Made by a program: the position numbers and the translations under genes. From NCBI GenBank assembly GCA_019359315.1, contig JAHHHO010000028.1:1-64000 (forward strand): DNA of 64,000 nucleotides. Reading direction: 5' to 3'. This document shows, in pieces, positions 1-64,000 of this stretch (positions within the stretch are counted from its first letter, which is position 1; the number at the start of each line of letters is the position of its first letter). The notes beneath the pieces were generated by a model. That model ran no database searches, was not told the origin of the DNA, and saw only the letters and a list, made by a program, of their open reading frames with translations. This stretch comes from Myxacorys californica WJT36-NPBG1. Its GTDB lineage: Bacteria; Cyanobacteriota; Cyanobacteriia; Leptolyngbyales; Leptolyngbyaceae.

Positions 1-121
1 CTTTGGGAGGGTCATAGCTATCAATGAACTGCCGCCCACAATCGACACAAATGTAATTCTGTTTCCCTTTCTTCCTTCCATTTTTACGGATGTGGCGGGC
101 CTAGCATTCCGGACATTGCAT
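1..121 (-). pseudogene. IS1-family InsA-like transposase, N-terminal part, with an in-frame stop
   Basis: Read leftward from an ATG at 121, the sequence gives a short zinc-ribbon start (MQCPEC, then RHIRKNG, KQNYICVDCGRQF) typical of the InsA-like DNA-binding N-terminus of IS1-family elements. The cysteine pairs CPEC and CVDC are both visible. Codon 7 is TAG (101-103) where homologues have a sense codon, so this copy is probably inactive. The rest lies outside the window. No terminal inverted repeat could be fixed inside the window. Confidence 0.75.
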
Positions 122-221
122 GAAAAGCAACCTCAATTCATACTCTCATTATGCAACGTCCAAAAAATAATGGGACGAGTGCTATCTCAAACGGCAATGA
201 TGCAGAAAATAATGGGAGGGG

Positions 222-335
222 TGCGAACACTTCGTGGAGCAGAGCGATCGTAGGTAGCAACACTCCGGCAAAAAGTGAGAACGTTCCAATAATAAAGTGG
301 AAATGATGCGAACACTTCGTGGAGCGGAGCGATCG
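222..335. repeat. 29-bp direct repeat, two copies
   Basis: Copies at 222-250 and 307-335 read TGCGAACACTTCGTGGAGC(A/G) followed by GAGCGATCG, differing at one base and lying 85 bp apart. They end in a HIP1-like core and fill most of the gap between the transposase fragment and the NACHT remnant. The second copy abuts the point where recognisable NACHT coding begins. A second short repeat (AAAATAATGGGA near 165 and 205) lies just before. No gene is seen in 122-340. Confidence 0.8.
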
Positions 336-340
336 CAACA

Positions 341-988
341 AGCAACTATCCCGAATTTTGTCGCATATATCTCAATCAAAGCCTAAACCCTTCACAATCT
401 TCTGAAGAACTTGCCGCCACACAACGCATCCTTTCCAATCCAATGGATTTAACTGTGGTAGCTCAAATGCTTGCCCTCGGAAAAACCCCCGACCTTTTCC
501 GATTACAAGAGCAGCAATACACATTCATGTCGGCAGACTATCAGCACCGATGGAATCAAGACTTTCCCCTCAAGAAATTTTCTGAAGCCATCTACCAACT
601 TCAACTCAACGACGAGAAAACCCTTCCTGCCGCAGAGTTTTATTCCGCATTAGTCAGCATGGAAGACGAAAAATATAAGATGGTTGTCAGTCGTCCGTGG
701 AAAGATGCCAAAGGCGAAACCCAACACGAATGGTATTTCCGCCATGACAAGATCGCAGAGTTCTTCATTGTGCAAACTTTCCTTGGTGATGGAGAAACGG
801 TGAAGAATCGCCTTGTCGATCGCATCGGCGATCCCAGATTTCGAGGCGTCTATTTCTTGCTCGCCACCAGACTTCCACTTGATGATGCCAAAGAACTCCG
901 AGAAACCCTGATTCAATACGCGGCTGACACCAAAGATCACACCGTCAGCGACGACTTTGTTCAATTACTCCGCATTCGTCCCAAGTAA
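341..988 (+). pseudogene. 3' remnant of a large NACHT/STAND-type NTPase gene
   Basis: The frame is open from about 302 but has no good start before the ATG at 443. Recognisable protein begins near 347 (YPEFCRIYLNQSL), passes through SNPMDLTVVAQML and DLFRLQEQQY, and ends with FRHDKIAEFF and DPRFRGVYFLLA. In cyanobacterial NACHT/STAND proteins these segments lie downstream of the ATPase core. No Walker motifs are present, so the NTPase domain is lost. A 181-residue product from 443 is possible but is more likely a decayed fragment. The break coincides with the 29-bp repeat, next to the IS1-like remnant, which suggests rearrangement. Confidence 0.65.
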
Positions 989-1032
989 GAAGCGATTCAC
1001 TCAGAACCTTAACCTTTCATACCCGATTTTAG

Positions 1033-1608
1033 CTACCAAATCGCCTGAAGATTCAACATAAAGCTTGGTAAAACATCCTCACCTGACAGCATTTCTGGCG
1101 CATCCAATACTTCGATGTCTTGTCCTAATCGATAAATCTCAACTCGTCGCGTTTCTGGATCGACCAACCAACCCAATTTCACACCACTACTCATATACTC
1201 TTGCATTTTTGCTTGAGTCTCTCGCAGCGTATCTGTTGGCAACATCAGTTCTAAGACAAAATCAGGCGAGATCGGTGGAAATTTCTTCTTTTGTTCAGGC
1301 GTGAGAGCGTCCCATCGCTCTTTTTTGACCCAAGCCACATCAGGAGAACGATCTCCGCCATTCGGAAGCTTGAAGCCCGTTGACGAATCGAATACAATCC
1401 CTAGTTTTGTTTGCTCGTTCCACACAACAAATCGTGCTGTTAAAGTCGCATTGTTGCTTCCGGTTTCTCCACCTGTAGGCGACATAATTAACAGTTCTCC
1501 TTTGGCATTGCGTTCAAACTTGGCATCAGGATTGAGCTGACAAAGCTGGTAGAACTGCTCATCCGTCATGTTAAAAACAGGATTGAAGTTGATCGTGTAG
1601 GCGTTCAT
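1033..1608 (-). CDS. Uma2 family (DUF820) putative endonuclease
   Basis: A 191-residue protein with the Uma2/DUF820 layout, a PD-(D/E)XK-like fold greatly expanded in cyanobacteria. Visible landmarks are the MTDEQFYQL opening, [14 protein letters not shown] (38-50), RSPDVAWV (D90) and [12 protein letters not shown] (E120), then GWLVDP. D90 and E120 are the expected metal ligands. Its ATG overlaps the stop of mnmG by four bases (ATGA), so the two are probably co-transcribed and translationally coupled, although no functional link is known. The family's biological role is unproven. A second, decayed Uma2 copy lies at 52100-52407. Confidence 0.9.
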
Positions 1609-3512
1609 GTCAGCACCTCTGCACTCCGGCGGGCTTGCACTTCAAGATGAATTAGCAACGCATTAATATCAGCAGGATTTACGCCGCCAATTCGAGACGC
1701 TTGACCGATCGTGAGTGGTTTCACTTTCGATAGCTTTTCGCGCGCTTCTTTCGACAGCGTATCGATCGCGTTGTAGTTCAAATCAACCGGAAGTTTGCGG
1801 TGTTCTTGACGGCTGACTTGCTCAATTTGATGCTGTTGCCGTTGAATATAGCCAGAATATTTAATGTCAATTTCTGCCCCTTCTTTTTCAGCGCGATCGC
1901 ACTCCAAATTTCCCAAACCGTACCGCTCTAGATCGACATAATGAAATCCTGAACGACGTAAAAGATCGGCTAACGTGATTGATCCTTTGATGATCTGTTG
2001 GGTATCGGCGGCGATCACTTTTCCAACATCACTCTGCTCTTTCACCCGCGTCTCATGCAATCGCTCTTTTTCGGCTGCAATGGTTTCTTGTTTGTGCGTA
2101 AAGCGTTGCCAACGCCGATCGTCAATCAGTCCAATCTCGCGTCCTAACGGAGTGAGCCGCTGATCGGCATTATCCGATCGCAAAATGAGACGATACTCCG
2201 ATCGCGAGGTCAGCACTCGATAGGGTTCGCGCAAATCTTTCGTACACAAGTCATCGATCAGGGTTCCGATGTAACTATATTCACGCGGAAACACGATGAG
2301 TTCTTGATGACGACAGAATCGAGCCGCATTGATTCCGGCGACTAGTCCTTGGGCAGCGGCTTCTTCGTAACCTGTTGTGCCATTGATTTGCCCAGCGCAA
2401 AAGAGACCTTCAATTTTTTTGGTCATCAGGGTTGGATAACACTGAGTTGCTGGAAGGTAATCGTACTCAACCGCATAGGCAGGACGGAGCATCGTACAGT
2501 TTTCTAAGCCAGGCAGCGATCGCAGCATTTTTAACTGAATCGATTCGGGCAAGCCTGTTGAGAAGCCTTGAATATAAAGCTCTGGCGTGTCGCGTCCTTC
2601 AGGTTCAATAAAAATCTGATGGCTTTCTTTATCGGCAAATCGAACAATTTTGTCTTCAATGCTCGGGCAGTAACGCGGCCCTTTTGCATCGACCCAGCCC
2701 CCGTAAACGGGAGACAAATGCAAGTTTTCACGAATGATCTGATGCGTTGCGGCGGTAGTGCGCGTCAAATGACAGGGCAGTTGTTCCCGTTCAATCCAGG
2801 CGTCTGGATCAAAGCTAAACCAGCGCACATCGTCGTCACCGGGCTGAGGTTCCAGCACATCAAAGTTGACCGAACGGCGATCGACACGGGCAGGCGTTCC
2901 GGTTTTGAGGCGTCCGGTTTCAAACCCAAATCGATTTAACGTGTCGGTCAGTCCAACCGCAGCAAATTCTCCGGCGCGTCCTGCGTCCATTGATTTGTTG
3001 CCGACCCAAATTTTTCCGCCTAAAAACGTTCCGGTGGTCAAAATGACGGCTTTACACCCGAAGGCAACGCCAAAGTAGGTTTGAACGCCGATCACTTCAT
3101 CATTTGTGCCCAAAATCAAATCCGTCGCCATGCCTTCTCGAATCGTCAAGTTTTCCTGATTCTCGACGATCGTTTTCATCACGTTGGCATATTCGCGCTT
3201 GTCAGTTTGCGCCCGCAATGCCCATACTGCCGGGCCGCGTGAGGCATTGAGAATGCGTTTCTGCAAATACGTCCGATCTGCCACCTTGCCGATCTCGCCC
3301 CCGATCGCGTCAGCTTCATGCACCAACTGCGATTTTGCCGGACCGCCCACAGCAGGATTACAAGGCTGCCATGCAATTTTATCAAGGTTAAGCGTCAGCA
3401 AAAGAGTACGACAGCCCAGACGAGCGGTTGCTAGAGCCGCTTCACATCCAGAGTGTCCGGCTCCGACTACTACCACATCAAAAGCATCGAGAAAATCTAC
3501 AGGCGCGTTCAT
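1605..3512 (-). CDS. mnmG: tRNA uridine-5-carboxymethylaminomethyl modification enzyme MnmG (GidA)
   Basis: A full-length 635-residue MnmG. With MnmE it installs the cmnm5 group on U34 of certain tRNAs, using FAD, NADH and methylene-THF. The N-terminus has the dinucleotide-binding [10 protein letters not shown] (17-26), followed by [27 protein letters not shown] and the [17 protein letters not shown] signature. The C-terminal helical domain ends in [19 protein letters not shown]. The start ATG at 3512 places the FAD motif at the usual distance. It is the first gene of a leftward pair with Uma2. Confidence 0.97.
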
Positions 3513-3557
3513 AGAAATAGCATTAGGCGGTGCAGGTCTATTGTAACGGCTAGGCTG

Positions 3558-3974
3558 ATGGCTCAGTCAGGAAAAGCGGTTACCGCAATTAGTGCCACAA
3601 CTCTGATCACTCGTAAATCCATTGAAAAATTTGCAGATTTAGATTCTCAGCTTGCAGATCTTAATTCCACGATCGCGGATCTCAATTCTGAACATATGGA
3701 TCTTAATTCCACGATCGCAGATCTTAGTTCTGAACGCGTGGATCTTAATTCCGCGATCGCAGATCTTAATTCTGAATATATGGATCTTGATTCTGCATCT
3801 TGCTCGTCGCTACAGCCTCATGTAGCATTACCTGAATCTGCATTATTTAGAAACACCAATGGTCGTACCAGGAACTTGTTCTCCAGGAATCGCGGCGGGC
3901 ATGGCAGCTCTGCAAATGTTCTACAACAGCTTTACCGGACTGTGGGACACAACCAATTGGTGGAATGCAGCTAA
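3558..3974 (+). CDS. Heptad-repeat ORF of uncertain status overlapping the GH76 gene
   Basis: From the ATG at 3558 this frame gives 138 residues. The centre is a run of seven-residue repeats ([42 protein letters not shown]), which could form a short coiled coil. No signal peptide and no good Shine-Dalgarno site are seen. The last 116 bases overlap the GH76 gene in another frame. It may be a real small repeat protein, or the displaced 5' part of the hydrolase gene after a frameshift. The repeats keep their frame and heptad character, which slightly favours coding. Confidence 0.35.
3633..3800. repeat. 21/42-bp tandem minisatellite encoding heptads
   Basis: Three near-identical 42-bp units start at 3657, 3699 and 3741, with partial units on both sides. 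Each is two related 21-mers, GATCTTAATTCCACGATCGC-A and GATCTTAATTCTGAACATATG. Units differ at a few positions only. Because 21 is divisible by 3, gain or loss of units keeps the reading frame. Confidence 0.9.
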
Positions 3975-5181
3975 CGCCCTTGATGCCACGATCGAATATT
4001 CCCGCCTCACCGATTCACTCACTTACCGAAGCAACATTTACAACACGTTTTATCAGAAGCCGAGATATGCAAATTTCATTAATCCGTGGTTTCGAGATGA
4101 TGATGGTTGGTGGGCGATCGCGTGGATCAAAGCCTACGATTTGACTGGCGAAACGAAATACTTAGACCAAGCAAAAACCATTGTCCACAGCATGGAGACA
4201 GGGTGGGATACCAACGTGTGTGGAGGTGGATTGTATTGGCATAAAAAAGAACTCACGTATAAGAATGCAATTACAAACTCATTGTTTCTAGCGGCAGCAG
4301 CAAAGTTGCATTTACGCGAACCCAATAATCCTAATTATCTACAGTGGGCGCAGCGATCGTGGCAATGGTTTAAGCAATCGGGAATGATCAACGATCAACA
4401 ACTCGTCAATGATGGTTTGGATAGCAACTGTCGAAACAATGGTAAAACCGTTTGGACATATAACCAAGGCGTATTGATTGGCGGACTAGTCGATCTTTAT
4501 CGTGGCACTCAAGATCAGGAATTATTGGAGCAAGCCGTCGCGATCGCAGATGCCAGCATCGCAAACCTAGCTCCTAAAGGGATTCTGCGGGAACCCTGCG
4601 AACCAAACGACTGCGGCAATGATGGTCCGCAATTCAAAGGCGTTTTCATGCGAAACTTATCCGCGTTGTATGCGGTTCGTCCTAAAGCAAGCTATCGCGC
4701 TTTTATTCTTCGGAATGCCAATTCGATTTGGGCAAATCGGAATGAGCAGCAGCAGTTCGGATTGGATTGGGCAGGTAAAGTTGATAAGCCCGATGCGGCT
4801 CGTCAGACTTCTGCCATTGATGCGTTAAATGCCGCGATCGCGCTCACGACTCAAACACCCTATCCTGCAAAAACGGTTGGTCAGAATGCTCAATTTAGCG
4901 TTAATGTTGCTTGCTCTGGAAACTACGACCTAACGTTCCGTTACGCATCCACAGACGATGCAGCTCGCTATCTGTATATCAATGGTCGAAACATTATCGA
5001 TCAACAGCTTTTTCCGACGACTGGCAGTTGGAATCAGTGGCAACAGACGAAAGTTTCTAAAATTTGGCTCAACGCAGGCAACAACACTGTTTCGCTCCTT
5101 TTCGATCCACTAAAAGGCAGCAAACATCCGTTAGCGCTAGATGTATTGACGATCGATGTATCCCGCGATCGAATTCGGTGA
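3859..5181 (+). CDS. GH76-like glycoside hydrolase with C-terminal carbohydrate-binding domain
   Basis: A 440-residue protein. Residues 10-330 resemble the (alpha/alpha)6-barrel family GH76 (alpha-1,6-mannanases and relatives): [23 protein letters not shown], and FRDDDGWWAIAW (78-89), whose Asp pair matches the catalytic pair of the family. Residues 340-435 look like a CBM6/CBM35-type beta-sandwich (YDLTFRYAS, NNTVSLLFDP). Such enzymes are normally exported, but the frame is closed by TAG 28 bases before the ATG, so no signal peptide can be encoded in frame. The 5' end may be lost or frameshifted into the heptad ORF upstream. Substrate is unknown. Confidence 0.75.
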   Translation: MVVPGTCSPGIAAGMAALQMFYNSFTGLWDTTNWWNAANALDATIEYSRLTDSLTYRSNIYNTFYQKPRYANFINPWFRDDDGWWAIAWIKAYDLTGETKYLDQAKTIVHSMETGWDTNVCGGGLYWHKKELTYKNAITNSLFLAAAAKLHLREPNNPNYLQWAQRSWQWFKQSGMINDQQLVNDGLDSNCRNNGKTVWTYNQGVLIGGLVDLYRGTQDQELLEQAVAIADASIANLAPKGILREPCEPNDCGNDGPQFKGVFMRNLSALYAVRPKASYRAFILRNANSIWANRNEQQQFGLDWAGKVDKPDAARQTSAIDALNAAIALTTQTPYPAKTVGQNAQFSVNVACSGNYDLTFRYASTDDAARYLYINGRNIIDQQLFPTTGSWNQWQQTKVSKIWLNAGNNTVSLLFDPLKGSKHPLALDVLTIDVSRDRIR

Positions 5182-5230
5182 AACTGACATTACTCCTCTC
5201 TGGTGTCTCGCTATCGTCAGAGGTAATCGA

Positions 5231-5428
5231 TTATTTCTCCGACATTACGCTCCACAAACCTGATTCCCCATAGAGAGCAGAATTATTAGCGGGTGAGTTA
5301 GCGATCTGGGCGCTAAAAATAACAGGAATTGAGCTAACAACAAACGCAGTTGCAGCTATGAAAGCTATTTTTAGTCCGTTGTGTAGAACATCAGGACGAA
5401 GAGTGGGAACATGATTATGAGATTTCAT
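5231..5428 (-). CDS. Small hypothetical protein with N-terminal membrane/signal segment
   Basis: A 65-residue ORF starting at the ATG at 5428, chosen because GGAG lies 10 bases upstream; an in-frame ATG at 5449 would add seven residues. Residues 20-40 (LKIAFIAATAFVVSSIPVIF) form a hydrophobic segment with an Ala-Gln exit, consistent with a signal peptide or anchor. The rest is short and polar. No family was recognised. A perfect NtcA-type palindrome lies 53 bases upstream of the start. The gene could be spurious. Confidence 0.4.
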   Translation of the reverse strand: MKSHNHVPTLRPDVLHNGLKIAFIAATAFVVSSIPVIFSAQIANSPANNSALYGESGLWSVMSEK

Positions 5429-5481
5429 TAGATTAAGTCTCCACAACAAGATTAACCGCGCTCCTTCAGTATATCGATTTT

Positions 5482-5495
5482 GTAGCTTTGGCTAC
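5482..5495. promoter_or_regulatory. Candidate NtcA binding site (GTA-N8-TAC)
   Basis: TGTAGCTTTGGCTACA (5481-5496) contains the exact NtcA consensus GTA-N8-TAC, with palindromic flanks and inner GC pairs. It lies between the leftward small ORF (start 5428) and nrtP (start 5973), a nitrogen-regulated gene class. It is about 480 bp from nrtP, far for class II activation, and no -10 box sits at the canonical 22-bp distance on either side. A bare GTA-N8-TAC is expected several times by chance in 64 kb, though the longer dyad is rarer. Confidence 0.4.
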
Positions 5496-5538
5496 AGAAA
5501 TATCTCTCAACATTGTTCTCAAACCTTAACTGCCCTGG

Positions 5539-5972
5539 TCAGAAATCACACCTGGAGTAAACGATCGCTGAATTCTCAAGCCGTTTCGACAATTCTTTAG
5601 AGCTTGGCGGAACCAATCTTGAATCACAAGATGCAGCTATTGCATTTGAGCAATACTTTTCATGCATTGCTTCCATAGTTTTGTAATGAGTTACACAGAG
5701 CGACCTTGCTCCCACAGGTAATCTTCCCTGTAAAGCAAACGGTCTGCTTTTAAAACTTGGCTGCTTGTAGTGTTTAGGAATCATCATTTGAGCGTTGGTA
5801 ACCTCGCAGTCTTAAGCAAAATGTTTTCAACCAAGCTACCCAGTAGGTGCTTCAAGTGTTATTGAGAATTTTTAGTTGCTGTTAAATACGCCCCGATGTT
5901 TTGATGATTTTCGCCGCGATCGCATACCCGTGATTCAAAGGGTTATATGTCCTAGTTCTTGGAGTTAACGTT
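5539..5972. other. Intergenic region upstream of nrtP
   Basis: About 430 bp without a convincing gene. An 82-codon leftward frame (5539-5787) has no recognisable motif or ribosome binding site. The stretch must hold the nrtP promoter, but no clear -35/-10 pair or close NtcA site was found. A HIP1 site lies near 5915, and the nrtP leader has GGAG shortly before its ATG. Confidence 0.5.
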
Positions 5973-7469
5973 ATGGCTGGAATATGGTCGTTTAGCGGCA
6001 GGTATCGCATTCTGCACTTTACTTGGTTTGCCTTTTTTCTTACCTTTGTCGTTTGGTTTAACTTTGCACCGTTAGCAACATTGGCAAAGGCTGAACTGGG
6101 GTTGACTGATCCACAGATGCGAACCATCGCAATCTGCAATGTTGCGCTAACGGTTCCAGCACGAATCATCATTGGAATGATTTTGGATCGCTTTGGTCCT
6201 CGCATTACCTACTCTTGTCTACTGATTTATGCGGCAATTCCCTGCATCGCCTTTGCCCTCGCTCAGGACTTTGGGCAGATGGTAATCAGCCGTTTGGCGC
6301 TCAGCATTGTAGGCTGCGGCTTTGTTATCGGAATTCGGATGGTAGCAGAATGGTTTGGTGAACGAGAGATTGGTTTAGCTGAAGGCATTTACGGCGGCTG
6401 GGGAAATTTTGGGTCAGCCGGTGCTGCCTTTACGCTGCCAACGATCGCGGCGGGAACGGCATTCTTGGCGGCTGGACAGGTCAATTGGCGACTTGCGATC
6501 GCGCTGACAGGCATCATCTCCGCAATATATGGCGTGATCTATTACTTTAGCGTGACCGATACTCCTCCCGGTAAGGTCTATCAGCGCCCTGCCAGTAGCG
6601 CAGGCATGGAAGTCACGACCAAGCGCGACTTTTGGTTTCTCTTGGTGATGAACATTCCCTTAGTTGGAGTGTTAGGCTTGATTGCTTGGCGTTTAACCCA
6701 AGCGAAGTTCCTTAGTGAGACTGGGTTTGGAATCACTTGTTTGCTGTTGGTCGGTTTGTATCTGTTTCAGTCCTATAACATTTGGCAAGCAAACAAGCCC
6801 TTGATGACCGGACAGCTCCACTACCCGGCGGAAGAGCGATATAAGTTCTCTCAAGTGGCTAACTTAGAATTAGCGTATGTCGCCTGCTTTGGCTCAGAGT
6901 TAGCCGTTGTGTCGATGCTGCCAACTTACTTTCAGCGTGGCTTTGGGTTGACGGCGGCAATGGCGGGTGCGATCGCAGGTATGTATGCCTTCATGAATAT
7001 TGTTGCTCGTCCTGGAGGCGGCTGGATTTCAGATAAAGTAGGGAGCCGTAAATGGACGCTAGCCATTACCATTGGCTGTACAGGACTGGGGTATCTCCTC
7101 TTCAGCATGTTTAGTGAAGGGGTTGCGATCGTGGCGGTGGTGCTGATGACAATGGTGGCATCCTTCTTCGTGATGGCGGCAGAAGGGGCGACCTATGCGA
7201 TCGTGCCGTTAATCCAACCCCGCATTACAGGCCAGATTGCTGGTAACGTTGGCGCGTATGGTAACGTTGGCGCAGTTGTGTACCTGACGATTTACAGTCT
7301 TTTGCCTGAAGGCGTGGGCGGCGACAAAATCTTCTTTCAAATGTTGGGTATGGTCGGATTAGTTGTCGGATTTTTAATTGCGTTCACGATGAACGAAGTT
7401 AAACGTGGTCACAGCGAAGAAGCCACGACGAGAGTGCCTGTCTATTCGCAGGAGAGCGATCGCTACTAA
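5973..7469 (+). CDS. nrtP: Nitrate/nitrite permease, NarK/NrtP type (MFS)
   Basis: A 498-residue major facilitator protein with about 12 membrane segments. It has the NNP-family features: FNFAPLATLAK and IGMILDRFGPR in the first half, GFVIGIRMVAEWF and GIYGGWGNFGSAGAAF (the glycine-rich nitrate signature) in segment 5, and GAIAGMYAFMNIVARPGGGWISDKVGSRKW in the second half. NrtP proteins are proton-coupled nitrate/nitrite importers used by some cyanobacteria instead of the ABC system NrtABCD. No nitrate or nitrite reductase gene is adjacent, so the call rests on the protein alone. The start follows GGAG at a good distance. Confidence 0.85.
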   Translation: MAGIWSFSGRYRILHFTWFAFFLTFVVWFNFAPLATLAKAELGLTDPQMRTIAICNVALTVPARIIIGMILDRFGPRITYSCLLIYAAIPCIAFALAQDFGQMVISRLALSIVGCGFVIGIRMVAEWFGEREIGLAEGIYGGWGNFGSAGAAFTLPTIAAGTAFLAAGQVNWRLAIALTGIISAIYGVIYYFSVTDTPPGKVYQRPASSAGMEVTTKRDFWFLLVMNIPLVGVLGLIAWRLTQAKFLSETGFGITCLLLVGLYLFQSYNIWQANKPLMTGQLHYPAEERYKFSQVANLELAYVACFGSELAVVSMLPTYFQRGFGLTAAMAGAIAGMYAFMNIVARPGGGWISDKVGSRKWTLAITIGCTGLGYLLFSMFSEGVAIVAVVLMTMVASFFVMAAEGATYAIVPLIQPRITGQIAGNVGAYGNVGAVVYLTIYSLLPEGVGGDKIFFQMLGMVGLVVGFLIAFTMNEVKRGHSEEATTRVPVYSQESDRY

Positions 7470-7700
7470 TTGGGTGCTCAATTAGAACAGGGTATCTGGC
7501 GGCAACGTCTCTCTATAAACTATGTTGCGCTTGCATCCTGAATCAAAGATTACTTCAAGGAATCCTAAAGTTTGGGCGTAGCTTTGAAGACCTGACAGCT
7601 TTATTTCTCTTTTTCGCTGTGCGCCCTTTCTTGCAGATTTGCCGCTTGGCAATTGCGTTGATCTTTCTAACCCTTTACACCAAAGGTCAGGAAGATCAAC

Positions 7701-7741
7701 AAGCTGGCGAGGACGGTGTATCTAAATATCCTCACCAGCTT
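7701..7741 (-). terminator. Hairpin downstream of the acidic low-complexity gene
   Basis: AAGCTGGCGAGGA (7701-7713) pairs with TCCTCACCAGCTT (7729-7741) with one mismatch around a 15-base loop. It lies 28 bp beyond the stop of the leftward gene at 7769. There is no strong U-tract, so intrinsic termination is only a possibility. Confidence 0.4.
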
Positions 7742-7768
7742 ATTGACCAAATCTCACCGACAGATTCG

Positions 7769-8200
7769 CTAGGCTTCAGCCGTTTCTTCCTGAGATTCTT
7801 CAGAAGTCGGCTCTTCCTGAGAGTCCTCAGCGATCGCTTCCTGAGAGTCCTCAGCGATCGCTTCTTCGGGTTGAGGTTCGGGTGCAGGCTTGGGCTGAAC
7901 AGGTTTTGGACCTCGCATCAACGCAGGATTCATCGCCTGTCTAGGTTCTTCCTTATCGCCCTTTCTGCCTCTGCCCGATGCCCGATCGGTTCTCCGTCCC
8001 CCACGGTCAGACTCTTCAGAAGATTTGGCGTCTGGACTTCGACGAACTGGCTTAGGTGGAGGAGATTTAGGCTCCGAGCTCTGAGGAGCGGAACTGGACT
8101 CCGAACTTTGAGGAGCGGAACTGGACTCTGTACTCTGAGGAGCGGCATCAGGGTTGGGTTGAGCCTGCCGCTCAGATTTTTTGATGGGACGTTCTACCAT
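7769..8200 (-). CDS. Conserved cyanobacterial hydrophilic low-complexity protein
   Basis: A 143-residue, very hydrophilic protein. It opens with MVERPIKKSERQ and has a central NPALMRGPKPVQPKP block; I recall both as the conserved anchors of a small cyanobacterial family. Between and after them are disordered repeats (APQSSES, then acidic EAIAEDSQE units). The matching DNA holds short tandem repeats such as CTGAGAGTCCTCAGCGATCG near 7820-7865. Function is unknown; strong charge separation suggests an intrinsically disordered protein. Confidence 0.7.
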   Translation of the reverse strand: MVERPIKKSERQAQPNPDAAPQSTESSSAPQSSESSSAPQSSEPKSPPPKPVRRSPDAKSSEESDRGGRRTDRASGRGRKGDKEEPRQAMNPALMRGPKPVQPKPAPEPQPEEAIAEDSQEAIAEDSQEEPTSEESQEETAEA

Positions 8201-8272
8201 TGCTACGTTCTGTTCTACTCCTTTGGAATCATATCTCGCTTGTGTCCAGACGGAACCGATTTTTGAAAGGTT

Positions 8273-9160
8273 TTAGAAACTTAGAACGCCGCGATCGCTA
8301 TCCAAGGTCGCAGGTATGCCCACAGGCAAGGCGGCATTCTCACCATCATGACCAAACGGCAAGTCTGATACGATCGGAATTCCCAAGTCAGACAAGCGAT
8401 CGCGCAAGACCGCTTCGACTGAAAAGCTAAGGAGGTTTGGTGGGGGATCGCACTGGCTGAAACGTCCGATCGCGATCCCTCGAATCGAATTGAATGCGCC
8501 ACACGATCGCCACTGCGTCAACATCCGATCAAGGCGGTACGGAAGCTCAGTCACATCTTCGATTGCCAGAATCACATCCGACAAATCGGGTTGCCAAGGC
8601 GTGTGCAATAGGTGAGTGGCAACGGTAAGATTTGCAGGCAGCAGAAGCCCCGTGACTCGTCCGCCGCCCCAACCGACCCCTTTTAAAGGTGGAAGAGAAC
8701 GACCTTCAACGAGATCAAACAATCGCTGCTTTGACCAGTCGGGTTCGGCTGCGATCGTCGTTAGCAACGGGGCATGAACACCTGCCACGCCTTCGCCAGA
8801 GTAGGCCCACAGCAGACTAGTGATATCTGAAAATCCGATTAGCCATTTCGGTTCAACGGGTGGAAATGCCCATTTTTCGAGCAGTCTTGCTCCCCCCCAA
8901 CCGCCTCTCGCGCATAAAATCCCACGACAGTCCGGATCGTTTAATGCCGTTTCAAGCGCCCCGCGTCGAACCTCATCCGTTCCAGCAAGATAGCCAAAGC
9001 GATCGTCATATCCCGCTGTAAATTCCACGCGATAGCCGCGATCGCGCCACACCTCTACACCCCGGTTAAAGGCACTCAATTCCCGCAATGCGCCGCTCGG
9101 CGCAATCACCCGCAGCAGATCCCCAGGTTGAAGTGGTGTTGGAAGCTGACAAAGTTTCAT
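8273..9160 (-). CDS. LD-carboxypeptidase (peptidase family S66)
   Basis: A 295-residue S66 peptidase of the LdcA type. These enzymes remove the terminal D-alanine from murein tetrapeptides during cell-wall recycling. Visible landmarks are VIAPSGA near residue 18, ARGGWGGARLLE, and GFSDITSLLWAY with the nucleophilic Ser of the GFSD turn. AIEDVTELPYRLDRML carries the catalytic Glu and LPFGHDGENAALPVG the catalytic His. Length matches the family. It has no signal peptide, as expected for a cytoplasmic enzyme. It lies 90 bp downstream of the glycosyltransferase gene on the same strand. Confidence 0.92.
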   Translation of the reverse strand: MKLCQLPTPLQPGDLLRVIAPSGALRELSAFNRGVEVWRDRGYRVEFTAGYDDRFGYLAGTDEVRRGALETALNDPDCRGILCARGGWGGARLLEKWAFPPVEPKWLIGFSDITSLLWAYSGEGVAGVHAPLLTTIAAEPDWSKQRLFDLVEGRSLPPLKGVGWGGGRVTGLLLPANLTVATHLLHTPWQPDLSDVILAIEDVTELPYRLDRMLTQWRSCGAFNSIRGIAIGRFSQCDPPPNLLSFSVEAVLRDRLSDLGIPIVSDLPFGHDGENAALPVGIPATLDSDRGVLSF

Positions 9161-9249
9161 AATTGGCGATGAATAGGTCAGGAAAAGTTAGCGCCTCACA
9201 GATCCTACATCCGCCACATCCGCTACCAAATCCGCTGCCACACCTTACT

Positions 9250-10335
9250 CTAAGCCTGAGACGAATTCAAGATGTTGGCGAACCAAGTTTCCAAGCGATC
9301 GCTCAACGCCTCCAAAGAATATTCGGTCTCAGCCTGGTGACGGCAACTAGTTCGATCGATTTGATCAATTTTTGCGATCGCGCTCACCAACTCATCCACC
9401 CGATCCGGCTCAACCAACCAGCCTGTTTTTCCGTCTCGCACAATTTCTGCCGGCCCACCGCGCTGATAGGCAATCACCGGCACACCGCACGCTAATGCTT
9501 CGATCGCAACATTGCCAAACGCCTCCACCCAATGCGGCGTCATCAGTAACGCTCGTGATGCTCCTAACGCCTGCTGTAGCTCATGGGTAGACAGAAAGCC
9601 CGCATATTCAATCGGCGCGGTCGGATAGTCCGCCAAAATCTTCTGCCAGTAGTTCTGATCTTGAATAACTCCCCAAATCTTGAGCGGAACGCCTACTGCT
9701 TGAATCGCGGCTACGGCGTCTTCTAATCCTTTTTCAGGTGCAATTCGCCCGACCCAAGCTAAATAATTTTTGGGAGCAGCGCAGAACTGATAACTCGACA
9801 GATCAAAGCCATTCTTAATGTTGAAACACTGAGACGCGAATTGAAAGGTTTCCGCTTGCACCAAGCTATGAACGCCGATCGTTTTAGGAAACCGCTCCGC
9901 TACATTGCCAATAATCTGATCCATCGCGTCACTGAGCGAACCCATACTGACCAAATGCGCGATCGCCCGCTCAAAAAATGGTGTCAGATAGAACGGCAGC
10001 CAATCGTAAGCAAAGTTAAACAGCAAATCATACTCGTGCTGCACTTGCCGCGCATAGTCCCACATGTTGCCTAGCACAGAGTTTTTCGGCAGCGTGATCA
10101 GCTCATCGCGCCCTCCCGTTTGAGCAGTAATTTGCAGTTCTCCAGGAATCTCGATCAGGGGAATTCCGTCTAATACTGAACCTTCGGGCGCAACAACTGT
10201 GATGCTGTGTCCTCGTTGAATCAGCGATCGTGCCACGCTTTTCAAGGTTAACTCCACACCACCGCCTAACCCCGATCCAATCGCCCCCACCGGAGTAGAT
10301 AGTAGTAATACTCTGAGCGGACGAAGATAAGACAC
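9250..10335 (-). CDS. Glycosyltransferase family 4 (GT-B fold)
   Basis: A 361-residue protein with two Rossmann-like halves. The N-terminal half has VLLLSTPVGAIGSGLGGGVE, a glycine-rich acceptor-side loop, and RGHSITVVAPEGS. The C-terminal half has LAWVGRIAPEKGLEDAVAAI, then LLMTPHWVEAFGNVAIEALACGVPVIAYQRGGPAEIV. The last segment contains the E-x7-E signature of retaining GT4 enzymes and the nucleotide-sugar binding loop. Donor and acceptor cannot be deduced. It starts about 57 bp from the end of the HEAT-repeat gene and may share a transcript with it. Confidence 0.88.
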   Translation of the reverse strand: MSYLRPLRVLLLSTPVGAIGSGLGGGVELTLKSVARSLIQRGHSITVVAPEGSVLDGIPLIEIPGELQITAQTGGRDELITLPKNSVLGNMWDYARQVQHEYDLLFNFAYDWLPFYLTPFFERAIAHLVSMGSLSDAMDQIIGNVAERFPKTIGVHSLVQAETFQFASQCFNIKNGFDLSSYQFCAAPKNYLAWVGRIAPEKGLEDAVAAIQAVGVPLKIWGVIQDQNYWQKILADYPTAPIEYAGFLSTHELQQALGASRALLMTPHWVEAFGNVAIEALACGVPVIAYQRGGPAEIVRDGKTGWLVEPDRVDELVSAIAKIDQIDRTSCRHQAETEYSLEALSDRLETWFANILNSSQA

Positions 10336-10391
10336 GGTAGCAAAACCTATCGCTGGAGAACACGAGACTGTCTCATTATCTCTTCATTCGG

Positions 10392-11435
10392 CTACGGCAA
10401 GCTCTCTGGCCGGCTCACCGAATTCTTTGTTGTAGGCAGCGCTTCTTTTCCCGGTGTCGATCGAATTCGATTGAGCTGACCTAGCGCCCACCGGGCTGTT
10501 TCCTGCACATCTTGATCGGGATCGTCAGTGGCCTGATTCAACAAATGGCTGATCTGCGCCACCATGTCATACACCCGCGTCAAATCCCGAATAGCATTCT
10601 TCCGTACATCAGCGTTCTCATCCTGTAGCGAAATTGCCAGGGCGCGAGTGAGCGGTTTCAGCGTTCGAGTGCCGATTTCAGACAGGGAAGACAAAATCAA
10701 ACTCCGTTGCCGAGAATCTGAATCCATCATCAGATCAACAAGTGGTTGAACGGCGCGACTATCGCCTCGCTGTCCAAGCTCCCAAATCACCTTCTGACGT
10801 TTTGCTGGATCAGGCACCCGAAGCTCATGAATTAACTCCTCTACAATGTTGATTTTAGATAGGCGAGTTGTTTCTGAAACAGGGGTTTCTGACGCTTTTG
10901 AGCCCGACGTTACTGGACGATTGGCAACCACGTTACCCGTCGCATCGACTAATTCTTTTTCTTTAACTAACGACTCTGAGTGGGAAATGTCAGAAGTTGA
11001 CGTACTACTGGTCATTTGGGACTCGGCTATCGTGCGATTGGCTTTGCCAAATTCCGAATGATCGCTAGGTGCTTCTCCCATAAGCGAATCTTTTGAGGAA
11101 GGTGCTTCAGGAAGGAGCAGTTTTTCTTTGGGCGTCTCCTCGATAGAGCCTTCGTGACGCCTCTTTCGAGACAGGACTAACGCCGTTGCACCCACAAGAC
11201 TCGAAGCGCCAATTCCGCCTAGCAGCCAAGGCGACTTCCACACCGGTTTACTCGAACTTCCTTGATCTGCTTTCGCCAAGAGTGGCGGTGCAATCGGTAG
11301 AATTGCCTTTTGATTAGAACTAGATACCTGAGTCGGACGAGCGGTTAAGCTAGTCGCAATTGTGCTATGTCTAGGGACAGCGATACCTAGACACGCAAAC
11401 GTCAGGATGAAAAGAACACGGCGATAGGAAATCAT
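10392..11435 (-). CDS. HEAT-repeat protein with signal and membrane segments
   Basis: A 347-residue protein. Residues 5-25 (RVLFILTFACLGIAVP) look like a signal peptide or anchor. Residues 65-90 (SPWLLGGIGASSLVGATALV) form a second membrane segment followed by basic residues. A Ser/Thr-rich linker spans 95-205. Residues 210-330 carry three or four HEAT-like units (VWELGQRGDSRAVQPLVDLM, DVRKNAIRDLTRV, DVQETARWALGQL). HEAT repeats mediate protein contacts; in cyanobacteria related repeats occur in phycobilin lyases, but no lyase-specific motif is seen. Function unknown. Confidence 0.75.
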   Translation of the reverse strand: MISYRRVLFILTFACLGIAVPRHSTIATSLTARPTQVSSSNQKAILPIAPPLLAKADQGSSSKPVWKSPWLLGGIGASSLVGATALVLSRKRRHEGSIEETPKEKLLLPEAPSSKDSLMGEAPSDHSEFGKANRTIAESQMTSSTSTSDISHSESLVKEKELVDATGNVVANRPVTSGSKASETPVSETTRLSKINIVEELIHELRVPDPAKRQKVIWELGQRGDSRAVQPLVDLMMDSDSRQRSLILSSLSEIGTRTLKPLTRALAISLQDENADVRKNAIRDLTRVYDMVAQISHLLNQATDDPDQDVQETARWALGQLNRIRSTPGKEALPTTKNSVSRPESLP

Positions 11436-11543
11436 AGGCTAATCCAAGAAAAGGGCGACTAGCGTACCAAGAAAGCAGCTTTGACAAACTAGCTCAATCC
11501 TAACCGCCAGACCCTAGATTGCCCGGGAAAGTTGCTCAACTCG

Positions 11544-12644
11544 CTACGAGGGATGTTCCGATTCAGACTCAACCTGCGCTAAAGGTACTGGCATAATTTC
11601 GCTGGAGTTCTGACTTACAGACGACATCAGTTGCTCTTTCGGACTTGGCTCAGCTAAATCCGGAGAAATTGAGATTTGGAATTTTTCGCTCAAGACATCT
11701 CGCTGGTTGATCAAATAAATGCTGATCAGGGTCAAACCCACACCCAACCATTGAATCGGCGTTAACACTTCCGACAGAAACACGTTGCCAAAGAGCAGCG
11801 CAAAAACGGGTGTCAGAAACGTGAGAGAGCTTAGACTTGTGAGACTACCGCTAGAGGCGAAATAGAAGAACAAACCGTAGGCGATCGCGCTGCCGAATAT
11901 CGTAGAGTACGACAGCGACAGCCAGTTTGAGACGGTCAAATTTGACCACTGGGACGTTTCTAGCAGCCCCGACAACGCAAAGAGCGGCACACCGCCCAAG
12001 ACCATATGCCAACCCGTCGCCGTGACCGGATCGGCATATTTGCAGACATAGCGTACCAAAATTGTTCCAACAGCCATCGATAGGGCAGCCAGCAACATGA
12101 GCCACTGTCCGTTATCAAACAGCCCTGCGATCGCATCTGAAAAGGAACCCATATCTGTCATCACGGCTACAAACTGGTTTCCAGCAGACAAAATCCACTC
12201 TTCAGGTAGCCCTAACAAACTAATGCCAAGCACGCCAAACGCTAATCCCAACCAGCCCCAAACTCCGATTTTTTCTCCAAACAGCCACAGTGCTAATATC
12301 GCCACCGCTAAGGGCTGAGAATCAATCATGACAGAACCGAGCCCGGCTCCCGTTCTCGTGAGTCCTAGCGCCAGAAATCCTTGAAAGAGGGCTCCATCGA
12401 TCAATCCAAACAGCAAAATCCAGAGCCAAGCTGCCCAGCCTTTCGGCTGCGATCGCCCCATCACTGCCCCAGCTGCTAGTACCAATAGGCCAGCAGGCAA
12501 CAGCCGGACACCTGCCATAAAGAAAGGAGTCGTGTTTGGCATGACGCCTTTCATGGCGACCATGGCGGTTCCCCACAAAAAGAAGGGCGCAATCAGCAAA
12601 ACAGAAGCAAAGGGCAGCCGAGATTCAGTAAGTTTGAGATGCAT
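11544..12644 (-). CDS. EamA/DMT-superfamily transporter
   Basis: A 366-residue membrane protein with about ten hydrophobic segments in two EamA (DUF6) halves. The first half has FFLWGTAMVAMKGVMPNTTPF and VRLLPAGLLVLAAG, and the second GTILVRYVCKYADPVTATGWHMVLGG and FGNVFLSEVLTPIQWLGVGLTLISIYL. The C-terminal 50 residues are polar and probably cytoplasmic. DMT transporters export amino acids, sugars or other metabolites; the substrate here cannot be inferred. An ATG is at 12644 with GAGGAG just upstream (minus strand). Confidence 0.88.
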   Translation of the reverse strand: MHLKLTESRLPFASVLLIAPFFLWGTAMVAMKGVMPNTTPFFMAGVRLLPAGLLVLAAGAVMGRSQPKGWAAWLWILLFGLIDGALFQGFLALGLTRTGAGLGSVMIDSQPLAVAILALWLFGEKIGVWGWLGLAFGVLGISLLGLPEEWILSAGNQFVAVMTDMGSFSDAIAGLFDNGQWLMLLAALSMAVGTILVRYVCKYADPVTATGWHMVLGGVPLFALSGLLETSQWSNLTVSNWLSLSYSTIFGSAIAYGLFFYFASSGSLTSLSSLTFLTPVFALLFGNVFLSEVLTPIQWLGVGLTLISIYLINQRDVLSEKFQISISPDLAEPSPKEQLMSSVSQNSSEIMPVPLAQVESESEHPS

Positions 12645-12823
12645 GAGGAGGATACATGAGCATTCTATTTATCTTAATGAAGTTGTGTAGTTCTGTTAAG
12701 GAGCGACGGATGTAGCACGGCTCTTGAAAAGCACTCTAGAGGGGGAAAAGGCTAAGATTGAAGAGAAGTTCTCTATTGATTAGAGTTTATTCTTTTTAAC
12801 ACTAGATTCTCCTTAGCTAAACT

Positions 12824-13660
12824 ATGGTTCGTTTTTTCAAGCGTGGTGCGCGTAAGCAGATTGCTCGAATTGAAGTCAAAGGCGCGATCGCAGGGGCAAC
12901 CCGAAACCGTGTCTTAGAAGATCTCAAAACGGTCGAAGAACGAGGTTTTCCGGCTCTGCTGCTCAGAATTGACAGTCCTGGCGGAACCGTCGTCGATTCC
13001 CACGAAATTTACAGTGCGCTCAAGAGATTACAAGAAAAAGTTAAAATCGTCGCGAGTTTTGGCAATCTTTCTGCATCGGGAGGCGTCTACATTAGTATGG
13101 GCGCGCCTTACATCATGGCAAATCCGGGTACGATCACAGGTAGCATTGGTGTGATCATTCGGGGCAATAATTTAGAACGCTTGCTCGATCGCGTCGGGGT
13201 TTCGTTCAAAGTGATCAAATCGGGGCCTTACAAAGATATCTTGTCCTTCGATCGTCAACTGACTGACACTGAGCAAACTATTCTGCAAGACTTAGTAGAT
13301 GTCACGTACTCTCAGTTTGTCCACACCGTTGCCGATGCGCGACGCCTAGAGGTTGAGACGGTCAAATCCTTTGCGGACGGTCGTATCTTCAGCGGAGAAC
13401 AGGCCGTTGCTTTAGGCGTTGTCGATCGCTTAGGAACCGAAGAAGATGCTCGGCGTTGGGTTGCCGAACTTGCCGGACTCGATCCTGAAAAAGCTCGCGT
13501 TCACAACTTCGAGGAACGGAAATCCCTAGTCAGTCGCTTCACATCCAATGAGCAGCTTAATCAAGCTATTCGTGCGGTTCCAGCCTTAGCGACCGGAGCC
13601 GAATGGCTAGAATTCGAGCTTTCCACAAGTGGGCTTCCCCTCTGGCTCTACCGTCCGTAA
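12824..13660 (+). CDS. sppA: Signal peptide peptidase SppA (S49 family)
   Basis: A 278-residue short-form SppA. S49 peptidases degrade leftover signal peptides using a Ser/Lys dyad. The nucleophile is Ser85 in FGNLSASGGVY and the base Lys137 in KSGPYKDIL, both in the usual context. RIDSPGGTVVDSHEIY (49-64) and GTITGSIGVI complete the family pattern. No N-terminal membrane anchor is visible (it starts MVRFFKRGARKQIARIEVKG), so association with the membrane would have to be peripheral. It reads toward aroH 108 bp downstream. Confidence 0.9.
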   Translation: MVRFFKRGARKQIARIEVKGAIAGATRNRVLEDLKTVEERGFPALLLRIDSPGGTVVDSHEIYSALKRLQEKVKIVASFGNLSASGGVYISMGAPYIMANPGTITGSIGVIIRGNNLERLLDRVGVSFKVIKSGPYKDILSFDRQLTDTEQTILQDLVDVTYSQFVHTVADARRLEVETVKSFADGRIFSGEQAVALGVVDRLGTEEDARRWVAELAGLDPEKARVHNFEERKSLVSRFTSNEQLNQAIRAVPALATGAEWLEFELSTSGLPLWLYRP

Positions 13661-13768
13661 ATTTTTTCTCATACTTGCTACGCAATTGCTCACACTCTGT
13701 CTTGATAAGCTAATGTGGTAGCGTTCCCAACAGCACCAGCAGAATTTTAATTAAGGGGAGGACTTGGC

Positions 13769-14164
13769 GTGGAGTGGCGTGTTCGAGCGATTCGTGGGGC
13801 AACCACCGTTTCAGAAAATACCGTTGAGGCAATTCGAGATGCGGTGACAGAACTCTTAGATGAATTAGAAACTTACAATCAACTTGACCCTAACGAGATT
13901 GTCAGCGCCTTCTTCACGGTCACAAAAGATTTGGATGCTACGTTTCCAGCGGCGATCGCCCGCGATCGCCCCAACTGGGAAAACATTCCCCTTATTGATG
14001 TTCAGCAGATGCATGTTGAAGGCAGTTTAGAGCGGTGTATTCGATTTTTAATTCACTTCAACACCCCCAATCCAGCCATCAAAATTCATCATCCCTACCT
14101 CAGAAAAGCAAAAAATCTGAGGCCAGACTGGTCGCTAGCTCAGATTGGTTCTCCCCATCGGTAA
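13769..14164 (+). CDS. aroH: Chorismate mutase, AroH class
   Basis: A 131-residue AroH-type chorismate mutase, the trimeric monofunctional enzyme that converts chorismate to prephenate for Phe and Tyr synthesis. It opens with VRAIRGATTVSENT, carrying the N-terminal active-site Arg, and has VTKDLDATFPAAIAR and a late active-site Arg in ERCIRFLIHFNT. The start is GTG at 13769, preceded by GGGGAGGA (13755-13762), a strong ribosome binding site. A clear terminator follows 15 bp after the stop. Confidence 0.93.
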   Translation: MEWRVRAIRGATTVSENTVEAIRDAVTELLDELETYNQLDPNEIVSAFFTVTKDLDATFPAAIARDRPNWENIPLIDVQQMHVEGSLERCIRFLIHFNTPNPAIKIHHPYLRKAKNLRPDWSLAQIGSPHR

Positions 14165-14178
14165 GATTAATTAGTTAG

Positions 14179-14209
14179 AACAGGGTAGTGTCTTCCACCC
14201 TGTTTTTTT
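14179..14209 (+). terminator. Rho-independent terminator after aroH
   Basis: AACAGGGT (14179-14186) pairs exactly with ACCCTGTT (14197-14204) around a 10-base loop and runs into TTTTTTT. It lies just after the aroH stop and just before the stop of the convergent holin-like gene, so it may serve both directions. Confidence 0.9.
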
Positions 14210-14221
14210 ATATCCGTTTTC

Positions 14222-14605
14222 TTATGCTTGAGGCTTGAGGTCAGTGTTACGCTCAGCAAAGTATTTGTTCAAGAACGTGCTAGCAAACGACAACACGACA
14301 GGTCCTAGAATGAATGCCCAAAGTCCATGAGCCGTGAATCCAGGAACCAAAGCGGCGGCTAGGGTGAAGCAGATACCGTTGACAACTAGCGAGAACAAAC
14401 CCAGTGTCAGGAAGTTGATCGGCAGTGTCAGGAGCGTCAGGATTGGCTTGATAAAGGTGTTGATTAGACCAATTACAACACCAGCAATGATTGCTACAGG
14501 AAAGCTTTGAATACTAACGCCAGGTAAAAGAATATCGGCAACGAGAAGGCTAAGCGCTGTAGCCAGAAGAGTGAAAAGATATCCAACAAGTTTTGTTCCT
14601 TCCAT
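14222..14605 (-). CDS. Phage holin family membrane protein (four segments)
   Basis: A 127-residue, strongly hydrophobic protein with four predicted membrane helices (for example LLATALSLLVADILLPGVSI and VAIIAGVVIGLINTFIKPIL). The GLINTFIKPILTLLTLPINFLTLG stretch is the hallmark of the phage-holin-4-like family, broadly conserved in bacterial chromosomes and not tied to prophages. No lysis gene is nearby. Function in the host is unknown. GAGGGAT just upstream of the ATG acts as ribosome binding site. Confidence 0.88.
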   Translation of the reverse strand: MEGTKLVGYLFTLLATALSLLVADILLPGVSIQSFPVAIIAGVVIGLINTFIKPILTLLTLPINFLTLGLFSLVVNGICFTLAAALVPGFTAHGLWAFILGPVVLSFASTFLNKYFAERNTDLKPQA

Positions 14606-14699
14606 TTTTATCCCTCAGAGTTTCAATAATGCAATTCTTCTGAATACAAGTCTGACGAACCTGCAGAGTAATTAGCCTCTCTACCGAGACAGATTTGTG

Positions 14700-14729
14700 A
14701 AAAAAATTCAGACTCGTTAAAGTCTGAAT
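14700..14729 (-). terminator. Rho-independent terminator of crtR
   Basis: On the minus strand, ATTCAGACT pairs with AGTCTGAAT around a six-base loop and is followed by a run of T (plus-strand AAAAAA at 14700-14705). It sits 20 bp downstream of the crtR stop. Confidence 0.9.
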
Positions 14730-14748
14730 TAATGAGGTTTATTCAGTG

Positions 14749-15684
14749 TTAATCAGCGATCGGAGTTTCTTGCAAAACTTCAGAAGCGGCTTGAAACTCT
14801 GGTTCTTTTTGAGATTTCGGGTGAAATCGAATCCCTAAGAAGATGTCATACACAAAGCCTAAAAAATCTTCTTTTAGCAGACCAATCGATTGAGGTGAGC
14901 CTTTGGCATCTAGCAGCGGCTTGGTTGCGTAGTATGCCTTCTCGTAGTTGTACCAAGGAACCGAGGGCCATAGGTGATGAACTAAATGATAGTTTTGTCC
15001 CATGATCAGCCAATTCAGAAGTCGCCCAGGATATACTCTCGCGTTTCTCCAGCGATCGCGCTCCTTAAACGGGCGATGGGGCAAATAATCAAAAAACATT
15101 CCTAGTACCATCCCCACGATCGCAAGCGGAATAAACCAGAAATTGAAGACATAGCCCATGAAGCCATACTGATAACTGGTAAATACGATCGCGGCGAGCA
15201 CGATTCGTGCGATCGCCCATTCTAGAAGCTCATATTTACGCCATAGCTTGCGTCTAAAAAAGAAAATTTCGTGGTACATGAACCTCGCGTTAATGATCCA
15301 CAAAGGTCCAAACGTAGATACTACATGATCTGGATCGTTGTCTGGATCGTTCACATGAGCATGGTGTTGCATGTGGACGCGGGTAAACACTGGAAAGGAG
15401 AAACACAGCATCAAAGCGCTTCCATGTCCCAGCATAGCGTTCACAATTTTATTGCGATGCGCAACTCCATGACAGGCATCATGAATCACACTTCCGACTA
15501 GATGTAATGCCAGTACGTCGAGGCAGAAGCACCACCAGTCAACCCAATGCCAACACCAATAGCCAATCACCGAAAGGGTAGCAATTAAGATCGACGAAAA
15601 GAAAACAATCAGGGTTGGGTTGACGTCACCGGGCGGACCTAACAACTCTCTCGGAACGGTCAGGGGCTTTGTTGCCTCCGACAT
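14749..15684 (-). CDS. crtR: Beta-carotene hydroxylase CrtR
   Basis: A 311-residue membrane di-iron enzyme of the fatty-acid-desaturase fold. CrtR adds hydroxyl groups to carotenoid rings to form zeaxanthin and related xanthophylls. The His boxes are HDACHGVAH (68-76), HMQHHAH (about 104-110) and HLVHHLWPSVPWYNYEKAY near residue 235, with an added YLPHRPF motif typical of CrtR rather than desaturases. Hydrophobic segments span 25-65 and 160-200. The gene is monocistronic: a terminator follows it, and a 300-bp region upstream is shared with the divergent COP23 gene. Confidence 0.9.
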   Translation of the reverse strand: MSEATKPLTVPRELLGPPGDVNPTLIVFFSSILIATLSVIGYWCWHWVDWWCFCLDVLALHLVGSVIHDACHGVAHRNKIVNAMLGHGSALMLCFSFPVFTRVHMQHHAHVNDPDNDPDHVVSTFGPLWIINARFMYHEIFFFRRKLWRKYELLEWAIARIVLAAIVFTSYQYGFMGYVFNFWFIPLAIVGMVLGMFFDYLPHRPFKERDRWRNARVYPGRLLNWLIMGQNYHLVHHLWPSVPWYNYEKAYYATKPLLDAKGSPQSIGLLKEDFLGFVYDIFLGIRFHPKSQKEPEFQAASEVLQETPIAD

Positions 15685-15997
15685 GCAGCCTTTCTCCTTT
15701 CTAATACTTTGCGTAGTATACGATACGAGAAGTCATGAAGTTAAGTAAACCCCCTTAAGAGTTAAAGCCAAAAGCGGCTTTTTAGGAACGGTTTAGCGAT
15801 CGCGAGCATTCCTTAGCACAACTAGTTTTTCTGTGGGGAACAAGTTCTCTAAAAATCTGTCTTTAGTGAAATGAGAGTTTAGCCTATTTAGAGTCTACTT
15901 TCTCGATTATTTTCTCAGGGCTGGAACAGAACTGTAGAAGGGCAATCGAGAGAACAGTAATATTATCAATTCATCCACAGAATCGAGGTTGAGTACC
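15685..15997. promoter_or_regulatory. Divergent promoter region between crtR and the COP23 gene
   Basis: About 310 bp separate two divergent starts, so both promoters must lie here. Near 15710-15727 a dyad around GTAGTATACGATAC lies about 30 bp upstream of crtR. An HIP1 site lies near 15798. The COP23 start is set by GAGG ten bases before the ATG. No regulator can be named from the sequence. Confidence 0.45.
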
Positions 15998-16774
15998 ATG
16001 TCGCTACGACAGTTTGGGTTGGGCTTAAAGGCGCGAACAGTAAGAGGAGTGAGTCTTTCGTTGGGAGCCGTAATGCTCATGAGTGGGGCTGCATTTGCCC
16101 AAACGACTCCTTCCGATTCGACAACTCCTGGAGATATCATCATCGGTCCGGGTGGCTCTAACACGGGGACGTCTGGGGGGACAACGGCGACACCGCCGCT
16201 CAACGGAGTCCGGTTTATGTGTCAGACCAACACGGGTCAACCTACGGTTATGTATTATCCTGATAACCGACCCAACGTCGCCTTTCCTTGGGCGGTTCCG
16301 ACCGCTATGGGTGGGGGCTGGAGTCCTGAACGTCGTTGTAATGAGATTGCCCGTCGTCTAGAGTCTTACCGTCCTGATGGATTGGTAGAAATGAAGACAG
16401 GAGTTGAAAACGGATTGAATACGGTCTGCGTGACGACCGAGCGTTATCCGTCGTGCCGGATTGTCTTGACGGTTCCGGCTGGACAAGACCCAGTCGCAAC
16501 CCGCGATCGCGTCTTCCAAAATCTCACGGTTGCCGATAGCGGCCAACAAACTCAAGGCGTCTATACCTACGGTGAAAGTGGGAGTAACAACATCCTTGGT
16601 AGATTGGGAGACGCTTTAGGGTTGGGTCGCAGGCGGACACAGGTATCGAATGGCAACATTAACCTGAAGCCTTTCTTATCGCCTAAAGATGGCGGTACGG
16701 GGGAGATGCTCAGAGGTGGAGTCCAAGTGCGTCAATCGGTTGCGCCGACGAAGAAGCCTAGACTGTTTAAGTAG
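15998..16774 (+). CDS. COP23 domain protein (circadian oscillating protein 23 family)
   Basis: A 258-residue secreted or thylakoid-lumen protein. The ATG at 15998 is preferred to an in-frame TTG at 15989 because GAGG precedes it at a good distance. A signal peptide covers about residues 18-35 (VSLSLGAVMLMSGAAFAQ). A Ser/Gly/Thr-rich linker follows, then the COP23 domain: VRFMCQTNTGQPTVMYY, GWSPERRCNEIARRLESY and VCVTTERYPSCRIVLTVP, with cysteine pairs probably forming disulfides. COP23 was described as a circadian-cycling cyanobacterial membrane protein; its role is not known. Confidence 0.88.
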   Translation: MSLRQFGLGLKARTVRGVSLSLGAVMLMSGAAFAQTTPSDSTTPGDIIIGPGGSNTGTSGGTTATPPLNGVRFMCQTNTGQPTVMYYPDNRPNVAFPWAVPTAMGGGWSPERRCNEIARRLESYRPDGLVEMKTGVENGLNTVCVTTERYPSCRIVLTVPAGQDPVATRDRVFQNLTVADSGQQTQGVYTYGESGSNNILGRLGDALGLGRRRTQVSNGNINLKPFLSPKDGGTGEMLRGGVQVRQSVAPTKKPRLFK

Positions 16775-16807
16775 TGCGTCATGAGGAGCCTGTAAAGCGG
16801 CTCCTGT

Positions 16808-16833
16808 GGAGTTGCGCCCTGCGCTAATGACTC
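16808..16833 (+). repeat. Dispersed repeat, copy 1
   Basis: GGAGTTGCGCCCTGCGCTAA is followed by TGACTC. Sister copies lie at 39641-39666, 46068-46094 (reverse) and 50861-50886. A small hairpin (AGGAGCC...GGCTCCT, 16783-16804) lies just before it. Confidence 0.7.
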
Positions 16834-16856
16834 TTCCAAAGTTTGTTCTCACAAGC

Positions 16857-16892
16857 CAAGAAGCGGTGAAGGTTAACCTTCACCGCTTCTTG
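16857..16892. repeat. Perfect 36-bp palindrome, likely two-way terminator
   Basis: CAAGAAGCGGTGAAGGTT (16857-16874) is followed immediately by its exact reverse complement to 16892, with no loop. It lies between the rightward COP23 gene and the leftward tRNA-Gln. AT-rich sequence follows on the right, but there is no long U-tract. It may end transcription from both sides or be a protein-binding site. Confidence 0.85.
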
Positions 16893-16912
16893 ATTTATGG
16901 TTTCTTGATTAA

Positions 16913-16984
16913 CTGGGGCGCTAGGATTCGAACCTAGGAATGCCGGGACCAAAACCCGGTGCCTTACCACTTGGCGACGCCCCA
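16913..16984 (-). tRNA. tRNA-Gln (TTG)
   Basis: On the minus strand a full cloverleaf folds: acceptor TGGGGCG pairs with CGCCCCA, the anticodon stem CCGGG/CCCGG holds the loop TTTTGGT with anticodon TTG, and the T arm CTAGG-TTCGAAT-CCTAG is canonical. The D arm contains GCCAAGTGGTAAGGC. The discriminator base is G and CCA is not encoded, which is common for cyanobacterial tRNA genes. Confidence 0.96.
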
Positions 16985-17141
16985 ACGCGTGTTCCTTAGG
17001 TATATTAGCAACAAATGGAGGGAATGTGTCAACAACTTTTTTAGTATCTCTCGGCACGGCTTCATAACAAGTCGGGTGACTATCATAGAAAATAACCGCT
17101 AAGGTTGGATTAACCAGGTCGCGCTAGGAGAATCGCTTGGA

Positions 17142-17582
17142 GTGAATGCAGCAGAACAAGCTATCAATCTTAAGACTGCCAGCAAGATTGCTGCGATCGT
17201 CAATCTATTCAAGTCGGAGTACCCTGACGCCCGCTCGGATCTCAAACCGTGGGCAAACGACGCTGATACCCGCGAACTCGTTGACCCAGATTCCATTGAT
17301 TTGAGCTTCAATTTTCCGGGCTGGAGCCGTCGATTTCAGAGCCGATGTATTTTAATTCAAATTCGCTTTCATCAGGACTCAGAGACAAGCGTGCGCCGCG
17401 CGATCGGCATTGAAGCCGCCGGGTTTACTCATGAAGGCAAGCAATGGACGCTCTCAACGATCGAGGATTGGAACTTTGCAGGCGATAAGCATCCGACTCC
17501 TGAAATTTGCGACAGTTTGAAAGAGTTTTGCCGCAAAATCCTGCTTGTGTTTAACGAAGAGGTTGAGACTCAGGAGGGTTAG
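17142..17582 (+). CDS. Hypothetical conserved cyanobacterial protein
   Basis: A 146-residue protein with a GTG start at 17142 and AGGAG 11 bases upstream. The fold seems mixed alpha/beta with a basic, aromatic core (FNFPGWSRRFQSRCILIQIRF, then IGIEAAGFTHEGKQWTLSTI). No signal peptide, membrane segment or catalytic motif is seen, and no named family was recognised. Its 3' end overlaps the convergent alkyltransferase-like gene by four bases. Confidence 0.65.
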   Translation: MNAAEQAINLKTASKIAAIVNLFKSEYPDARSDLKPWANDADTRELVDPDSIDLSFNFPGWSRRFQSRCILIQIRFHQDSETSVRRAIGIEAAGFTHEGKQWTLSTIEDWNFAGDKHPTPEICDSLKEFCRKILLVFNEEVETQEG

Positions 17583-17911
17583 GTTTCGTCAGCCCACAGG
17601 TGATCGGGTTGCCATAGGTACTGGCGGAGATTGACCTTGCCGTTTTGATTGAATTGAACCCCCTCCGCTTCAAGCAACGATCGTTGGAGATAGTCCTTGC
17701 CCTCTCGAAACGGCGACATTGAAATCTCTCCCTTGGCATTGATCACTCGATGCCAAGGAACAGCCATTTCAGGTGCAACGCGAAAGAGGGCATAGCCGAC
17801 CAAACGCGCTCTCCTTGGCAGTCCGGCAAGCTCGGCAACTTGACCATACGTGGCAACCTGACCGTAGGGGATTTGCTGCACGATCTCGTAAATCCGGTGA
17901 TAGGCGGACAT
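17579..17911 (-). CDS. Alkyltransferase-like protein (MGMT fold, no active cysteine)
   Basis: A 110-residue protein with the DNA-binding domain of O6-alkylguanine methyltransferases (IPYGQVATYGQVAELAG, RLVGYALFR). The active-site PCHR of MGMT reads PWHRV here (Trp53), the hallmark of ATL proteins, which bind alkylated DNA without transferring the alkyl group and pass it to nucleotide excision repair. It lies 13 bp downstream of the CbbY-like phosphatase gene on the same strand, so they may be co-transcribed. Confidence 0.9.
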   Translation of the reverse strand: MSAYHRIYEIVQQIPYGQVATYGQVAELAGLPRRARLVGYALFRVAPEMAVPWHRVINAKGEISMSPFREGKDYLQRSLLEAEGVQFNQNGKVNLRQYLWQPDHLWADET

Positions 17912-17924
17912 TAACGGATTTGAA

Positions 17925-18680
17925 TTAGAGGGCTTGAATTAGAGGTAAGTCAAAGTAGGTTGCATTGCCCACATCTCCTGCGATCGCTTCAAACGGTTGA
18001 TCGGGTTCTCCAAAGCTGCTTAACACAAACGCTGCCCCTGTGAAGTCATGCGAGCGCGTGTAGTCGTTGAGCGTAATTACGGTTTTTAATCCCGCTCCCA
18101 AAGACGATTTCAAGCCTTGACCCGAATCCTCGAAGGCTACACATTCTTCTGGCTTCCAGTCCATTTGCTCTAGAACGTACTGGTAGATATCTGAGGCCGG
18201 TTTTTTCTTCGGTACGATATCTCCTGCCCCAATAATGTCGAACCAGGAAAGGCTGTCGGGGGACAAGGATGATTCTAGTAAAGCGGTGACGTTGGCGGGT
18301 GTGGTTGTCGTTGCGATCGCGAGACGAAGCCCTTGTTCACGTGCGGCTAACAGGAGCCGCTTAACGCCAGGACGCAAGGGAATAACAGCGTCTTTTAACA
18401 GCTTTTTATAGTGTTCGGTTTTGTTCGCGTGCAGTGTTGCTACAAAACTTTTCAAATCGCCAGCTGGCGATTTGAACGTTGGCTCATAGGTGTTGACATA
18501 ATGCTGAATTCGCTCCTTTCCACCCGTAACTTCTAGAAGCTTGCCATAGAGATCGGGTGACCAATTCCAGGCGAGTCCAGCATCCGCAAACGCTTGATTG
18601 AACGCAACACGATGCCCATCTCGCTCGGTGTCTGCGAGTGTGCCGTCAACATCGAAAATGAGAGCGCGGAGGTTAGACAT
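17925..18680 (-). CDS. HAD-superfamily phosphatase, CbbY-like
   Basis: A 251-residue HAD hydrolase. The ATG at 18680 is chosen over an in-frame TTG at 18710 because it places the first motif at the usual position. Motif I is LIFDVDGTLADTE, motif II LAIATTTTPANV, motif III around PKKKPASDIY, and motif IV CVAFEDSGQGLKSSLGAG. The alpha-helical cap starts right after motif I. It most resembles CbbY proteins, which remove the inhibitor xylulose-1,5-bisphosphate that misfires from Rubisco; that function is an inference. No Calvin gene is adjacent. Confidence 0.85.
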   Translation of the reverse strand: MSNLRALIFDVDGTLADTERDGHRVAFNQAFADAGLAWNWSPDLYGKLLEVTGGKERIQHYVNTYEPTFKSPAGDLKSFVATLHANKTEHYKKLLKDAVIPLRPGVKRLLLAAREQGLRLAIATTTTPANVTALLESSLSPDSLSWFDIIGAGDIVPKKKPASDIYQYVLEQMDWKPEECVAFEDSGQGLKSSLGAGLKTVITLNDYTRSHDFTGAAFVLSSFGEPDQPFEAIAGDVGNATYFDLPLIQAL

Positions 18681-18892
18681 AGGAAGGGGTGTAGGAAGAA
18701 TGTACGTCAAGCAGGTAGGAATGGTTCTACCGTTTTTGTTCTCTCCCTAATCTACCTCTGTCTCACACTCAAAATTTCTTTCTCTAATTTCCTGATTTAT
18801 CTTCCCTAGCACTGTAGAAAAGGGTAACACTCCGTGTTTTAAGTATCAAAAAAGACTCAGTAGAAATCTAAATTGATCAGGGGCTTGCAGGG

Positions 18893-20497
18893 ATGGAAAA
18901 CAAAAAGTGGCTAAATTTAACGGAGTATCTTCTTTTAGCAGGGTCCGGAATTAGTTCTGTTGCCTCGATCGCATCTCAGCAACTTGCCGTGACCGCTGCT
19001 CCATTTTCGTTCTTATTGCTACTGAGTCTTGCCAATCGGCAGCGGGCAACTCAAGCCGCTCAGAAGAAGAGTGAGGATAGAGTGGTTCAGTTGAATCAAA
19101 AGCTTTCTGGGCAAATTAAGATTCTCGGTCAGCACGTTAAAACGTTGCCGACGCTGAGTGACTTTAGCAGCTTTACTCGGTCAGTTTCTCAGCGCAATGA
19201 CGCCGCGATCGCGCATCTCCAATCCGACATTGCTCAGCGATTAGCTCCCTTTGAAACCAGCGCTTTTAGCCGGATGCCTCAAGAAATGGCGGACTTGCAG
19301 CATAAGTACACAAAACTGTCAGACACGCTAACCGCGATGACGGCAACTCTAAATCGGGTTGCTAGTGCTAATCAAGAAGGTGTAGGCATTCCGCCAGAGG
19401 TCCGTAAGCTAATTGCGCAACTCAACTCCGATGTTGCTCAGTTGCAAACTAAACTTGCTGAAGTCTCAAGTTCTCAGCAGCAAGGTAGTTCTCAGCAGCA
19501 AGGTAATTCCAGAGCTTTGCAAGACGAAATTAACAGCCTTCATCGCCGCCTCAATCGATTACCTCAGCCGTTTGATGCCACGATGCTAAAACAAGACGTT
19601 GGTGAACTAACCAAAATTGTGGGTGACTTAGTTCCTCGTCGAGATTTAGCACGGTTAATGGCAGAAGTTGAAAAAATTCGTGGTCAGCAGCAGCAGTTAG
19701 AACAGACCGTCCTTCCCATGAAGACTGTAAATACCATTATGCGAAAGCAAATGGATACGCTGTCGTCGTGGGTTCAGTCAAAAGACGCCACCCCGTCAGA
19801 GCGTATCGCGACACCTGCTTCTGAGTGTGAACTAGTTTTGGGTCTCAAATCATCTCACAATGCCGGGCAAGATACGTTACTAAACCGCCGAGCCTTGCTA
19901 GAGGAAGCGCTTAAAACGGCTCAATCGCGGGTCATTGTAGTGTTTCCCTATCCCGATCGCACGATGTTGGATGCTGACCTCATCACTCAATTTCGAGGAT
20001 TATTAGATCGTGGTGCTTCGCTGCATGTGGGTTGGGGTCATTTAGGAAATGTACGAGACCGTCAAGCTCGGTGTATTCACAATCCTTCAGACTTCGTTCT
20101 GAGAACCCCTCTGGAACCTCACTTCACGAGTGGCAACCCTCACCAGACCGCAAAGAAATTTTTAGCAACGACTTTAAATCAGCTGACTCAACTGAAACGC
20201 GAGTACCCAAACCAGTTCCGGTTTAAGGTGCTAGGTACAGATGAAAATTTCTTGGTGTGCGATCGCGCCTATGCCATCTTGGGGGTTCATCCTGTCGCAA
20301 CGACGAGCGCTGCTTTCCCAGAGGTCACGGTGGGTGTGCGCACCCGCAGTGCTGAAGTAATCGAGGGATTGATTGAGCGCTACGATCACCCAGTGCTTGC
20401 TGCCAATGATGAAACGGCGTGTTACAACCGAGCCGTCACCCGTTATGAATTGGGCGATAAACAGGGCGCGATCGCAGGCTTTGTTTCAATAAGTTAA
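18893..20497 (+). CDS. Coiled-coil membrane protein with truncated C-terminal TPR
   Basis: A 534-residue protein. An N-terminal hydrophobic segment (about 10-50, with LLLAGSGISSVASIAS) is followed by long coiled coils (60-290) rich in Gln and Leu, including a short Q/S repeat (SSQQQGSSQQQGNS). Residues 305-500 form a globular domain with VIVVFPYPDRTMLD, LHVGWGHLGNVRD and ENFLVCDRAYAILGVHPV, distantly like phospholipase-D-type folds but without a clear HKD motif. The protein ends in CYNRAVTRYELGDKQGAIAG, the first half of a TPR, then stops after FVSIS. Homologues probably continue with more TPRs, so this copy may be shortened. Confidence 0.65.
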   Translation: MENKKWLNLTEYLLLAGSGISSVASIASQQLAVTAAPFSFLLLLSLANRQRATQAAQKKSEDRVVQLNQKLSGQIKILGQHVKTLPTLSDFSSFTRSVSQRNDAAIAHLQSDIAQRLAPFETSAFSRMPQEMADLQHKYTKLSDTLTAMTATLNRVASANQEGVGIPPEVRKLIAQLNSDVAQLQTKLAEVSSSQQQGSSQQQGNSRALQDEINSLHRRLNRLPQPFDATMLKQDVGELTKIVGDLVPRRDLARLMAEVEKIRGQQQQLEQTVLPMKTVNTIMRKQMDTLSSWVQSKDATPSERIATPASECELVLGLKSSHNAGQDTLLNRRALLEEALKTAQSRVIVVFPYPDRTMLDADLITQFRGLLDRGASLHVGWGHLGNVRDRQARCIHNPSDFVLRTPLEPHFTSGNPHQTAKKFLATTLNQLTQLKREYPNQFRFKVLGTDENFLVCDRAYAILGVHPVATTSAAFPEVTVGVRTRSAEVIEGLIERYDHPVLAANDETACYNRAVTRYELGDKQGAIAGFVSIS

Positions 20498-20704
20498 GCT
20501 TCTGTTGCGACAAACAAAGGTCTTGTTGATTCAGTGTTGGTGAATGCGATAGCCTCATCCCCAGAGAACTAACCAGCGATAATAAGTTTCGTCACAAAAT
20601 TGATTAAGCTGTAGAAGGTCAAGAGGATTGGCGCACCTCACAATTTTATTGTGAGTCAGTCATTTTCTACTTGTCACATCCTGCTCTTTATATATCCTAT
20701 TTCT

Positions 20705-21367
20705 GTGAAAGTTGTTTTATTTGACTTCGACGGTACGATCGCCAATAGCTTAGAAATTGCCCTCCAAGTTACAAATCGGCTGGCAAAGGAATTTGGCTAC
20801 CGAACCACTAGCCTAGAAGAATTTAAGCAGTTGAAAAACTTAACCTCTAGAGAGATTTTGAAGCAGGCTAAAATCTCTGTATTTGTGGTTCCATTCCTAG
20901 TGCGGCGATTTAACGCAGAGTTTGGGCAGAGCATTCAACACTTGCCCATCTTTCCTGACATTAAAGAAACCCTATTGGAACTGAAACAACAAGGCCACTG
21001 GCTCGCCATCGTGTCAACGAATTCAGAAAAAAATATTCGAGCCTTTCTAGAGACTCAAGAGTTATCTGACGTATTTGATCAGGTCGTATCGAGTTCGCGT
21101 CCGTTTGGGAAAAGTCGCCTGATTAAAAAAATTCTGCGCCAAAACCAGTTTCTACCCGAAACCGTCTATTACGTAGGAGATGAAACGCGAGATATTGAAG
21201 CGGCAAGAAAGAGCCAAGTCAGCGCGATCGCAGTCACATGGGGATTTAACTCTACCGAACTCTTAGCGGCCTACCGCCCTGATTTTCTGCTCCATGCCCC
21301 TCAAGAATTACTTCAGATCATCAACCCGCAATTATCCAGAAGGGATAACGTTGAGCAGTTTTTGTGA
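20705..21367 (+). CDS. HAD-superfamily phosphatase (phosphoglycolate phosphatase-like)
   Basis: A 220-residue HAD hydrolase. The GTG at 20705 gives VKVVLFDFDGTIANS directly; an upstream GTG at 20651 would add a hydrophobic tail unlike the family. Motif I is DFDGT, motif II AIVSTNSEK, motif III GKSRLIKKIL and motif IV YYVGDETRDIEAARKS. The cap is small and helical. Members hydrolyse small phosphate esters; the substrate here is not deducible. It lies about 180 bp upstream of fbp on the same strand but behind a separate promoter-like region. Confidence 0.85.
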   Translation: MKVVLFDFDGTIANSLEIALQVTNRLAKEFGYRTTSLEEFKQLKNLTSREILKQAKISVFVVPFLVRRFNAEFGQSIQHLPIFPDIKETLLELKQQGHWLAIVSTNSEKNIRAFLETQELSDVFDQVVSSSRPFGKSRLIKKILRQNQFLPETVYYVGDETRDIEAARKSQVSAIAVTWGFNSTELLAAYRPDFLLHAPQELLQIINPQLSRRDNVEQFL

Positions 21368-21482
21368 TCGTTGTTACTTCACTTTTTCCGCTCTACCCCA
21401 GGCCCAATGCTTACGCTCACTAATCTATAGTTCATCTTAAAATAAGCCCCCAATCCCCAAATGCCTTCCTAAGATAGAGCTA

Positions 21483-21519
21483 GTGACACTTGTATCTGCG
21501 TATGCTATGTCAGTGTCAC
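21483..21519. promoter_or_regulatory. Dyad in the fbp leader
   Basis: GTGACAC (21483-21489) and GTGTCAC (21513-21519) form a 7-bp inverted repeat with a 23-base spacer, 26 bp before the fbp ATG. It could be an operator or a leader hairpin. No exact NtcA box (GTA-N8-TAC) was found in this leader, although this operon is nitrogen-responsive in some Nostoc strains. Confidence 0.3.
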
Positions 21520-21545
21520 CCGCCCGTATGTAGGGAGATGAACCT

Positions 21546-22619
21546 ATGGTCGATGCCCATTCAATGCACGATCTTCTAGAACGCGACTCGGCTCTCGATC
21601 GCGACTGCACCACACTCTCACGTCACGTCCTCGAACAGCTTCACAGCTTTTCAGCAGACGCTCAAGACCTCAGCGCCATCATGTCGCGCATTGCGCTGGC
21701 AGGCAAGCTCATTGCTCGTCGGCTCAGTCGCGCTGGGCTGATGGAAGGCGTCTTGGGATTTACTGGCGATACCAATGTGCAAGGAGAATCTGTCAAGAAG
21801 ATGGATATCTACGCCAACGAGGTGTTTATTTCGGTCTTCAAACAAAGCGGATTGGTCTGTCGCCTTGCCTCCGAGGAAATGGACGCTCCGTACTACATTC
21901 CTGAGAATTGCCCGGTCGGTCGCTACACCCTGCTGTATGACCCGATCGATGGTTCCTCGAATGTCGATATCAATATCAATGTTGGGTCTATCTTCTCCAT
22001 TCGACAGCAAGAAGGCGAAGACCGAGACGGTACAGCGCAAGATTTGCTTCAGAGTGACGGACGAAAACAGCTTGCCGCAGGCTACATCTTGTATGGTCCC
22101 AGTACGATGCTGGTGTACTCAATCGGTCAGGGCGTTCATGCCTTTGTGCTTGATCCCAGCTTGGGCGAGTTCATTTTGGCAGACGAAAATTTGCGGATTC
22201 CCGCTCACGGCCCCGTGTATAGCGTGAACGAAGGCAACTTTTGGCAATGGGATGAGCCAATCCGCGATTATATTCGCTATGTGCATCGGCACGAGGGCTA
22301 CACGGCCCGCTATGGTGGTGCAATGGTGGGAGACTTCCACCGGATCTTGTATCAAGGGGGAGTATTTCTCTACCCTGGTACAACTGAGAAACCGGACGGT
22401 AAACTCAGATTGCTATATGAATCGGCTCCTCTTGCGTTCTTGATGGAGCAAGCCGGGGGTTTGGCAACGACCGGGACACAAGAAATTTTAGATGTTGTAC
22501 CAACCAAGCTACACGCTCGCACGCCGCTAATTATTGGCAGTAAAAAAGACGTGGCGCTGGTTCAATCGTTTATTCAAGACGGGGCGAATAAAAAGCAATC
22601 GATGGTGTCTCCCCGCTAA
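21546..22619 (+). CDS. fbp: Fructose-1,6-bisphosphatase, class I
   Basis: A 357-residue class I FBPase that hydrolyses fructose-1,6-bisphosphate in gluconeogenesis and carbon cycling. The metal-binding motif [17 protein letters not shown], the substrate segment [19 protein letters not shown] and the [16 protein letters not shown] end are all present. It heads the cyanobacterial cluster fbp-tal-zwf-opcA, known from Nostoc as the oxidative pentose phosphate operon. The gap to tal is 51 bp, with AGGAG ahead of the tal ATG. Confidence 0.96.
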
Positions 22620-22670
22620 TCTATCCAGCCGTGTTTGCAGCGGCGTACCCTACACAGGAGCTAATTCTCT

Positions 22671-23819
22671 ATGACAGCTACAAACCATCTCTTAGAAATC
22701 CGTGATTACGGTCAAAGTATCTGGATGGATAATTTGAGCCGCGATCTAGTCGAGTCTGGTGAGTTGAAGAAGTTGCTCGAGACGCGCGGCTTGCGGGGGA
22801 TCACCTCCAACCCCGCGATCTTTGAAAAAGCGATCGCAGGCAACAAAATCTACGATGCCGATATCGAAGCGGCAATCCGGGCAGGCAAGCCTTTGATGGA
22901 GATCTACGAGACGCTGGTGTTTGAAGACATCCGTAACGCCTGCGATATCTTCTTGCCGATCTATGAAGAGTCAGAAGGACTCGATGGCTACATCAGCATC
23001 GAAGTGCCGCCGACGATCGCGCACGATACCCAAAAAACAATCGAGGAAGCACGTCGCTATCACAAGGAAGTCAATCGCCCCAACCTGATGATCAAGATTC
23101 CGGGAACCTCAGCGGGTTTGCCAGCGGTAGAGCAGGTGATCAGCGAGGGGATCAGCGTGAACGTGACGCTGCTGTTCTCGGTGCAAAGCTATGTCAATTG
23201 CGCCTGGTCATACATTCGCGGCTTAGAGAAGCGCGTTGAGAAGGGAGAAGACATTAGCAAGATTTCATCGGTGGCGAGTTTCTTTTTGAGCCGGATCGAT
23301 ATCAACATCGATGGCAAAATTGACGAACTATTGGCAAAAGGCACAGATCAACTGACTACCGAAGCCAAGCTGAAAGCGATCAAAGGAAAAGTTGCGATCG
23401 CAAACGCCAAAATTGCTTACCAAGAATACAAGAAAATCATCGCTGATCCCCGTTGGCTTGCCCTCAAAGAAAAAGGCGCAAACGTCCAGCGGCTGCTGTG
23501 GGCAAGTACCAGTACTAAAAATCCTGAGTACAGCGATGTCATGTATGTCGATGAACTAGTTGGACCCGATACGGTCAACACCTTGCCACCCAGCACGATC
23601 GAAGCGTGCGCTGATCACTGCGACGTTGCTCCTCGTATCGAAACGAACATTGACGAAGCCTACAACCTGATTCAAAGCTTGAATGATCCCGACGTGGATA
23701 TCAACTTAGAGCAGGTGATGGATGAACTTCTCGACGAGGGGATTGCAAAATTCGTTCAACCCTTTGAGTCGCTGATGAAATCGCTGCAAGAAAAAGTCGA
23801 TCGGCTTGCAGCGGTATAA
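22671..23819 (+). CDS. tal: Transaldolase
   Basis: A 382-residue transaldolase of the long bacterial type (TAL subfamily with C-terminal extension). It moves a dihydroxyacetone unit between sugar phosphates. SIWMDNLSRDLV near the start, RGLRGITSNPAIFEKAI (about 41-57), NLMIKIPGTSAGLPA with the Schiff-base Lys, and LLWASTSTKNPEYSDVMYVDELVGP are visible. It is the second gene of the fbp-tal-zwf-opcA cluster and lies about 100 bp from zwf. Confidence 0.96.
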   Translation: MTATNHLLEIRDYGQSIWMDNLSRDLVESGELKKLLETRGLRGITSNPAIFEKAIAGNKIYDADIEAAIRAGKPLMEIYETLVFEDIRNACDIFLPIYEESEGLDGYISIEVPPTIAHDTQKTIEEARRYHKEVNRPNLMIKIPGTSAGLPAVEQVISEGISVNVTLLFSVQSYVNCAWSYIRGLEKRVEKGEDISKISSVASFFLSRIDINIDGKIDELLAKGTDQLTTEAKLKAIKGKVAIANAKIAYQEYKKIIADPRWLALKEKGANVQRLLWASTSTKNPEYSDVMYVDELVGPDTVNTLPPSTIEACADHCDVAPRIETNIDEAYNLIQSLNDPDVDINLEQVMDELLDEGIAKFVQPFESLMKSLQEKVDRLAAV

Positions 23820-23922
23820 GTTGGGCTGAGGGGATGAGGTAACATCCCCTACCCTACCCCTCAAGAGCGTCTAGGGCGTTGATGCTTAGCGCTTTCTGTC
23901 CCCCCCATTCCCCTTTTCGCCT

Positions 23923-25452
23923 ATGGTCACTTTGCTCGAAAACCCCCTCCGCGTTGGTCTCCAGCAGCAGCGGATGCCAGAGCCAAATATTATTGTGTTC
24001 TTTGGAGCCTCTGGCGACTTAACCAAGCGCAAACTGGTTCCAGCCCTCTATCACCTGAAGCGAGAACGCCGCCTGCCGCCCGAACTGACGATCGTTGGGG
24101 TCGCTCGTCGCGAGTGGTCGGACGATTATTTTCGTGAACAGATGCGAGAAGGCGTCGAAGAATTTTCGGATGGCGTCGGTTCAGATGCGCTGTGGCAAGA
24201 TTTTGCCCAAGGCTTGTTCTATTGTCCAGGTGACATCGACAATCCTGAAGGCTATCAAAAGCTCAAGGCGCGGCTCGAAGAACTCGACAAAACGCGAGGC
24301 ACGCGCGGAAATCGCGTCTTCTATCTTGCGGTCGCTCCCAAATTCTTTCCCGAAGCGATTCGGCAGCTTGGCGCGGCTGGCATGTTAGACGACGCCAACA
24401 GAACTCGCCTTGTGATTGAGAAGCCGTTTGGGCGCGATCTAAGTTCGGCACAGGCACTCAACCGCGTGGTCAACCAAGTTTGCCGAGAAGAACAGGTCTA
24501 TCGGATCGATCACTATTTGGGCAAAGAAACGGTACAAAATTTGCTGGTGTTCCGGTTTGGCAACGCCATTTTTGAGCCGTTGTGGAATCGTCAGTTTATT
24601 GATCACGTTCAGATTACCGTTGCTGAAACCGTCGGAGTTGAAGATCGGGCAGGCTATTACGAGTCGTCGGGTGCCCTACGCGACATGGTGCAAAACCATC
24701 TGATGCAACTGTTTTGTCTCACAGCCATGGAGCCGCCCAACTCCTTGGATGCTGATAGCGTCCGAACCGAGAAAGTCAAAATCATTCAGGCAACTCACCT
24801 TGCTGACACCACTCATTTAGAGCGATCGGCGATTCGAGGGCAATATTCAGCCGGTTGGATGAAAGGAAAGCAAGTTCCGGGCTACCGCTCTGAGCCAGGG
24901 GTCAATCCTCGATCCACCGTCCCGACCTATGTAGCGATGAAGTTTATGGTGGACAACTGGCGGTGGCAGGGTGTTCCATTTTATCTGCGAACCGGCAAAC
25001 GTTTACCGAAAAAAGTGTCTGAAATTGCGATTCAGTTTCGCGATGTGCCGTATCTTATTTTTCAGTCAGCCGCAAAGCAGGCAAACGCCAACGTTCTAAC
25101 GCTGCGAATGCAGCCTAATGAGGGCATTGGCATGCGCTTTGAAGTCAAAATGCCTGGTGCAGACTTGCGGACGCGCTCGGTGGATATGGACTTCAGCTAC
25201 GGTTCTTCGTTCGGTGTCACAGGCGGCGAAGCCTACGATCGCTTACTGCTCGACTGCATGGCAGGCGATCAAACGCTGTTCACGCGTGCGGACGAAGTAG
25301 AAGCGGCTTGGCGCGTCGTCACTCCTGCACTCGCCGCCTGGGAAGCACCGACTGATCCTTCCATGATCCCGCAGTATGAGGCAGGGACGTGGGAACCGGC
25401 AGAAGCTGAACTGTTGATCAATCGCGACGGTCGGCGGTGGCGAAGACTATAA
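23923..25452 (+). CDS. zwf: Glucose-6-phosphate 1-dehydrogenase
   Basis: A 509-residue G6PDH, the entry enzyme of the oxidative pentose phosphate pathway and the main source of NADPH for cyanobacteria in the dark. The coenzyme motif [17 protein letters not shown] (about 27-43) and the substrate motif [15 protein letters not shown] with catalytic Lys are present; [16 protein letters not shown] follows in the second half. Its partner OpcA is encoded next. The zwf-opcA gap of 152 bp is filled with GATGAGG-type heptamers, so tight coupling is unlikely. Confidence 0.97.
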
Positions 25453-25454
25453 AT

Positions 25455-25596
25455 AGGGATGAGGGGTGAGGGATGAGGGATGAAGCTTGCTGTGTCAGTT
25501 ACAAGTCATTGTAAATTTACTCTCTAGACTCAGCTTTCGACGCTCTTCATCCTGATCCCTCTTTCCTTCATCCCTCATCCTTCATCCCTCATCCTT
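25455..25596. repeat. GATGAGG-type short repeats in opposite orientations
   Basis: Short tandem heptamer-like units (GGGATGA, GGATGAG) run at 25455-25486, and their complements (TCATCCC, CTCATCC) run at 25546-25596, so the zwf-opcA spacer could fold into a long imperfect hairpin. The same units occur upstream of chlB (34386-34458). They resemble the short tandemly repeated repetitive (STRR) sequences of cyanobacteria. Confidence 0.75.
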
Positions 25597-25604
25597 TTAT
25601 TCTT

Positions 25605-26972
25605 ATGGCTCCCCAATCCGCTCCCCTAGTTTCTCTTCAAGCCCCAAAAGATGTTTCGCTCGACCAAGTGGAGACGGAACTTCATCAGATTTGGCAGAGC
25701 TATAGTGCCGCCAATGGCGATGGGTCATCGTTGATGGCAATGCGCGCGTCTACCTTTACTTTGGTCATTTATGAGCCAGAAGAAACTCAGCGGCTGCTGG
25801 CAATGCTGGGGTTTTATACTGGGCCGATTGACGGTATTGATGGACCCCGAACGGATGCAGCAATTCGAGCAGCCCAAGCAGCCCATTCGCTACCTGTTAC
25901 TGGAAAGTCGAGTCCTGAATTGATTGAGAAACTGCGATCGGAACTCGCGGTGCGAAATGGCAAGATTCCACTGAGCGGCAGTACAGAAGAGTTGCCGCAG
26001 TATGCGCTAGATGCAAGCGGAATGGGCATTGCCGATGCGATCGCGGCGCAAAATCCTTGCCGGATTATTTCGCTGTTTCCCATTGCGGGCGAAGACGAAG
26101 GCGTTTCGGCTCAAGTTTCTGCCTACTGCCCAATTCACAAACAGAACAAAAGTTCGCTGATCTGCTGTGAGTACATCATGCTCAAGGGGACAGAAACCGC
26201 GCTTGAGCGAGTTAGCGGACTAGTGTCGTCGCTGCTGATTAATGAATTGCCTCGATTGCTCTGGTGGAAAGCGGCTCCATCTCTTGATCAAGAGCTATTT
26301 CAGCGACTATCAAAACTTTGCAACCAAATCATTTTTGACTCTAGCCGCTTTACGGCTGATCCAGAAGGCGACTTGCTAAAGCTTAAGGGATTTATGCAAG
26401 ATGACCTCAAGATTGCCGATTTAAATTGGCGTCGATTAGCCGCTTGGCAAGAACTAACGGCGGAAGCTTTTGATCCTCCAGAGCGGCGGGAGTCGGTGCG
26501 AGAAGTCGATCGGGTGGTGATTGACTACGAGAAAGGAAATCCAACTCAAGCGCTAATGTTTTTGGGCTGGCTGGCGAGTCGGTTAGGTTGGGAATTCACA
26601 GGTCGCCGCAAAGAAGAGGATATCTATGATCTCCAGTACATCTCGTTCACAAGTTCAGACGGACGCCTAATCGAAGCCGAACTCGCGGGCATTCCGACTG
26701 CTGATGCTGGACAAGTCGCTGGCGATTTGGTCAGTTTGAAACTAAACTCGACCAATGAAGCGGCCAACTGTTGTACCGTCCTCTGCTCTGAAACAACAGG
26801 CTGTATGCGGATGGAGGCGGCAGGTGGCGCTCAATCTTGCACGATCAACCAGGTGACGCCAATTAATGATCAAAAGGCGGAAACGCTGTTGAGCGAGCAG
26901 CTTCAGCGATTTGGTCAGGATGTTTTATACGAAGAGAGCATGGAAGTAACGGCAAAAATCATCTCTCAATGA
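25605..26972 (+). CDS. opcA: Glucose-6-phosphate dehydrogenase assembly protein OpcA
   Basis: A 455-residue OpcA, the redox-sensitive allosteric activator of cyanobacterial G6PDH and an oxidised-thioredoxin relay target. Family features include LPRLLWWKAAPSLDQELFQRL, FDSSRFTADPEGDL, DLNWRRLAAWQELTAEAFDP and several Cys in the last 100 residues (AANCCTVLC, CMRME, SCTINQ). Residues 61-110 look like a peptidoglycan-binding-1 fold (LLAMLGFYTGPIDGIDGPRT, LPVTGKSSPELIEKL), perhaps a family feature. It closes the fbp-tal-zwf-opcA cluster. Confidence 0.94.
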   Translation: MAPQSAPLVSLQAPKDVSLDQVETELHQIWQSYSAANGDGSSLMAMRASTFTLVIYEPEETQRLLAMLGFYTGPIDGIDGPRTDAAIRAAQAAHSLPVTGKSSPELIEKLRSELAVRNGKIPLSGSTEELPQYALDASGMGIADAIAAQNPCRIISLFPIAGEDEGVSAQVSAYCPIHKQNKSSLICCEYIMLKGTETALERVSGLVSSLLINELPRLLWWKAAPSLDQELFQRLSKLCNQIIFDSSRFTADPEGDLLKLKGFMQDDLKIADLNWRRLAAWQELTAEAFDPPERRESVREVDRVVIDYEKGNPTQALMFLGWLASRLGWEFTGRRKEEDIYDLQYISFTSSDGRLIEAELAGIPTADAGQVAGDLVSLKLNSTNEAANCCTVLCSETTGCMRMEAAGGAQSCTINQVTPINDQKAETLLSEQLQRFGQDVLYEESMEVTAKIISQ

Positions 26973-27045
26973 TGCTTGCTTAACCCATCTGGTGATTCAT
27001 TCGCTCGTGGAGACTTAGAACGTTTCTACGAGCGAATTGTATGGA

Positions 27046-28263
27046 TTAGCCTTTTTGCTGACCTAAATATTGCACGACGCCTCGTGCGATCGCGGTTGCC
27101 ATCTTTTTTCGATAGTCTGCGGTTGATAACTTCGCCGCATCGTTTCGTCCGGTCACAAATCCAACTTCGACCAATACAGACGGCATTGTGGTGTATCGCA
27201 ACACATAAAATCTTGCTTGCCGCACCCCTCGATCTTGAACGCCGGTCTCTTGCAAAACGTTCCGGTGAATCGCTTGAGCCAGACTGGAGCCGCTCTGATA
27301 ATAGTACGTTTCTAGACCATTAATATCAGGGCGGCTCATGCTAATCGCATTGGCGTGAATACTGACAAATGCTGTAGCCCTCATTCGATTGGCAAGGGTC
27401 GTTCGCGGTTCTAAGTCGAGATCAATATCGGACGATCGCGCCATGACTGCCTGAATGCCCTGCTGCTGGAGTAGAGCGGCAACCTGCTTGCTGATATCCA
27501 GAACAATATCTTTTTCTCTCAACCCACCGATTCCAATTGCACCAGGGTCAGGCCCGCCATGTCCCGGATCGATCACGACGACAGCCTTACTGTTAGGAAC
27601 GCGAGGAGGGGTAACTGGACTCGGTTTTGCAACGGGCGGAAGCGGGACGGGAGTTTGAGATGGGGGAACGGGTTTTGGTCTTGCGACGGGTGGAAGCGGG
27701 ACGGGAATTTGAGCCGAATTGGTGGGCGGAATCGGAAATAGGCTACCACTGGGCCGGGTTGGTACAACAACAGAACCGGGAGGCCCAGCCGTTGGAGTTC
27801 CAGCAGAACCGGGAATTCCGGCACTCGCTAGTTGCAGCGCAGGTAATTGAACGGACCACTGCTGCGCTGTTGTACCTCGAAATTTTACTTGGCTTGGATC
27901 GAGCGTGTATCCCGGCGCAAGTTCAACTACAAGGCGAGTAATGCCGCGATCGAACTGTCCGACTCTCAGCGATCGCACGTTGCCCGTGTAAGATTCTGAC
28001 ACTGCTGGACGCCCCAGAATAACGCCTGGTAAGTCTACCACCAGCCGCGTCGGATTTGCGATCAGTTGTGCTTTTGGTTGAACGCCTTCATCGGTGGTGA
28101 AATTTAGCTGATTTTGTGCAGGATTGAATCGCCAAGACTGCAAGCGGGCGGCTTGTGCCGGGGCAGCAAGCAAGAAAAGGGCAAACGGTAAGAGGGCATA
28201 GAGACTCCCTTTGATCTTGAGCGCCGTATTTACTTCTGAAGAGCGATTCAATGAATTTTTCAT
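27046..28263 (-). CDS. N-acetylmuramoyl-L-alanine amidase (AMIN + Amidase_3)
   Basis: A 405-residue periplasmic amidase of the AmiC type, which cleaves peptide stems from peptidoglycan, in cyanobacteria needed for cell separation and septal channels. The ATG at 28263 is preferred to a TTG at 28299. A signal peptide ends at PAQA-A (about 38). The AMIN domain follows (LQSWRFNPAQNQLNF, LVVDLPGVILGRP), then a Pro-rich linker of repeated PVPLPPVA units, then Amidase_3: VVIDPGHGGPDPGAIG, LREKDIVLDISKQ, FVSIHANAIS and VLVEVGFVTGRND, holding the zinc ligands His, Glu, His and the catalytic Glu. It is convergent with opcA. Confidence 0.93.
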   Translation of the reverse strand: MKNSLNRSSEVNTALKIKGSLYALLPFALFLLAAPAQAARLQSWRFNPAQNQLNFTTDEGVQPKAQLIANPTRLVVDLPGVILGRPAVSESYTGNVRSLRVGQFDRGITRLVVELAPGYTLDPSQVKFRGTTAQQWSVQLPALQLASAGIPGSAGTPTAGPPGSVVVPTRPSGSLFPIPPTNSAQIPVPLPPVARPKPVPPSQTPVPLPPVAKPSPVTPPRVPNSKAVVVIDPGHGGPDPGAIGIGGLREKDIVLDISKQVAALLQQQGIQAVMARSSDIDLDLEPRTTLANRMRATAFVSIHANAISMSRPDINGLETYYYQSGSSLAQAIHRNVLQETGVQDRGVRQARFYVLRYTTMPSVLVEVGFVTGRNDAAKLSTADYRKKMATAIARGVVQYLGQQKG

Positions 28264-29059
28264 GGATTGTATCGTGTTGATAGACGTTGCAGATTGCAAA
28301 GCATTTAGCGTTGATTTAGCGTTGATTTAGCATTGCTAAATTGGTTGTGCATCCTTCAACGCAGATTTAGAAACTCACACACAAAATATTTCCTCACACA
28401 ATAAACTTGCCGATGCAATTGCTTTGCAATCTCTGAGCGATTGCTGATCTCTAGCAATTTGCACCAAGCGAACTAGCTATGGACGCTGTAGATTTAATGA
28501 ATTCGTCTCTAAGAATTTGAATTTAGTGACTGATTAAATTCAGTAGTCACTGGCAGCGCTAGTGCCCTTATCCCCAACCCTTCTCCCACGAGAGAGGGGA
28601 GGATCTCTCCAGACTCTTGTTCCCTCTCCCGTAGGAGAGGGCTACGGTGAGGGCAAATCTCGGTCTGCATCTAATTCACGATCCTGGGCGAGACGCTTTG
28701 TTCAAAGTCATGGTTTAACTTTAGTGACCAAAATTTGATCGAATTCACGTTGTCTTACTCTCCTCCATCGCTCTAGGTATTTCTGGAAATTTTTGATCAC
28801 GAATTGAATCTATTTGGGATCTAGTTCAGGAAAAGATTCCTTGAGAGGAGTAACGGCTCTCCCGATTAGGGCTGACGCAAGAATAAGCGCGAAGGTTTCA
28901 GTAACAAAGCATGAATGTTTTGTTACGGCTTCGCGCTATAAAATTTTGTTTTTAATTTTTTGAATAACTTAAGAGATTTGCCGCTTAGGCTTGTTTGCTC
29001 ATCCTCTACGATTGGCTTTGCAAAGCGTATGGAGCGCGATTCGTAGAAGGATCGCTTGC
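28264..29059. other. Long gene-poor interval
   Basis: About 800 bp without a supportable gene. It holds an 11-bp tandem repeat (AGCGTTGATTT, twice, near 28308-28330), a MITE-like hairpin element (28563-28655) and AT-rich sequence near 28930-28975. The amidase promoter must lie in the left part. Confidence 0.6.
28563..28655. repeat. MITE-like hairpin element
   Basis: Ends read TGCCCTTATCC and, reversed, TGCCCTCACC, so the element has imperfect terminal repeats. Inside, CCCTCTCC-CGTA-GGAGAGGG (28622-28641) is a perfect 8-bp stem. Text of this kind is widespread between cyanobacterial genes. Confidence 0.65.
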
Positions 29060-29842
29060 CTATCGATCAACATCTTGAATTTGCTCAATGTATGCCAGCG
29101 TTTGCTGATAGTTTTCTGGGTTGCCTTGGCGTTGAAATAATTGTGCGGCAGTATTTAAGTCTTGCAACGCAGCAGATTTATTTCCCTTTTGAGCGTAAAT
29201 TAAGCCTCGGCTGCCATAGGCTTCGGCTAACTGAGTATTGAGGCGAATCGCTTGTGTGTAATCTTGGATCGCGGCAGTCGTATCTCCGCGTTCTGTCTTA
29301 GCTCTACCACGATTGTAGAGCGCATCGGTGTAAGTTGGTTTTAGCTTGACCGCTTGATTAATATCTGCGATCGCAGCGTTAATATCTCCCATTTCTGCCC
29401 GAAGAATGCCGCGATGATTAAAGGCTTCAGGATAATTTGGTCGGAGGCGAATGGCTTGATTGATATCCTTTAGTCCTCCCGCTAAATCGCCCATTGCCGC
29501 TCGCATTTCCCCGCGATGAAAAAAGGCTTTGGCGTGTTTAGGATTCAGTTTGAGAGCTTGGTTGAAGTCAGCAAAGGCACGACGCAGGTCTCCATAATCT
29601 GCCCGGGCTAATCCACGAGAAACGTAAGCTTCTGTATTGCGAGAGTTGAGTTGAATCGCTTGGGTGTACGATGCGATCGCGCCCGCGAGATCCCCTCTTT
29701 TTACCTGTTCTGCGCCTTGACTCACCCAATTAGACGTTTGAGCAGCCACCTGAACGGGCAAGGCCCGAACCGCTTGAATAGGCATTGCACTCAAAATAGT
29801 GGCGGTCAATCCTACAGCAATTGCGTTCGTCGCGGCTCTCAT
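29060..29842 (-). CDS. TPR-repeat protein with signal peptide
   Basis: A 260-residue protein. The ATG at 29842 has GGGGAG nine bases upstream; an in-frame TTG at 29881 was rejected. A signal peptide covers residues 1-27 (IAVGLTATILSAMPIQAVRA). At least five 34-residue TPR units follow, for example GDLAGAIASYTQAIQLNSRN, GDINAAIADINQAVKLKPTY and GDTTAAIQDYTQAIRLNTQL. TPRs form protein-binding superhelices; the partner is unknown. It is probably periplasmic or in the thylakoid lumen. Confidence 0.88.
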   Translation of the reverse strand: MRAATNAIAVGLTATILSAMPIQAVRALPVQVAAQTSNWVSQGAEQVKRGDLAGAIASYTQAIQLNSRNTEAYVSRGLARADYGDLRRAFADFNQALKLNPKHAKAFFHRGEMRAAMGDLAGGLKDINQAIRLRPNYPEAFNHRGILRAEMGDINAAIADINQAVKLKPTYTDALYNRGRAKTERGDTTAAIQDYTQAIRLNTQLAEAYGSRGLIYAQKGNKSAALQDLNTAAQLFQRQGNPENYQQTLAYIEQIQDVDR

Positions 29843-30451
29843 GATGCTGACTCCCCAATGTCTCAGTCCTAGTGGAATCAACGGTGCGATCGACGTTTCC
29901 GAAAAACGTTACAAAGCTTTACATACAACCATAGATAGAGGCAGATGATCGCGGTTTTGCTTTAGTTACATCTCCATCTCAGCCCTAGTCTAGATTCAAG
30001 AATTTTAGAACAAAGCAAAATAAGAGGTGTTGGGGAATGCAATTGACAAAGCCACGCTTTATTACATTGCATTCCCTCAACATTATAAAAACCACTTTAA
30101 CGACTAGGCAGCGCTTTTCGGGCAATCAGACTGACAGAGCGTTCCCATTGCTAAACCCATTACTTAAGTCAGCTTCCAAGGCAATTTTTAGACCAATGTC
30201 TAGAAAAGGTGTCTAGAAAAGGCAATTCTTAGAACAACATCTAGCGACTGAAGTTTTTCTTCAAGCCATTTCTGTAGTTCTTCAAGTTTGGTCTCTTAAG
30301 TCAATTGTCTTCTTCAGTCAAGTAGTTCAATTGTCTTCTTCAGTCAAGCGAAACTTCTTTGACCAAGGAGACTAATAAAACGCCCACATTCAGAGGAGCC
30401 ACCCTTACTCGCTGAGAGATTTCAACTTGACCTTATTTATAAAGCTTTTTC
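29843..30451. other. Intergenic region between divergent TPR and histidine-kinase genes
   Basis: About 610 bp holding both divergent promoters. No gene is supportable. It contains a duplicated GGTGTCTAGAAAAGGCAA-like segment near 30198-30226, a 26-bp tandem repeat (30301-30348) and a palindromic AAGTTTTTCTTCAAG region near 30251. Confidence 0.5.
30301..30348. repeat. Exact 22-bp direct repeat, 26-bp period
   Basis: TCAATTGTCTTCTTCAGTCA followed by AG occurs at 30301-30322 and again at 30327-30348, about 100-150 bp before the histidine-kinase start. This is a promoter-proximal position, so the pair could be a regulator binding site or a recent tandem duplication. Confidence 0.85.
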
Positions 30452-31810
30452 ATGCACGTTATGAATCCCGATCGTTCTCGCCTCCCTAAAACCCTAGAGG
30501 CGCTTCAGAAACAAAGCCAAGAACTCTACGACAGCATTCATGCTTCGTCGGGGCAAACGTCCTCGGGCGAAGACGGGTTAAACCGGCTGTTAGAGAAATT
30601 TTGGTCAACGTTGGTGCACTCACACACTAGGCAAACCGAATTGCAGCATCAAAATCAGGAGTTGAACGCTGCTCACAAGACTCAAACATCGCAATATGCC
30701 TATTACCGTGAGCTATTCGAGTTTGCGCCCGCTAGCTACATCATCACTAATGCTGAGGGCAAAATTCTCGACGCCAATCGTGCGGCAACTCGGTTGCTGA
30801 AGGCTGAATCGGATGCATTGCTTGGAAAACCGCTCAGCCACTTCATTGCGAGTGCTGACCAAGGCATATTTGTGTCAAATCTGGCGCAGCTCAAGCAAGG
30901 CTCTTCTGACGCGGAGTGGGAGGTAAAGATCCAGCGTGACGACGGTTCAGAATTTTCTACAGCACTTACCGTATCGGTTGTGCGGAGTGAAGACAGCATT
31001 CCGGTTAAACTGCACTGGCAACTGCTCGACATTACGCCTTATAAGCAAGCTGAAACTCAAGCTCAAAGCCTGAAAGCTTTTAACCAACAGGTTGCAGAAG
31101 TCGATCGGCTCAAGGCGCAGTTTCTAGCGGTGATGTCTCACGAATTGAGAACTCCGATCCACATTGTGAGTGGCTTTTCTCAACTGCTGCTGCGACGATT
31201 TCAAGCGCAGCGCGATCCGCAATTGATCGATATGACAGAGCGCATTGTTGGCAGCAGTCATCATCTTCTCTCGCTGGTTGAAGATATTCTTGACCATGCT
31301 CAGCTTCAGTCTAAGCGCCTGCAACTGAAGATAGAACCACTCGACTTGACAGACCTAATTACAACGGCGGTAGAAGAGATACGCCCCTTGGCAAGGCGCA
31401 AAAATTTAGCGTTGCAGATCGAGTTGCCTCAAGCCGGTCTTCTGGTTGAAAACGACCCAGTTCGATTGAAGCAGGTGATTGCTAATTTACTTTCTAACGC
31501 CATTAAATTCACTGATCGCGGCGCAGTAACGCTCTCGGTGCGAGAACTTCCAGAAGACCGCATTGCGATCGCGGTTCAAGATACCGGAATTGGCATTGCT
31601 GAGTCTGATAAAAAGGCTATCTTTCAAGGGTTTTGTCAGTTGAGTCAGTCGCTGAGCCGTCAGCATGAAGGAACGGGGTTAGGACTCTCGATTACTCATG
31701 CACTCGTGGAATTAATGCAAGGAAAAATCTCCGTTGAGAGCATATTGGGTCAAGGGACAACGTTTTGTGTGCAGCTTCCTCGGGTTGTGACCTCGGCTGA
31801 ATCCGCTTGA
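30452..31810 (+). CDS. PAS-domain soluble sensor histidine kinase
   Basis: A 452-residue kinase with no membrane segment. Residues 1-85 are helical; a PAS domain spans about 88-200 (YYRELFEFAPASYIITNAEG, ILDANRAATRLL). HisKA carries the phospho-accepting His230 in MSHELRTPIHIVSGF. HATPase_c has the N box LKQVIANLLSNAIKF, the G1 box VQDTGIGI and the G2 box GTGLGLSIT. An alternative ATG lies three codons in (30461). No response regulator is adjacent, so it is an orphan kinase by position. Ligand unknown. Confidence 0.93.
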   Translation: MHVMNPDRSRLPKTLEALQKQSQELYDSIHASSGQTSSGEDGLNRLLEKFWSTLVHSHTRQTELQHQNQELNAAHKTQTSQYAYYRELFEFAPASYIITNAEGKILDANRAATRLLKAESDALLGKPLSHFIASADQGIFVSNLAQLKQGSSDAEWEVKIQRDDGSEFSTALTVSVVRSEDSIPVKLHWQLLDITPYKQAETQAQSLKAFNQQVAEVDRLKAQFLAVMSHELRTPIHIVSGFSQLLLRRFQAQRDPQLIDMTERIVGSSHHLLSLVEDILDHAQLQSKRLQLKIEPLDLTDLITTAVEEIRPLARRKNLALQIELPQAGLLVENDPVRLKQVIANLLSNAIKFTDRGAVTLSVRELPEDRIAIAVQDTGIGIAESDKKAIFQGFCQLSQSLSRQHEGTGLGLSITHALVELMQGKISVESILGQGTTFCVQLPRVVTSAESA

Positions 31811-31830
31811 GTCACTGCACTCAAACTAAC

Positions 31831-31878
31831 GTTGATGAACATTGTTGTTGATAAACACTGTTGTTGATGAACATTGTT
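31831..31878. repeat. Three tandem 16-bp units
   Basis: GTTGATGAACATTGTT, GTTGATAAACACTGTT and GTTGATGAACATTGTT follow one another exactly. The array lies between the kinase stop and the end of the small leftward ORF, which it just overlaps at 31877-31878. Confidence 0.9.
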
Positions 31879-31972
31879 AATGAACGTCGATCGCAGGCTG
31901 GAGTAGCAATGCGATCGCGCCTACAACAACGAAGGACAAGGTGACCCAGAGGAGCATTTTGTTTAACTGCAT
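31877..31972 (-). CDS. Possible 31-residue single-span membrane peptide
   Basis: A leftward ATG at 31972 gives 31 codons: a short polar start (MQLNKM), one hydrophobic helix (LLWVTLSFVVVGAIALLLQP) and a short acidic tail ending IDVH. The size and layout match the many tiny subunits of cyanobacterial photosystem, cytochrome b6f and NDH complexes, but no known subunit was recognised. No Shine-Dalgarno is visible. It lies alone between the kinase and a zinc-ribbon gene. Confidence 0.4.
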   Translation of the reverse strand: MQLNKMLLWVTLSFVVVGAIALLLQPAIDVH

Positions 31973-32245
31973 CGTGTTTTGTTATGGTTTGATAGTGATT
32001 ATTCCTTGCAAAGGTAAAGCAGTGGCTCAACGGATACAACCGAGCGGTGGCAGATTTTAGGCCACTGAAATTCTGTCTATGGGTAGGTTTAGTTTCGGCG
32101 CAGCTAGTGCTTTATAGTCATATCCTCTAATTCTCAAGAGCTAAGACATGTTGTGCTGAAGGTAGAAGCGGTAGGACTGCAATTACGACTACTCTTATCC
32201 TTGTCAGCATTAGATAACAAACTAAACAAACCTTTTTAGAAACTT

Positions 32246-32503
32246 ATGCAACTCCAAATCGAGTGTAATAGCTTGAAGCAAGGCTCCCAGGCCTGCTGCG
32301 TCTGTAGCCAATTGTTTGAGCTAGGTCAAGCCAAGATCATTTTGTGTGATGAGCAGGGGACAGCCCGTGGAGAAGTATGTCCTTCCTGTGTTCATAACGG
32401 CTTTGACTGGATCAAGCAAGAGTTTGAGTCTTCAACCTCTCTGCGTAAGATAGCGTACAACCGCTACCGTCCCACGAAATTGGAAGTCCCAGTTACCGCT
32501 TAG
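32246..32503 (+). CDS. Small zinc-ribbon-like conserved protein
   Basis: An 85-residue protein with CCVCSQLFELGQAKIILCD and, later, EVCPSCVHNGFDWIKQEFE. The two CxxC pairs (about residues 18-21 and 45-48) would bind one zinc. A basic, Tyr-containing tail follows (KIAYNRYRPTK). I recall similar short proteins in other cyanobacteria without a known role. Confidence 0.65.
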   Translation: MQLQIECNSLKQGSQACCVCSQLFELGQAKIILCDEQGTARGEVCPSCVHNGFDWIKQEFESSTSLRKIAYNRYRPTKLEVPVTA

Positions 32504-32838
32504 ACGGTTAGCTTTAGTTCATCTTCATTAATTTTGTTTTGTTAGAAAGTAGTTCGTTCAGATAACAATCTAGTTGGTTCAGATTCTCATATATGCGGCA
32601 GATCTTAAGTAAGGGCACGGCACTACCATGCCCTTATTGGTCGTTCAGCGTCAGGAGTATTTTTTAGATTGAATTTGATCACCAACAGGCTAATTGATCG
32701 GACTCTTTTCACAGCAAATTTAAATTTTACATAGCGAATCTTACATAGTGAAAGGCGAAGTGAAAGGCGAACTGGTTGAAGCCAATCCGCCTCAATCACT
32801 CGATTAGCGACACCCTAGTTAGAAGGGTTAGAAGAGCC
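32504..32838. other. Intergenic region with a dispersed hairpin
   Basis: About 335 bp between convergent genes. The hairpin AAGGGCA (32611-32617) with TGCCCTT (32629-32635) could end the zinc-ribbon transcript; a related hairpin sits at 58756-58784. Near 32745 a small duplication, GTGAAAGGCGAA, occurs twice. No gene is seen. Confidence 0.5.
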
Positions 32839-34365
32839 TTATGCGCCCACTGCTTCCTTAGCGGCGTATAGCACTTCAGCCGTAATCTCAGGGATGTTGC
32901 GATCGCGAGCGAATTTCTCGGTGTTGCGCTTCACCTTGCCGCGCACAAAGCCCGGAATCTTATTCAGTTCAGCCAAACCATCGCGGCTCCAACCCAAGTT
33001 AGACTCGGCAGACATCGTTTTCGTAATGCCTTCTTTCGTGTCGTGACCACCAAAGATTTCGAGTAAATGATCTTCCATGCCTAGTGTGAACGAGTTGTAG
33101 ATCAGATCAACGAGGTGGTTCGTGCCTTCGTAGCCCACAAACGGCTTATAGCCCAAGGGGAAATTCTGAATGTGAATCGGAGCCGCAATCACGCCGCAGG
33201 GAATGTTGAGGCGTTTGCCGATATGACGCTCCATCTGAGTGCCAAAAATGGCAGAGGGTTCTAACTGCGCGATTGCATCGGCAATTTCGCCGTTGTCTTC
33301 GCTGATCAAAACGCGATCGCAGTATTCGCTCACTTCGTTCGTAAACCACTCGGCGTCATACTTGCAGTACGTTCCAGCCAGCACAACGTGGATGCCCATT
33401 TCTCGCGACAGAATCTTAGTCAGTGCGGCAGCGTGAGTATTATCGCCAAATACAACGGCTTTCTTGCCCGTCAAATTCTGGCAGTCGATCGAGCGAGAGA
33501 ACCAAGCCGCTTGCGACACAAAGCGAGTCTGGTTGTCAATAAAGGGTTCGTAATCTACGCTCGCGCCTTGGGCATTAATGACTTCTTGAATCTTGCGAAT
33601 GCAGCGAGCCGTCTCTACAATGCCCATCGGCGTAATATCAATGCAAGGCATGCCAAACTCTTGCTCTAGATGCTTCGCTGTCATCATGCCGATTTCGCGG
33701 TAGGGCACCAGGTTAAACCAGGCACGAGGCATTTGCTTGAGTTCATTGACTGATGCGCCTTCAGGAATGACCGTGTTTACTTCGATGCCCAAGTCTGCCA
33801 TCAGCCGCTTGAGCTCGGTGCAGTCGTGAGTGTTGTGAAATCCTAGCGTCGTCATGCCGATGATATTCACCGAAGGCTTTTCGGTCTTGCTCTCTGGCAG
33901 TTCACCTTTCTTACGCGCTTTCTCAAGGTAGAACTGGACAATCTGATGCAAACTGCGATCTGCGGCTTGCAGTTCGTTGTAGCGGTAGTGATTGACATCC
34001 GCCAATATCACGTCGCCTTGAGAATCGATCTGAGCGCGATCGCAGAAGTTTTTCAGGTCTTCTTGCAAAATGCTGGAGGTGCAAGTCGGCGTCAACACAA
34101 TCATATCCGGATGCTCTTCTTGGTCTTTGCGGACGATGTTATCGACGACCTTCTCCTGAGATCCCCGTGCTAGGACGTTGCGATCAACCACACTCGTGGT
34201 TACAGGCGTATAGTTGCGCTCCCGCTCTAGCATCGATCGCATCACGTTAAAGTAGTCATCTCCTAGGGGAGCGTGCATGATGGCATGAACGTTCTTAAAA
34301 GAACTGGCGATGCGAAGTGTGCCAATGTGAGCGGGGCCTGCATACATCCAGTAAGCCAATTTCAT
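32839..34365 (-). CDS. chlB: Light-independent protochlorophyllide reductase subunit B
   Basis: A 508-residue ChlB. With ChlN it forms the nitrogenase-like catalytic component of dark-operative protochlorophyllide reductase, which accepts electrons from ChlL and reduces ring D in darkness. Visible features: [20 protein letters not shown] start, [15 protein letters not shown] with a cluster Cys, [36 protein letters not shown], and the C-terminal domain with [20 protein letters not shown]. Length is normal. chlL and chlN are not adjacent, as is common for chlB. Confidence 0.97.
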
Positions 34366-34775
34366 ATCGTCTGTCTCCCGTGTGCGAAGGATGAAGGATG
34401 AAGGATGAGGGATGAGGAATGGAGAAGCTTACTTTTTTCATCCCTCATCTCTCATCTCTATCCTTAGAAACTTTGGGTTTTATTACTTTCAGCATTGTCT
34501 CAAACTACGGAAACCTGATGAAGAGTGCAGGGAGTGCGATCGCGCCGTTATCTCTTTGCCTAAAATCGCTTAAACTTCCTCCTGGTATACGTTTGAGTAA
34601 TTCCTAACTAAACGGACGGCCAGCTTGACTAGCAATGATTCTTAATGTCTACAAATCCTACTATCGACAAAGGGTGTAGAACGTTTCCTAAAGCTCACAA
34701 AGCTCTCATTAACAGATGAAGGGGCGTTCCAACGAAACACCCCTCACTTTGAGCTTATTTTGAAGCAGGAATATT
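34366..34775. other. Intergenic region upstream of chlB
   Basis: About 410 bp. GATGAAG/GATGAGG heptamers (34386-34418) and complementary TCATCCC/TCATCTC units (34438-34458) form a repeat block just upstream of chlB, matching that at zwf-opcA. An imperfect hairpin AGGGGCGTTCC...GAAACACCCCT near 34720-34745 may end the large DUF4912 upstream region. No gene is seen. Confidence 0.55.
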
Positions 34776-37475
34776 TTACTTGTTAGATATTCGGACTGGA
34801 GTCGAGCGAGCTAACACTGTCCAGTATTCTCGCCCGCTAGCATAGCCAAGCTCTACCATGTACGTGCGATCGCTTTGGGGAATTGGCACATCACAACTGA
34901 GCGCCAAATCGTCTACATCAAATTGCTGAAATCTCTCCGGGGCTTCGTGCTCAAGATTGATGTCGGTCACATCGTACAACCGCAGAACGAGATTTTGATC
35001 TACCCGATTGACCGCCGCGCGTTGGCTTCTCGGTACATCCCAGTAGGCATATGCCCATTGAGGATTGCGAGCGGTTAGCACAATGTGTCCTTCAGGTGCA
35101 GTAGACATGCCAGCCGGACGGCTCACGCTAGTGCCCACAGCCGATGAATCGTAGCGATCAATTGTGCGATCGCTGCTGTCAACCTCTGAACCGTTTGGTG
35201 GAGCAGAGGAATTGCGAGCCGGCTCCCGCTCTAACGCTTCGCGCTCCAACGTTGGGGTTCTCTCCGCGTTCTTACCTGACAGGAATGACCAAGCGGCTGC
35301 GGCGGCTCCTGTGGCAGCGGCTGCCCCACCCGTTAATGCTGCATTCCCTGCCTGAGTCGTATCTTCAGCAACGTCCGACGCTTTTTGTTTGAGGCCTTCA
35401 AACACGTTGCTGCTTCTGCCCTGAGACGATTCCTTTGGAGTTGCGCGTTGCGCTGATTGCTCTTCGGTTGTCCAGTTCTGGGGTTCAGGCTGCCCGATCG
35501 CGGAGTCCCGATCCCCGGCTAAAAACGGTCGATCAGAATCGACAGCACCACCTGCCAAAGTAGTGCCACCAGCGACAGTTGCACCACCAGTTTGAGCGGT
35601 GCGACCCAGAAAGGTAGACGAAGCAGGGACATGCACCTGGGCTGACCGAGCAATCGAAATCCATTGACTACTCCTATTGAGGGAGCCTAGCTCGGCTAAA
35701 TAGTCGCGATCGGGCGTTGCGATCGCCAGCCGTTGCCGATGGGTCAATTCATCACAGTCAAACTGCTGTACGCTATGGGGGCTTTGAGTATCCAGATCAA
35801 TATCTGTTACGTCATACAGCCGAATCGCTAGGTTGTTTCCGCCTTGTTGCCGTAGCGATTGCATCTGCTCGGGGGCAATGTCCCAGTACGCTTCTACTTC
35901 TTGCGGAGACCGGGCTTTTAGCACTACGCGTGACTCTCCACCGCGTCCTGCCATATTGCGATTGCCTGAAGCAGACCACGCAGCCGCTCCTGTACCGGCT
36001 GCCACAGCCCCTGCAAATCCTGCCGAGTTGAGCGGTGCGCTATTCGCACTGTCTACAATTGGGTCGCCTATATCTACAATTGGATCGCCTATCAGACCGT
36101 CGCTTTCGATTGTCTGATCCGGAGTCGCTACAAAGCCAGCTTGAGAAGAGTCAGCTTGGAAAGAGCTAGCTTGGGAAGGCTCTCTCCCCCACTGCCGCGC
36201 TGCCCGATCTTCCCGGATGTTGTCTACTCTGCCTACGCCAAGTTGCTCAGTCGAACGATCGACCTCTGGAGGAGTAAAGCCTTGATCGTGAGTTTCTTCC
36301 GGAAATTCATTAGAGCCATAGCCGCCTGTTCTGCTGCCACTGCGCCGACTCTTGCCCAGCAGCCATAGCAGACCTGCACCAGACGCGATCGGGAACAGCC
36401 ACCACCAGTTCAGCCCATCTGCTCTACCTGTACTGGCGGTTCCGTCACCGCCGAACGAAGGTAAAAAGCCAAACAAGCCGCCACCAGAGCCAGATCCGTT
36501 GGCTTTAGAAGGTTTTGCGGCAGAAGGTTTAGCAGCGTTGTAGGTCGTTTGATCGCCTGCTGGACTGGCACTGGTTCCGGCCGCTCCAGTACCTGCTTTA
36601 GCCGCGCCTGCACTTGTAGAAACCGGATCAGCGACTCCAGCTTGCGCGATCGCGGTTTGACTGATAGGCGCAGTCGCAAACCCTAGAAACGCTTGAGCGG
36701 CAGGACTGGGTTTCGCCGCGTTGTAGACGTAGTAGAGCGGTTGTGAGAAAGGATAACGGGGATCACTGGGCGATACACCCTGCATAGGCAAGGCTTTTGC
36801 AGCAGCCTGATTTTTGAGCTGATTCGAGGTAGTATAGCCGATGCCGTTTTTACCGAGTTGTTTGACCAGTGCAGCAGTCGTGTCCACGTTGAGCTTCTTG
36901 GCTGTGCTACCTGTTTCAAACTTTCCTTGCTTAAAGACCGGATAGTTTTGGAACGCTTGACGGGTATCACTGCTAGCGGGTCGATCGATAAATTGAACGG
37001 GCGCAGACGGACCGCCGACTTCTGACCAATTCTTGATCTCGCCTCGGAACATTTTGGCGAACTGACTGCTGTTGAGGCTCTTGGTAAAGGGATTGTTGGG
37101 GCTGACCACGATCGCGATTTTGTCACGACCAATCTGCACGGCGGCGAGTCCTTTCGCTTTTTCTGCTGCGGTTAGAGGACGTCCGATCGCGGCTAGATCG
37201 ACTTTACCATTGACCAAAGCTTGCAATCCTTGCGGTGTGCCTGCGGAGGCTGCCGTGACTTTTGTGCCTGGATATTGCTTCTCGAAGCGCTGTTCTAGCA
37301 CTCGGTTGACGGCAGCCATGCTGCTAGAACCATCGATTCGGACGTTGGTTCCTTTAGGAACAGAACCGGGAAGCTTGAATGCGGTTGCTTGTGCCTCAGC
37401 TGGAGCCTGTGCCATAGACGTAAGACTGAGGGAAAGCGCAAATCCGACAGCTGACAAAGATTTTGAATGCACCAT
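34776..37475 (-). CDS. PstS-like substrate-binding / membrane / double DUF4912 fusion protein
   Basis: A 899-residue protein from the ATG at 37475 (an in-frame TTG at 37496 adds seven residues). After a signal peptide (SAVGFALSLSLTSMAQAPAEA), residues about 35-280 form a phosphate-binding-protein-like domain (VRIDGSSSMAAVNRVLEQRF, VDLAAIGRPLTAAEKAKGL, KMFRGEIKNWSEVGG). A membrane segment (LNWWWLFPIASGAGLLWLLG) and a disordered Ala/Gly/Ser region follow. Two DUF4912 domains (ARSPQEVEAYWDIAPEQ with LAIRLYDVTDIDL, and ARNPQWAYAYWDVPRSQ with LVLRLYDVTDINL) end the protein, predicted cytoplasmic. No Pst transport genes adjoin it. It may link extracellular anion sensing to an inner partner (inference). 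Confidence 0.8.
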   Translation of the reverse strand: MVHSKSLSAVGFALSLSLTSMAQAPAEAQATAFKLPGSVPKGTNVRIDGSSSMAAVNRVLEQRFEKQYPGTKVTAASAGTPQGLQALVNGKVDLAAIGRPLTAAEKAKGLAAVQIGRDKIAIVVSPNNPFTKSLNSSQFAKMFRGEIKNWSEVGGPSAPVQFIDRPASSDTRQAFQNYPVFKQGKFETGSTAKKLNVDTTAALVKQLGKNGIGYTTSNQLKNQAAAKALPMQGVSPSDPRYPFSQPLYYVYNAAKPSPAAQAFLGFATAPISQTAIAQAGVADPVSTSAGAAKAGTGAAGTSASPAGDQTTYNAAKPSAAKPSKANGSGSGGGLFGFLPSFGGDGTASTGRADGLNWWWLFPIASGAGLLWLLGKSRRSGSRTGGYGSNEFPEETHDQGFTPPEVDRSTEQLGVGRVDNIREDRAARQWGREPSQASSFQADSSQAGFVATPDQTIESDGLIGDPIVDIGDPIVDSANSAPLNSAGFAGAVAAGTGAAAWSASGNRNMAGRGGESRVVLKARSPQEVEAYWDIAPEQMQSLRQQGGNNLAIRLYDVTDIDLDTQSPHSVQQFDCDELTHRQRLAIATPDRDYLAELGSLNRSSQWISIARSAQVHVPASSTFLGRTAQTGGATVAGGTTLAGGAVDSDRPFLAGDRDSAIGQPEPQNWTTEEQSAQRATPKESSQGRSSNVFEGLKQKASDVAEDTTQAGNAALTGGAAAATGAAAAAWSFLSGKNAERTPTLEREALEREPARNSSAPPNGSEVDSSDRTIDRYDSSAVGTSVSRPAGMSTAPEGHIVLTARNPQWAYAYWDVPRSQRAAVNRVDQNLVLRLYDVTDINLEHEAPERFQQFDVDDLALSCDVPIPQSDRTYMVELGYASGREYWTVLARSTPVRISNK

Positions 37476-37758
37476 ACTTTTTACCCACGGTAGCAAAAAC
37501 TTTTTTACAACGATGCAGTCCTGTAAGACAAGTCCAAGCGCATACTAAAGCGAATTAAAATCTTTAGAATTTAGCGAAATCAATCGGGCTTGGCATTGTA
37601 AGAGGGGCATGAACCAAACTGAGAAACCCGGTTGGGCATCAATTGGGCATCAATCTTGATTGCCATTACTTTAGGCCAAATTTTAAATTTTAGAAGTATC
37701 GTTAAGAGTTTATTAATATGAGAAGATCAGTAACCGTTCATTTGCTGATCATTATTCT

Positions 37759-39228
37759 GTGATTCAATCTGGAACACAACGCTCGATTTCTAGAAAACAA
37801 GACGCCTTCAAAGAGCAGGTGCGATCGCACTTCGATCAGATTGCACCCAAACTGGATCGATGGAGTCGAAGAAATCGCTATTACTATCAGGATTTAGACC
37901 GATTGCATCAATTTTTAATTCCGCCTAACAGCCGGGTTTTAGAGATTGGATGTGGAACCGGAAACTTGTTAGCAGCCCTCAACCCAAAACTTGGAATTGG
38001 TATCGATTTTTCGCCTTCTATTATCAGTATTGCCAAGGCTAAATATCCCCATTTGCAGTTCTACTGCCTAGACGCTGAAACGCTTAATTCTGAAAGCTTT
38101 AAATCAGCGCAGACGTTTGATTTTATTGTTTTATCCGGTGTAATTGGGCATTTGGGCGACATTCAGCAGGTATTACAAAATTTACATCCGTTTTGTCATG
38201 CGCGAACTCGAGTAATTCTGACGTTTCATAACTTTCTATGGCAACCGTTACTGCACTTCGCTGAAAAAATTGGGCAACGTCGCCCTCAACCGCCGCAGAG
38301 CTGGCTATCGTTTTCTGATGTTCTCAATTTGCTGCAAATTACAGGTTACTTGCCTGTGAGATCGGGGCGTCGGTTCTTAATGCCAAAACCAATTCCTGGC
38401 ATTAGCTTTCTCTGTAATCGTGTATTAGCTCATTTGCCAATCGTCAACCATTTGTGCCTGACGCAGTACATTGTTGCAAGACCGCAGGTTGTTTTATCCT
38501 CACCACCAGATAGCTGTTCAGTAATTATTCCTGCACGAAATGAAGCGGGTAACATTGAGAGCGCGATCGCGCGTTTACCCCACTTGGGCAAACACACCGA
38601 AGTCATTTTTGTAGAAGGACATTCTCATGATGAAACGTGGGCAGAAATTCAACGGGTGGTGAGAGAAGGACACCTTCATTTCACCTTAAAAGCCTTTCAG
38701 CAAACTGGGAAAGGAAAAGCCGATGCCGTGCGGCTTGGCTTTGCTCAAGCCACGGGCGATGTGCTGATGATTTTAGATGCAGATCTTACGGTTCAGCCTG
38801 AAGATCTGCCCCATTTTTTTGACGTGATCGCGTCGGGTCGAGGAGAATTTGCGAATGGGTCGCGACTCGTGTATCCGCGATCGGGCGAAGCGATGCCGTG
38901 GCTCAACAACTGGGCAAACAAGTTCTTCAGTCTTGCCTTTTCGTTTCTGCTCGGGCAACCGCTTAAAGATACGCTTTGTGGCACAAAAGTGTTACGCCGC
39001 GACGACTACGAAAAAATTGCTGAGGGACGCCGTTATTTTGGCGATTTCGATCCGTTTGGCGATTTCGATTTGCTGTTTGGTGCAACGAAGTTAGGACTAC
39101 ATATTGTCGATGTGCCCGTTCGTTATCAACCCCGAACCTATGGAGAGTCAAACATTGCTCATGTGCGCGAAGGTTTGATTCTGCTGCGGATGTGTGCCTA
39201 TGCTTCGCAAAAAATCAAGTTCTTCTAA
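37759..39228 (+). CDS. Bifunctional methyltransferase / family 2 glycosyltransferase
   Basis: A 489-residue fusion. Residues 15-165 are a class I SAM methyltransferase: VLEIGCGTGNLLAAL (motif I), FDFIVLSGVIGHL and VILTFHNFLW. Residues 255-485 are a GT2: CSVIIPARNEAGNIESAI, VIFVEGHSHDETWAEI, GDVLMILDADLTVQPEDLPHF with the DAD metal motif, FANGSRLVYPRSGEAMPWLN and a dolichol-phosphate-mannose-synthase-like end. The start is GTG at 37759. It probably builds and modifies a surface or lipid-linked glycan. It lies alone on the plus strand. Confidence 0.88.
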   Translation: MIQSGTQRSISRKQDAFKEQVRSHFDQIAPKLDRWSRRNRYYYQDLDRLHQFLIPPNSRVLEIGCGTGNLLAALNPKLGIGIDFSPSIISIAKAKYPHLQFYCLDAETLNSESFKSAQTFDFIVLSGVIGHLGDIQQVLQNLHPFCHARTRVILTFHNFLWQPLLHFAEKIGQRRPQPPQSWLSFSDVLNLLQITGYLPVRSGRRFLMPKPIPGISFLCNRVLAHLPIVNHLCLTQYIVARPQVVLSSPPDSCSVIIPARNEAGNIESAIARLPHLGKHTEVIFVEGHSHDETWAEIQRVVREGHLHFTLKAFQQTGKGKADAVRLGFAQATGDVLMILDADLTVQPEDLPHFFDVIASGRGEFANGSRLVYPRSGEAMPWLNNWANKFFSLAFSFLLGQPLKDTLCGTKVLRRDDYEKIAEGRRYFGDFDPFGDFDLLFGATKLGLHIVDVPVRYQPRTYGESNIAHVREGLILLRMCAYASQKIKFF

Positions 39229-39307
39229 TCTCAGCGAAAAGGCGCTCCTCGACTAGAAGAACGCCTAATAATTCTTGGCTTGAAAGTTCGCTAAACAGCA
39301 ATACGGC

Positions 39308-39496
39308 TTAGCTTAGACCAACGTTGCTACGATCGTAGGTTTCAGAATTAGCACTGCTGTTATTTGAAACGATATGAGCAGTCTCCGCTGGCATTCCCAT
39401 CTCAGATGCCTTACGACTCAACATAGTCTGCTCACGGTTACGGATCATGTGACGATGACGAACCATTAGGGCACGGGCTTGATCTTGAACAGACAT
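39308..39496 (-). CDS. Small conserved hydrophilic protein
   Basis: A 62-residue protein, MSVQDQARALMVRHRHMI followed by a basic helix and a polar tail ending NVGLS. A strong GAGGAG lies nine bases before the ATG, which supports translation. Helix 1 is amphipathic and rich in Arg/His. I recall CP12-length, unnamed cyanobacterial proteins of this type, but no function. It is convergent with the methyltransferase-glycosyltransferase gene. Confidence 0.7.
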   Translation of the reverse strand: MSVQDQARALMVRHRHMIRNREQTMLSRKASEMGMPAETAHIVSNNSSANSETYDRSNVGLS

Positions 39497-39640
39497 AGTT
39501 GTTTCTCCTCTTTAATTTTTGGTTATGTAAATACTATATCAGATAAATTCTGTAGTTTAAGATACAGAATTTTAACCATGTTATGAGTTCATGACAATCA
39601 CTTCTGAAGCAATCCTTCACAGCTTGCGGCGCAATTTCTT

Positions 39641-39666
39641 TGAAGTTGCGCTTTGCGCTAATCGCT
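39641..39666 (+). repeat. Dispersed repeat, copy 2
   Basis: TGAAGTTGCGCTTTGCGCTA is followed by ATCGCT. It lies 58 bp upstream of the alpha/beta hydrolase start. See the copies at 16808, 46068 and 50861. Confidence 0.75.
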
Positions 39667-39723
39667 TGTTTCGGGTTGCTCTCAAACGGTAAGCTCAAAC
39701 ACACAGCGACTGGAGGACACCTC

Positions 39724-40560
39724 ATGGCAATTACCCAAAATGTAGAAGAGGTTGGAGGACTGACTTGGTTTTACCGAGACGCCGAGCCAGAGCGACAAAA
39801 TGACCAGCCTCCGGTGCTGTTGCTACATGGCTTAGTGTCTCAGAGCTACAGTTGGCGGCAGGTGTTGCCTGCTTTAGAAGAACAGGGATTTAGAGCGATC
39901 GCGCCCGATTGGATTGGCTGCGGCTATTCGAGTATGCCGGATCGTCGTGACTTCGCCTACACGCCTGACACCTATATTGAGGCGTTGAGCCAATTTCTCA
40001 AAACGCTTGGACTAGAGCGCATGTCGATTGTGGCTCAAGGCTTTCTAGGCTCAGTTGGCATTCAGTATGCTTTGCGTTATCCAAAGCAAGTTGAGCGGCT
40101 GGCAATTTTTAATGCTCCGATCGCTCAGACAGCAAAATTGCCGTGGAAAATTCGACGGATGGGCATTCCCCTAGCTGGGGACATGATGACGCAAGATCCA
40201 TTACTTGTCGATCGCACCTTAGAAGGCGGTGGCGGATACCAAATTGATGAACAGGATTTAGGGATTTACCGGCGTCCGTGGATTAAAACTTCTGATGCGG
40301 GCCGATCGCTATTAAGGATGATTCAAAATTTGCAGCTTAAGGAATCAACAGCCGAAATCGAAGCAGGCTTATCGCACTGGAAACAGCCGCTTCTAATTGG
40401 ATGGGGAGTGCGCGACCCGTGGTTGTCTATTGAAATGGCAAAAGCTGTTGACCAGGCAGAGTTTGTCGAACTTGATGAAGTAGGGCATTATCCTCAAGAA
40501 GATTGGCATGAGAAAGTCAATGAGGTGTTAATTCCCTTTCTACGACGCCAGATCATCTAG
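39724..40560 (+). CDS. Alpha/beta-hydrolase-fold protein without the usual nucleophile
   Basis: A 278-residue protein. The ATG at 39724 has GGAGG at a good distance; an upstream ATG at 39640 was rejected. The fold is clear: VLLLHGLVSQSYSWR with the oxyanion HG, DWIGCGYSSMPDR, and a haloalkane-dehalogenase-like lid. The nucleophile elbow reads SIVAQGFLGS, with Gly106 where Ser or Asp should be. The acid Asp231 (GVRDPW) and His255 (VGHYP) remain. It may be non-hydrolytic, a binding protein, or use another residue. I recall related plant plastid and cyanobacterial proteins with the same elbow. Confidence 0.85.
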   Translation: MAITQNVEEVGGLTWFYRDAEPERQNDQPPVLLLHGLVSQSYSWRQVLPALEEQGFRAIAPDWIGCGYSSMPDRRDFAYTPDTYIEALSQFLKTLGLERMSIVAQGFLGSVGIQYALRYPKQVERLAIFNAPIAQTAKLPWKIRRMGIPLAGDMMTQDPLLVDRTLEGGGGYQIDEQDLGIYRRPWIKTSDAGRSLLRMIQNLQLKESTAEIEAGLSHWKQPLLIGWGVRDPWLSIEMAKAVDQAEFVELDEVGHYPQEDWHEKVNEVLIPFLRRQII

Positions 40561-40909
40561 AACGTAGATTGAGCATTTTGTCCATATTTAACAACATTAA
40601 TCTCCTTGAAATACTTAGCTAGAAAACAAAAAAGCAACTCTGTTATTTTCTCTAGTTTTCTAATAATGTGTTCAATCTTCTTATGCAATAAATACTTCTA
40701 TACGATCCATTTTAAGAAGTAAAAATATAGTATTTATCTATACAATTTTTATCTTAAGCTTGTCACCTTTCCAACACAAAGGATTTAACTAACTATGTCC
40801 TAAGAGCAGTTAAGTCTTTATTTGTAATCAGTATGTTGTTAGAGAACAAGCCAAAGATTAATGCACATTAGTAAGCGTTAATTAAACTGGTTTTTGAAGG
40901 AGAAAATTT
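40561..40909. other. AT-rich intergenic leader
   Basis: About 350 bp, markedly AT-rich, ending with GGAG ahead of the ATG at 40910. No gene, repeat array or clear hairpin was found. It must hold the promoter of the glycine-zipper gene cluster. Confidence 0.5.
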
Positions 40910-41656
40910 ATGATCAGCGAAAATCAGCAACCCACTGCTCAGAGTGATAAATCTCAGTACGATAACATTTCTACCAACCCATCCGCAGAGCAGACATACA
41001 GCCGCTCAGCAGATATTAATACAAATGTGGGTTCGCAAACAGTTTCTCAGCCTACTGCTACCAAAGTACAATCTAAATCATCTCAGTCCACGGGTGGTGG
41101 AATGAATCCGATATTAACTAGAGCTTTGATCGGAGGACTGATTGGTACTACCGTGGGTGCTTTGGCTGGTAAAAGAGTTTCGCAAGGTTTTAACTATGCT
41201 TTCAACGGTGTAGGAAAAGCTCTTGGTACGATCGGTCACGGGTTGGGTGAAACTGCCAAAGGGGTCGGTGAAGCTGCTCAAAGCGTCGGTCAGGGCGTGA
41301 GTTACGCTGTCGTTGGTGGAGCTTCGGAAGCAACGCAGAACATTGCTGAAGGAGTACAGCAAGTTGTTTCTGGAAGTACTAATGCAGTTCAGAGTGCAGT
41401 CAAAGGCACGAGTCAAGCAATGGAAAGTACAGCAGCCTCTGTGAAAGATACGACTCAAGAAATGCAGAAGTCTGTGATTGATGCAGCAGACTCAATTAAA
41501 AGCACAGCTGCTGATACTGACCTGCAAACTAGTCAAAATGTGCAGAATCAAACCGAGGAATCATCTAATTACTGGAATGCTGACTCAGAGCCAGTGGTTG
41601 ATGAAATGCTTGTAATCATTGCGGAAGACAATCCTGACAATCCTACTGTTTACTAG
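40910..41656 (+). CDS. Glycine-zipper protein with helical LEA/YtxH-like repeats (1)
   Basis: A 248-residue protein. The first 60 residues are polar and Gln/Ser-rich. A glycine zipper (ALIGGLIGTTVGALAGKRV, about residues 70-88) could cross or bind a membrane. A long alanine-rich amphipathic region follows (IGHGLGETAKGVGEAAQSVG, VQSAVKGTSQAMESTAASVK), like LEA group 3 or YtxH-type stress proteins. The tail is acidic (ADSEPVVDEMLVIIAEDNPD). The ATG has GGAG nearby. The gene at 41909 is a clear relative, 253 bp downstream. Confidence 0.75.
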   Translation: MISENQQPTAQSDKSQYDNISTNPSAEQTYSRSADINTNVGSQTVSQPTATKVQSKSSQSTGGGMNPILTRALIGGLIGTTVGALAGKRVSQGFNYAFNGVGKALGTIGHGLGETAKGVGEAAQSVGQGVSYAVVGGASEATQNIAEGVQQVVSGSTNAVQSAVKGTSQAMESTAASVKDTTQEMQKSVIDAADSIKSTAADTDLQTSQNVQNQTEESSNYWNADSEPVVDEMLVIIAEDNPDNPTVY

Positions 41657-41908
41657 AAGTAAACGATTTAAACTGTGAAACCGTTTCATTTTCAAGGGTT
41701 TCCGAAGGATTGCCTAGAGCAAGGCTGAGATGAAAACTTTCACCTCACAAGATAGCCATAAACATAAAGAAATCCTAGGTTTATGGCTATCTCAAAGGGC
41801 AGCGATAGATGCAGTGTAGAACTCAAAGCTGCTTATTTCTGCATCATATTTTTGTCAATCTAAACAAAAAAATATTCAGCTTAATTTTGATACCAAGGAA
41901 ATGACATC

Positions 41909-42511
41909 ATGAGTAACAACAATTATCTTTTAACTCCCGAAGAAGCAAGTACTGATGAGTCTGCTAATCAATTCGATGACACAACTACTCCAAGCGAGAA
42001 TGGATTTTCAAAAATTGCGATCGGCATTCTGATTGGGGCAGCGCTGGGCGGAATTGCAGGTGCTTTGACGAATAGAAGTACTGTAAATCGAGTGAACCAG
42101 ACTGTCAAAAACGCTGGGAATTCAGTCAAAGGAGCAGCAGTTAGTATTAGCGAAGCTGTGAAAGAAGTCGGTAACGCAGTCAACAGTGTTGCTGTAGGTG
42201 TGAATGAAACCGTTAGAGACGTTGGAAGTGGTATAACGGGTGCGGCTGACGAAGTTACTGAAACCGTAGAAACGACCGTTAGCGCAGTGAAGGACACAAG
42301 TGATGGCATTAATGCAACGATGAAAACTACAGTTGGCGCAGTCCAAAAGACTGTAGCAACGATTCAACAGCCTGACGCTCTTCGCTCCTCTGAACAAGCT
42401 GATGCACAAACTAGTGCACAAACTGAACCCACCGAACAGATCGCTACTGCTTCTGATGGAGAAACGCTTTACCGATTAGTTCCTGTTGCTCAGGATACAT
42501 CTCCTAAGTAA
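41909..42511 (+). CDS. Glycine-zipper protein with helical LEA/YtxH-like repeats (2)
   Basis: A 200-residue relative of the preceding protein with the same order: polar head, glycine zipper (IAIGILIGAALGGIAGALT, about 31-49), then imperfect helical repeats (VKEVGNAVNSVAVGVNETVR, VTETVETTVSAVKDTSDGI), and a polar tail. AAGGAAATGACATC precedes the ATG. Such proteins protect membranes or envelope under drying or cold in other bacteria; here this is only inference. Confidence 0.75.
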   Translation: MSNNNYLLTPEEASTDESANQFDDTTTPSENGFSKIAIGILIGAALGGIAGALTNRSTVNRVNQTVKNAGNSVKGAAVSISEAVKEVGNAVNSVAVGVNETVRDVGSGITGAADEVTETVETTVSAVKDTSDGINATMKTTVGAVQKTVATIQQPDALRSSEQADAQTSAQTEPTEQIATASDGETLYRLVPVAQDTSPK

Positions 42512-42658
42512 ATTCGCCATATATTTCAGAACGCTACTGAGCTGAGGCACACCTGAATTGCACATTGGCTAAGAGAACAATTTGAGTGTGTTTCAAATTG
42601 AGGTTTGCAGAAGTTAAGCGATTTGTAATAGTACATCTCTAATACTTGGAAAATAATC

Positions 42659-43303
42659 ATGGTTTCGTTTGCCAATTTCTTTAACAGAGGGAAACCTAAA
42701 GACACTCAGCAAGGCTCAGATGCCCCTAAGAAACAGGAATTTACGGGTGTGATGCAAGCAGTTGTTGAAGAGACGATTATGGCAACTGCCTATTGGCTAA
42801 TTGGGTTAGTGAACAGCAGCTTAGAGAACAAAGCGGCTTCTTCAGCCCAAGTTGAAGAGCAAATCATTGAGAAGCCAATGACTGCTACAGAGGAATTAGT
42901 GCCTAAGGTGATTGGTTTAATCGAGCAATTGCACGATCGCACTCAATCCATCATCACTTTAGAGAACCGCCTATGTACGGTGGAAACCTCGCTTAAAGAA
43001 GATGCGGCGTTAGGGCAATCAGCTCAAGCACCTAACGAGTTGATCTCAAATTTGGAAAAACGTTTCGTTGAAGTTAAACAGTTAGCAAAGGATCTTGAAG
43101 GTTTAACAGAAGCGCTCCAGCAGTCTAATCAAACCACAACAGCGTTGGAGAATCGCATTGCTCACCTAGAGAAATTGTTGAGTGAATATAGTGTGGTTCC
43201 CAAACTGCTAAAGCAAAATTGTCAGACGATCGCTACCTTGCAACAGCGTCTTTTGCTCTTGGAGGTTTCTCAAGGCAAGAATCATCATCTCATCGCGAAG
43301 TAG
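42659..43303 (+). CDS. Coiled-coil protein of the glycine-zipper cluster
   Basis: A 214-residue protein. A basic, phenylalanine-rich head (MVSFANFFNRGKPKD) and a short hydrophobic stretch (ETIMATAYWLIGLVNSSL) precede repeated coiled-coil segments (SIITLENRLCTVETSLKEDA, TTTALENRIAHLEKLLSEYS, TIATLQQRLLLLEVSQ) that share a T-x-L-[EQ]-[NQ]-R-[IL] motif about every 60-80 residues. It follows the two glycine-zipper genes on the same strand. No family recognised. Confidence 0.65.
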   Translation: MVSFANFFNRGKPKDTQQGSDAPKKQEFTGVMQAVVEETIMATAYWLIGLVNSSLENKAASSAQVEEQIIEKPMTATEELVPKVIGLIEQLHDRTQSIITLENRLCTVETSLKEDAALGQSAQAPNELISNLEKRFVEVKQLAKDLEGLTEALQQSNQTTTALENRIAHLEKLLSEYSVVPKLLKQNCQTIATLQQRLLLLEVSQGKNHHLIAK

Positions 43304-43346
43304 CTAATAGACCTGTCGGGGAAGAAGCGAAAATAGGGAACAGAAA

Positions 43347-43829
43347 TGCATTCAAACTCGTGATGTAGAGTTTAGTTCTGAGCGATCGCAAGTTCCTGAA
43401 GTTCAGGTTAGGAGTTTATTGACTGATGCGGATCGAGATGCGATCGCTCAAACGGATACCTTTTTCATTGCCAGTACGCATTCTCAACAAGGTGCAGATG
43501 TCTCGCACCGAGGCGGTTATCCAGGATTTGTTCAGGTGATTGGCGCGGCTACGCTAATGTTTCCCGATTATGCAGGAAACATTATGTTTCAGACATTGGG
43601 TAACTTGAGCATAAACCCGAATGCAGGATTGTTATTGATTGATTTTGAACAAGGACAGACGCTGCAACTGAGTGGCCAAGCAAGGATTCTTTGGGATGCA
43701 GAACAATTAAATCGCTGTGCGCCAGCACAGCGATTGATTGAGTTCTCGATCGAGCAAATTCGAGAAACTTAGCAGGCAACTTCGTTTCGCTGGCGCTTTG
43801 GGGAGTATTCGATGGCAAATCCGCAATGA
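43347..43829 (+). pseudogene. Pyridoxamine 5'-phosphate oxidase family, 5'-truncated and stop-interrupted
   Basis: The frame holds the C-terminal half of a larger FMN-binding protein: CIQTRDVEF, DTFFIASTHSQQGADVSHRG, YPGFVQVIGAATLMFPDYAG and FQTLGNLSINPNAGLLLIDF. Matching full-length proteins have roughly another 150 residues before this, which are absent (TAG closes the frame at 43308). A TAG at 43770-43772 interrupts the frame, yet the next codons still read SFRWRFGEYSMANP, the family's conserved ending, to a TGA at 43827. So both ends show decay. The TTG at 43419 could still start a 117-residue fragment. Confidence 0.7.
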
Positions 43830-43909
43830 CGGTTCGCTTGAGCGGCTGCAAATAACCTTGAACTCAGCACCATTATCTCTCGGCAGCCCGCTCCAAGCGA
43901 ATGTTAGGC
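43824..43909 (-). other. attC-like recombination site 2
   Basis: On the minus strand the left core is GCCTAAC (43903-43909), and the stop TAA of the preceding gene is inside it. The arms TTCGCTTG-g-AGCGG-g-CTGC and GCAG-CCGCT-CAAGCGAA pair over 17 bp with two extra G on the left arm only, the pattern of extrahelical bases in attC sites. The loop holds GGTGCTGAGTTCAAG, shared with the other site. The right core (minus GTCATTG) is degenerate, so the site may be worn. Confidence 0.72.
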
Positions 43910-44734
43910 TTGTTCGGACTCATTTATAGCAGAATTACTTTCGTCTATTCGTTCGTAAAGCTCACCAAATCTCTCCTCCCAAAGCCGAACAAGAGATGAA
44001 ATTTTAGGCTCCAAGGCATTGCAATAGCTCTTTAGACTCTCAAATTCGTTTCGGGGACGCAGAACCAATTGAGCGACAAGGCTCAAACATGCGCCCACAA
44101 CAAGTTTGGCGTTTGGATAACTAAAAGTGACAAATCGCCACTCTATCCCTTGATGTAGCTCTGGATGTAGTATTGGCTCATCAATTTTTCCTGATGGGTG
44201 AACAGCCATACCGCGCAACCTCATAATTTCCTTCAGATGATCTCTAACCTGATGAAAGCTGCTTTCACCCATTAAAAATGCTCTACGCATTACTTCAGCA
44301 ATCTGCATATTTCTAGCTGTTTTATTCTTACTCCAACTTTTGGTAAGTTCTTCTGGAAGAGAGATCTTATCCTTAACAGAAGCATAGAAAGCATCAACAG
44401 CAATTGCACCTGACATAATTGCCTGCATTCCAGATTCAAATTCAGATTCCAATGCCTGTGCAACCCTATTATTGTCCGGCGTTTTCCATGCAGCAATAAC
44501 CTCCTTATTTCGCTCTTCAGCTTCGAGAAGATGCTGAAATGCAAGCTTTAGCCAAACTGGGCATACATCATAGTGGACATGCAACTTGAGATCAGCATTA
44601 AGCTCCCCTTTCTCATCTATTTTGATAGTGAAGCCACCAGCAGGTATCCCTACAGTCATACCTTGAGTTATGAAAATACCACCAACCGGACGGCTCCACT
44701 GATTGGAAGTATCAAAGCTATCTTCACTCACCAT
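43904..44734 (-). CDS. Cassette gene: hypothetical protein with HEPN-like motif
   Basis: A 276-residue protein from the ATG at 44734 (an in-frame TTG at 44743 is less likely). Residues 18-60 are beta-rich (GGIFITQGMTVGIPAGGFTI); the remainder is helical. RLRGMAVHP (172-180) contains R174-x4-H179, the catalytic pattern of HEPN ribonuclease domains, placed after a long helix as in that fold. No other domain recognised. The stop lies inside an attC core. Codon use is more AT-rich than in housekeeping neighbours. Could act as an RNase toxin or nucleotide-binding helper; this is inference from the motif. Confidence 0.6.
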   Translation of the reverse strand: MVSEDSFDTSNQWSRPVGGIFITQGMTVGIPAGGFTIKIDEKGELNADLKLHVHYDVCPVWLKLAFQHLLEAEERNKEVIAAWKTPDNNRVAQALESEFESGMQAIMSGAIAVDAFYASVKDKISLPEELTKSWSKNKTARNMQIAEVMRRAFLMGESSFHQVRDHLKEIMRLRGMAVHPSGKIDEPILHPELHQGIEWRFVTFSYPNAKLVVGACLSLVAQLVLRPRNEFESLKSYCNALEPKISSLVRLWEERFGELYERIDESNSAINESEQA

Positions 44735-44749
44735 TATTGCCAAATAATT

Positions 44750-44795
44750 ATCAAAGTCTAACGGATTAAAATATCAAAGTCTAACGGATTAAAAG
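44750..44795. repeat. Tandem 23-bp duplication carrying attC-like cores
   Basis: ATCAAAGTCTAACGGATTAA followed by AA(T/G) occurs at 44750-44772 and again at 44773-44795. Each copy contains GTCTAAC, and the second leads directly into the GCCTAAC core of attC-like site 1. It forms the leader of the second cassette gene. Confidence 0.9.
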
Positions 44796-44882
44796 CCTAA
44801 CGACTCAAATCAGCGGCGGCAGACAAACTCGAACTCAGCGCCAGCAGCTTTCAACCGTCCGCCTGCATTTGAATTGTTAGAC
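44795..44882 (-). other. attC-like recombination site 1
   Basis: On the minus strand it begins GTCTAAC (44876-44882) and ends GTTAGGC (44795-44801), both exact attC core patterns (RYYYAAC and GTTRRRY). The arms pair as TCAAAT-g-CAG-g-CGG-a-CGG with CCG-CCG-CTG-ATTTGA, with three extra bases on the left arm only. The loop contains GGCGCTGAGTTCGAG. At 88 bp it is in the normal attC size range. It starts nine bases after the stop of the leftward gene at 44892. Confidence 0.8.
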
Positions 44883-44891
44883 CGCGTAAAC

Positions 44892-45653
44892 TCAATGATA
44901 AGAATTTATGTCTTCTTCAAGAACGTCTAAATGATAGCTTATCTTTATAAGCAGTTCACGCACTTCCTCAATCGCAGTTTCAACTTCTTCACGATTAGGA
45001 CGATATGCTTCTTTATGCACCACTTTGTTCCTCAGTTTATCTACTTCACAACCCTTTAAATCAATTAGTAAATCAGCCAAAGTTGAATTTGGTATTTTTT
45101 TTAGTTCCTCCTCACTAGGAGGGTTATCACTATATTTTCTTAGGGCACTAATCTTAGAAGTAGAATCAGCAAGACACGATATTTTTGATTCATTAACAAC
45201 CCAATTTAGAAAAACGTTCTTAAGCTTTCCATATGCAAGTTTTTCAACAGCAGATTGGAGAGAATTAAGCAAACTGTTGACCTGGTCAACATCTCTCTTG
45301 GTTTCCTTCCAAAAAGGACGATATACCAGTTCTACTTTTAAGTAATGGTAGAAAAAGACCTCCAAAGCTTGAGTTAGAAGAAGCACACAATTAGAATATC
45401 GTTTCTCCTCATATAACGGATAGCAATCAAAGAAAAGAGTAAGATACCTTGATTGAATGCGATCTCTGTTTATACCGAATATCTTTCCGCAGCTTTCATT
45501 AAAGCAACGTACTTCTTTGAATGAAATCGGTTGTATTGTTTTGAGATCAGAAACGCGGTTGAAAATGTTCTTGTATCCGCATTCGGGACACACTGCGATA
45601 AAGTTTTCGTAATTTGTTTCTATATCTTCTGCATAAAGCATGATCTCAGACAT
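44892..45653 (-). CDS. Cassette gene: zinc-ribbon plus HEPN-like protein
   Basis: A 253-residue protein. The N-terminus has CPECGY (Cys22, Cys25) and CFNESCG (Cys50, Cys55), probably one zinc ribbon. The helical remainder ends with KLRNKVVHKEAYRP (207-220), containing R208-N-x3-H213, the RNxxxH signature of HEPN ribonucleases. An upstream helix with YSNCVLLLTQALEVFFYHYL fits the first HEPN helix. The gene is AT-rich. It starts near 45653 with AAGGAG just upstream on the minus strand and is followed by an attC-like site. Likely RNase-type toxin or defence factor (inference). Confidence 0.68.
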   Translation of the reverse strand: MSEIMLYAEDIETNYENFIAVCPECGYKNIFNRVSDLKTIQPISFKEVRCFNESCGKIFGINRDRIQSRYLTLFFDCYPLYEEKRYSNCVLLLTQALEVFFYHYLKVELVYRPFWKETKRDVDQVNSLLNSLQSAVEKLAYGKLKNVFLNWVVNESKISCLADSTSKISALRKYSDNPPSEEELKKIPNSTLADLLIDLKGCEVDKLRNKVVHKEAYRPNREEVETAIEEVRELLIKISYHLDVLEEDINSYH

Positions 45654-45755
45654 TTAGTGGTGTTTTTAAGGAGAAATCTCAGTAATAGTTTATCAACCAC
45701 AATCAATAAACTGAGCGGTCTAACTCTTTTTTAGATGGATTTGCTCCCTCCTATT

Positions 45756-45994
45756 CTGCATAACACCTCCAAATTGGGATCCTAGGCAGAGGTCAATCTG
45801 TATAACACCCCAAATCAGCACATTATCTAGACAAAGATCTGCATAACACGCCAAAATAGGTGATTAGGCAGAGGAATATCCGTATAACACTCCAATTTGG
45901 AGTGTTATACGGACAGGGATCTACATAACACTCCAAATTGGGTGATTAGGCAGACAACGATCGATATAACATTCCTGTGCAGCATGTTATGGGG
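45756..45994. repeat. Six-unit 41-bp array of imperfect hairpins
   Basis: Units start at 45756, 45798, 45839, 45880, 45921 and 45962. The consensus start is CTGYATAACACTCCAAATTG, and each unit is itself a dyad ending GGGTGATTAGGCAG, followed by an 8-base variable tail. Unit 4 contains a perfect 33-bp inverted repeat (45880-45912; 16-bp arms, 1-base centre). No gene is seen in 45654-46543. Confidence 0.88.
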
Positions 45995-46067
45995 AGAAAC
46001 TGTTCGATAGTAACTCCGCTTTTGAAGCATATTTGAATCCCCTTCAGCAAACTTTTATCATTCAGAG

Positions 46068-46094
46068 GCGATTAGCGCAAAGCACAACTCCGCA
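46068..46094 (-). repeat. Dispersed repeat, copy 3 (reverse)
   Basis: On the minus strand this reads TGCGGAGTTGTGCTTTGCGC followed by TAATCGC. It sits between two tandem arrays. See copies at 16808, 39641 and 50861. Confidence 0.7.
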
Positions 46095-46183
46095 GAAACC
46101 GCGCTTTAGCAGAACATGTGGTGTTCCCCTTTGGGGAATTGCTGTTCTTATCCCTCAAAGCGCATCAACCTAATGCATCCTCC

Positions 46184-46440
46184 ATGAGCTTTGGACGTTC
46201 GTGTCTGAACTTCCGAAGTTCACGTGTGAGCTATGGAAGCTTGTGCGTCAGCTATGGAAGCTCGTGTGTCAGCTTCAGAAGCTCATGCAATGAGTGTTGG
46301 TAGTTCGCGTGTGAGCTATGGAAGCTTGTGTGTCAGCTATGGAAGCTCGTGTGTCAGCTTCAGAAGCTCATGCAATGAGTGTTGGTAGTTCGCGTGTGAG
46401 CTATGGAAGCTCGTGTGTCAGCTATGGAAGCTCATTGAAG
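46184..46440. repeat. 21-bp / 85-bp nested minisatellite
   Basis: GTGTGAGCTATGGAAGCTTG recurs at 46224, 46309 and 46394, exactly 85 bp apart. Each 85-bp unit holds three related 21-mers (such as GTGTCAGCTATGGAAGCTCG-T and GTGTCAGCTTCAGAAGCTCA-T) and one 22-mer (GCAATGAGTGTTGGTAGTTC-GC). A frame through the first part encodes SYGSSCV-type heptads, but the 22-mer breaks it, so coding is unlikely. Confidence 0.9.
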
Positions 46441-46543
46441 TAAATTTCGCGATCGCTCTGTGATCCCAACGCCTAATCCGGGAATACTCAACGTACCCCC
46501 GCCACGTACAGCAACCTTGCCTTTCACTAAAATTAGGTGCACC

Positions 46544-47113
46544 ATGAAAACAACAAGTAATGGCAATGGTACAAGTCAGGGGAACGGAACTCCCGCTCAA
46601 TCCACTGCTGCCGCTACATCCTTCTTGTCTGAATCCTTAACATCTGCTGGCTCTGAACCCTTAAGCCAAAGCGATCGCGACACCATTCTGGGTTTAATTA
46701 CTCAGATGCGCGACCTGTTACCCTTCTTGCAAGACCTCACCGCAGAAGAGCGGAAAAGTCTATTAGGCATGGGCGATAAAAACCGCGTCTTTGCCGGAAA
46801 AGTCCTAGAGGTGATCCAGCAAAACGCTGACTTCTTGCCGCGTTCCTTCAATGTCGAGAAATTCCAACAGAATTTGACCACTTTCGATCGTTTGTCTACC
46901 ACTTTAATGGCACTGAATCAACTCCGGGATCTTGTAGATGCAACCGCGATCGCAATCGGCTCCGAAGCTTATGAAGAGGCACTAGAAGCTTATCGTCATG
47001 CCAAAGCCAGCGGTCGAGGCGCAAGTCTGGAAGCGATGATGGCAGACCTAAAGCTGCGATTTGCTCGCAAGCCGAAGAAGGAAAAGCCCGAAGTGACTGA
47101 ATCAAAAGAATAG
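46544..47113 (+). CDS. Conserved helical protein of unknown function
   Basis: A 189-residue protein. The ATG at 46544 is preferred to one at 46460 because the extra 28 residues are Pro-rich and unconserved in character. A Ser/Thr/Gly-rich head precedes helices with ILGLITQMRDLLPFLQDLTA, EERKSLLGMGDKNRVFAGKV and LDRLST-like TFDRLSTTLMALNQLRDLVD, then IGSEAYEEALEAYRHAKASG and a Lys-rich tail. The GDKNR and GSEAYEEAL blocks fit a conserved, unnamed bacterial family that I recall. It lies just after the minisatellite. Confidence 0.65.
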   Translation: MKTTSNGNGTSQGNGTPAQSTAAATSFLSESLTSAGSEPLSQSDRDTILGLITQMRDLLPFLQDLTAEERKSLLGMGDKNRVFAGKVLEVIQQNADFLPRSFNVEKFQQNLTTFDRLSTTLMALNQLRDLVDATAIAIGSEAYEEALEAYRHAKASGRGASLEAMMADLKLRFARKPKKEKPEVTESKE

Positions 47114-47299
47114 AGATTAAAGATCAGGCCTTGTCGAACACAACGGTACTCACTTCTCAACCTATTGTTGTTCAAAAGTAAGTTCCCTTATGGGTAATCG
47201 CTACTTTTGTTTGATGAGGCTTAAACACGAACAGACGAAATTTTAGCGATCGTATAGTAGAGAAAGTATTGTCGATTGGCTTTACCAAAATTAGTAAGC

Positions 47300-48877
47300 T
47301 CATCCTTCAAATTCAACATTCTTGCGATTCCAAATCTTGAGGCTTCCTTGCTCGCCGCTCGCTACGATCGTTCTTCCATCAGGGCTAAACGCAACAACAC
47401 CTTTTCCAGATAATAGTTTTCCAGGCAATGTGTGTAGTGCTTCTCCTACAGTCTGATTGTCCAAACTGTGGGAAAGCTTCCAAACCTGAATCGTTCCATC
47501 GTTGCTACTACTAGCTAACAGGCTTCCATCAGGACTTAATGCCAGTGAAGTAACAGATTTTAAGTGCCCGTTGAGGGTTTGATGGAGCCTGCCATCGCGA
47601 AGATCCCATAGTTTGATGGTTGAATCTGAACTGCCACTGATCAGCGTCTTTCCATTGGGAGTAATCAGGACAGAATTTATCCATCCCGTATGTCCTGTAA
47701 GCACTTGAGGCAATGCCCATCCTTCTAAGTTCCAAATTCGGATGGTGCGATCGGCACTTCCACTAACAAGCCGTTTTCTGCAAGGACTAATGGCAATCGA
47801 AAAAACGGTATCTGTATGACCGTTGAGAGTTCGCTTTAAAGTTCCAGTGTCAGTGTGCCACAAACGAATCAGCTTATCGGCACTGCTGCTTGCTACCATT
47901 CCATCAGAACCAAAGGCAAGGGAACTCACAAAACCTGAATGGCTAGACGATAGCCCCATACCCGTAAAAATATGGGAGAGCAACTTGGTCGTCAGTTTCC
48001 AGCTAGTGACGGTTTGATCTAAGCCACCTGCTACTAACGTTTGACCGTTGGGACTAATGGCAAGAGCCAAAACTGGCTTGGCCAATAGGAATGTGTAAAG
48101 TTGTCTGCCTGTGTGCAGATCCCACCAAATAATCGTCCGATCGTCGCTGGCAGTGAATACGGTTTGACCATCGGGACTAAATGCGATCGTATTCACGGCT
48201 TCTGAGTGATGGTGGAGGGTATCGACCTCTATCCAACTATCCTTAGCAGCACTGACCTGCTCAGAAGAGGATGAGCTACCAATCGTTAATGTGCGTTTCT
48301 GTCGTTGTTGCCTTTGCACTTCTGCTTTCAGTCTTTGCAATTCACCGTCAACATCAAAGTTTCTGAAGCGATGAATGAGGTCATCTTCTGCAAACGTTAA
48401 CTCTATTAACGCGTCGGTGTAAGCGGATTGATAGAAAAAATCGTCGTTAATTCTGGCTTCCATTCGAGAAAACGCTTGAAATGCAGGTTCAGGGCTACCT
48501 CCGTCCAGCATTTTGATTGCGCCATAGATGCCAAGTCCAACTACTCCTCCAACAGCGCTCATCGCTCCGATGCCAAGTCCAATTCCACCAAAGCTACCGA
48601 CAAGTCCAATTCCGCCAAACGTTGCAGAGAAGCCTGCTCCTCCGAGTGTGCCTACTCCCATCGCCGTCAGCGCCATTGGGTCGGCGTCAACGACGCCTCG
48701 ATAAGCTCCATATCCGGCTGCACCTGAGATCGCACCCGCTCCCATGAATGCCGTTGATCCGACACCGATCGCAGTTCCACCCCCTGCTATCCCAATGCCA
48801 CCGATCGCACTCGAAAATCCTGCTCCTGCCAATGCACCTGTAACAACAGATGTTGCACCTTTCTGTGCTGATGTCAT
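47300..48877 (-). CDS. WD40-repeat protein with glycine-rich N-terminus
   Basis: A 525-residue protein. Residues 1-150 are Gly/Ala-rich and hydrophobic (VVTGALAGAGFSSAIGGIGI, VGGVVGLGIYGAIKML), probably membrane-associated. A charged helix follows (LQRLKAEVQRQQRQKR). Residues 220-520 contain seven WD40 units, for example HHSEAVNTIAFSPDGQTVFT, GHTDTVFSIAISPCRKRLVS and GHLKSVTSLALSPDGSLLAS, enough for a closed propeller. Serves as a protein-binding platform; partner unknown. Confidence 0.88.
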   Translation of the reverse strand: MTSAQKGATSVVTGALAGAGFSSAIGGIGIAGGGTAIGVGSTAFMGAGAISGAAGYGAYRGVVDADPMALTAMGVGTLGGAGFSATFGGIGLVGSFGGIGLGIGAMSAVGGVVGLGIYGAIKMLDGGSPEPAFQAFSRMEARINDDFFYQSAYTDALIELTFAEDDLIHRFRNFDVDGELQRLKAEVQRQQRQKRTLTIGSSSSSEQVSAAKDSWIEVDTLHHHSEAVNTIAFSPDGQTVFTASDDRTIIWWDLHTGRQLYTFLLAKPVLALAISPNGQTLVAGGLDQTVTSWKLTTKLLSHIFTGMGLSSSHSGFVSSLAFGSDGMVASSSADKLIRLWHTDTGTLKRTLNGHTDTVFSIAISPCRKRLVSGSADRTIRIWNLEGWALPQVLTGHTGWINSVLITPNGKTLISGSSDSTIKLWDLRDGRLHQTLNGHLKSVTSLALSPDGSLLASSSNDGTIQVWKLSHSLDNQTVGEALHTLPGKLLSGKGVVAFSPDGRTIVASGEQGSLKIWNRKNVEFEG

Positions 48878-49112
48878 GACGCTCCTTTTTCAGGTGATGC
48901 TTGACGGCGATCGCAAAAACTACATTTTTAGCTATCCCAATCGAGACCGGGAACTTAAAGAGATACAGGAGTATATTTCCAAGCGTCACCCCCACTTCCG
49001 GAAAGATTGCACTCTTAAGGTAATCGCGACTTGTGTAGGAGAAATTTGCTTTTTTAACAAGCTTCTGTTACATTACTTTACATAACTAAAAGAAATGTTA
49101 CAGGAGGCTTCG

Positions 49113-49349
49113 ATGCTAGTTATTCTTACAGCCCTTTTTGTGGTTGGTTGGGTCGCCGTTGCCCTGCTCGGTTCTTTGACCTACTTTTTGGGTGAGCAGT
49201 CTAAGCCGATCCACGAGCGTAACTGGCGGTCTAAGTCGTTTGAGAAGATTTCTGAATCCATTACTGGAAATAAAATTGACTTTAGCGATCGCGTCCCCGC
49301 TTTCGTTGTGTCCGACGCTTACTCCAGCAATGGTTTACCCAATGCGTAG
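49113..49349 (+). CDS. Small single-span membrane protein
   Basis: A 78-residue protein. The ATG at 49113 follows AGGAGG by six bases, so it is preferred to the ATG at 49095. Residues 2-27 (LVILTALFVVGWVAVALLGS) form one membrane helix; a conserved-looking cytoplasmic part follows (YFLGEQSKPIHERNWRSKSF, ITGN). It resembles small thylakoid membrane proteins of cyanobacteria such as photosystem II accessory factors, but I cannot name it. A strong terminator follows. Confidence 0.75.
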   Translation: MLVILTALFVVGWVAVALLGSLTYFLGEQSKPIHERNWRSKSFEKISESITGNKIDFSDRVPAFVVSDAYSSNGLPNA

Positions 49350-49387
49350 ACGCTAATTCTAGAAAAGACTATCTCTCTCCTAAAGTT

Positions 49388-49422
49388 ACCCCTCAATTCT
49401 CCAGCCAGAATTGAGGGGTTTT
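49388..49422 (+). terminator. Rho-independent terminator
   Basis: ACCCCTCAATTCT (49388-49400) pairs exactly with AGAATTGAGGGGT (49407-49419) around CCAGCC, then TTTT. It ends the small membrane protein transcript and faces the stop of the convergent gene at 49452. Confidence 0.93.
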
Positions 49423-49451
49423 GTTGATTGCAATTCCTACAACGTTGCACG

Positions 49452-50087
49452 CTATGTCGATCGTGCAACGGCTTTGAGGACTTGAAACAATTGCACAGCC
49501 CGCTCTGGATCAACTAAATTGACTTCTGGCAGAAGTTGATAGAGCGAAGGACTACCCGCACGAAGGTAGACAAAGCGGTAGCTTATCCCATTCGTTGTCA
49601 GTCCCCAAACAGTGTCTTGTCTTTGTAAACTTGTGTGGGCGTAGGTAAGCAACTGAGGCAAACCTGCTAACGCTTCGACCGTGCTGTTTTTAGATTCGAT
49701 GACCAGCATCCAGAAGAATGGAGCCGCATTTTTAGAGCGATCGGCGGCAAGAATATCTAGGCGTCCTCTAATTTGGACATCCTCATCTTCCACGATGATT
49801 TCAGCAATGTCCTGTTCCAACGATAGTTTGATCGGTTGCTGATAAAAGCCTGCTAATCGTAGCAAGGGAGCTAACGCTAATAGCTTGACTTGTCCTTCTG
49901 AAACTTTGCCGAGTTTGAGATACTCTCGAAAGTCTTGACAAATTTGAGCCACTTCTCGCTGCTCAAACTCAGATAGAGGCTCCAGTGTGAGAAGCGATGT
50001 AAATGATAAGTTCTCAAAGCGTTCTTCAATTCTCAGCAACTGGTGAACTTCTAGCAGCGTTAGATCTTTTGCGTTCAGAATCGTCAT
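49452..50087 (-). CDS. PD-(D/E)XK-like restriction-endonuclease-fold protein
   Basis: A 211-residue protein from the ATG at 50087 (an upstream start at 50141 is less likely). Helical N-terminus (DLTLLEVHQLLRIEERFENL), then beta-rich core with IRGRLDILAADR and FFWMLVIESKNSTVEALAGL. The spaced Asp and E-x-K fit the PD-(D/E)XK nuclease core. Related proteins are numerous in cyanobacteria and resemble the type I restriction R-subunit N-terminus. No methylase is adjacent, so a restriction role is not supported by context. Confidence 0.7.
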   Translation of the reverse strand: MTILNAKDLTLLEVHQLLRIEERFENLSFTSLLTLEPLSEFEQREVAQICQDFREYLKLGKVSEGQVKLLALAPLLRLAGFYQQPIKLSLEQDIAEIIVEDEDVQIRGRLDILAADRSKNAAPFFWMLVIESKNSTVEALAGLPQLLTYAHTSLQRQDTVWGLTTNGISYRFVYLRAGSPSLYQLLPEVNLVDPERAVQLFQVLKAVARST

Positions 50088-50205
50088 GGTTTTAGCGATC
50101 GACAGCCTGATTCCCCTGAAATAAATTTTAGGACAAAGCATTAGGCTTGCCCTCTTCCCCTACAATGCTTTACCAGACCACGAAAATTTCGCTTGGAGAA
50201 CCGCA

Positions 50206-50715
50206 GTGGATTTATCTCGCATTCCTGCTCAACCAAAACCAAACCTGATCAACGTTTTGATTGAAATTCCCGCAGGGAGTAAGAATAAGTACGAATTTGA
50301 TAAAGACATGAACGCCTTCGCCCTCGATCGCGTTCTGTATTCATCGGTGCAATATCCCTACGACTACGGCTTTGTGCCGAATACGCTAGCAGATGACGGC
50401 GATCCGCTAGATGGCATGGTGATCATGGATCAACCGACGTTTCCAGGATGTATCATTGCAGCGCGTCCGATTGGCATGCTGGAAATGATTGATGGCGGCG
50501 ATCGCGACGAAAAAATTCTGTGTGTGCCAGACAAAGATCCTCGATACGTCAATGTAAAGTCGCTCAATGACGTTGCCCCTCATCGCTTAGAGGAAATCGC
50601 TGAATTCTTCAGAAGCTACAAAAATCTTGAGAAGAAAGTCACTGAAATTTTAGGTTGGCAAGACGTAGATAAAGTCATGCCTCTCGTTGAACAATGCATC
50701 AAAGCGGTTAGCTAG
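50206..50715 (+). CDS. ppa: Inorganic pyrophosphatase (family I)
   Basis: A 169-residue soluble pyrophosphatase that splits pyrophosphate from biosynthesis into phosphate. The start is GTG at 50206 after GGAG. Active-site segments are visible: [40 protein letters not shown] with the DDGDPLD metal motif, and [12 protein letters not shown]. Length is normal. A terminator follows. Confidence 0.96.
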
Positions 50716-50738
50716 ACTTCAATTCATAGCAAATCGAA

Positions 50739-50771
50739 AAGGCTTGGGGCTACTCCCAGGCCTTATTTTTA
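50739..50771 (+). terminator. Rho-independent terminator of ppa
   Basis: AAGGCTTGGG (50739-50748) pairs with CCCAGGCCTT (50755-50764), one G-T pair, around GCTACT, followed by ATTTTTA. Confidence 0.88.
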
Positions 50772-50860
50772 TGTGGAGAAATACGACTATTATTGGTATC
50801 GAGCAAACCGAAATGGGTAGCATAAGGGTTAACAACGTCGTGTGTTAGCCGCGTCTCCTC

Positions 50861-50886
50861 TGGAGTTGCGCTCTGCGCTAATCGCT
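50861..50886 (+). repeat. Dispersed repeat, copy 4
   Basis: TGGAGTTGCGCTCTGCGCTA is followed by ATCGCT, in the spacer between ppa and the metallo-hydrolase gene. It nearly equals copy 2 at 39641. Confidence 0.75.
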
Positions 50887-51003
50887 GGCAATTCATGGCA
50901 CATTGGCTATTTTGTGTAGGGATAAGGCATTCGGTGCTAATGTCACTCTCCCGAATCCTATTCGTCCATTCAGTAAACGCCTGAAACCAGCCTAGAGTTA
51001 GAT

Positions 51004-51849
51004 ATGACCCAAATTTCAGACTTTTTGATTCAATTTTGGGGCGTCCGAGGAAGTATTGCTGTCCCCGGTAGCGACACGGTACGTTACGGCGGCAATACCT
51101 CCTGTGTCGAAATGCGGGTCGGTGGAAAACGCCTGATTTTCGATGCAGGAACCGGATTGCGGGTTTTGGGTAAGCAATTGCTCAAGCAAATGCCGGTTGA
51201 AGCGTACATGTTTTTCTCCCACTCCCATTGGGATCACATTCAAGGCTTTCCATTTTTTGTGCCAGCGTTCATTCCAGGCAATCGCTTCCACATTTATGGT
51301 GGCATCGCGCCGACTGGAGCAGGCATGAAGCAACGACTGAGCGATCAGATGCATCATCCTAATTTTCCGGTTCCCATGCAAGTGATGCAGTCGGAGATGA
51401 AGTTTACTGATTTGATGCCGGGAGATACTGTTCAATTAGATGACATCGAGATCGAAACAGGCCCGTTGAATCATCCCAACACGGCGATCGGATACCGGGT
51501 GACGTGGCAAGGAAAGACCGTTGTCTATGCGACGGATACTGAGCATTATCCCGATCGCATTGATGAAGATGTAGTGCATCTCTCTCGCAACGCGGACGTG
51601 TTGATTTACGATGCTTGCTACACCGACGACGAGTACTACGATCCGAAGGCGTCTAAAGAAGGCTGGGGGCACTCGACCTGGCAGCACGCCTTAAAAGTGG
51701 TGGAAGCAGCAGGCGTGAAGAAGGTGATCATGTTTCATCACGACCCGAACCACGATGATGATTTTTTAGACGCCGTTGAAGCGGAAGTCCAAACTGCCTA
51801 TTCCAACAGCATCTTGGCGCGAGAAGGCATGATTGTGCCTGTTGTGTAG
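51004..51849 (+). CDS. Metallo-beta-lactamase-fold hydrolase
   Basis: A 281-residue MBL-fold protein. FWGVRGSIAVPGSDTVRYGG and NTSCVEMRVGGKRLIFDAGT form the first strands; FFSHSHWDHIQGFPFF carries the H-x-H-x-D-H zinc motif. Further ligands lie in TGPLNHPNTAIGYRV, YATDTEHYPDR and VIMFHHDPNHDDDFLD. The pattern is that of the RNase Z/PhnP-like branch of small cyanobacterial MBL proteins. Substrate unknown. Confidence 0.88.
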   Translation: MTQISDFLIQFWGVRGSIAVPGSDTVRYGGNTSCVEMRVGGKRLIFDAGTGLRVLGKQLLKQMPVEAYMFFSHSHWDHIQGFPFFVPAFIPGNRFHIYGGIAPTGAGMKQRLSDQMHHPNFPVPMQVMQSEMKFTDLMPGDTVQLDDIEIETGPLNHPNTAIGYRVTWQGKTVVYATDTEHYPDRIDEDVVHLSRNADVLIYDACYTDDEYYDPKASKEGWGHSTWQHALKVVEAAGVKKVIMFHHDPNHDDDFLDAVEAEVQTAYSNSILAREGMIVPVV

Positions 51850-52099
51850 AAGATTTTGATGAGGCGAAATCGCGAACTAACGGTGAAGCTTAGCGACGGC
51901 AGATGACCTTTGCATCACCACGCAGGTCTTTCACCTGCCCGGTGGCAGGGGCAAAGTGCATCGTTACCCTTCTGCTGGCAAGTTGAGAGGATTTACAGCT
52001 TCAGCTAAGAGAAAATGACTTGGCGCAAAAACAACCTAGTGTAGCGTCACAGCTAATTAACATCGATTGACCAAGCTGCTTCATCACGCAGAGAATCGA
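51850..52099. other. Structured spacer with nested hairpin
   Basis: After the MBL stop there is an attC-core-like AACTAAC (51875-51881) with an arm-like GGTGAAGCTTAGCGACGGC, but no matching right arm. A nested stem follows: CTTTGC (51908-51913) with GCAAAG (51951-51956), CACC (51916) with GGTG (51941), and CAGGT (51923) with ACCTG (51933). It might be a terminator-like or ncRNA structure. No ORF is supported. Confidence 0.45.
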
Positions 52100-52407
52100 T
52101 ATCACCCACGCGTCTACCACTCCACGTTCTTCTGACGGTTTTCGATAGGTCGCAGAACCATAGCCATACAATCGCACATTCTTCTCGATTGCCTATAGCT
52201 CTAGTAAACGGGCGAGAATTGTTTTAATCTCTTCGTGGTCTTCCGATGGCATAAATAGTTCTAGCTTTCTTTCTAGAACATTTTGAGGCGTGGTCGATCG
52301 TCAAACAAGTCTCTCAGCGTTTCATGCTGTTCCCAAGTGACCCCAGAAAGCAGAAACCGTTGCTCTTGAACCTGTGGCTGGGCTGCGATCGCTAGCTCTA
52401 AGTTCAT
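52100..52407 (-). pseudogene. Decayed Uma2 family gene
   Basis: On the minus strand an ATG at 52407 opens with MNLELAIAAQPQVQEQRFLL, then SGVTWEQHETLRDLFDDRPR and KMF, where a one-base shift closes the frame. In the neighbouring frame the family continues as LERKLELFMPSEDHEEIKTI and LARLLEL, then a TAG (52193-52195), then AIEKNVRLYGYGSATYRKP. These are standard Uma2 segments. The remaining C-terminal third is not recognisable. At least one frameshift, one stop and a deletion are required. Confidence 0.82.
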
Positions 52408-52520
52408 AACGCCCTTTAATAACGAGTTGATTCTATTTTATTCCAGGCGTTCAAAAGCTAGAATAGTCTCCGTTCTGTCTGCTAGGACATTCTATTAGCA
52501 GTGCATTACAAGGATTATCA

Positions 52521-54773
52521 ATGACTTCCAGCCTGTCGATTGCACCTGAATTTGTCTCGCTAGAGCAAGCACTGAAACATTACTTTGGCTACGACAGCTT
52601 TCGTCCTGGTCAGCGCGAAGTCATTGAGCGGGCCTTAGACAATCGCGATCAGCTCGTCGTGATGCCAACAGGCGGCGGCAAGTCTCTGTGTTTTCAGCTT
52701 CCCGCATTGCTGAAACCCGGTTTAATGATTGTGGTATCACCGCTGATTGCGCTCATGCAAGATCAGGTCGAACTGTTGCGCGATAACGGCATTGCGGCAA
52801 CGTTCTTGAACAGTAGCCTGTCGGCAGAAGAGCGGCGATCGCGCGGTCGCGCGGTGATGGAAGGGCGAATCAAACTGCTGTACGTCGCGCCCGAACGGTT
52901 GCTCAGCGAGGACTTTACGAACGCCGTTTTGCCGCACATTCGCGATCGCGTGGGCATTTCGTCAATCACGATTGATGAAGCGCATTGTGTATCCGAATGG
53001 GGACATGATTTTCGTCCAGAATATCGGCAGTTGTCGTGTCTGCGATCGCAGTATCCAGCGGTTCCAATCATGGCGCTGACCGCAACGGCAACGGAGCGAG
53101 TCCGCGAGGACATTATTAAGCAACTCCAGTTACGAGATCCGACGGTTCTCGTTTCCAGTTTTAACCGTCCAAACTTGTATTACGAAGTGCGCCCGAAAGG
53201 AAAGACGGCGTATCAAGAATTGGTTAAACAGATCAAAGAAACTCCCGGTGCAGGCATTGTCTACTGCCTCAGTCGTAAAAAAGTCGATGAACTAGCAGCG
53301 AAACTAAAGCAAGACGGCATTGCAGCGCTTCCTTACCATGCTGGACTGAATGCAGAAACGCGAACCGAAAATCAGACGCAGTTTATTCGGGATAATGTGC
53401 GAGTGATTGTGGCAACGATCGCGTTTGGAATGGGAATTAACAAACCAGACGTTCGCTTTGTCATTCACTACGATTTACCGCGCAACATCGAAGGGTATTA
53501 TCAAGAATCGGGTCGAGCGGGACGCGATAGCGAACCCTCGCAGTGTACGCTTTTCTTCAGCACGGCTGACATCCGCACCATTGAATTTCTCATTAGTCAA
53601 AAGGTGAACCCTGCCACAGGCGAAGCGTTAGAAGAAGAACAAAGAATTGCAACTCAGCAGCTTCGACGAGTGATTAACTACGCTGAAGCAACCGAATGTC
53701 GTCGGACGATTCAGCTTTCCTATTTTGGAGAAGAGTTTCCAGGTAACTGCGAAACCTGTGATAACTGCCGCTATCCCAAGCCGCTCGAAGATTGGACGAT
53801 CGAAGCGCAGAAGTTCTTGTCCTGCGTGGCGCGATTTGCTCAGAAGAACCAGCATTTTGGGATTGGCTATACGATCGATGTATTACGGGGTTCGCGGGCA
53901 GAACGCATTCTTAAGAACCAACACGACAAGCTTTCAACCTACGGAATCGGACGCGATCGCACTCTCGAAGAATGGAGAATGTTAGCGCGATCGCTAGTTC
54001 ATCAGCGTCTCATTGATGAAGCGGCAGACGGTTACTCGGTCTTAATGCTGAATGAATTGAGTTGGGAAATTTTACGGGGTCAACGCAAAGTTCAAATTGC
54101 TGTAGACAAAGTTAAACCAACACCAGTAGCAACGCCATCGATATCACTCGACACAAAAGAATCAGAAGAACTATACAACCGCTTACAACACTTGCGGAAG
54201 CGCTTAGCTGATGAACAATCGGTTCCACCTTATGTTGTGTTCTCCAATGCAAGTTTGCGGCTCATGGCGCAGCAGCAACCCCAGACTCGCGAACAGTTTC
54301 TCAAAATTTCTGGTGTTGGAACGCGCAAGGTCGCACAATACGGTGACGTATTCTTAGCAGAAATTCAAGAGTTTCGCGAAGAGAATGGATTACCCGTTGA
54401 CGCTGATCCGATTCCAACGCCAAAGATTATTAAATTAGATGCTCCGATTGTTGCACCCGGCGCTCACGAAGCAACCTACACGCAACTGTACACGCTTGAG
54501 ATGTTTCAGCAAGGCACAAAACCCGCTGATATTGCCGAGCAGCGAAACCTGCGGTTGACTACCGTGATGACTCATTTAGCAGAGCTTCTAGAGATGGGCT
54601 ATGAGGTCGATCTCGATCGCTTAGTCCCGCGCTATCGCCGCGCAAAGATTCTAGAGGCGATTGGCAGCGTGGGTGACGGATCGCTCACCGATATTCGCGA
54701 AGAATTGGGTGAGGGCTATGGCTGGGACGAAATTAAAATCATGCGATCGTGGCATAGAAAAAATTATTCGTAA
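52521..54773 (+). CDS. recQ: ATP-dependent DNA helicase RecQ
   Basis: A 750-residue RecQ helicase for repair and fork processing. Motif 0/I are FRPGQREVIE and MPTGGGKSLCFQLPAL; motif II with the RecQ aromatic loop is IDEAHCVSEWGHDFRPEY; later motifs include YYQESGRAGRD. The zinc domain has ECRRTI, CETCDNC. The RQC region and an HRDC domain (LRKRLADEQSVPPYVVFSNA, about 550-625) follow, then a C-terminal helix-turn-helix-like tail (TYTQLYTLEMFQQGTKPADI) seen in some bacterial RecQ. Length fits the longer class. Confidence 0.95.
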   Translation: MTSSLSIAPEFVSLEQALKHYFGYDSFRPGQREVIERALDNRDQLVVMPTGGGKSLCFQLPALLKPGLMIVVSPLIALMQDQVELLRDNGIAATFLNSSLSAEERRSRGRAVMEGRIKLLYVAPERLLSEDFTNAVLPHIRDRVGISSITIDEAHCVSEWGHDFRPEYRQLSCLRSQYPAVPIMALTATATERVREDIIKQLQLRDPTVLVSSFNRPNLYYEVRPKGKTAYQELVKQIKETPGAGIVYCLSRKKVDELAAKLKQDGIAALPYHAGLNAETRTENQTQFIRDNVRVIVATIAFGMGINKPDVRFVIHYDLPRNIEGYYQESGRAGRDSEPSQCTLFFSTADIRTIEFLISQKVNPATGEALEEEQRIATQQLRRVINYAEATECRRTIQLSYFGEEFPGNCETCDNCRYPKPLEDWTIEAQKFLSCVARFAQKNQHFGIGYTIDVLRGSRAERILKNQHDKLSTYGIGRDRTLEEWRMLARSLVHQRLIDEAADGYSVLMLNELSWEILRGQRKVQIAVDKVKPTPVATPSISLDTKESEELYNRLQHLRKRLADEQSVPPYVVFSNASLRLMAQQQPQTREQFLKISGVGTRKVAQYGDVFLAEIQEFREENGLPVDADPIPTPKIIKLDAPIVAPGAHEATYTQLYTLEMFQQGTKPADIAEQRNLRLTTVMTHLAELLEMGYEVDLDRLVPRYRRAKILEAIGSVGDGSLTDIREELGEGYGWDEIKIMRSWHRKNYS

Positions 54774-54859
54774 CGAAAAGATTAGGTTAAAGTGGCTCTC
54801 AGATTGAAAGCTCTATGGCGTATTTCTGTCGCTTGCACTTTAACGATGACGGACGAATT

Positions 54860-57508
54860 ATGTTGTTGCCTGTTTTGTCTGCGATTAGCATCTTCGGCGC
54901 AAACCCTGTCGCACAGGTTGTATCCCCTCCTCTGATCCATCCGATTGCGGAATCCGTTGCGAGCAAGCCTGCCACTGCGCAGATCGCAGTTCCTTTGAAG
55001 TTGCGCGAAGCACCAATCGCAAACCTGTTGCCTGACGATGCGATCGGTGTGATTTTGATCGATACCACTGCCGCAAAATGGGAAAGTCTCAGCAGATTTG
55101 GCTTCTTTCCAAAAGATTTTTCGTTTCCGAGTGCGCTCTACCCGGCTCCACTGAAAGTAAATTTCTACACCGATGTTCAGCCTTGGCTGGGTGAGCAGGT
55201 CGCCTACGTGTATCTTCCGGCGGCTCAGCCTCAACTCACGACTGTGGCGATGGTGAAAGATGCTGCTCAAAATTCTGCTTCCATCGCTCGATTTATCGAT
55301 CGCGTCAAAGCTTCTCGGGTCAAATCCGTCAAAGAGCGGCAGTACAAAGGCGTCACGATTTTAGAGTGGGAACCTGAAAATCCGCTCGACATTTTAGACA
55401 AAGACCTAAAATCATCTCCACTAGAGCCGTCCCAGCCATCGCCGCTCAACGTGCAGTCTGATCTCAAAACACCAATAGAGCTTCTGCCACCTAAATCAAA
55501 ATTAACGTCAGACGTTCTATCAAATTCTTTGTTTGCTCCTAAAGGGTTCGCGATCGCGGTTCTGCCCAATCACATCATTAGCTCAACCTCGCCCGAAGCC
55601 GTCCAGCAGATTATTGACGCTCAAGCTGCCAACAAAGTTTTATCTAATCTGCCTGCGTTTCAGCGCACAATGGCGCGAAAGCAGACGGCGAAGTCTCTCA
55701 TGGTTGCATACGGGGACTATGAAAAATTCTATTCCGCCATTCTGGCTTACGATTTAGCTCTACTCCAGAAGTTTTCTCCCGGACTTCAGCTTCCCCAACT
55801 GTCTAAAGAATCGCTCTCGGGTGGTGTTTACGATGCGATCGATGGTTATGTCTGGGCAGAACCCGACGGACTGCATCTTCAAATGGGATTTAACTTGGTA
55901 AAGCCGATGCCAACGGCGGCACAGTTTACTACGCCTAATCAAATTCTCGGGCAGCTTCCACCAACAAACTACATGGTTTCCAACAGCCGAGGGCTGTCTA
56001 CACTTTGGAAAGCCTTCTCGCTCGTGTTTGAGACGCAACCCACGCTGAAGCCCAAGGTGGAGCAATTTCGGCAGTTTAGCCAAAGCCTGATTGGGCTAGA
56101 CGATCGCGAGATTTTTTCGTGGATGGATGGAGAATATGCCACATTTGCCTATCCGACTCGTGAAGGGTTCTTGCCTGCATCTGGGCTAAATCTAGATCTC
56201 GGAGTCGGATTCATGGTTCAAACCAGCGATCGCAAGGCGGCAGAAACCGCCCTCAATAAGCTCGATCGATTTGTACAAGGAAAATTTGGCAAAACGTTTG
56301 TCAATACTCAGCCAGGGTTTACCACTTGGGATTTACCGTCCAGTAAAAAAAGCGTGTTGACGCACGGATGGGTCAAGCCAGATACTTTAGCGCTGTTAGG
56401 TGGCGCACCCTTATCTGAAGTAGAGGTCAAACCCAATCGAACCCTACTGCAATCGTCAAATTTTAAGGCTGCGATCGCGCCCCTACCAACCAACAATACT
56501 GGCTATTTCTATGTCAACGGGGGTGCATTTCTAACATTGGTGAATAACTCCATTCTGCCGATATTTTTTGGCACAAAGCCAACGCCTTATCTAGACGACC
56601 TCAAAGCGACGTTAGGGAGTATTCGCAGCATTAGCGGAACAACGTCGATCAATACAGAACGGGTGCAGTCTGACGGGTTTATGGCACTGGCAACCACGCG
56701 CAAAGAGCCAATCTCTAGCCGCGAACTGGTGGAGTTAGGACAACAAAAGCTAGATAAAGGAGACGCCGCAGAGGCAATTCATAACTTTACTCGGGCGCTA
56801 AAAGCCGAGCCAGAAAATGCTGACACCTACGTACAGCGAGGAGATGCTTATCAAGCAGAAGCTCAGAAAGAACTTCCTTCCGAGTTGCACAAACTCGCGA
56901 TCGCAGACTATACCCAAGCGATTCAACTCAATTCAAAAAATGCCGCCGCCTACCGTGGACGGGCGAGAGTTCAAGAGTCGCAGTTTGCCTATGAAGCCGC
57001 TTTAGCAGATCTGGATCAAGCCATTCAACTCGAACCTGATGCCTTGGGAGTCTATACTCTGCGTGCAACTTTTCGAGGCATCGTAGAAGATTACAGAGGC
57101 GCGATCGCCGATGCGGATCAAGCGATTCGTCAAGATGCATCTGATAACGATGCTTACAACATTCGCTGTTATGCCCGTGCCCGTGAATCAGGCGACTTTA
57201 AAGCGGCATTACCAGACTGCGACACGGCGATCAACTTGAATTCAGACTCGGCTGCCAACTACAGCAGTCGTTGTTATGTCAGAGCAGGCTTGAAAGACAA
57301 AAAGGCGTTAGAAGACTGCGATCGCGCGTTTGAACTTGAGCCAGACTACGCCTATAACTACGAAGATCGGGGACTTGCCAAGGCGTTACTTGGAGATCAA
57401 AAAGGGGCGCTAAAAGACTTGCAGCAGGCGATAGAAATCTACAAAAAACGAGGCGATGCGATTGCTCAGAAACGAGTTGAAAAGGCAATCCAGACGATCG
57501 GTAGTTAA
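54860..57508 (+). CDS. DUF3352 protein with C-terminal TPR domain
   Basis: An 882-residue protein from the ATG at 54860 (an upstream ATG at 54815 is possible). A hydrophobic start (MLLPVLSAISIFGANPVAQV) suggests export or anchoring. Residues about 55-620 match DUF3352 (LLPDDAIGVILIDTTAAKWE, WLGEQVAYVYLP, LGVGFMVQTSDRKAAETALN). From about 630 on there are TPR units (GDAAEAIHNFTRALKAEPEN, ALADLDQAIQLEPDALGVYT, GALKDLQQAIEIYKKRGD). DUF3352 proteins are widespread in cyanobacteria, role unknown. Starts 86 bp after recQ. Confidence 0.85.
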   Translation: MLLPVLSAISIFGANPVAQVVSPPLIHPIAESVASKPATAQIAVPLKLREAPIANLLPDDAIGVILIDTTAAKWESLSRFGFFPKDFSFPSALYPAPLKVNFYTDVQPWLGEQVAYVYLPAAQPQLTTVAMVKDAAQNSASIARFIDRVKASRVKSVKERQYKGVTILEWEPENPLDILDKDLKSSPLEPSQPSPLNVQSDLKTPIELLPPKSKLTSDVLSNSLFAPKGFAIAVLPNHIISSTSPEAVQQIIDAQAANKVLSNLPAFQRTMARKQTAKSLMVAYGDYEKFYSAILAYDLALLQKFSPGLQLPQLSKESLSGGVYDAIDGYVWAEPDGLHLQMGFNLVKPMPTAAQFTTPNQILGQLPPTNYMVSNSRGLSTLWKAFSLVFETQPTLKPKVEQFRQFSQSLIGLDDREIFSWMDGEYATFAYPTREGFLPASGLNLDLGVGFMVQTSDRKAAETALNKLDRFVQGKFGKTFVNTQPGFTTWDLPSSKKSVLTHGWVKPDTLALLGGAPLSEVEVKPNRTLLQSSNFKAAIAPLPTNNTGYFYVNGGAFLTLVNNSILPIFFGTKPTPYLDDLKATLGSIRSISGTTSINTERVQSDGFMALATTRKEPISSRELVELGQQKLDKGDAAEAIHNFTRALKAEPENADTYVQRGDAYQAEAQKELPSELHKLAIADYTQAIQLNSKNAAAYRGRARVQESQFAYEAALADLDQAIQLEPDALGVYTLRATFRGIVEDYRGAIADADQAIRQDASDNDAYNIRCYARARESGDFKAALPDCDTAINLNSDSAANYSSRCYVRAGLKDKKALEDCDRAFELEPDYAYNYEDRGLAKALLGDQKGALKDLQQAIEIYKKRGDAIAQKRVEKAIQTIGS

Positions 57509-57629
57509 GTGTAGATAGTCAGAGACAATCAAAACACATTGTAAGTAAAAGGTAAGTAAAAGCACCTTAATCACATTAAGCAACATCACATTTTCGACTC
57601 GTTTCCCGTCTCGACCGTTAGGGTCATAT

Positions 57630-57767
57630 ATAGCAGTCAAATTTGAGTCGTGAACTCCTTCAGCCTCCTTGCGGAGCGTTGCGCCGCAGGCGTCCTCTGC
57701 CCTTCTCTCGCACGAGAAGGGCAGAGGACAGAACTCTTGCATTTCATGAGTCATATGGGATTGCTAT
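57630..57767. mobile_element. MITE-like element
   Basis: Ends ATAGCAGTC (57630-57638) and GATTGCTAT (57759-57767) are imperfect terminal inverted repeats. The centre holds a perfect 16-bp stem, GTCCTCTGCCCTTCTC (57692-57707) with its complement at 57714-57729. The size of 138 bp and lack of coding fit a non-autonomous element. No target duplication is certain. Confidence 0.65.
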
Positions 57768-57908
57768 GGTACGAGATTAAACTCAAGTGGGTTGCCCTGC
57801 TCAGCCTCATTTAGGTAGTGCAAGGAATGGCTAGTTTATCCATCGGTTAAGCGACAAACCTTGCTGGCAACTGCAACCTCGGTTGTTGGACAAACAGAGA
57901 CTCATCCT

Positions 57909-58619
57909 ATGGAAGCACGAAAACCTGATCAGGAAGCTGCTAGGCTTGAAGCCCTGAGGCAATACCAAATCTTAGATACGCCCTCAGAACAGGCGTATGA
58001 TGACTTCACCTTATTGGCCTCGTTCATTTGCGAGGTTCCAATCGCCCTCATTAGTTTAGTGGACGCGGAGCGGCAGTGGTTTAAGTCCAAGGTAGGCTTA
58101 GAGGTGAATGAGACCGCTCGGAATATTTCGTTTTGTGGTCACACCATCTTGAGTAACGAAACATTAGTGGTGAATGATGCCCTCTGTGATACACGGTTTG
58201 CGGATAATCCTCTCGTCAAATTTGACCCATCGATTCGCTTTTACGCTGGCGCACCGCTGATCGCCCCCGAGGGACACGCTCTTGGTTCTCTCTGTGTCAT
58301 CGATCGCCAACCGCGAGAGTTGTCAGAGCTACAGAAAGCAGCGCTGGAGGCACTTGCACGGCAGGTCGTCGCCCAACTAGAGTTGCGGCGCGTCTCTGCA
58401 AGACTGGCTCAAGCGCTCAACCAAATTAAGCTGATGGAAGGGTTAATTCCTATATGCTCCTATTGCAAAGGCATTCGTGATGACCAAGGCTATTGGTCAA
58501 CTGTTGAGAAGTTCATTAAGCAGCATTCAGACGTGGAATTTACGCACGGTATTTGCAATGAGTGTCTGAAAAAGCATTTTCCTGAGGTTGCAGAAATCTT
58601 GCTAGAAGACTCTAAATGA
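57909..58619 (+). CDS. GAF-domain protein with C-terminal Cys module
   Basis: A 236-residue cytoplasmic protein; the ATG at 57909 is preferred to a TTG at 57861. The GAF domain spans about 15-165 (YQILDTPSEQAYDDFTLLAS, LISLVDAERQWFKSKVGLEV, FYAGAPLIAPEGHALGSLCV). A coiled linker follows, then ICSYCKGIRDDQGYWSTVEK and FTHGICNECLKKHFPE, a CxxC...CxxC module often seen at the end of bacterial sensor proteins. No kinase or cyclase domain is attached. No chromophore Cys is obvious in the expected phytochrome-like place. Confidence 0.87.
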   Translation: MEARKPDQEAARLEALRQYQILDTPSEQAYDDFTLLASFICEVPIALISLVDAERQWFKSKVGLEVNETARNISFCGHTILSNETLVVNDALCDTRFADNPLVKFDPSIRFYAGAPLIAPEGHALGSLCVIDRQPRELSELQKAALEALARQVVAQLELRRVSARLAQALNQIKLMEGLIPICSYCKGIRDDQGYWSTVEKFIKQHSDVEFTHGICNECLKKHFPEVAEILLEDSK

Positions 58620-58755
58620 ATGAAGTTTAGGAAATCTCTACCTTAGACCTTAAGCTGTATGAAAGCATAAGGCTGAGAGGGAGTTCTGTCTCCACTACCA
58701 ATGATGAAGTAGGAAGCTCTGCTCGCGATCGCAGAAGGTCAGCCGCAGGAGCCGC

Positions 58756-58784
58756 GTAAGGGTACAGCACGGCTATGCCCTTAC
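58756..58784. repeat. Dispersed hairpin related to 32609-32636
   Basis: GTAAGGG (58756-58762) pairs with CCCTTAC (58778-58784); the loop TACAGCACGGCTATG resembles CACGGCACTACCATG in the chlB-side copy. It lies between the GAF gene and the DUF427 gene and may work as a terminator. Confidence 0.6.
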
Positions 58785-58876
58785 CAACCCTTTATCTGTA
58801 GCGAGTACTTTAAATTGCTATCATTTGCCATATTCGCTACAAAATCTGCTGCCACCAGATGTCAGCAACAGGCAAC

Positions 58877-59161
58877 CTACTTCTCGACCTTCACTCCTTT
58901 CCAAAACGCAATATAGCCTTCAATATTCTTAGCGGCATCTTTTGCCGACGGATAGTACCAAGCCGCATCTTTATTAACCTGCCCGTCTACTACCACATCG
59001 TAATAACTCGCTGTGCCCTTCCACGGACAAGACGTATGCGTACTACTGTCCTGAAAGTACTCGCTCTTAATCGCATCTGGTGGAAAATACTGATTTCCCT
59101 CAACGACCTCGCAGCGATCGCTCTCAGCTAAGACGGCCCCGTTCCAAATTGCTTTCGGCAT
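58877..59161 (-). CDS. DUF427 domain protein
   Basis: A 94-residue single-domain DUF427 protein. MPKAIWNGAVLAESDRCEVV, NQYFPPDAIKSEYFQDSSTH, TSCPWKGTASYYDVVVDGQV and AAWYYPSAKDAAKNIEGYIA cover the whole fold. The CPWKGxAxYY core is diagnostic. Role unknown; family members are small beta-rich proteins, some in redox-related contexts. Confidence 0.92.
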   Translation of the reverse strand: MPKAIWNGAVLAESDRCEVVEGNQYFPPDAIKSEYFQDSSTHTSCPWKGTASYYDVVVDGQVNKDAAWYYPSAKDAAKNIEGYIAFWKGVKVEK

Positions 59162-59849
59162 TGTTCTGTCCCTTTCTAAAACCTATTCAGAAGAAGCCTA
59201 ACGAATCTCAACCCCTGTCTGCAACTTAAATTATTCTCCTTGCGGCACATAACATGCCCAATCGCTCCAGCGAAACACTTCTGCCGCACCGCATACTACC
59301 CGCTCTGCGGGTAGGTTTGAATAGTAGGAGATTGCATTGACGATCGCGATCGTGCTGATCATCACCACAACCAACCCAACCTTATTTAATTGTGTTTCCA
59401 TACGTGCCCTAACCCTTGTTTATTCCTGGCGCAACTCCAGAAGAATTGCGTGCGCTCATCCTTGGGGGGCATCATTGCAGAGATCGCGGCTTCACTTAAA
59501 ACGAGAAATGCTGAACTCTTAACGTTAGAACAAGGGGCAAGTTCAGTCTTAAGTTCAATAGACAAATTCAGTGTTTACTCTGACATAGCAGGCGCGGTAA
59601 CAAAAGAATCTTGTGTAGAATTTACGTAGACTTCAGAATTAAGATCAGATTCCTCTTACAACTTAATAAAATACTCAGTGCTATCACTAAGCTAGAGCGC
59701 TCTCAATTCGCTGAATCTCTCAATAAAAATTACATTGCGCATCGTTGCTACAAATTAAAGCCACAATAAATTCTGTCCCTCCGCGCCGTTGTTAGATTTG
59801 AGGGCAGAATACCGTTAAATTACCGATTCATTCTCCAGGAGCTTGTGTC
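59162..59849. other. Intergenic region before the acyl-ACP synthetase gene
   Basis: About 690 bp. Two short rightward frames (59337 and 59390) have no family features. A GCCTAAC heptamer near 59198 has no partner arm, so it is not an attC site. The right part is AT-rich and ends with CAGGAG ahead of the ATG at 59850. Confidence 0.5.
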
Positions 59850-61775
59850 ATGAGCCGTGCCCCCTATGCCCCTACCAATGTTCCAAGCTTGGAACAGTCT
59901 CCCTATTTTCAGGTGCGATCGCTGCCTGAAATGTGGGCGATTGCTGCACAACGGTTTGCCACAGTAACAGCGGTTCACGATCCGCACAGCAAGCCAGAGG
60001 TGAAGTTAACTTACGCCCAGCTATACGAGCAGATGCAGCAGTTTGCTGCAGGCTTACAGGCGTTGGGCATTCCGGCAACACAAGAAGAGATTCCGACGCG
60101 AATTGCGTTGTTCTCCGACAACTGCCCGCGTTGGCTCGTTGCCGATCAAGGCATTATGCGATCGGGCGCGGCGGATGTGGTACGCGGCGCACAGGCAGAC
60201 CGGGAAGAACTGCTGTTTATTTTGAAAAATAGTGGCGCGATCGCGCTAGTCGTTCAAGATCTTGAGTTGCTCAAGAAACTTCGTCCGAACCTCGACGATC
60301 TGCCGCTGCAATTTGTGATTTTGCTCTCTGACGAATCGGCTGCCGATGATGAACTCAAAACACTGAGTTTTAATGACGTTCTGGATCTCGGTAAAACCTA
60401 CCCTTTGCAGCCGGTTCAGCAGTCCCGCGATACATTAGCGACGTTAATGTATACGTCCGGAACCGGAGGAATGCCGAAGGGAGTAATGCTGACTCACGGC
60501 AACTTTCTGTATCAAGTGGCGGCAGCGGCAACTGTCGTTCAACCTCAAGCCGGAGAGCGGGTTCTCAGCATTCTGCCAATTTGGCACTGCTACGAGCGGG
60601 CGTTTGAGTATTTCATTTTTTCTAATGGCTGCACGCAGATTTACACCAATATTCGGTTTGTTAAAAAAGATTTAAAGGACTTCAAACCGTCCTACATGGT
60701 TGGTGTGCCTCGCCTATGGGAATCGATTTACGAAGGAATTCAGAAACAGTTTCGTGAGCAACCAGAGAACAAGCAAAAATTAGTCAACTTCTTTTTAAAG
60801 AATAGTCAGCGCTACATTGAGGCACGGCGAACTGCAAAAGGATTGAAATTAAACAAGTTGGATGCATCAGGTGCAGACCGTGCCATCGCTGCCCTCAAAG
60901 CCGCTCCTCTTAAAGTCATTCACGAATTGGGCGATCGCTTGGTCTATCAAAAAGTCCGCGACGGTCTTGGCGGACAATTGGTATTTGTTGTCAGTGGGGG
61001 CGGCTCGATCGCCGAACACCTCGAAGACTTTTTTGAAATTGTGGGAATTGAAATTCTCGGGGGCTATGGTTTAACCGAAACCTCGCCTATCACACATGTA
61101 CGTCGAACGTGGCGCAATGTTCGCGGAGCAGACGGCGAACCCCTACCCACCACCGAAACCCGGATTGTCGATCCAGAAACCCGCAAAGATCTTCCCGTGG
61201 GTCAAAAAGGACTCGTTTTAATTCGGGGGACGCAAGTGATGAAAGGGTACTACAACAACCCAGAGGCGACAGCGAAAGCGATCGATGCAGACGGCTGGTT
61301 TGATACAGGCGATCTTGGAATGGTGACACCGTTCAGCGATCTGGTCATTACCGGACGGGCGAAAGATACGATCGTGCTGACCAACGGCGAAAACATCGAG
61401 CCGCAGCCGATTGAAGATGCCTGTCTCAGGAGCGCTTACATCGATCAGATCATGTTAGTCGGACAGGATCAGAAAGTTCTGGGCGCTCTGATTGTGCCGA
61501 ATATGGAAGCATTAGAAAAATGGTCGGCTGACAGCACCGGCCTTAACAGCGTTGACCTCAACAGTGCCGCCGTGCAAGAGCTTTACCGACAAGAATTAAC
61601 CCGATTGGTTAAAGAACGTCCCGGATATCGAGCCGACGATCGCATTGGTCCTTTCCGCCTTTTATCCGAACCCTTCACTGTTGAAAATAACCTCCTGACT
61701 CAAACGCTGAAGATTCGCCGCAATGTTGTGATGGAACGCTACCAAGGTATGATTAACGAGATGTTTTCACCGTAG
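59850..61775 (+). CDS. aas: Long-chain acyl-ACP/acyl-CoA synthetase
   Basis: A 641-residue AMP-forming enzyme that activates free fatty acids, in cyanobacteria for recycling onto acyl carrier protein. The nucleotide loop reads TLMYTSGTGGMPKGVMLTHG (about 197-216), with Gly where most members have the second Thr. LPIWHCYERAFEYF, GGYGLTETSPITHVRRTWRN, GWFDTGDLGMV and LTNGENIEPQPIED follow, as in the cyanobacterial/plant long-chain class. The CoA/ACP choice cannot be read from sequence; aas is the usual single copy in cyanobacteria. Confidence 0.92.
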   Translation: MSRAPYAPTNVPSLEQSPYFQVRSLPEMWAIAAQRFATVTAVHDPHSKPEVKLTYAQLYEQMQQFAAGLQALGIPATQEEIPTRIALFSDNCPRWLVADQGIMRSGAADVVRGAQADREELLFILKNSGAIALVVQDLELLKKLRPNLDDLPLQFVILLSDESAADDELKTLSFNDVLDLGKTYPLQPVQQSRDTLATLMYTSGTGGMPKGVMLTHGNFLYQVAAAATVVQPQAGERVLSILPIWHCYERAFEYFIFSNGCTQIYTNIRFVKKDLKDFKPSYMVGVPRLWESIYEGIQKQFREQPENKQKLVNFFLKNSQRYIEARRTAKGLKLNKLDASGADRAIAALKAAPLKVIHELGDRLVYQKVRDGLGGQLVFVVSGGGSIAEHLEDFFEIVGIEILGGYGLTETSPITHVRRTWRNVRGADGEPLPTTETRIVDPETRKDLPVGQKGLVLIRGTQVMKGYYNNPEATAKAIDADGWFDTGDLGMVTPFSDLVITGRAKDTIVLTNGENIEPQPIEDACLRSAYIDQIMLVGQDQKVLGALIVPNMEALEKWSADSTGLNSVDLNSAAVQELYRQELTRLVKERPGYRADDRIGPFRLLSEPFTVENNLLTQTLKIRRNVVMERYQGMINEMFSP

Positions 61776-61831
61776 ACTGGGACATCGGAAACCCAATTTC
61801 CACGCCCCACGCCCTTACACCTGAACTGCAT

Positions 61832-62281
61832 ATGGAAATCTCTAAATCGCATTTGCTGCTCCAGCGTAATGTCAACGTTAAAGCGATCGTCACCCCACGC
61901 TGGAAAGACGAAGCCCAACAGCAACTCCAAGCGCAACTCAACCAGTTAGATGGTCAGTTGCAGCAGCTAGACATGCAGCTTCAACAAGTCCTATCGGAAG
62001 TTCAACGGCAAGGCATTCAACCGCCTGGACCAGACGCCATTCAGCAGATGGAAGGCATCAAAATGCAGTTCAACCAGCGCAAGAGTGAACTGCTTGAGCA
62101 GAAAAATCAAATTTTGCAACAACTCCAGCAGGTGCAGATGTTGGATCTGAATCAGGAAGTGGTTCAAGCTCAGATTGGAAGCGTCTTTCGGATTGAACCG
62201 GGAGATAATTTGATCGCAAAAATGGATGTAGAGGTCGTGCTGCGCGACGGCATCGTTGAAGAGATTCGAGGCGACATTTAA
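61832..62281 (+). CDS. YlqD-like coiled-coil protein
   Basis: A 149-residue protein: beta start (SHLLLQRNVNVKAIVTPRWK), a Gln/Leu-rich coiled coil (QQQLQAQLNQLDGQLQQLDM), then a small beta domain (FRIEPGDNLIAKMDVEVVLR, IVEEIRGDI). This order is that of the YlqD family of Firmicutes and cyanobacteria, role unknown. It starts 57 bp after aas and probably shares its transcript. Confidence 0.87.
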   Translation: MEISKSHLLLQRNVNVKAIVTPRWKDEAQQQLQAQLNQLDGQLQQLDMQLQQVLSEVQRQGIQPPGPDAIQQMEGIKMQFNQRKSELLEQKNQILQQLQQVQMLDLNQEVVQAQIGSVFRIEPGDNLIAKMDVEVVLRDGIVEEIRGDI

Positions 62282-62501
62282 ACTGTCTTGCCTACACTGC
62301 TGCGCACTGTAATCCATCGTTGTTCTGCTCCATCGCCTGCCGCATTTCATAACCTCTGTAATGCACGCCTCTCGCTGCTGCTTCTAGTTGTAGCCTGCGG
62401 TTCAAATTCTTGACCCTAATCCGATAGAATTTGATCTGCAAGAGGCGTATCTGTTGTGTGTCCTTCACTACTTCCCGCCGACCTACTTCTAAGCAACTCC
62501 C

Positions 62502-63824
62502 ATGATTCACGAGATTTTCATGCCCGCGCTGAGTTCCACCATGACCGAGGGAAAAATTGTTTCTTGGGTCAAGTCTCCGGGCGACAAAGTAGAAAAAGGC
62601 GAAACTGTTGTGGTGGTTGAGTCGGATAAAGCCGACATGGATGTGGAATCTTTCTACGACGGCATTTTAGCCGCGATCGTCACTCCTGCTGGAGAAGCGG
62701 CTCCGGTCGGGGCTGCGATCGCGCTGCTGGCTGAAACCGAAGCGGAAGTCGAAGCGGCGCAACAGCAGGCATCTGGTGGCGGTGAAAAACCAGCAGCAGA
62801 GCATCAGTCGGCAGCCGATCAAGAGCAGGTTGCCGTGGTGGAAACAGCCGTGAGCGCAAATGGCAACGGAAGCAATGGCAGCAGTCCTGTCCGAAGCGAT
62901 CGGATCGTCGCCTCTCCTCGCGCTCGCAAACTTGCTAAAGAGTTCAAGGTTGACCTGGCAACGCTATCGGGGAGCGGTCCTCATGGGCGGATTGTGGCAG
63001 AAGATGTTGAATCAGCAGCAGGCAAAACTCCTACTTCAGTTCCCGCCTCGGCTCCAGTTCCCGCCGTTCCAACCCCAACCGTCGCTGCACCTGTAGCGGC
63101 AACGGCTCCCGCTCGTCCTGCACCTGCGCCGATTGCGGTCGCCGTTCAACCGGGTCAAACTCAGCCTATGACCACGCTACAAAATGCCGTGGTTCGCAAC
63201 ATGATGGCGAGTTTAGAGATTCCCACGTTCCACGTTGGCTACACGATCACAACAGACAATTTAGACAAGCTGTATAAGCAACTCAAGTCTAAAGGCGTAA
63301 CGATGACGGCACTATTGGCAAAAGCCGTTGCTGTGACGTTGCAGAAACATCCTTTGCTATATGCCAGCTATGTTAATCAAGGCACTCATTTCAACGCAAG
63401 CATTAACGTTGCGATCGCGGTTGCAATGGATGATGGTGGACTGATCACGCCTGTATTGCAAAATGCCGATCAGCTAGACCTCTATTCGCTCTCTCGTAAC
63501 TGGAAAGATCTTGTCGATCGCGCTCGCGCCAAGCAACTTCAGCCTGATGAATACAGTTCGGGAACCTTCACCATCTCTAATTTAGGCATGTTTGGAGTCA
63601 GTTCCTTTGATGCCATTCTGCCCCCAGGACAAGGTTCAATTCTTGCGATCGGTGGATCGAGTCCGCAAGTTGTGGCGACAAATGACGGTCTACTTGGCGT
63701 TCGTCGGCAGATGCAGGTTAACATCACTTGCGATCACCGGATCATTTACGGTGCAAATGCTGCCGCCTTCTTAAAAGATCTCGCGAAACTAATCGAAACC
63801 AATCCCGAATCGCTGACGATGTAG
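62502..63824 (+). CDS. Dihydrolipoamide acetyltransferase (pyruvate dehydrogenase E2)
   Basis: A 440-residue E2 of the pyruvate dehydrogenase complex, moving the acetyl group to CoA. The lipoyl domain (1-80) has VVVVESDKADMDVESF with the lipoylated Lys. An Ala/Glu linker leads to the E1/E3-binding domain (VASPRARKLAKEFKVDLATL, about 148-183) and a Pro/Ala linker. The catalytic domain (from about 225) ends with NITCDHRIIYGANAAAFLKD; the usual DG after the His reads YG, as is normal in cyanobacterial and plastid E2. The ATG lies at 62502; a terminator follows. Confidence 0.95.
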   Translation: MIHEIFMPALSSTMTEGKIVSWVKSPGDKVEKGETVVVVESDKADMDVESFYDGILAAIVTPAGEAAPVGAAIALLAETEAEVEAAQQQASGGGEKPAAEHQSAADQEQVAVVETAVSANGNGSNGSSPVRSDRIVASPRARKLAKEFKVDLATLSGSGPHGRIVAEDVESAAGKTPTSVPASAPVPAVPTPTVAAPVAATAPARPAPAPIAVAVQPGQTQPMTTLQNAVVRNMMASLEIPTFHVGYTITTDNLDKLYKQLKSKGVTMTALLAKAVAVTLQKHPLLYASYVNQGTHFNASINVAIAVAMDDGGLITPVLQNADQLDLYSLSRNWKDLVDRARAKQLQPDEYSSGTFTISNLGMFGVSSFDAILPPGQGSILAIGGSSPQVVATNDGLLGVRRQMQVNITCDHRIIYGANAAAFLKDLAKLIETNPESLTM

Positions 63825-63864
63825 TCTGTCAGAGTAATCGGGTCAAATCACTTGAATCAGCCTG

Positions 63865-63892
63865 AGAGACGCATCGATGCGTCTCTTTTTTT
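63865..63892 (+). terminator. Rho-independent terminator of the E2 gene
   Basis: AGAGACGCATC (63865-63875) and GATGCGTCTCT (63876-63886) form a perfect palindrome followed by TTTTTT, 40 bp after the stop. Confidence 0.93.
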
Positions 63893-64000
63893 AGCTCTAT
63901 TTCCCAGGAATCAGACAAATGGCTCATAACTTAAATGTCTTGTCACTACCGTCTTGAAGCCAGTGCAGTAAGATCAAAGCAGTGAATCACTTTATAGGCA
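63893..64000. other. Window end, no feature seen
   Basis: The last 108 bp hold no recognisable gene start or structure. Confidence 0.5.

Follow-up and report, generated by a model that had tools for sequence, protein, structure and literature searches.

A cyanobacterial family of alpha/beta-hydrolase-fold proteins with glycine at the nucleophile position and genomic ties to photosynthesis

Glycine at the nucleophile position

The window, a 64,000-nucleotide stretch of DNA from the cyanobacterium Myxacorys californica WJT36-NPBG1, contains an open reading frame that raises a question: what does an alpha/beta-hydrolase-fold protein do when it keeps the acid and base of the catalytic triad but carries glycine in the place of the nucleophile? 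The reading frame spans positions 39724..40560 of the forward strand, on which all of the features described for it lie, and encodes 278 aa followed by a stop codon. A GGAGG motif, read directly at 39712..39716, ends 7 bases before the ATG at 39724 and is a likely ribosome-binding site. The translated protein scores 69.8 bits against PF00561 (curated cut-off 25.8), which assigns it to the alpha/beta-hydrolase fold. Its elbow segment, SIVAQGFLGS (residues 101-110, 40024..40053), is modeled as a strand followed by a helix. HMMER alignments place Gly106 (codon GGC, 40039..40041), preceded by Gln105 (40036..40038), at the nucleophile position. The putative acid, Asp231 (40414..40416), follows strand 7 in the predicted model, and the putative base is His255 (40486..40488). 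A sequence-only reading of the window had proposed exactly this combination, and its residue assignments and numbering all hold in the frame opened by ATG 39724.

Conservation of the elbow was examined in 150 aligned rows (148 different sequences, some species standing twice), composed of the genes of all 108 carriers found in a phylum sample and 42 of the 48 loci confirmed in a contig scan; carriers seen only in a class sample, some of them weaker (down to 1.2e-63), lie outside this set. Gly106 is present in 149 rows, while Gln105, Asp231 and His255 are each found in all 150, and the pattern persists in rows with as little as 44% identity. Six loci (L041, L079, L080, L082, L084 and L085) were left out as partial or frameshifted, and the five of them that span the elbow also read Q-G. 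The sole exception among the rows, locus L104 from genome G383, carries an in-frame deletion that cuts through this segment. This copy (positions 116-895 of the locus) has lost the elbow helix, is otherwise open over 262 residues, has psbQ 1.6 kb away, and is perhaps a decaying gene.

The sequence-only reading would have been undone by another serine or aspartate in the elbow serving as nucleophile, or by a mutation confined to this strain. The alignment rules out both: neither Ser nor Asp is invariant anywhere in the elbow, the residue at 110 being Ser in 131 of 150 rows, Thr in 12, His in 3, Val in 2, Ala in 1 and another in 1, and 149 of 150 rows are incompatible with an isolated mutation or sequencing error at Gly106. 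The retention of acid and base without the nucleophile is thus a fixed feature of the family. Other residues found in every row include Trp15, Arg18, His35, Asp62, Ser69, Tyr79, Asn130, Asp163, Arg164, Glu167, Arg183, Ser190, Arg194, Trp227, Trp233, Tyr256 and Gln258. An alignment of 102 rows, with L104 left out, has 38 invariant columns, so the Asp231-His255 pair belongs to the most constrained part of the protein but is not alone there.

At the same position, 18 other alpha/beta hydrolases, 7 of them drawn from the 22 further matches in the window's own genome, carry Asp (12) or Ser (6) and never Gly. In a tree with these 18 cyanobacterial proteins, 24 Gly-elbow rows form one group with support of 100/99, standing beside the Asp rows. 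The tree program warned of long branches, which makes the deeper branching order unsure. The simplest reading of the sequences is that the nucleophile would have changed from Asp to Gly once and anciently.

Relation to haloalkane dehalogenases

The nearest solved structures by profile are haloalkane dehalogenases (E 2.7e-28). A first predicted model, built from 24 sequences, had pLDDT below 50 in the cap (residues 150-175) and was superseded by a 102-sequence model with a mean pLDDT of 96.5, in which the strand covers residues 100-105 and the helix begins at 106. Each model was used for one Foldseek search of the PDB, and the second also for VIA. The 102-sequence model matches a dehalogenase over the whole length (6y9e_F, Foldseek TM 0.84), and VIA aligns 267 residues to 8ooh_B with Z 33.5 and rmsd 2.0. 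The overall fold, the cap and the His base are shared with the dehalogenases AncHLD2, DbeA, DhaA/HaloTag and the subfamily III enzyme 8ooh. An acid after strand 7 is the arrangement of dehalogenase subfamilies I and III.

The likeness does not extend to the residues of dehalogenase chemistry, and identity is only about 20-28%. Gly106 stands opposite the nucleophile Asp in the HD-W elbow of solved haloalkane dehalogenases. Position 37, after the HG motif, is Leu in 108 and Ile in 42 of the 150 rows, and position 107 is Phe in 142 and Tyr in 8. We take the equivalents of these positions to be the two halide-binding sites of dehalogenases (an Asn or Glu following HG, and a Trp following the nucleophile); the corresponding residues are absent at both aligned positions in all 150 rows. 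None of the 25 NCBIfam models listed reaches its cut-off, and the best three by E-value, all of them haloalkane dehalogenase models, fall widely short (PRK03592, 101 of 241 bits; PRK00870, 88.4 of 265; PRK03204, 58.2 of 466). Three further invariant residues fall at positions of interest in the aligned enzymes. Asn130 (40111..40113) stands opposite the Glu after strand 6 in the alignments to 5mxp and 6y9g and opposite a gap in that to 4wcv; this Glu is presumably the catalytic acid of DhaA-type enzymes. Arg164 of the cap (40213..40215) is opposite DhaA position 171, the mutated site of 4wcv according to the entry title and a position that we believe to lie in the tunnel. Trp233 (40420..40422) aligns with a leucine that 6y9g carries in the loop following strand 7; this loop presumably lines the dehalogenase pocket. 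The dead HaloTag7 D106A variant (7ziz, by its title) offers a parallel, with the same fold, an unreactive nucleophile position and a bound ligand. Its substitution, however, is man-made, whereas that of the Gly-elbow family is natural and fixed.

One likely member of the family has been published as a dehalogenase. Anabaena all1353, a 'putative hydrolase' of 282 aa, was named linB1 from a BLAST comparison with 23.5% identity to LinB, and its transcription was unaltered under lindane, according to the accessible portions of the report (PMC10134481), the only paper found in our literature search to name a likely member. The two published linB1 primers, with starts separated by 39 bases, match one and the same region in the twelve best loci, at best with 4 mismatches in 40 bases, and all twelve loci belong to the Gly-elbow family. 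Judged by this primer match and by its length, all1353 very probably belongs to the family as well. A LinB-type haloalkane dehalogenase, as proposed for all1353, can claim that the best PDB matches by sequence and by fold are dehalogenases, and that a gene so named has primers matching this family. The reading is nonetheless barely credible, given the Gly in place of the nucleophile Asp, the residues at the halide positions, the missed NCBIfam cut-offs and the indifference of linB1 to lindane in the portions of the report seen. Since the family lacks both the nucleophile and the halide-binding residues, a dehalogenase role for all1353 is unlikely, and its linB1 label is probably wrong.

Distribution and linkage to photosynthesis genes

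The gene is present in 108 of 386 genomes sampled from the phylum, as a single copy in each at E <= 1e-30. The family is well separated: in a profile search of this sample all 108 members fall below 1e-100, and the next intact match is at 1.8e-28. In the class sample, a match at E <= 1e-40 is found in 155 of 291 genomes and 83 of 130 genera (144 of 261 among the more complete genomes), leaving 136 genomes without one. All 48 loci confirmed in the contig scan are cyanobacterial, the single-protein patterns used there reaching close relatives only. Gly-elbow proteins are a discrete cyanobacterial family. Searches for a mobile origin led to its rejection: 859 matching plasmid records all have less than 60% identity (about 30% at best among the 30 listed), 16 phage records have at most 29.9% among the 10 listed, and of 40 viral-contig stretches fitting a pattern none was confirmed. 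The sequence-only reading also supposed the same elbow in plastid relatives; the plant proteins At1g52510 and At4g12830 are candidates that may carry the Gln-Gly elbow. In the parts of the literature accessible to us, At1g52510, which is associated with FTSH11, is called a 'hydrolase of unknown function' (PMC6459962) and At4g12830 'uncharacterized' (PMC10255907). Another plant protein, At5g19850, is grouped with pheophytinase-like proteins (PMC5853334) and paired with alr1709 as a cyanoglobule hydrolase (PMC12923008), again in the sections of these papers available.

Neighborhoods were first compared at 43 loci, many of them from Leptolyngbya relatives, with flanks of up to 8 kb. A PsbQ-like gene occurs near the hydrolase at 13 of these loci and a DAO-like gene at 11, with other genes at 9, 8 and 8. 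The former is PsbQ (TIGR03042, 145.8 bits, cut-off 106.9), and the latter encodes a DAO-family flavin oxidoreductase that falls below the ThiO cut-off (219.7 of 250.8). In Anabaena, the home of all1353, psbQ is presumably all1355. We then measured the distance to psbQ, between match edges rather than gene ends, through a PsbQ search of the same 386 genomes. Among the psbQ matches listed, 50 of the 108 carriers, representing 16 of 23 families, have psbQ within 5 kb of the hydrolase, and in each of the 50 the two genes share a strand. Altogether psbQ is listed for 102 carriers: in 27 it is farther away on the same contig, in 25, including the window's own genome, it is on another contig, and for 6 carriers none is listed. 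Two gene orders recur. In 25 genomes the psbQ match starts 10-305 bases downstream of the hydrolase match; the other order, seen in 19 genomes of families f7 and f3, has the psbQ match upstream, its end 1.2-1.8 kb from the hydrolase match. In the loci read with upstream psbQ, the DAO gene sits between psbQ and the hydrolase.

A broader set of 39 neighborhoods from 22 families (41 loci, with L185 and L192 left out for lack of the target gene) drew on 40 genome stretches picked after the distance survey, and so compares neighboring genes with one another, frequencies being given by the 108-carrier survey. In this set psbQ appears in 17 neighborhoods (15 families) and the DAO gene in 17 (14 families). 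A gene encoding about 140 aa, transcribed in the direction opposite to that of the hydrolase, is found in 7 families (L181, L186, L189, L199, L202, L204 and L205) and a DUF393-like gene, named by eye, in 5. Immediately upstream, 6 loci from 3 families have a petA-like gene, which in 5 of them follows a petC-like gene, both named by eye. Every remaining gene occurs in 2 families or fewer, and only psbQ and DAO exceed 7. Our literature search, in which subscription papers are mostly outside coverage, returned no paper linking the Gly-elbow gene with psbQ; the linkage in many relatives is new here.

Whether this linkage carries functional meaning is a question separate from that of the protein's role. 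Gene order can be inherited by phylogenetic inertia, and such an explanation would agree with the 58 of 108 carriers without a listed psbQ within 5 kb and with the nearly as frequent other genes of the Leptolyngbya-rich set. It accords poorly with linkage across 16 of 23 families, always on one strand among the matches listed, with the existence of two gene orders, and with the isolation of psbQ and DAO above all other neighbors in the broader set. We consider inherited order devoid of function unlikely.

A second tie to photosynthesis comes from gene decay in the genus g45. Genome G143 (4.8 Mb) has intact psbA/D and psaA/B matches and an intact hydrolase adjoining psbQ. Its relatives G147, G183 and G266, which we take to be diatom endosymbionts, have genomes of 2.8-3.1 Mb. 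A PF00124 search covering G147 and G183 gave no match in G183 and only fragments in G147, two of three with stops. The psaA/B genes are absent in G147 and reduced in G183 and G266 to pieces, most of them with stops. The hydrolase survives in these genomes only as remnants with stops (16 in G147, 14 in G183 and 5 in the longest piece of G266), and in G147 and G266 the remnants adjoin psbQ remnants that also contain stops. As these genomes are related and reduced, the decay amounts to one or a few events and in part to general gene loss. The decay of the gene alongside photosynthesis genes is a new observation.

The sequence-only reading had supposed an old conserved function in phototrophs. The linkage to psbQ and the decay together with broken photosystem genes support such a function, but the family falls short of all phototrophs: 136 of 291 class genomes are without a match, and near-full psbA/psbD matches are found in 18 of 20 non-carriers listed (the exceptions being G116 and G147). 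The gene is therefore not needed for photosynthesis as such; it is tied to photosynthesis yet dispensable. As a separate matter, G116 lacks a PF00124 (psbA/psbD) match but matches psbQ once and psaA/psaB twice, the latter intact; either the assembly breaks where psbA copies repeat, or the organism is unusual.

Candidate roles of the protein

The reading that we prefer, with a probability of roughly 0.45, is a photosynthesis-linked protein that uses the Asp231-His255 pair without a covalent intermediate. It draws on the fixed Gly106, the pair present in 150 of 150 rows, the score gap separating the family, the linkage to psbQ and the decay in g45. A dehalogenase-like ancestor would have exchanged its nucleophile for Gly, while Asp231-His255, the HG oxyanion loop, Asn130, Arg164, Trp233, Asp163 and Glu167 stayed fixed. 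The space beneath the cap may bind a specific ligand connected with photosynthetic membranes, be it a quinone, a pigment, an isoprenoid or a lipid, and Gly106 would make room near the oxyanion hole for this ligand, water or O2. His255, tuned by Asp231, could then act as a general acid-base, and candidate reactions include proton transfer, elimination, isomerization and the direct addition of water or O2. The protein would act on the cytoplasmic side, since no signal peptide is seen by eye in the 278-aa sequence. Chemistry of this kind has a precedent in HOD/AqdC, whose His-Asp pair serves as the base; these enzymes can do without the elbow Ser, which is naturally Ala in some members, and the acid of HOD is Asp126, 25 residues after that Ser (PMC10548524, in the text available). 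The His and Asp residues of the Gly-elbow family would fit such a scheme, its chemistry being putative. The putative acid of the family, by contrast, is Asp231, and at 24 residues after the elbow it has Asn130 in all 150 rows; relative to the accessible account of HOD, the different placement of the acid would make this a likeness of mechanism rather than kinship. A Gly in place of the catalytic Ser is also described for the plant carboxylesterase-like protein MtHID2 in the available part of PMC10873640.

The same observations accommodate a protein without catalysis, an assembly, carrier or sensing factor of the photosynthetic apparatus whose pocket binds a ligand or partner and whose His-Asp pair only hydrogen-bonds the ligand. 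Non-enzymatic members of the fold arise by losing catalytic residues: the case has been made that AXR4, which has no functional triad, serves a membrane transporter as an accessory protein (PMC10756756), and the triad of NDRG3 is fully substituted (PMC7022630), as stated in the portions of these papers at hand. Linkage to psbQ and petC-petA is a pattern that an assembly factor could show. NDRG3 and AXR4, as far as those portions describe them, resemble the Gly-elbow family in having no working nucleophile, but they have lost the acid-base pair too, whereas here only the nucleophile is gone. The invariance of Asp231 and His255 in 150 rows, unlike such decayed triads, slightly favors His-Asp catalysis over non-catalytic binding, although an invariant pair also fits ligand binding. 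We hold the non-catalytic role to be a quite possible alternative, and the two readings are nearly level. The sequence-only reading had suggested either a changed chemistry, such as a water-activating dyad, or ligand sensing, two options that the observations do not separate. Further points weigh against the preferred reading of His-Asp chemistry: linked genes need not share a step, nearly half of the class genomes do without the gene, 58 of 108 carriers have no listed psbQ within 5 kb, the window's own genome carrying it on a separate contig, and other neighbors in the 43-locus set are nearly as recurrent.

An active hydrolase could also take its nucleophile from elsewhere, and Asp163, Glu167 and Ser190 of the cap, as well as Ser69, are suitable residues present in all 150 rows. 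Ser69, however, belongs to a GxGxS motif after strand 4, which is common in the alpha/beta-hydrolase fold, and the DhaA residues opposite Asp163 and Glu167 are Glu170 and Pro174, for which we know of no catalytic role. The alignments weakly exclude such a nucleophile, and we regard this reading as very unlikely.

A more specific form of the preferred reading can be imagined, though it is improbable as it stands: a cofactor-free enzyme, equipped with the His-Asp pair and an enlarged 'glycine elbow', might carry out the addition of O2 or water to one of the quinones, pigments or lipids of photosynthesis in the upkeep of PSII or b6f, often encoded with psbQ and the flavin oxidoreductase. In any case, a gene annotated as 'putative hydrolase', and once as 'linB1', becomes a candidate photosynthesis gene with a set of partners comprising psbQ, the DAO oxidoreductase and petC-petA, and the family is a natural case of the alpha/beta-hydrolase fold that keeps acid and base and drops the nucleophile. 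A catalytic pair would represent chemistry not yet explored in a very common fold, and a non-catalytic one would make the protein a new accessory factor of oxygenic photosynthesis.

Two other parts of the window contain unusual reading frames. Two adjacent ORFs of 248 and 200 aa on the forward strand (40910-42511) have similar glycine-zipper-like stretches followed by repeats, and by eye resemble a duplicated pair. On the reverse strand, an ORF of 906 residues (34776-37496) appears by eye to combine a phosphate-binding-protein-like domain with a long linker containing two similar repeats.
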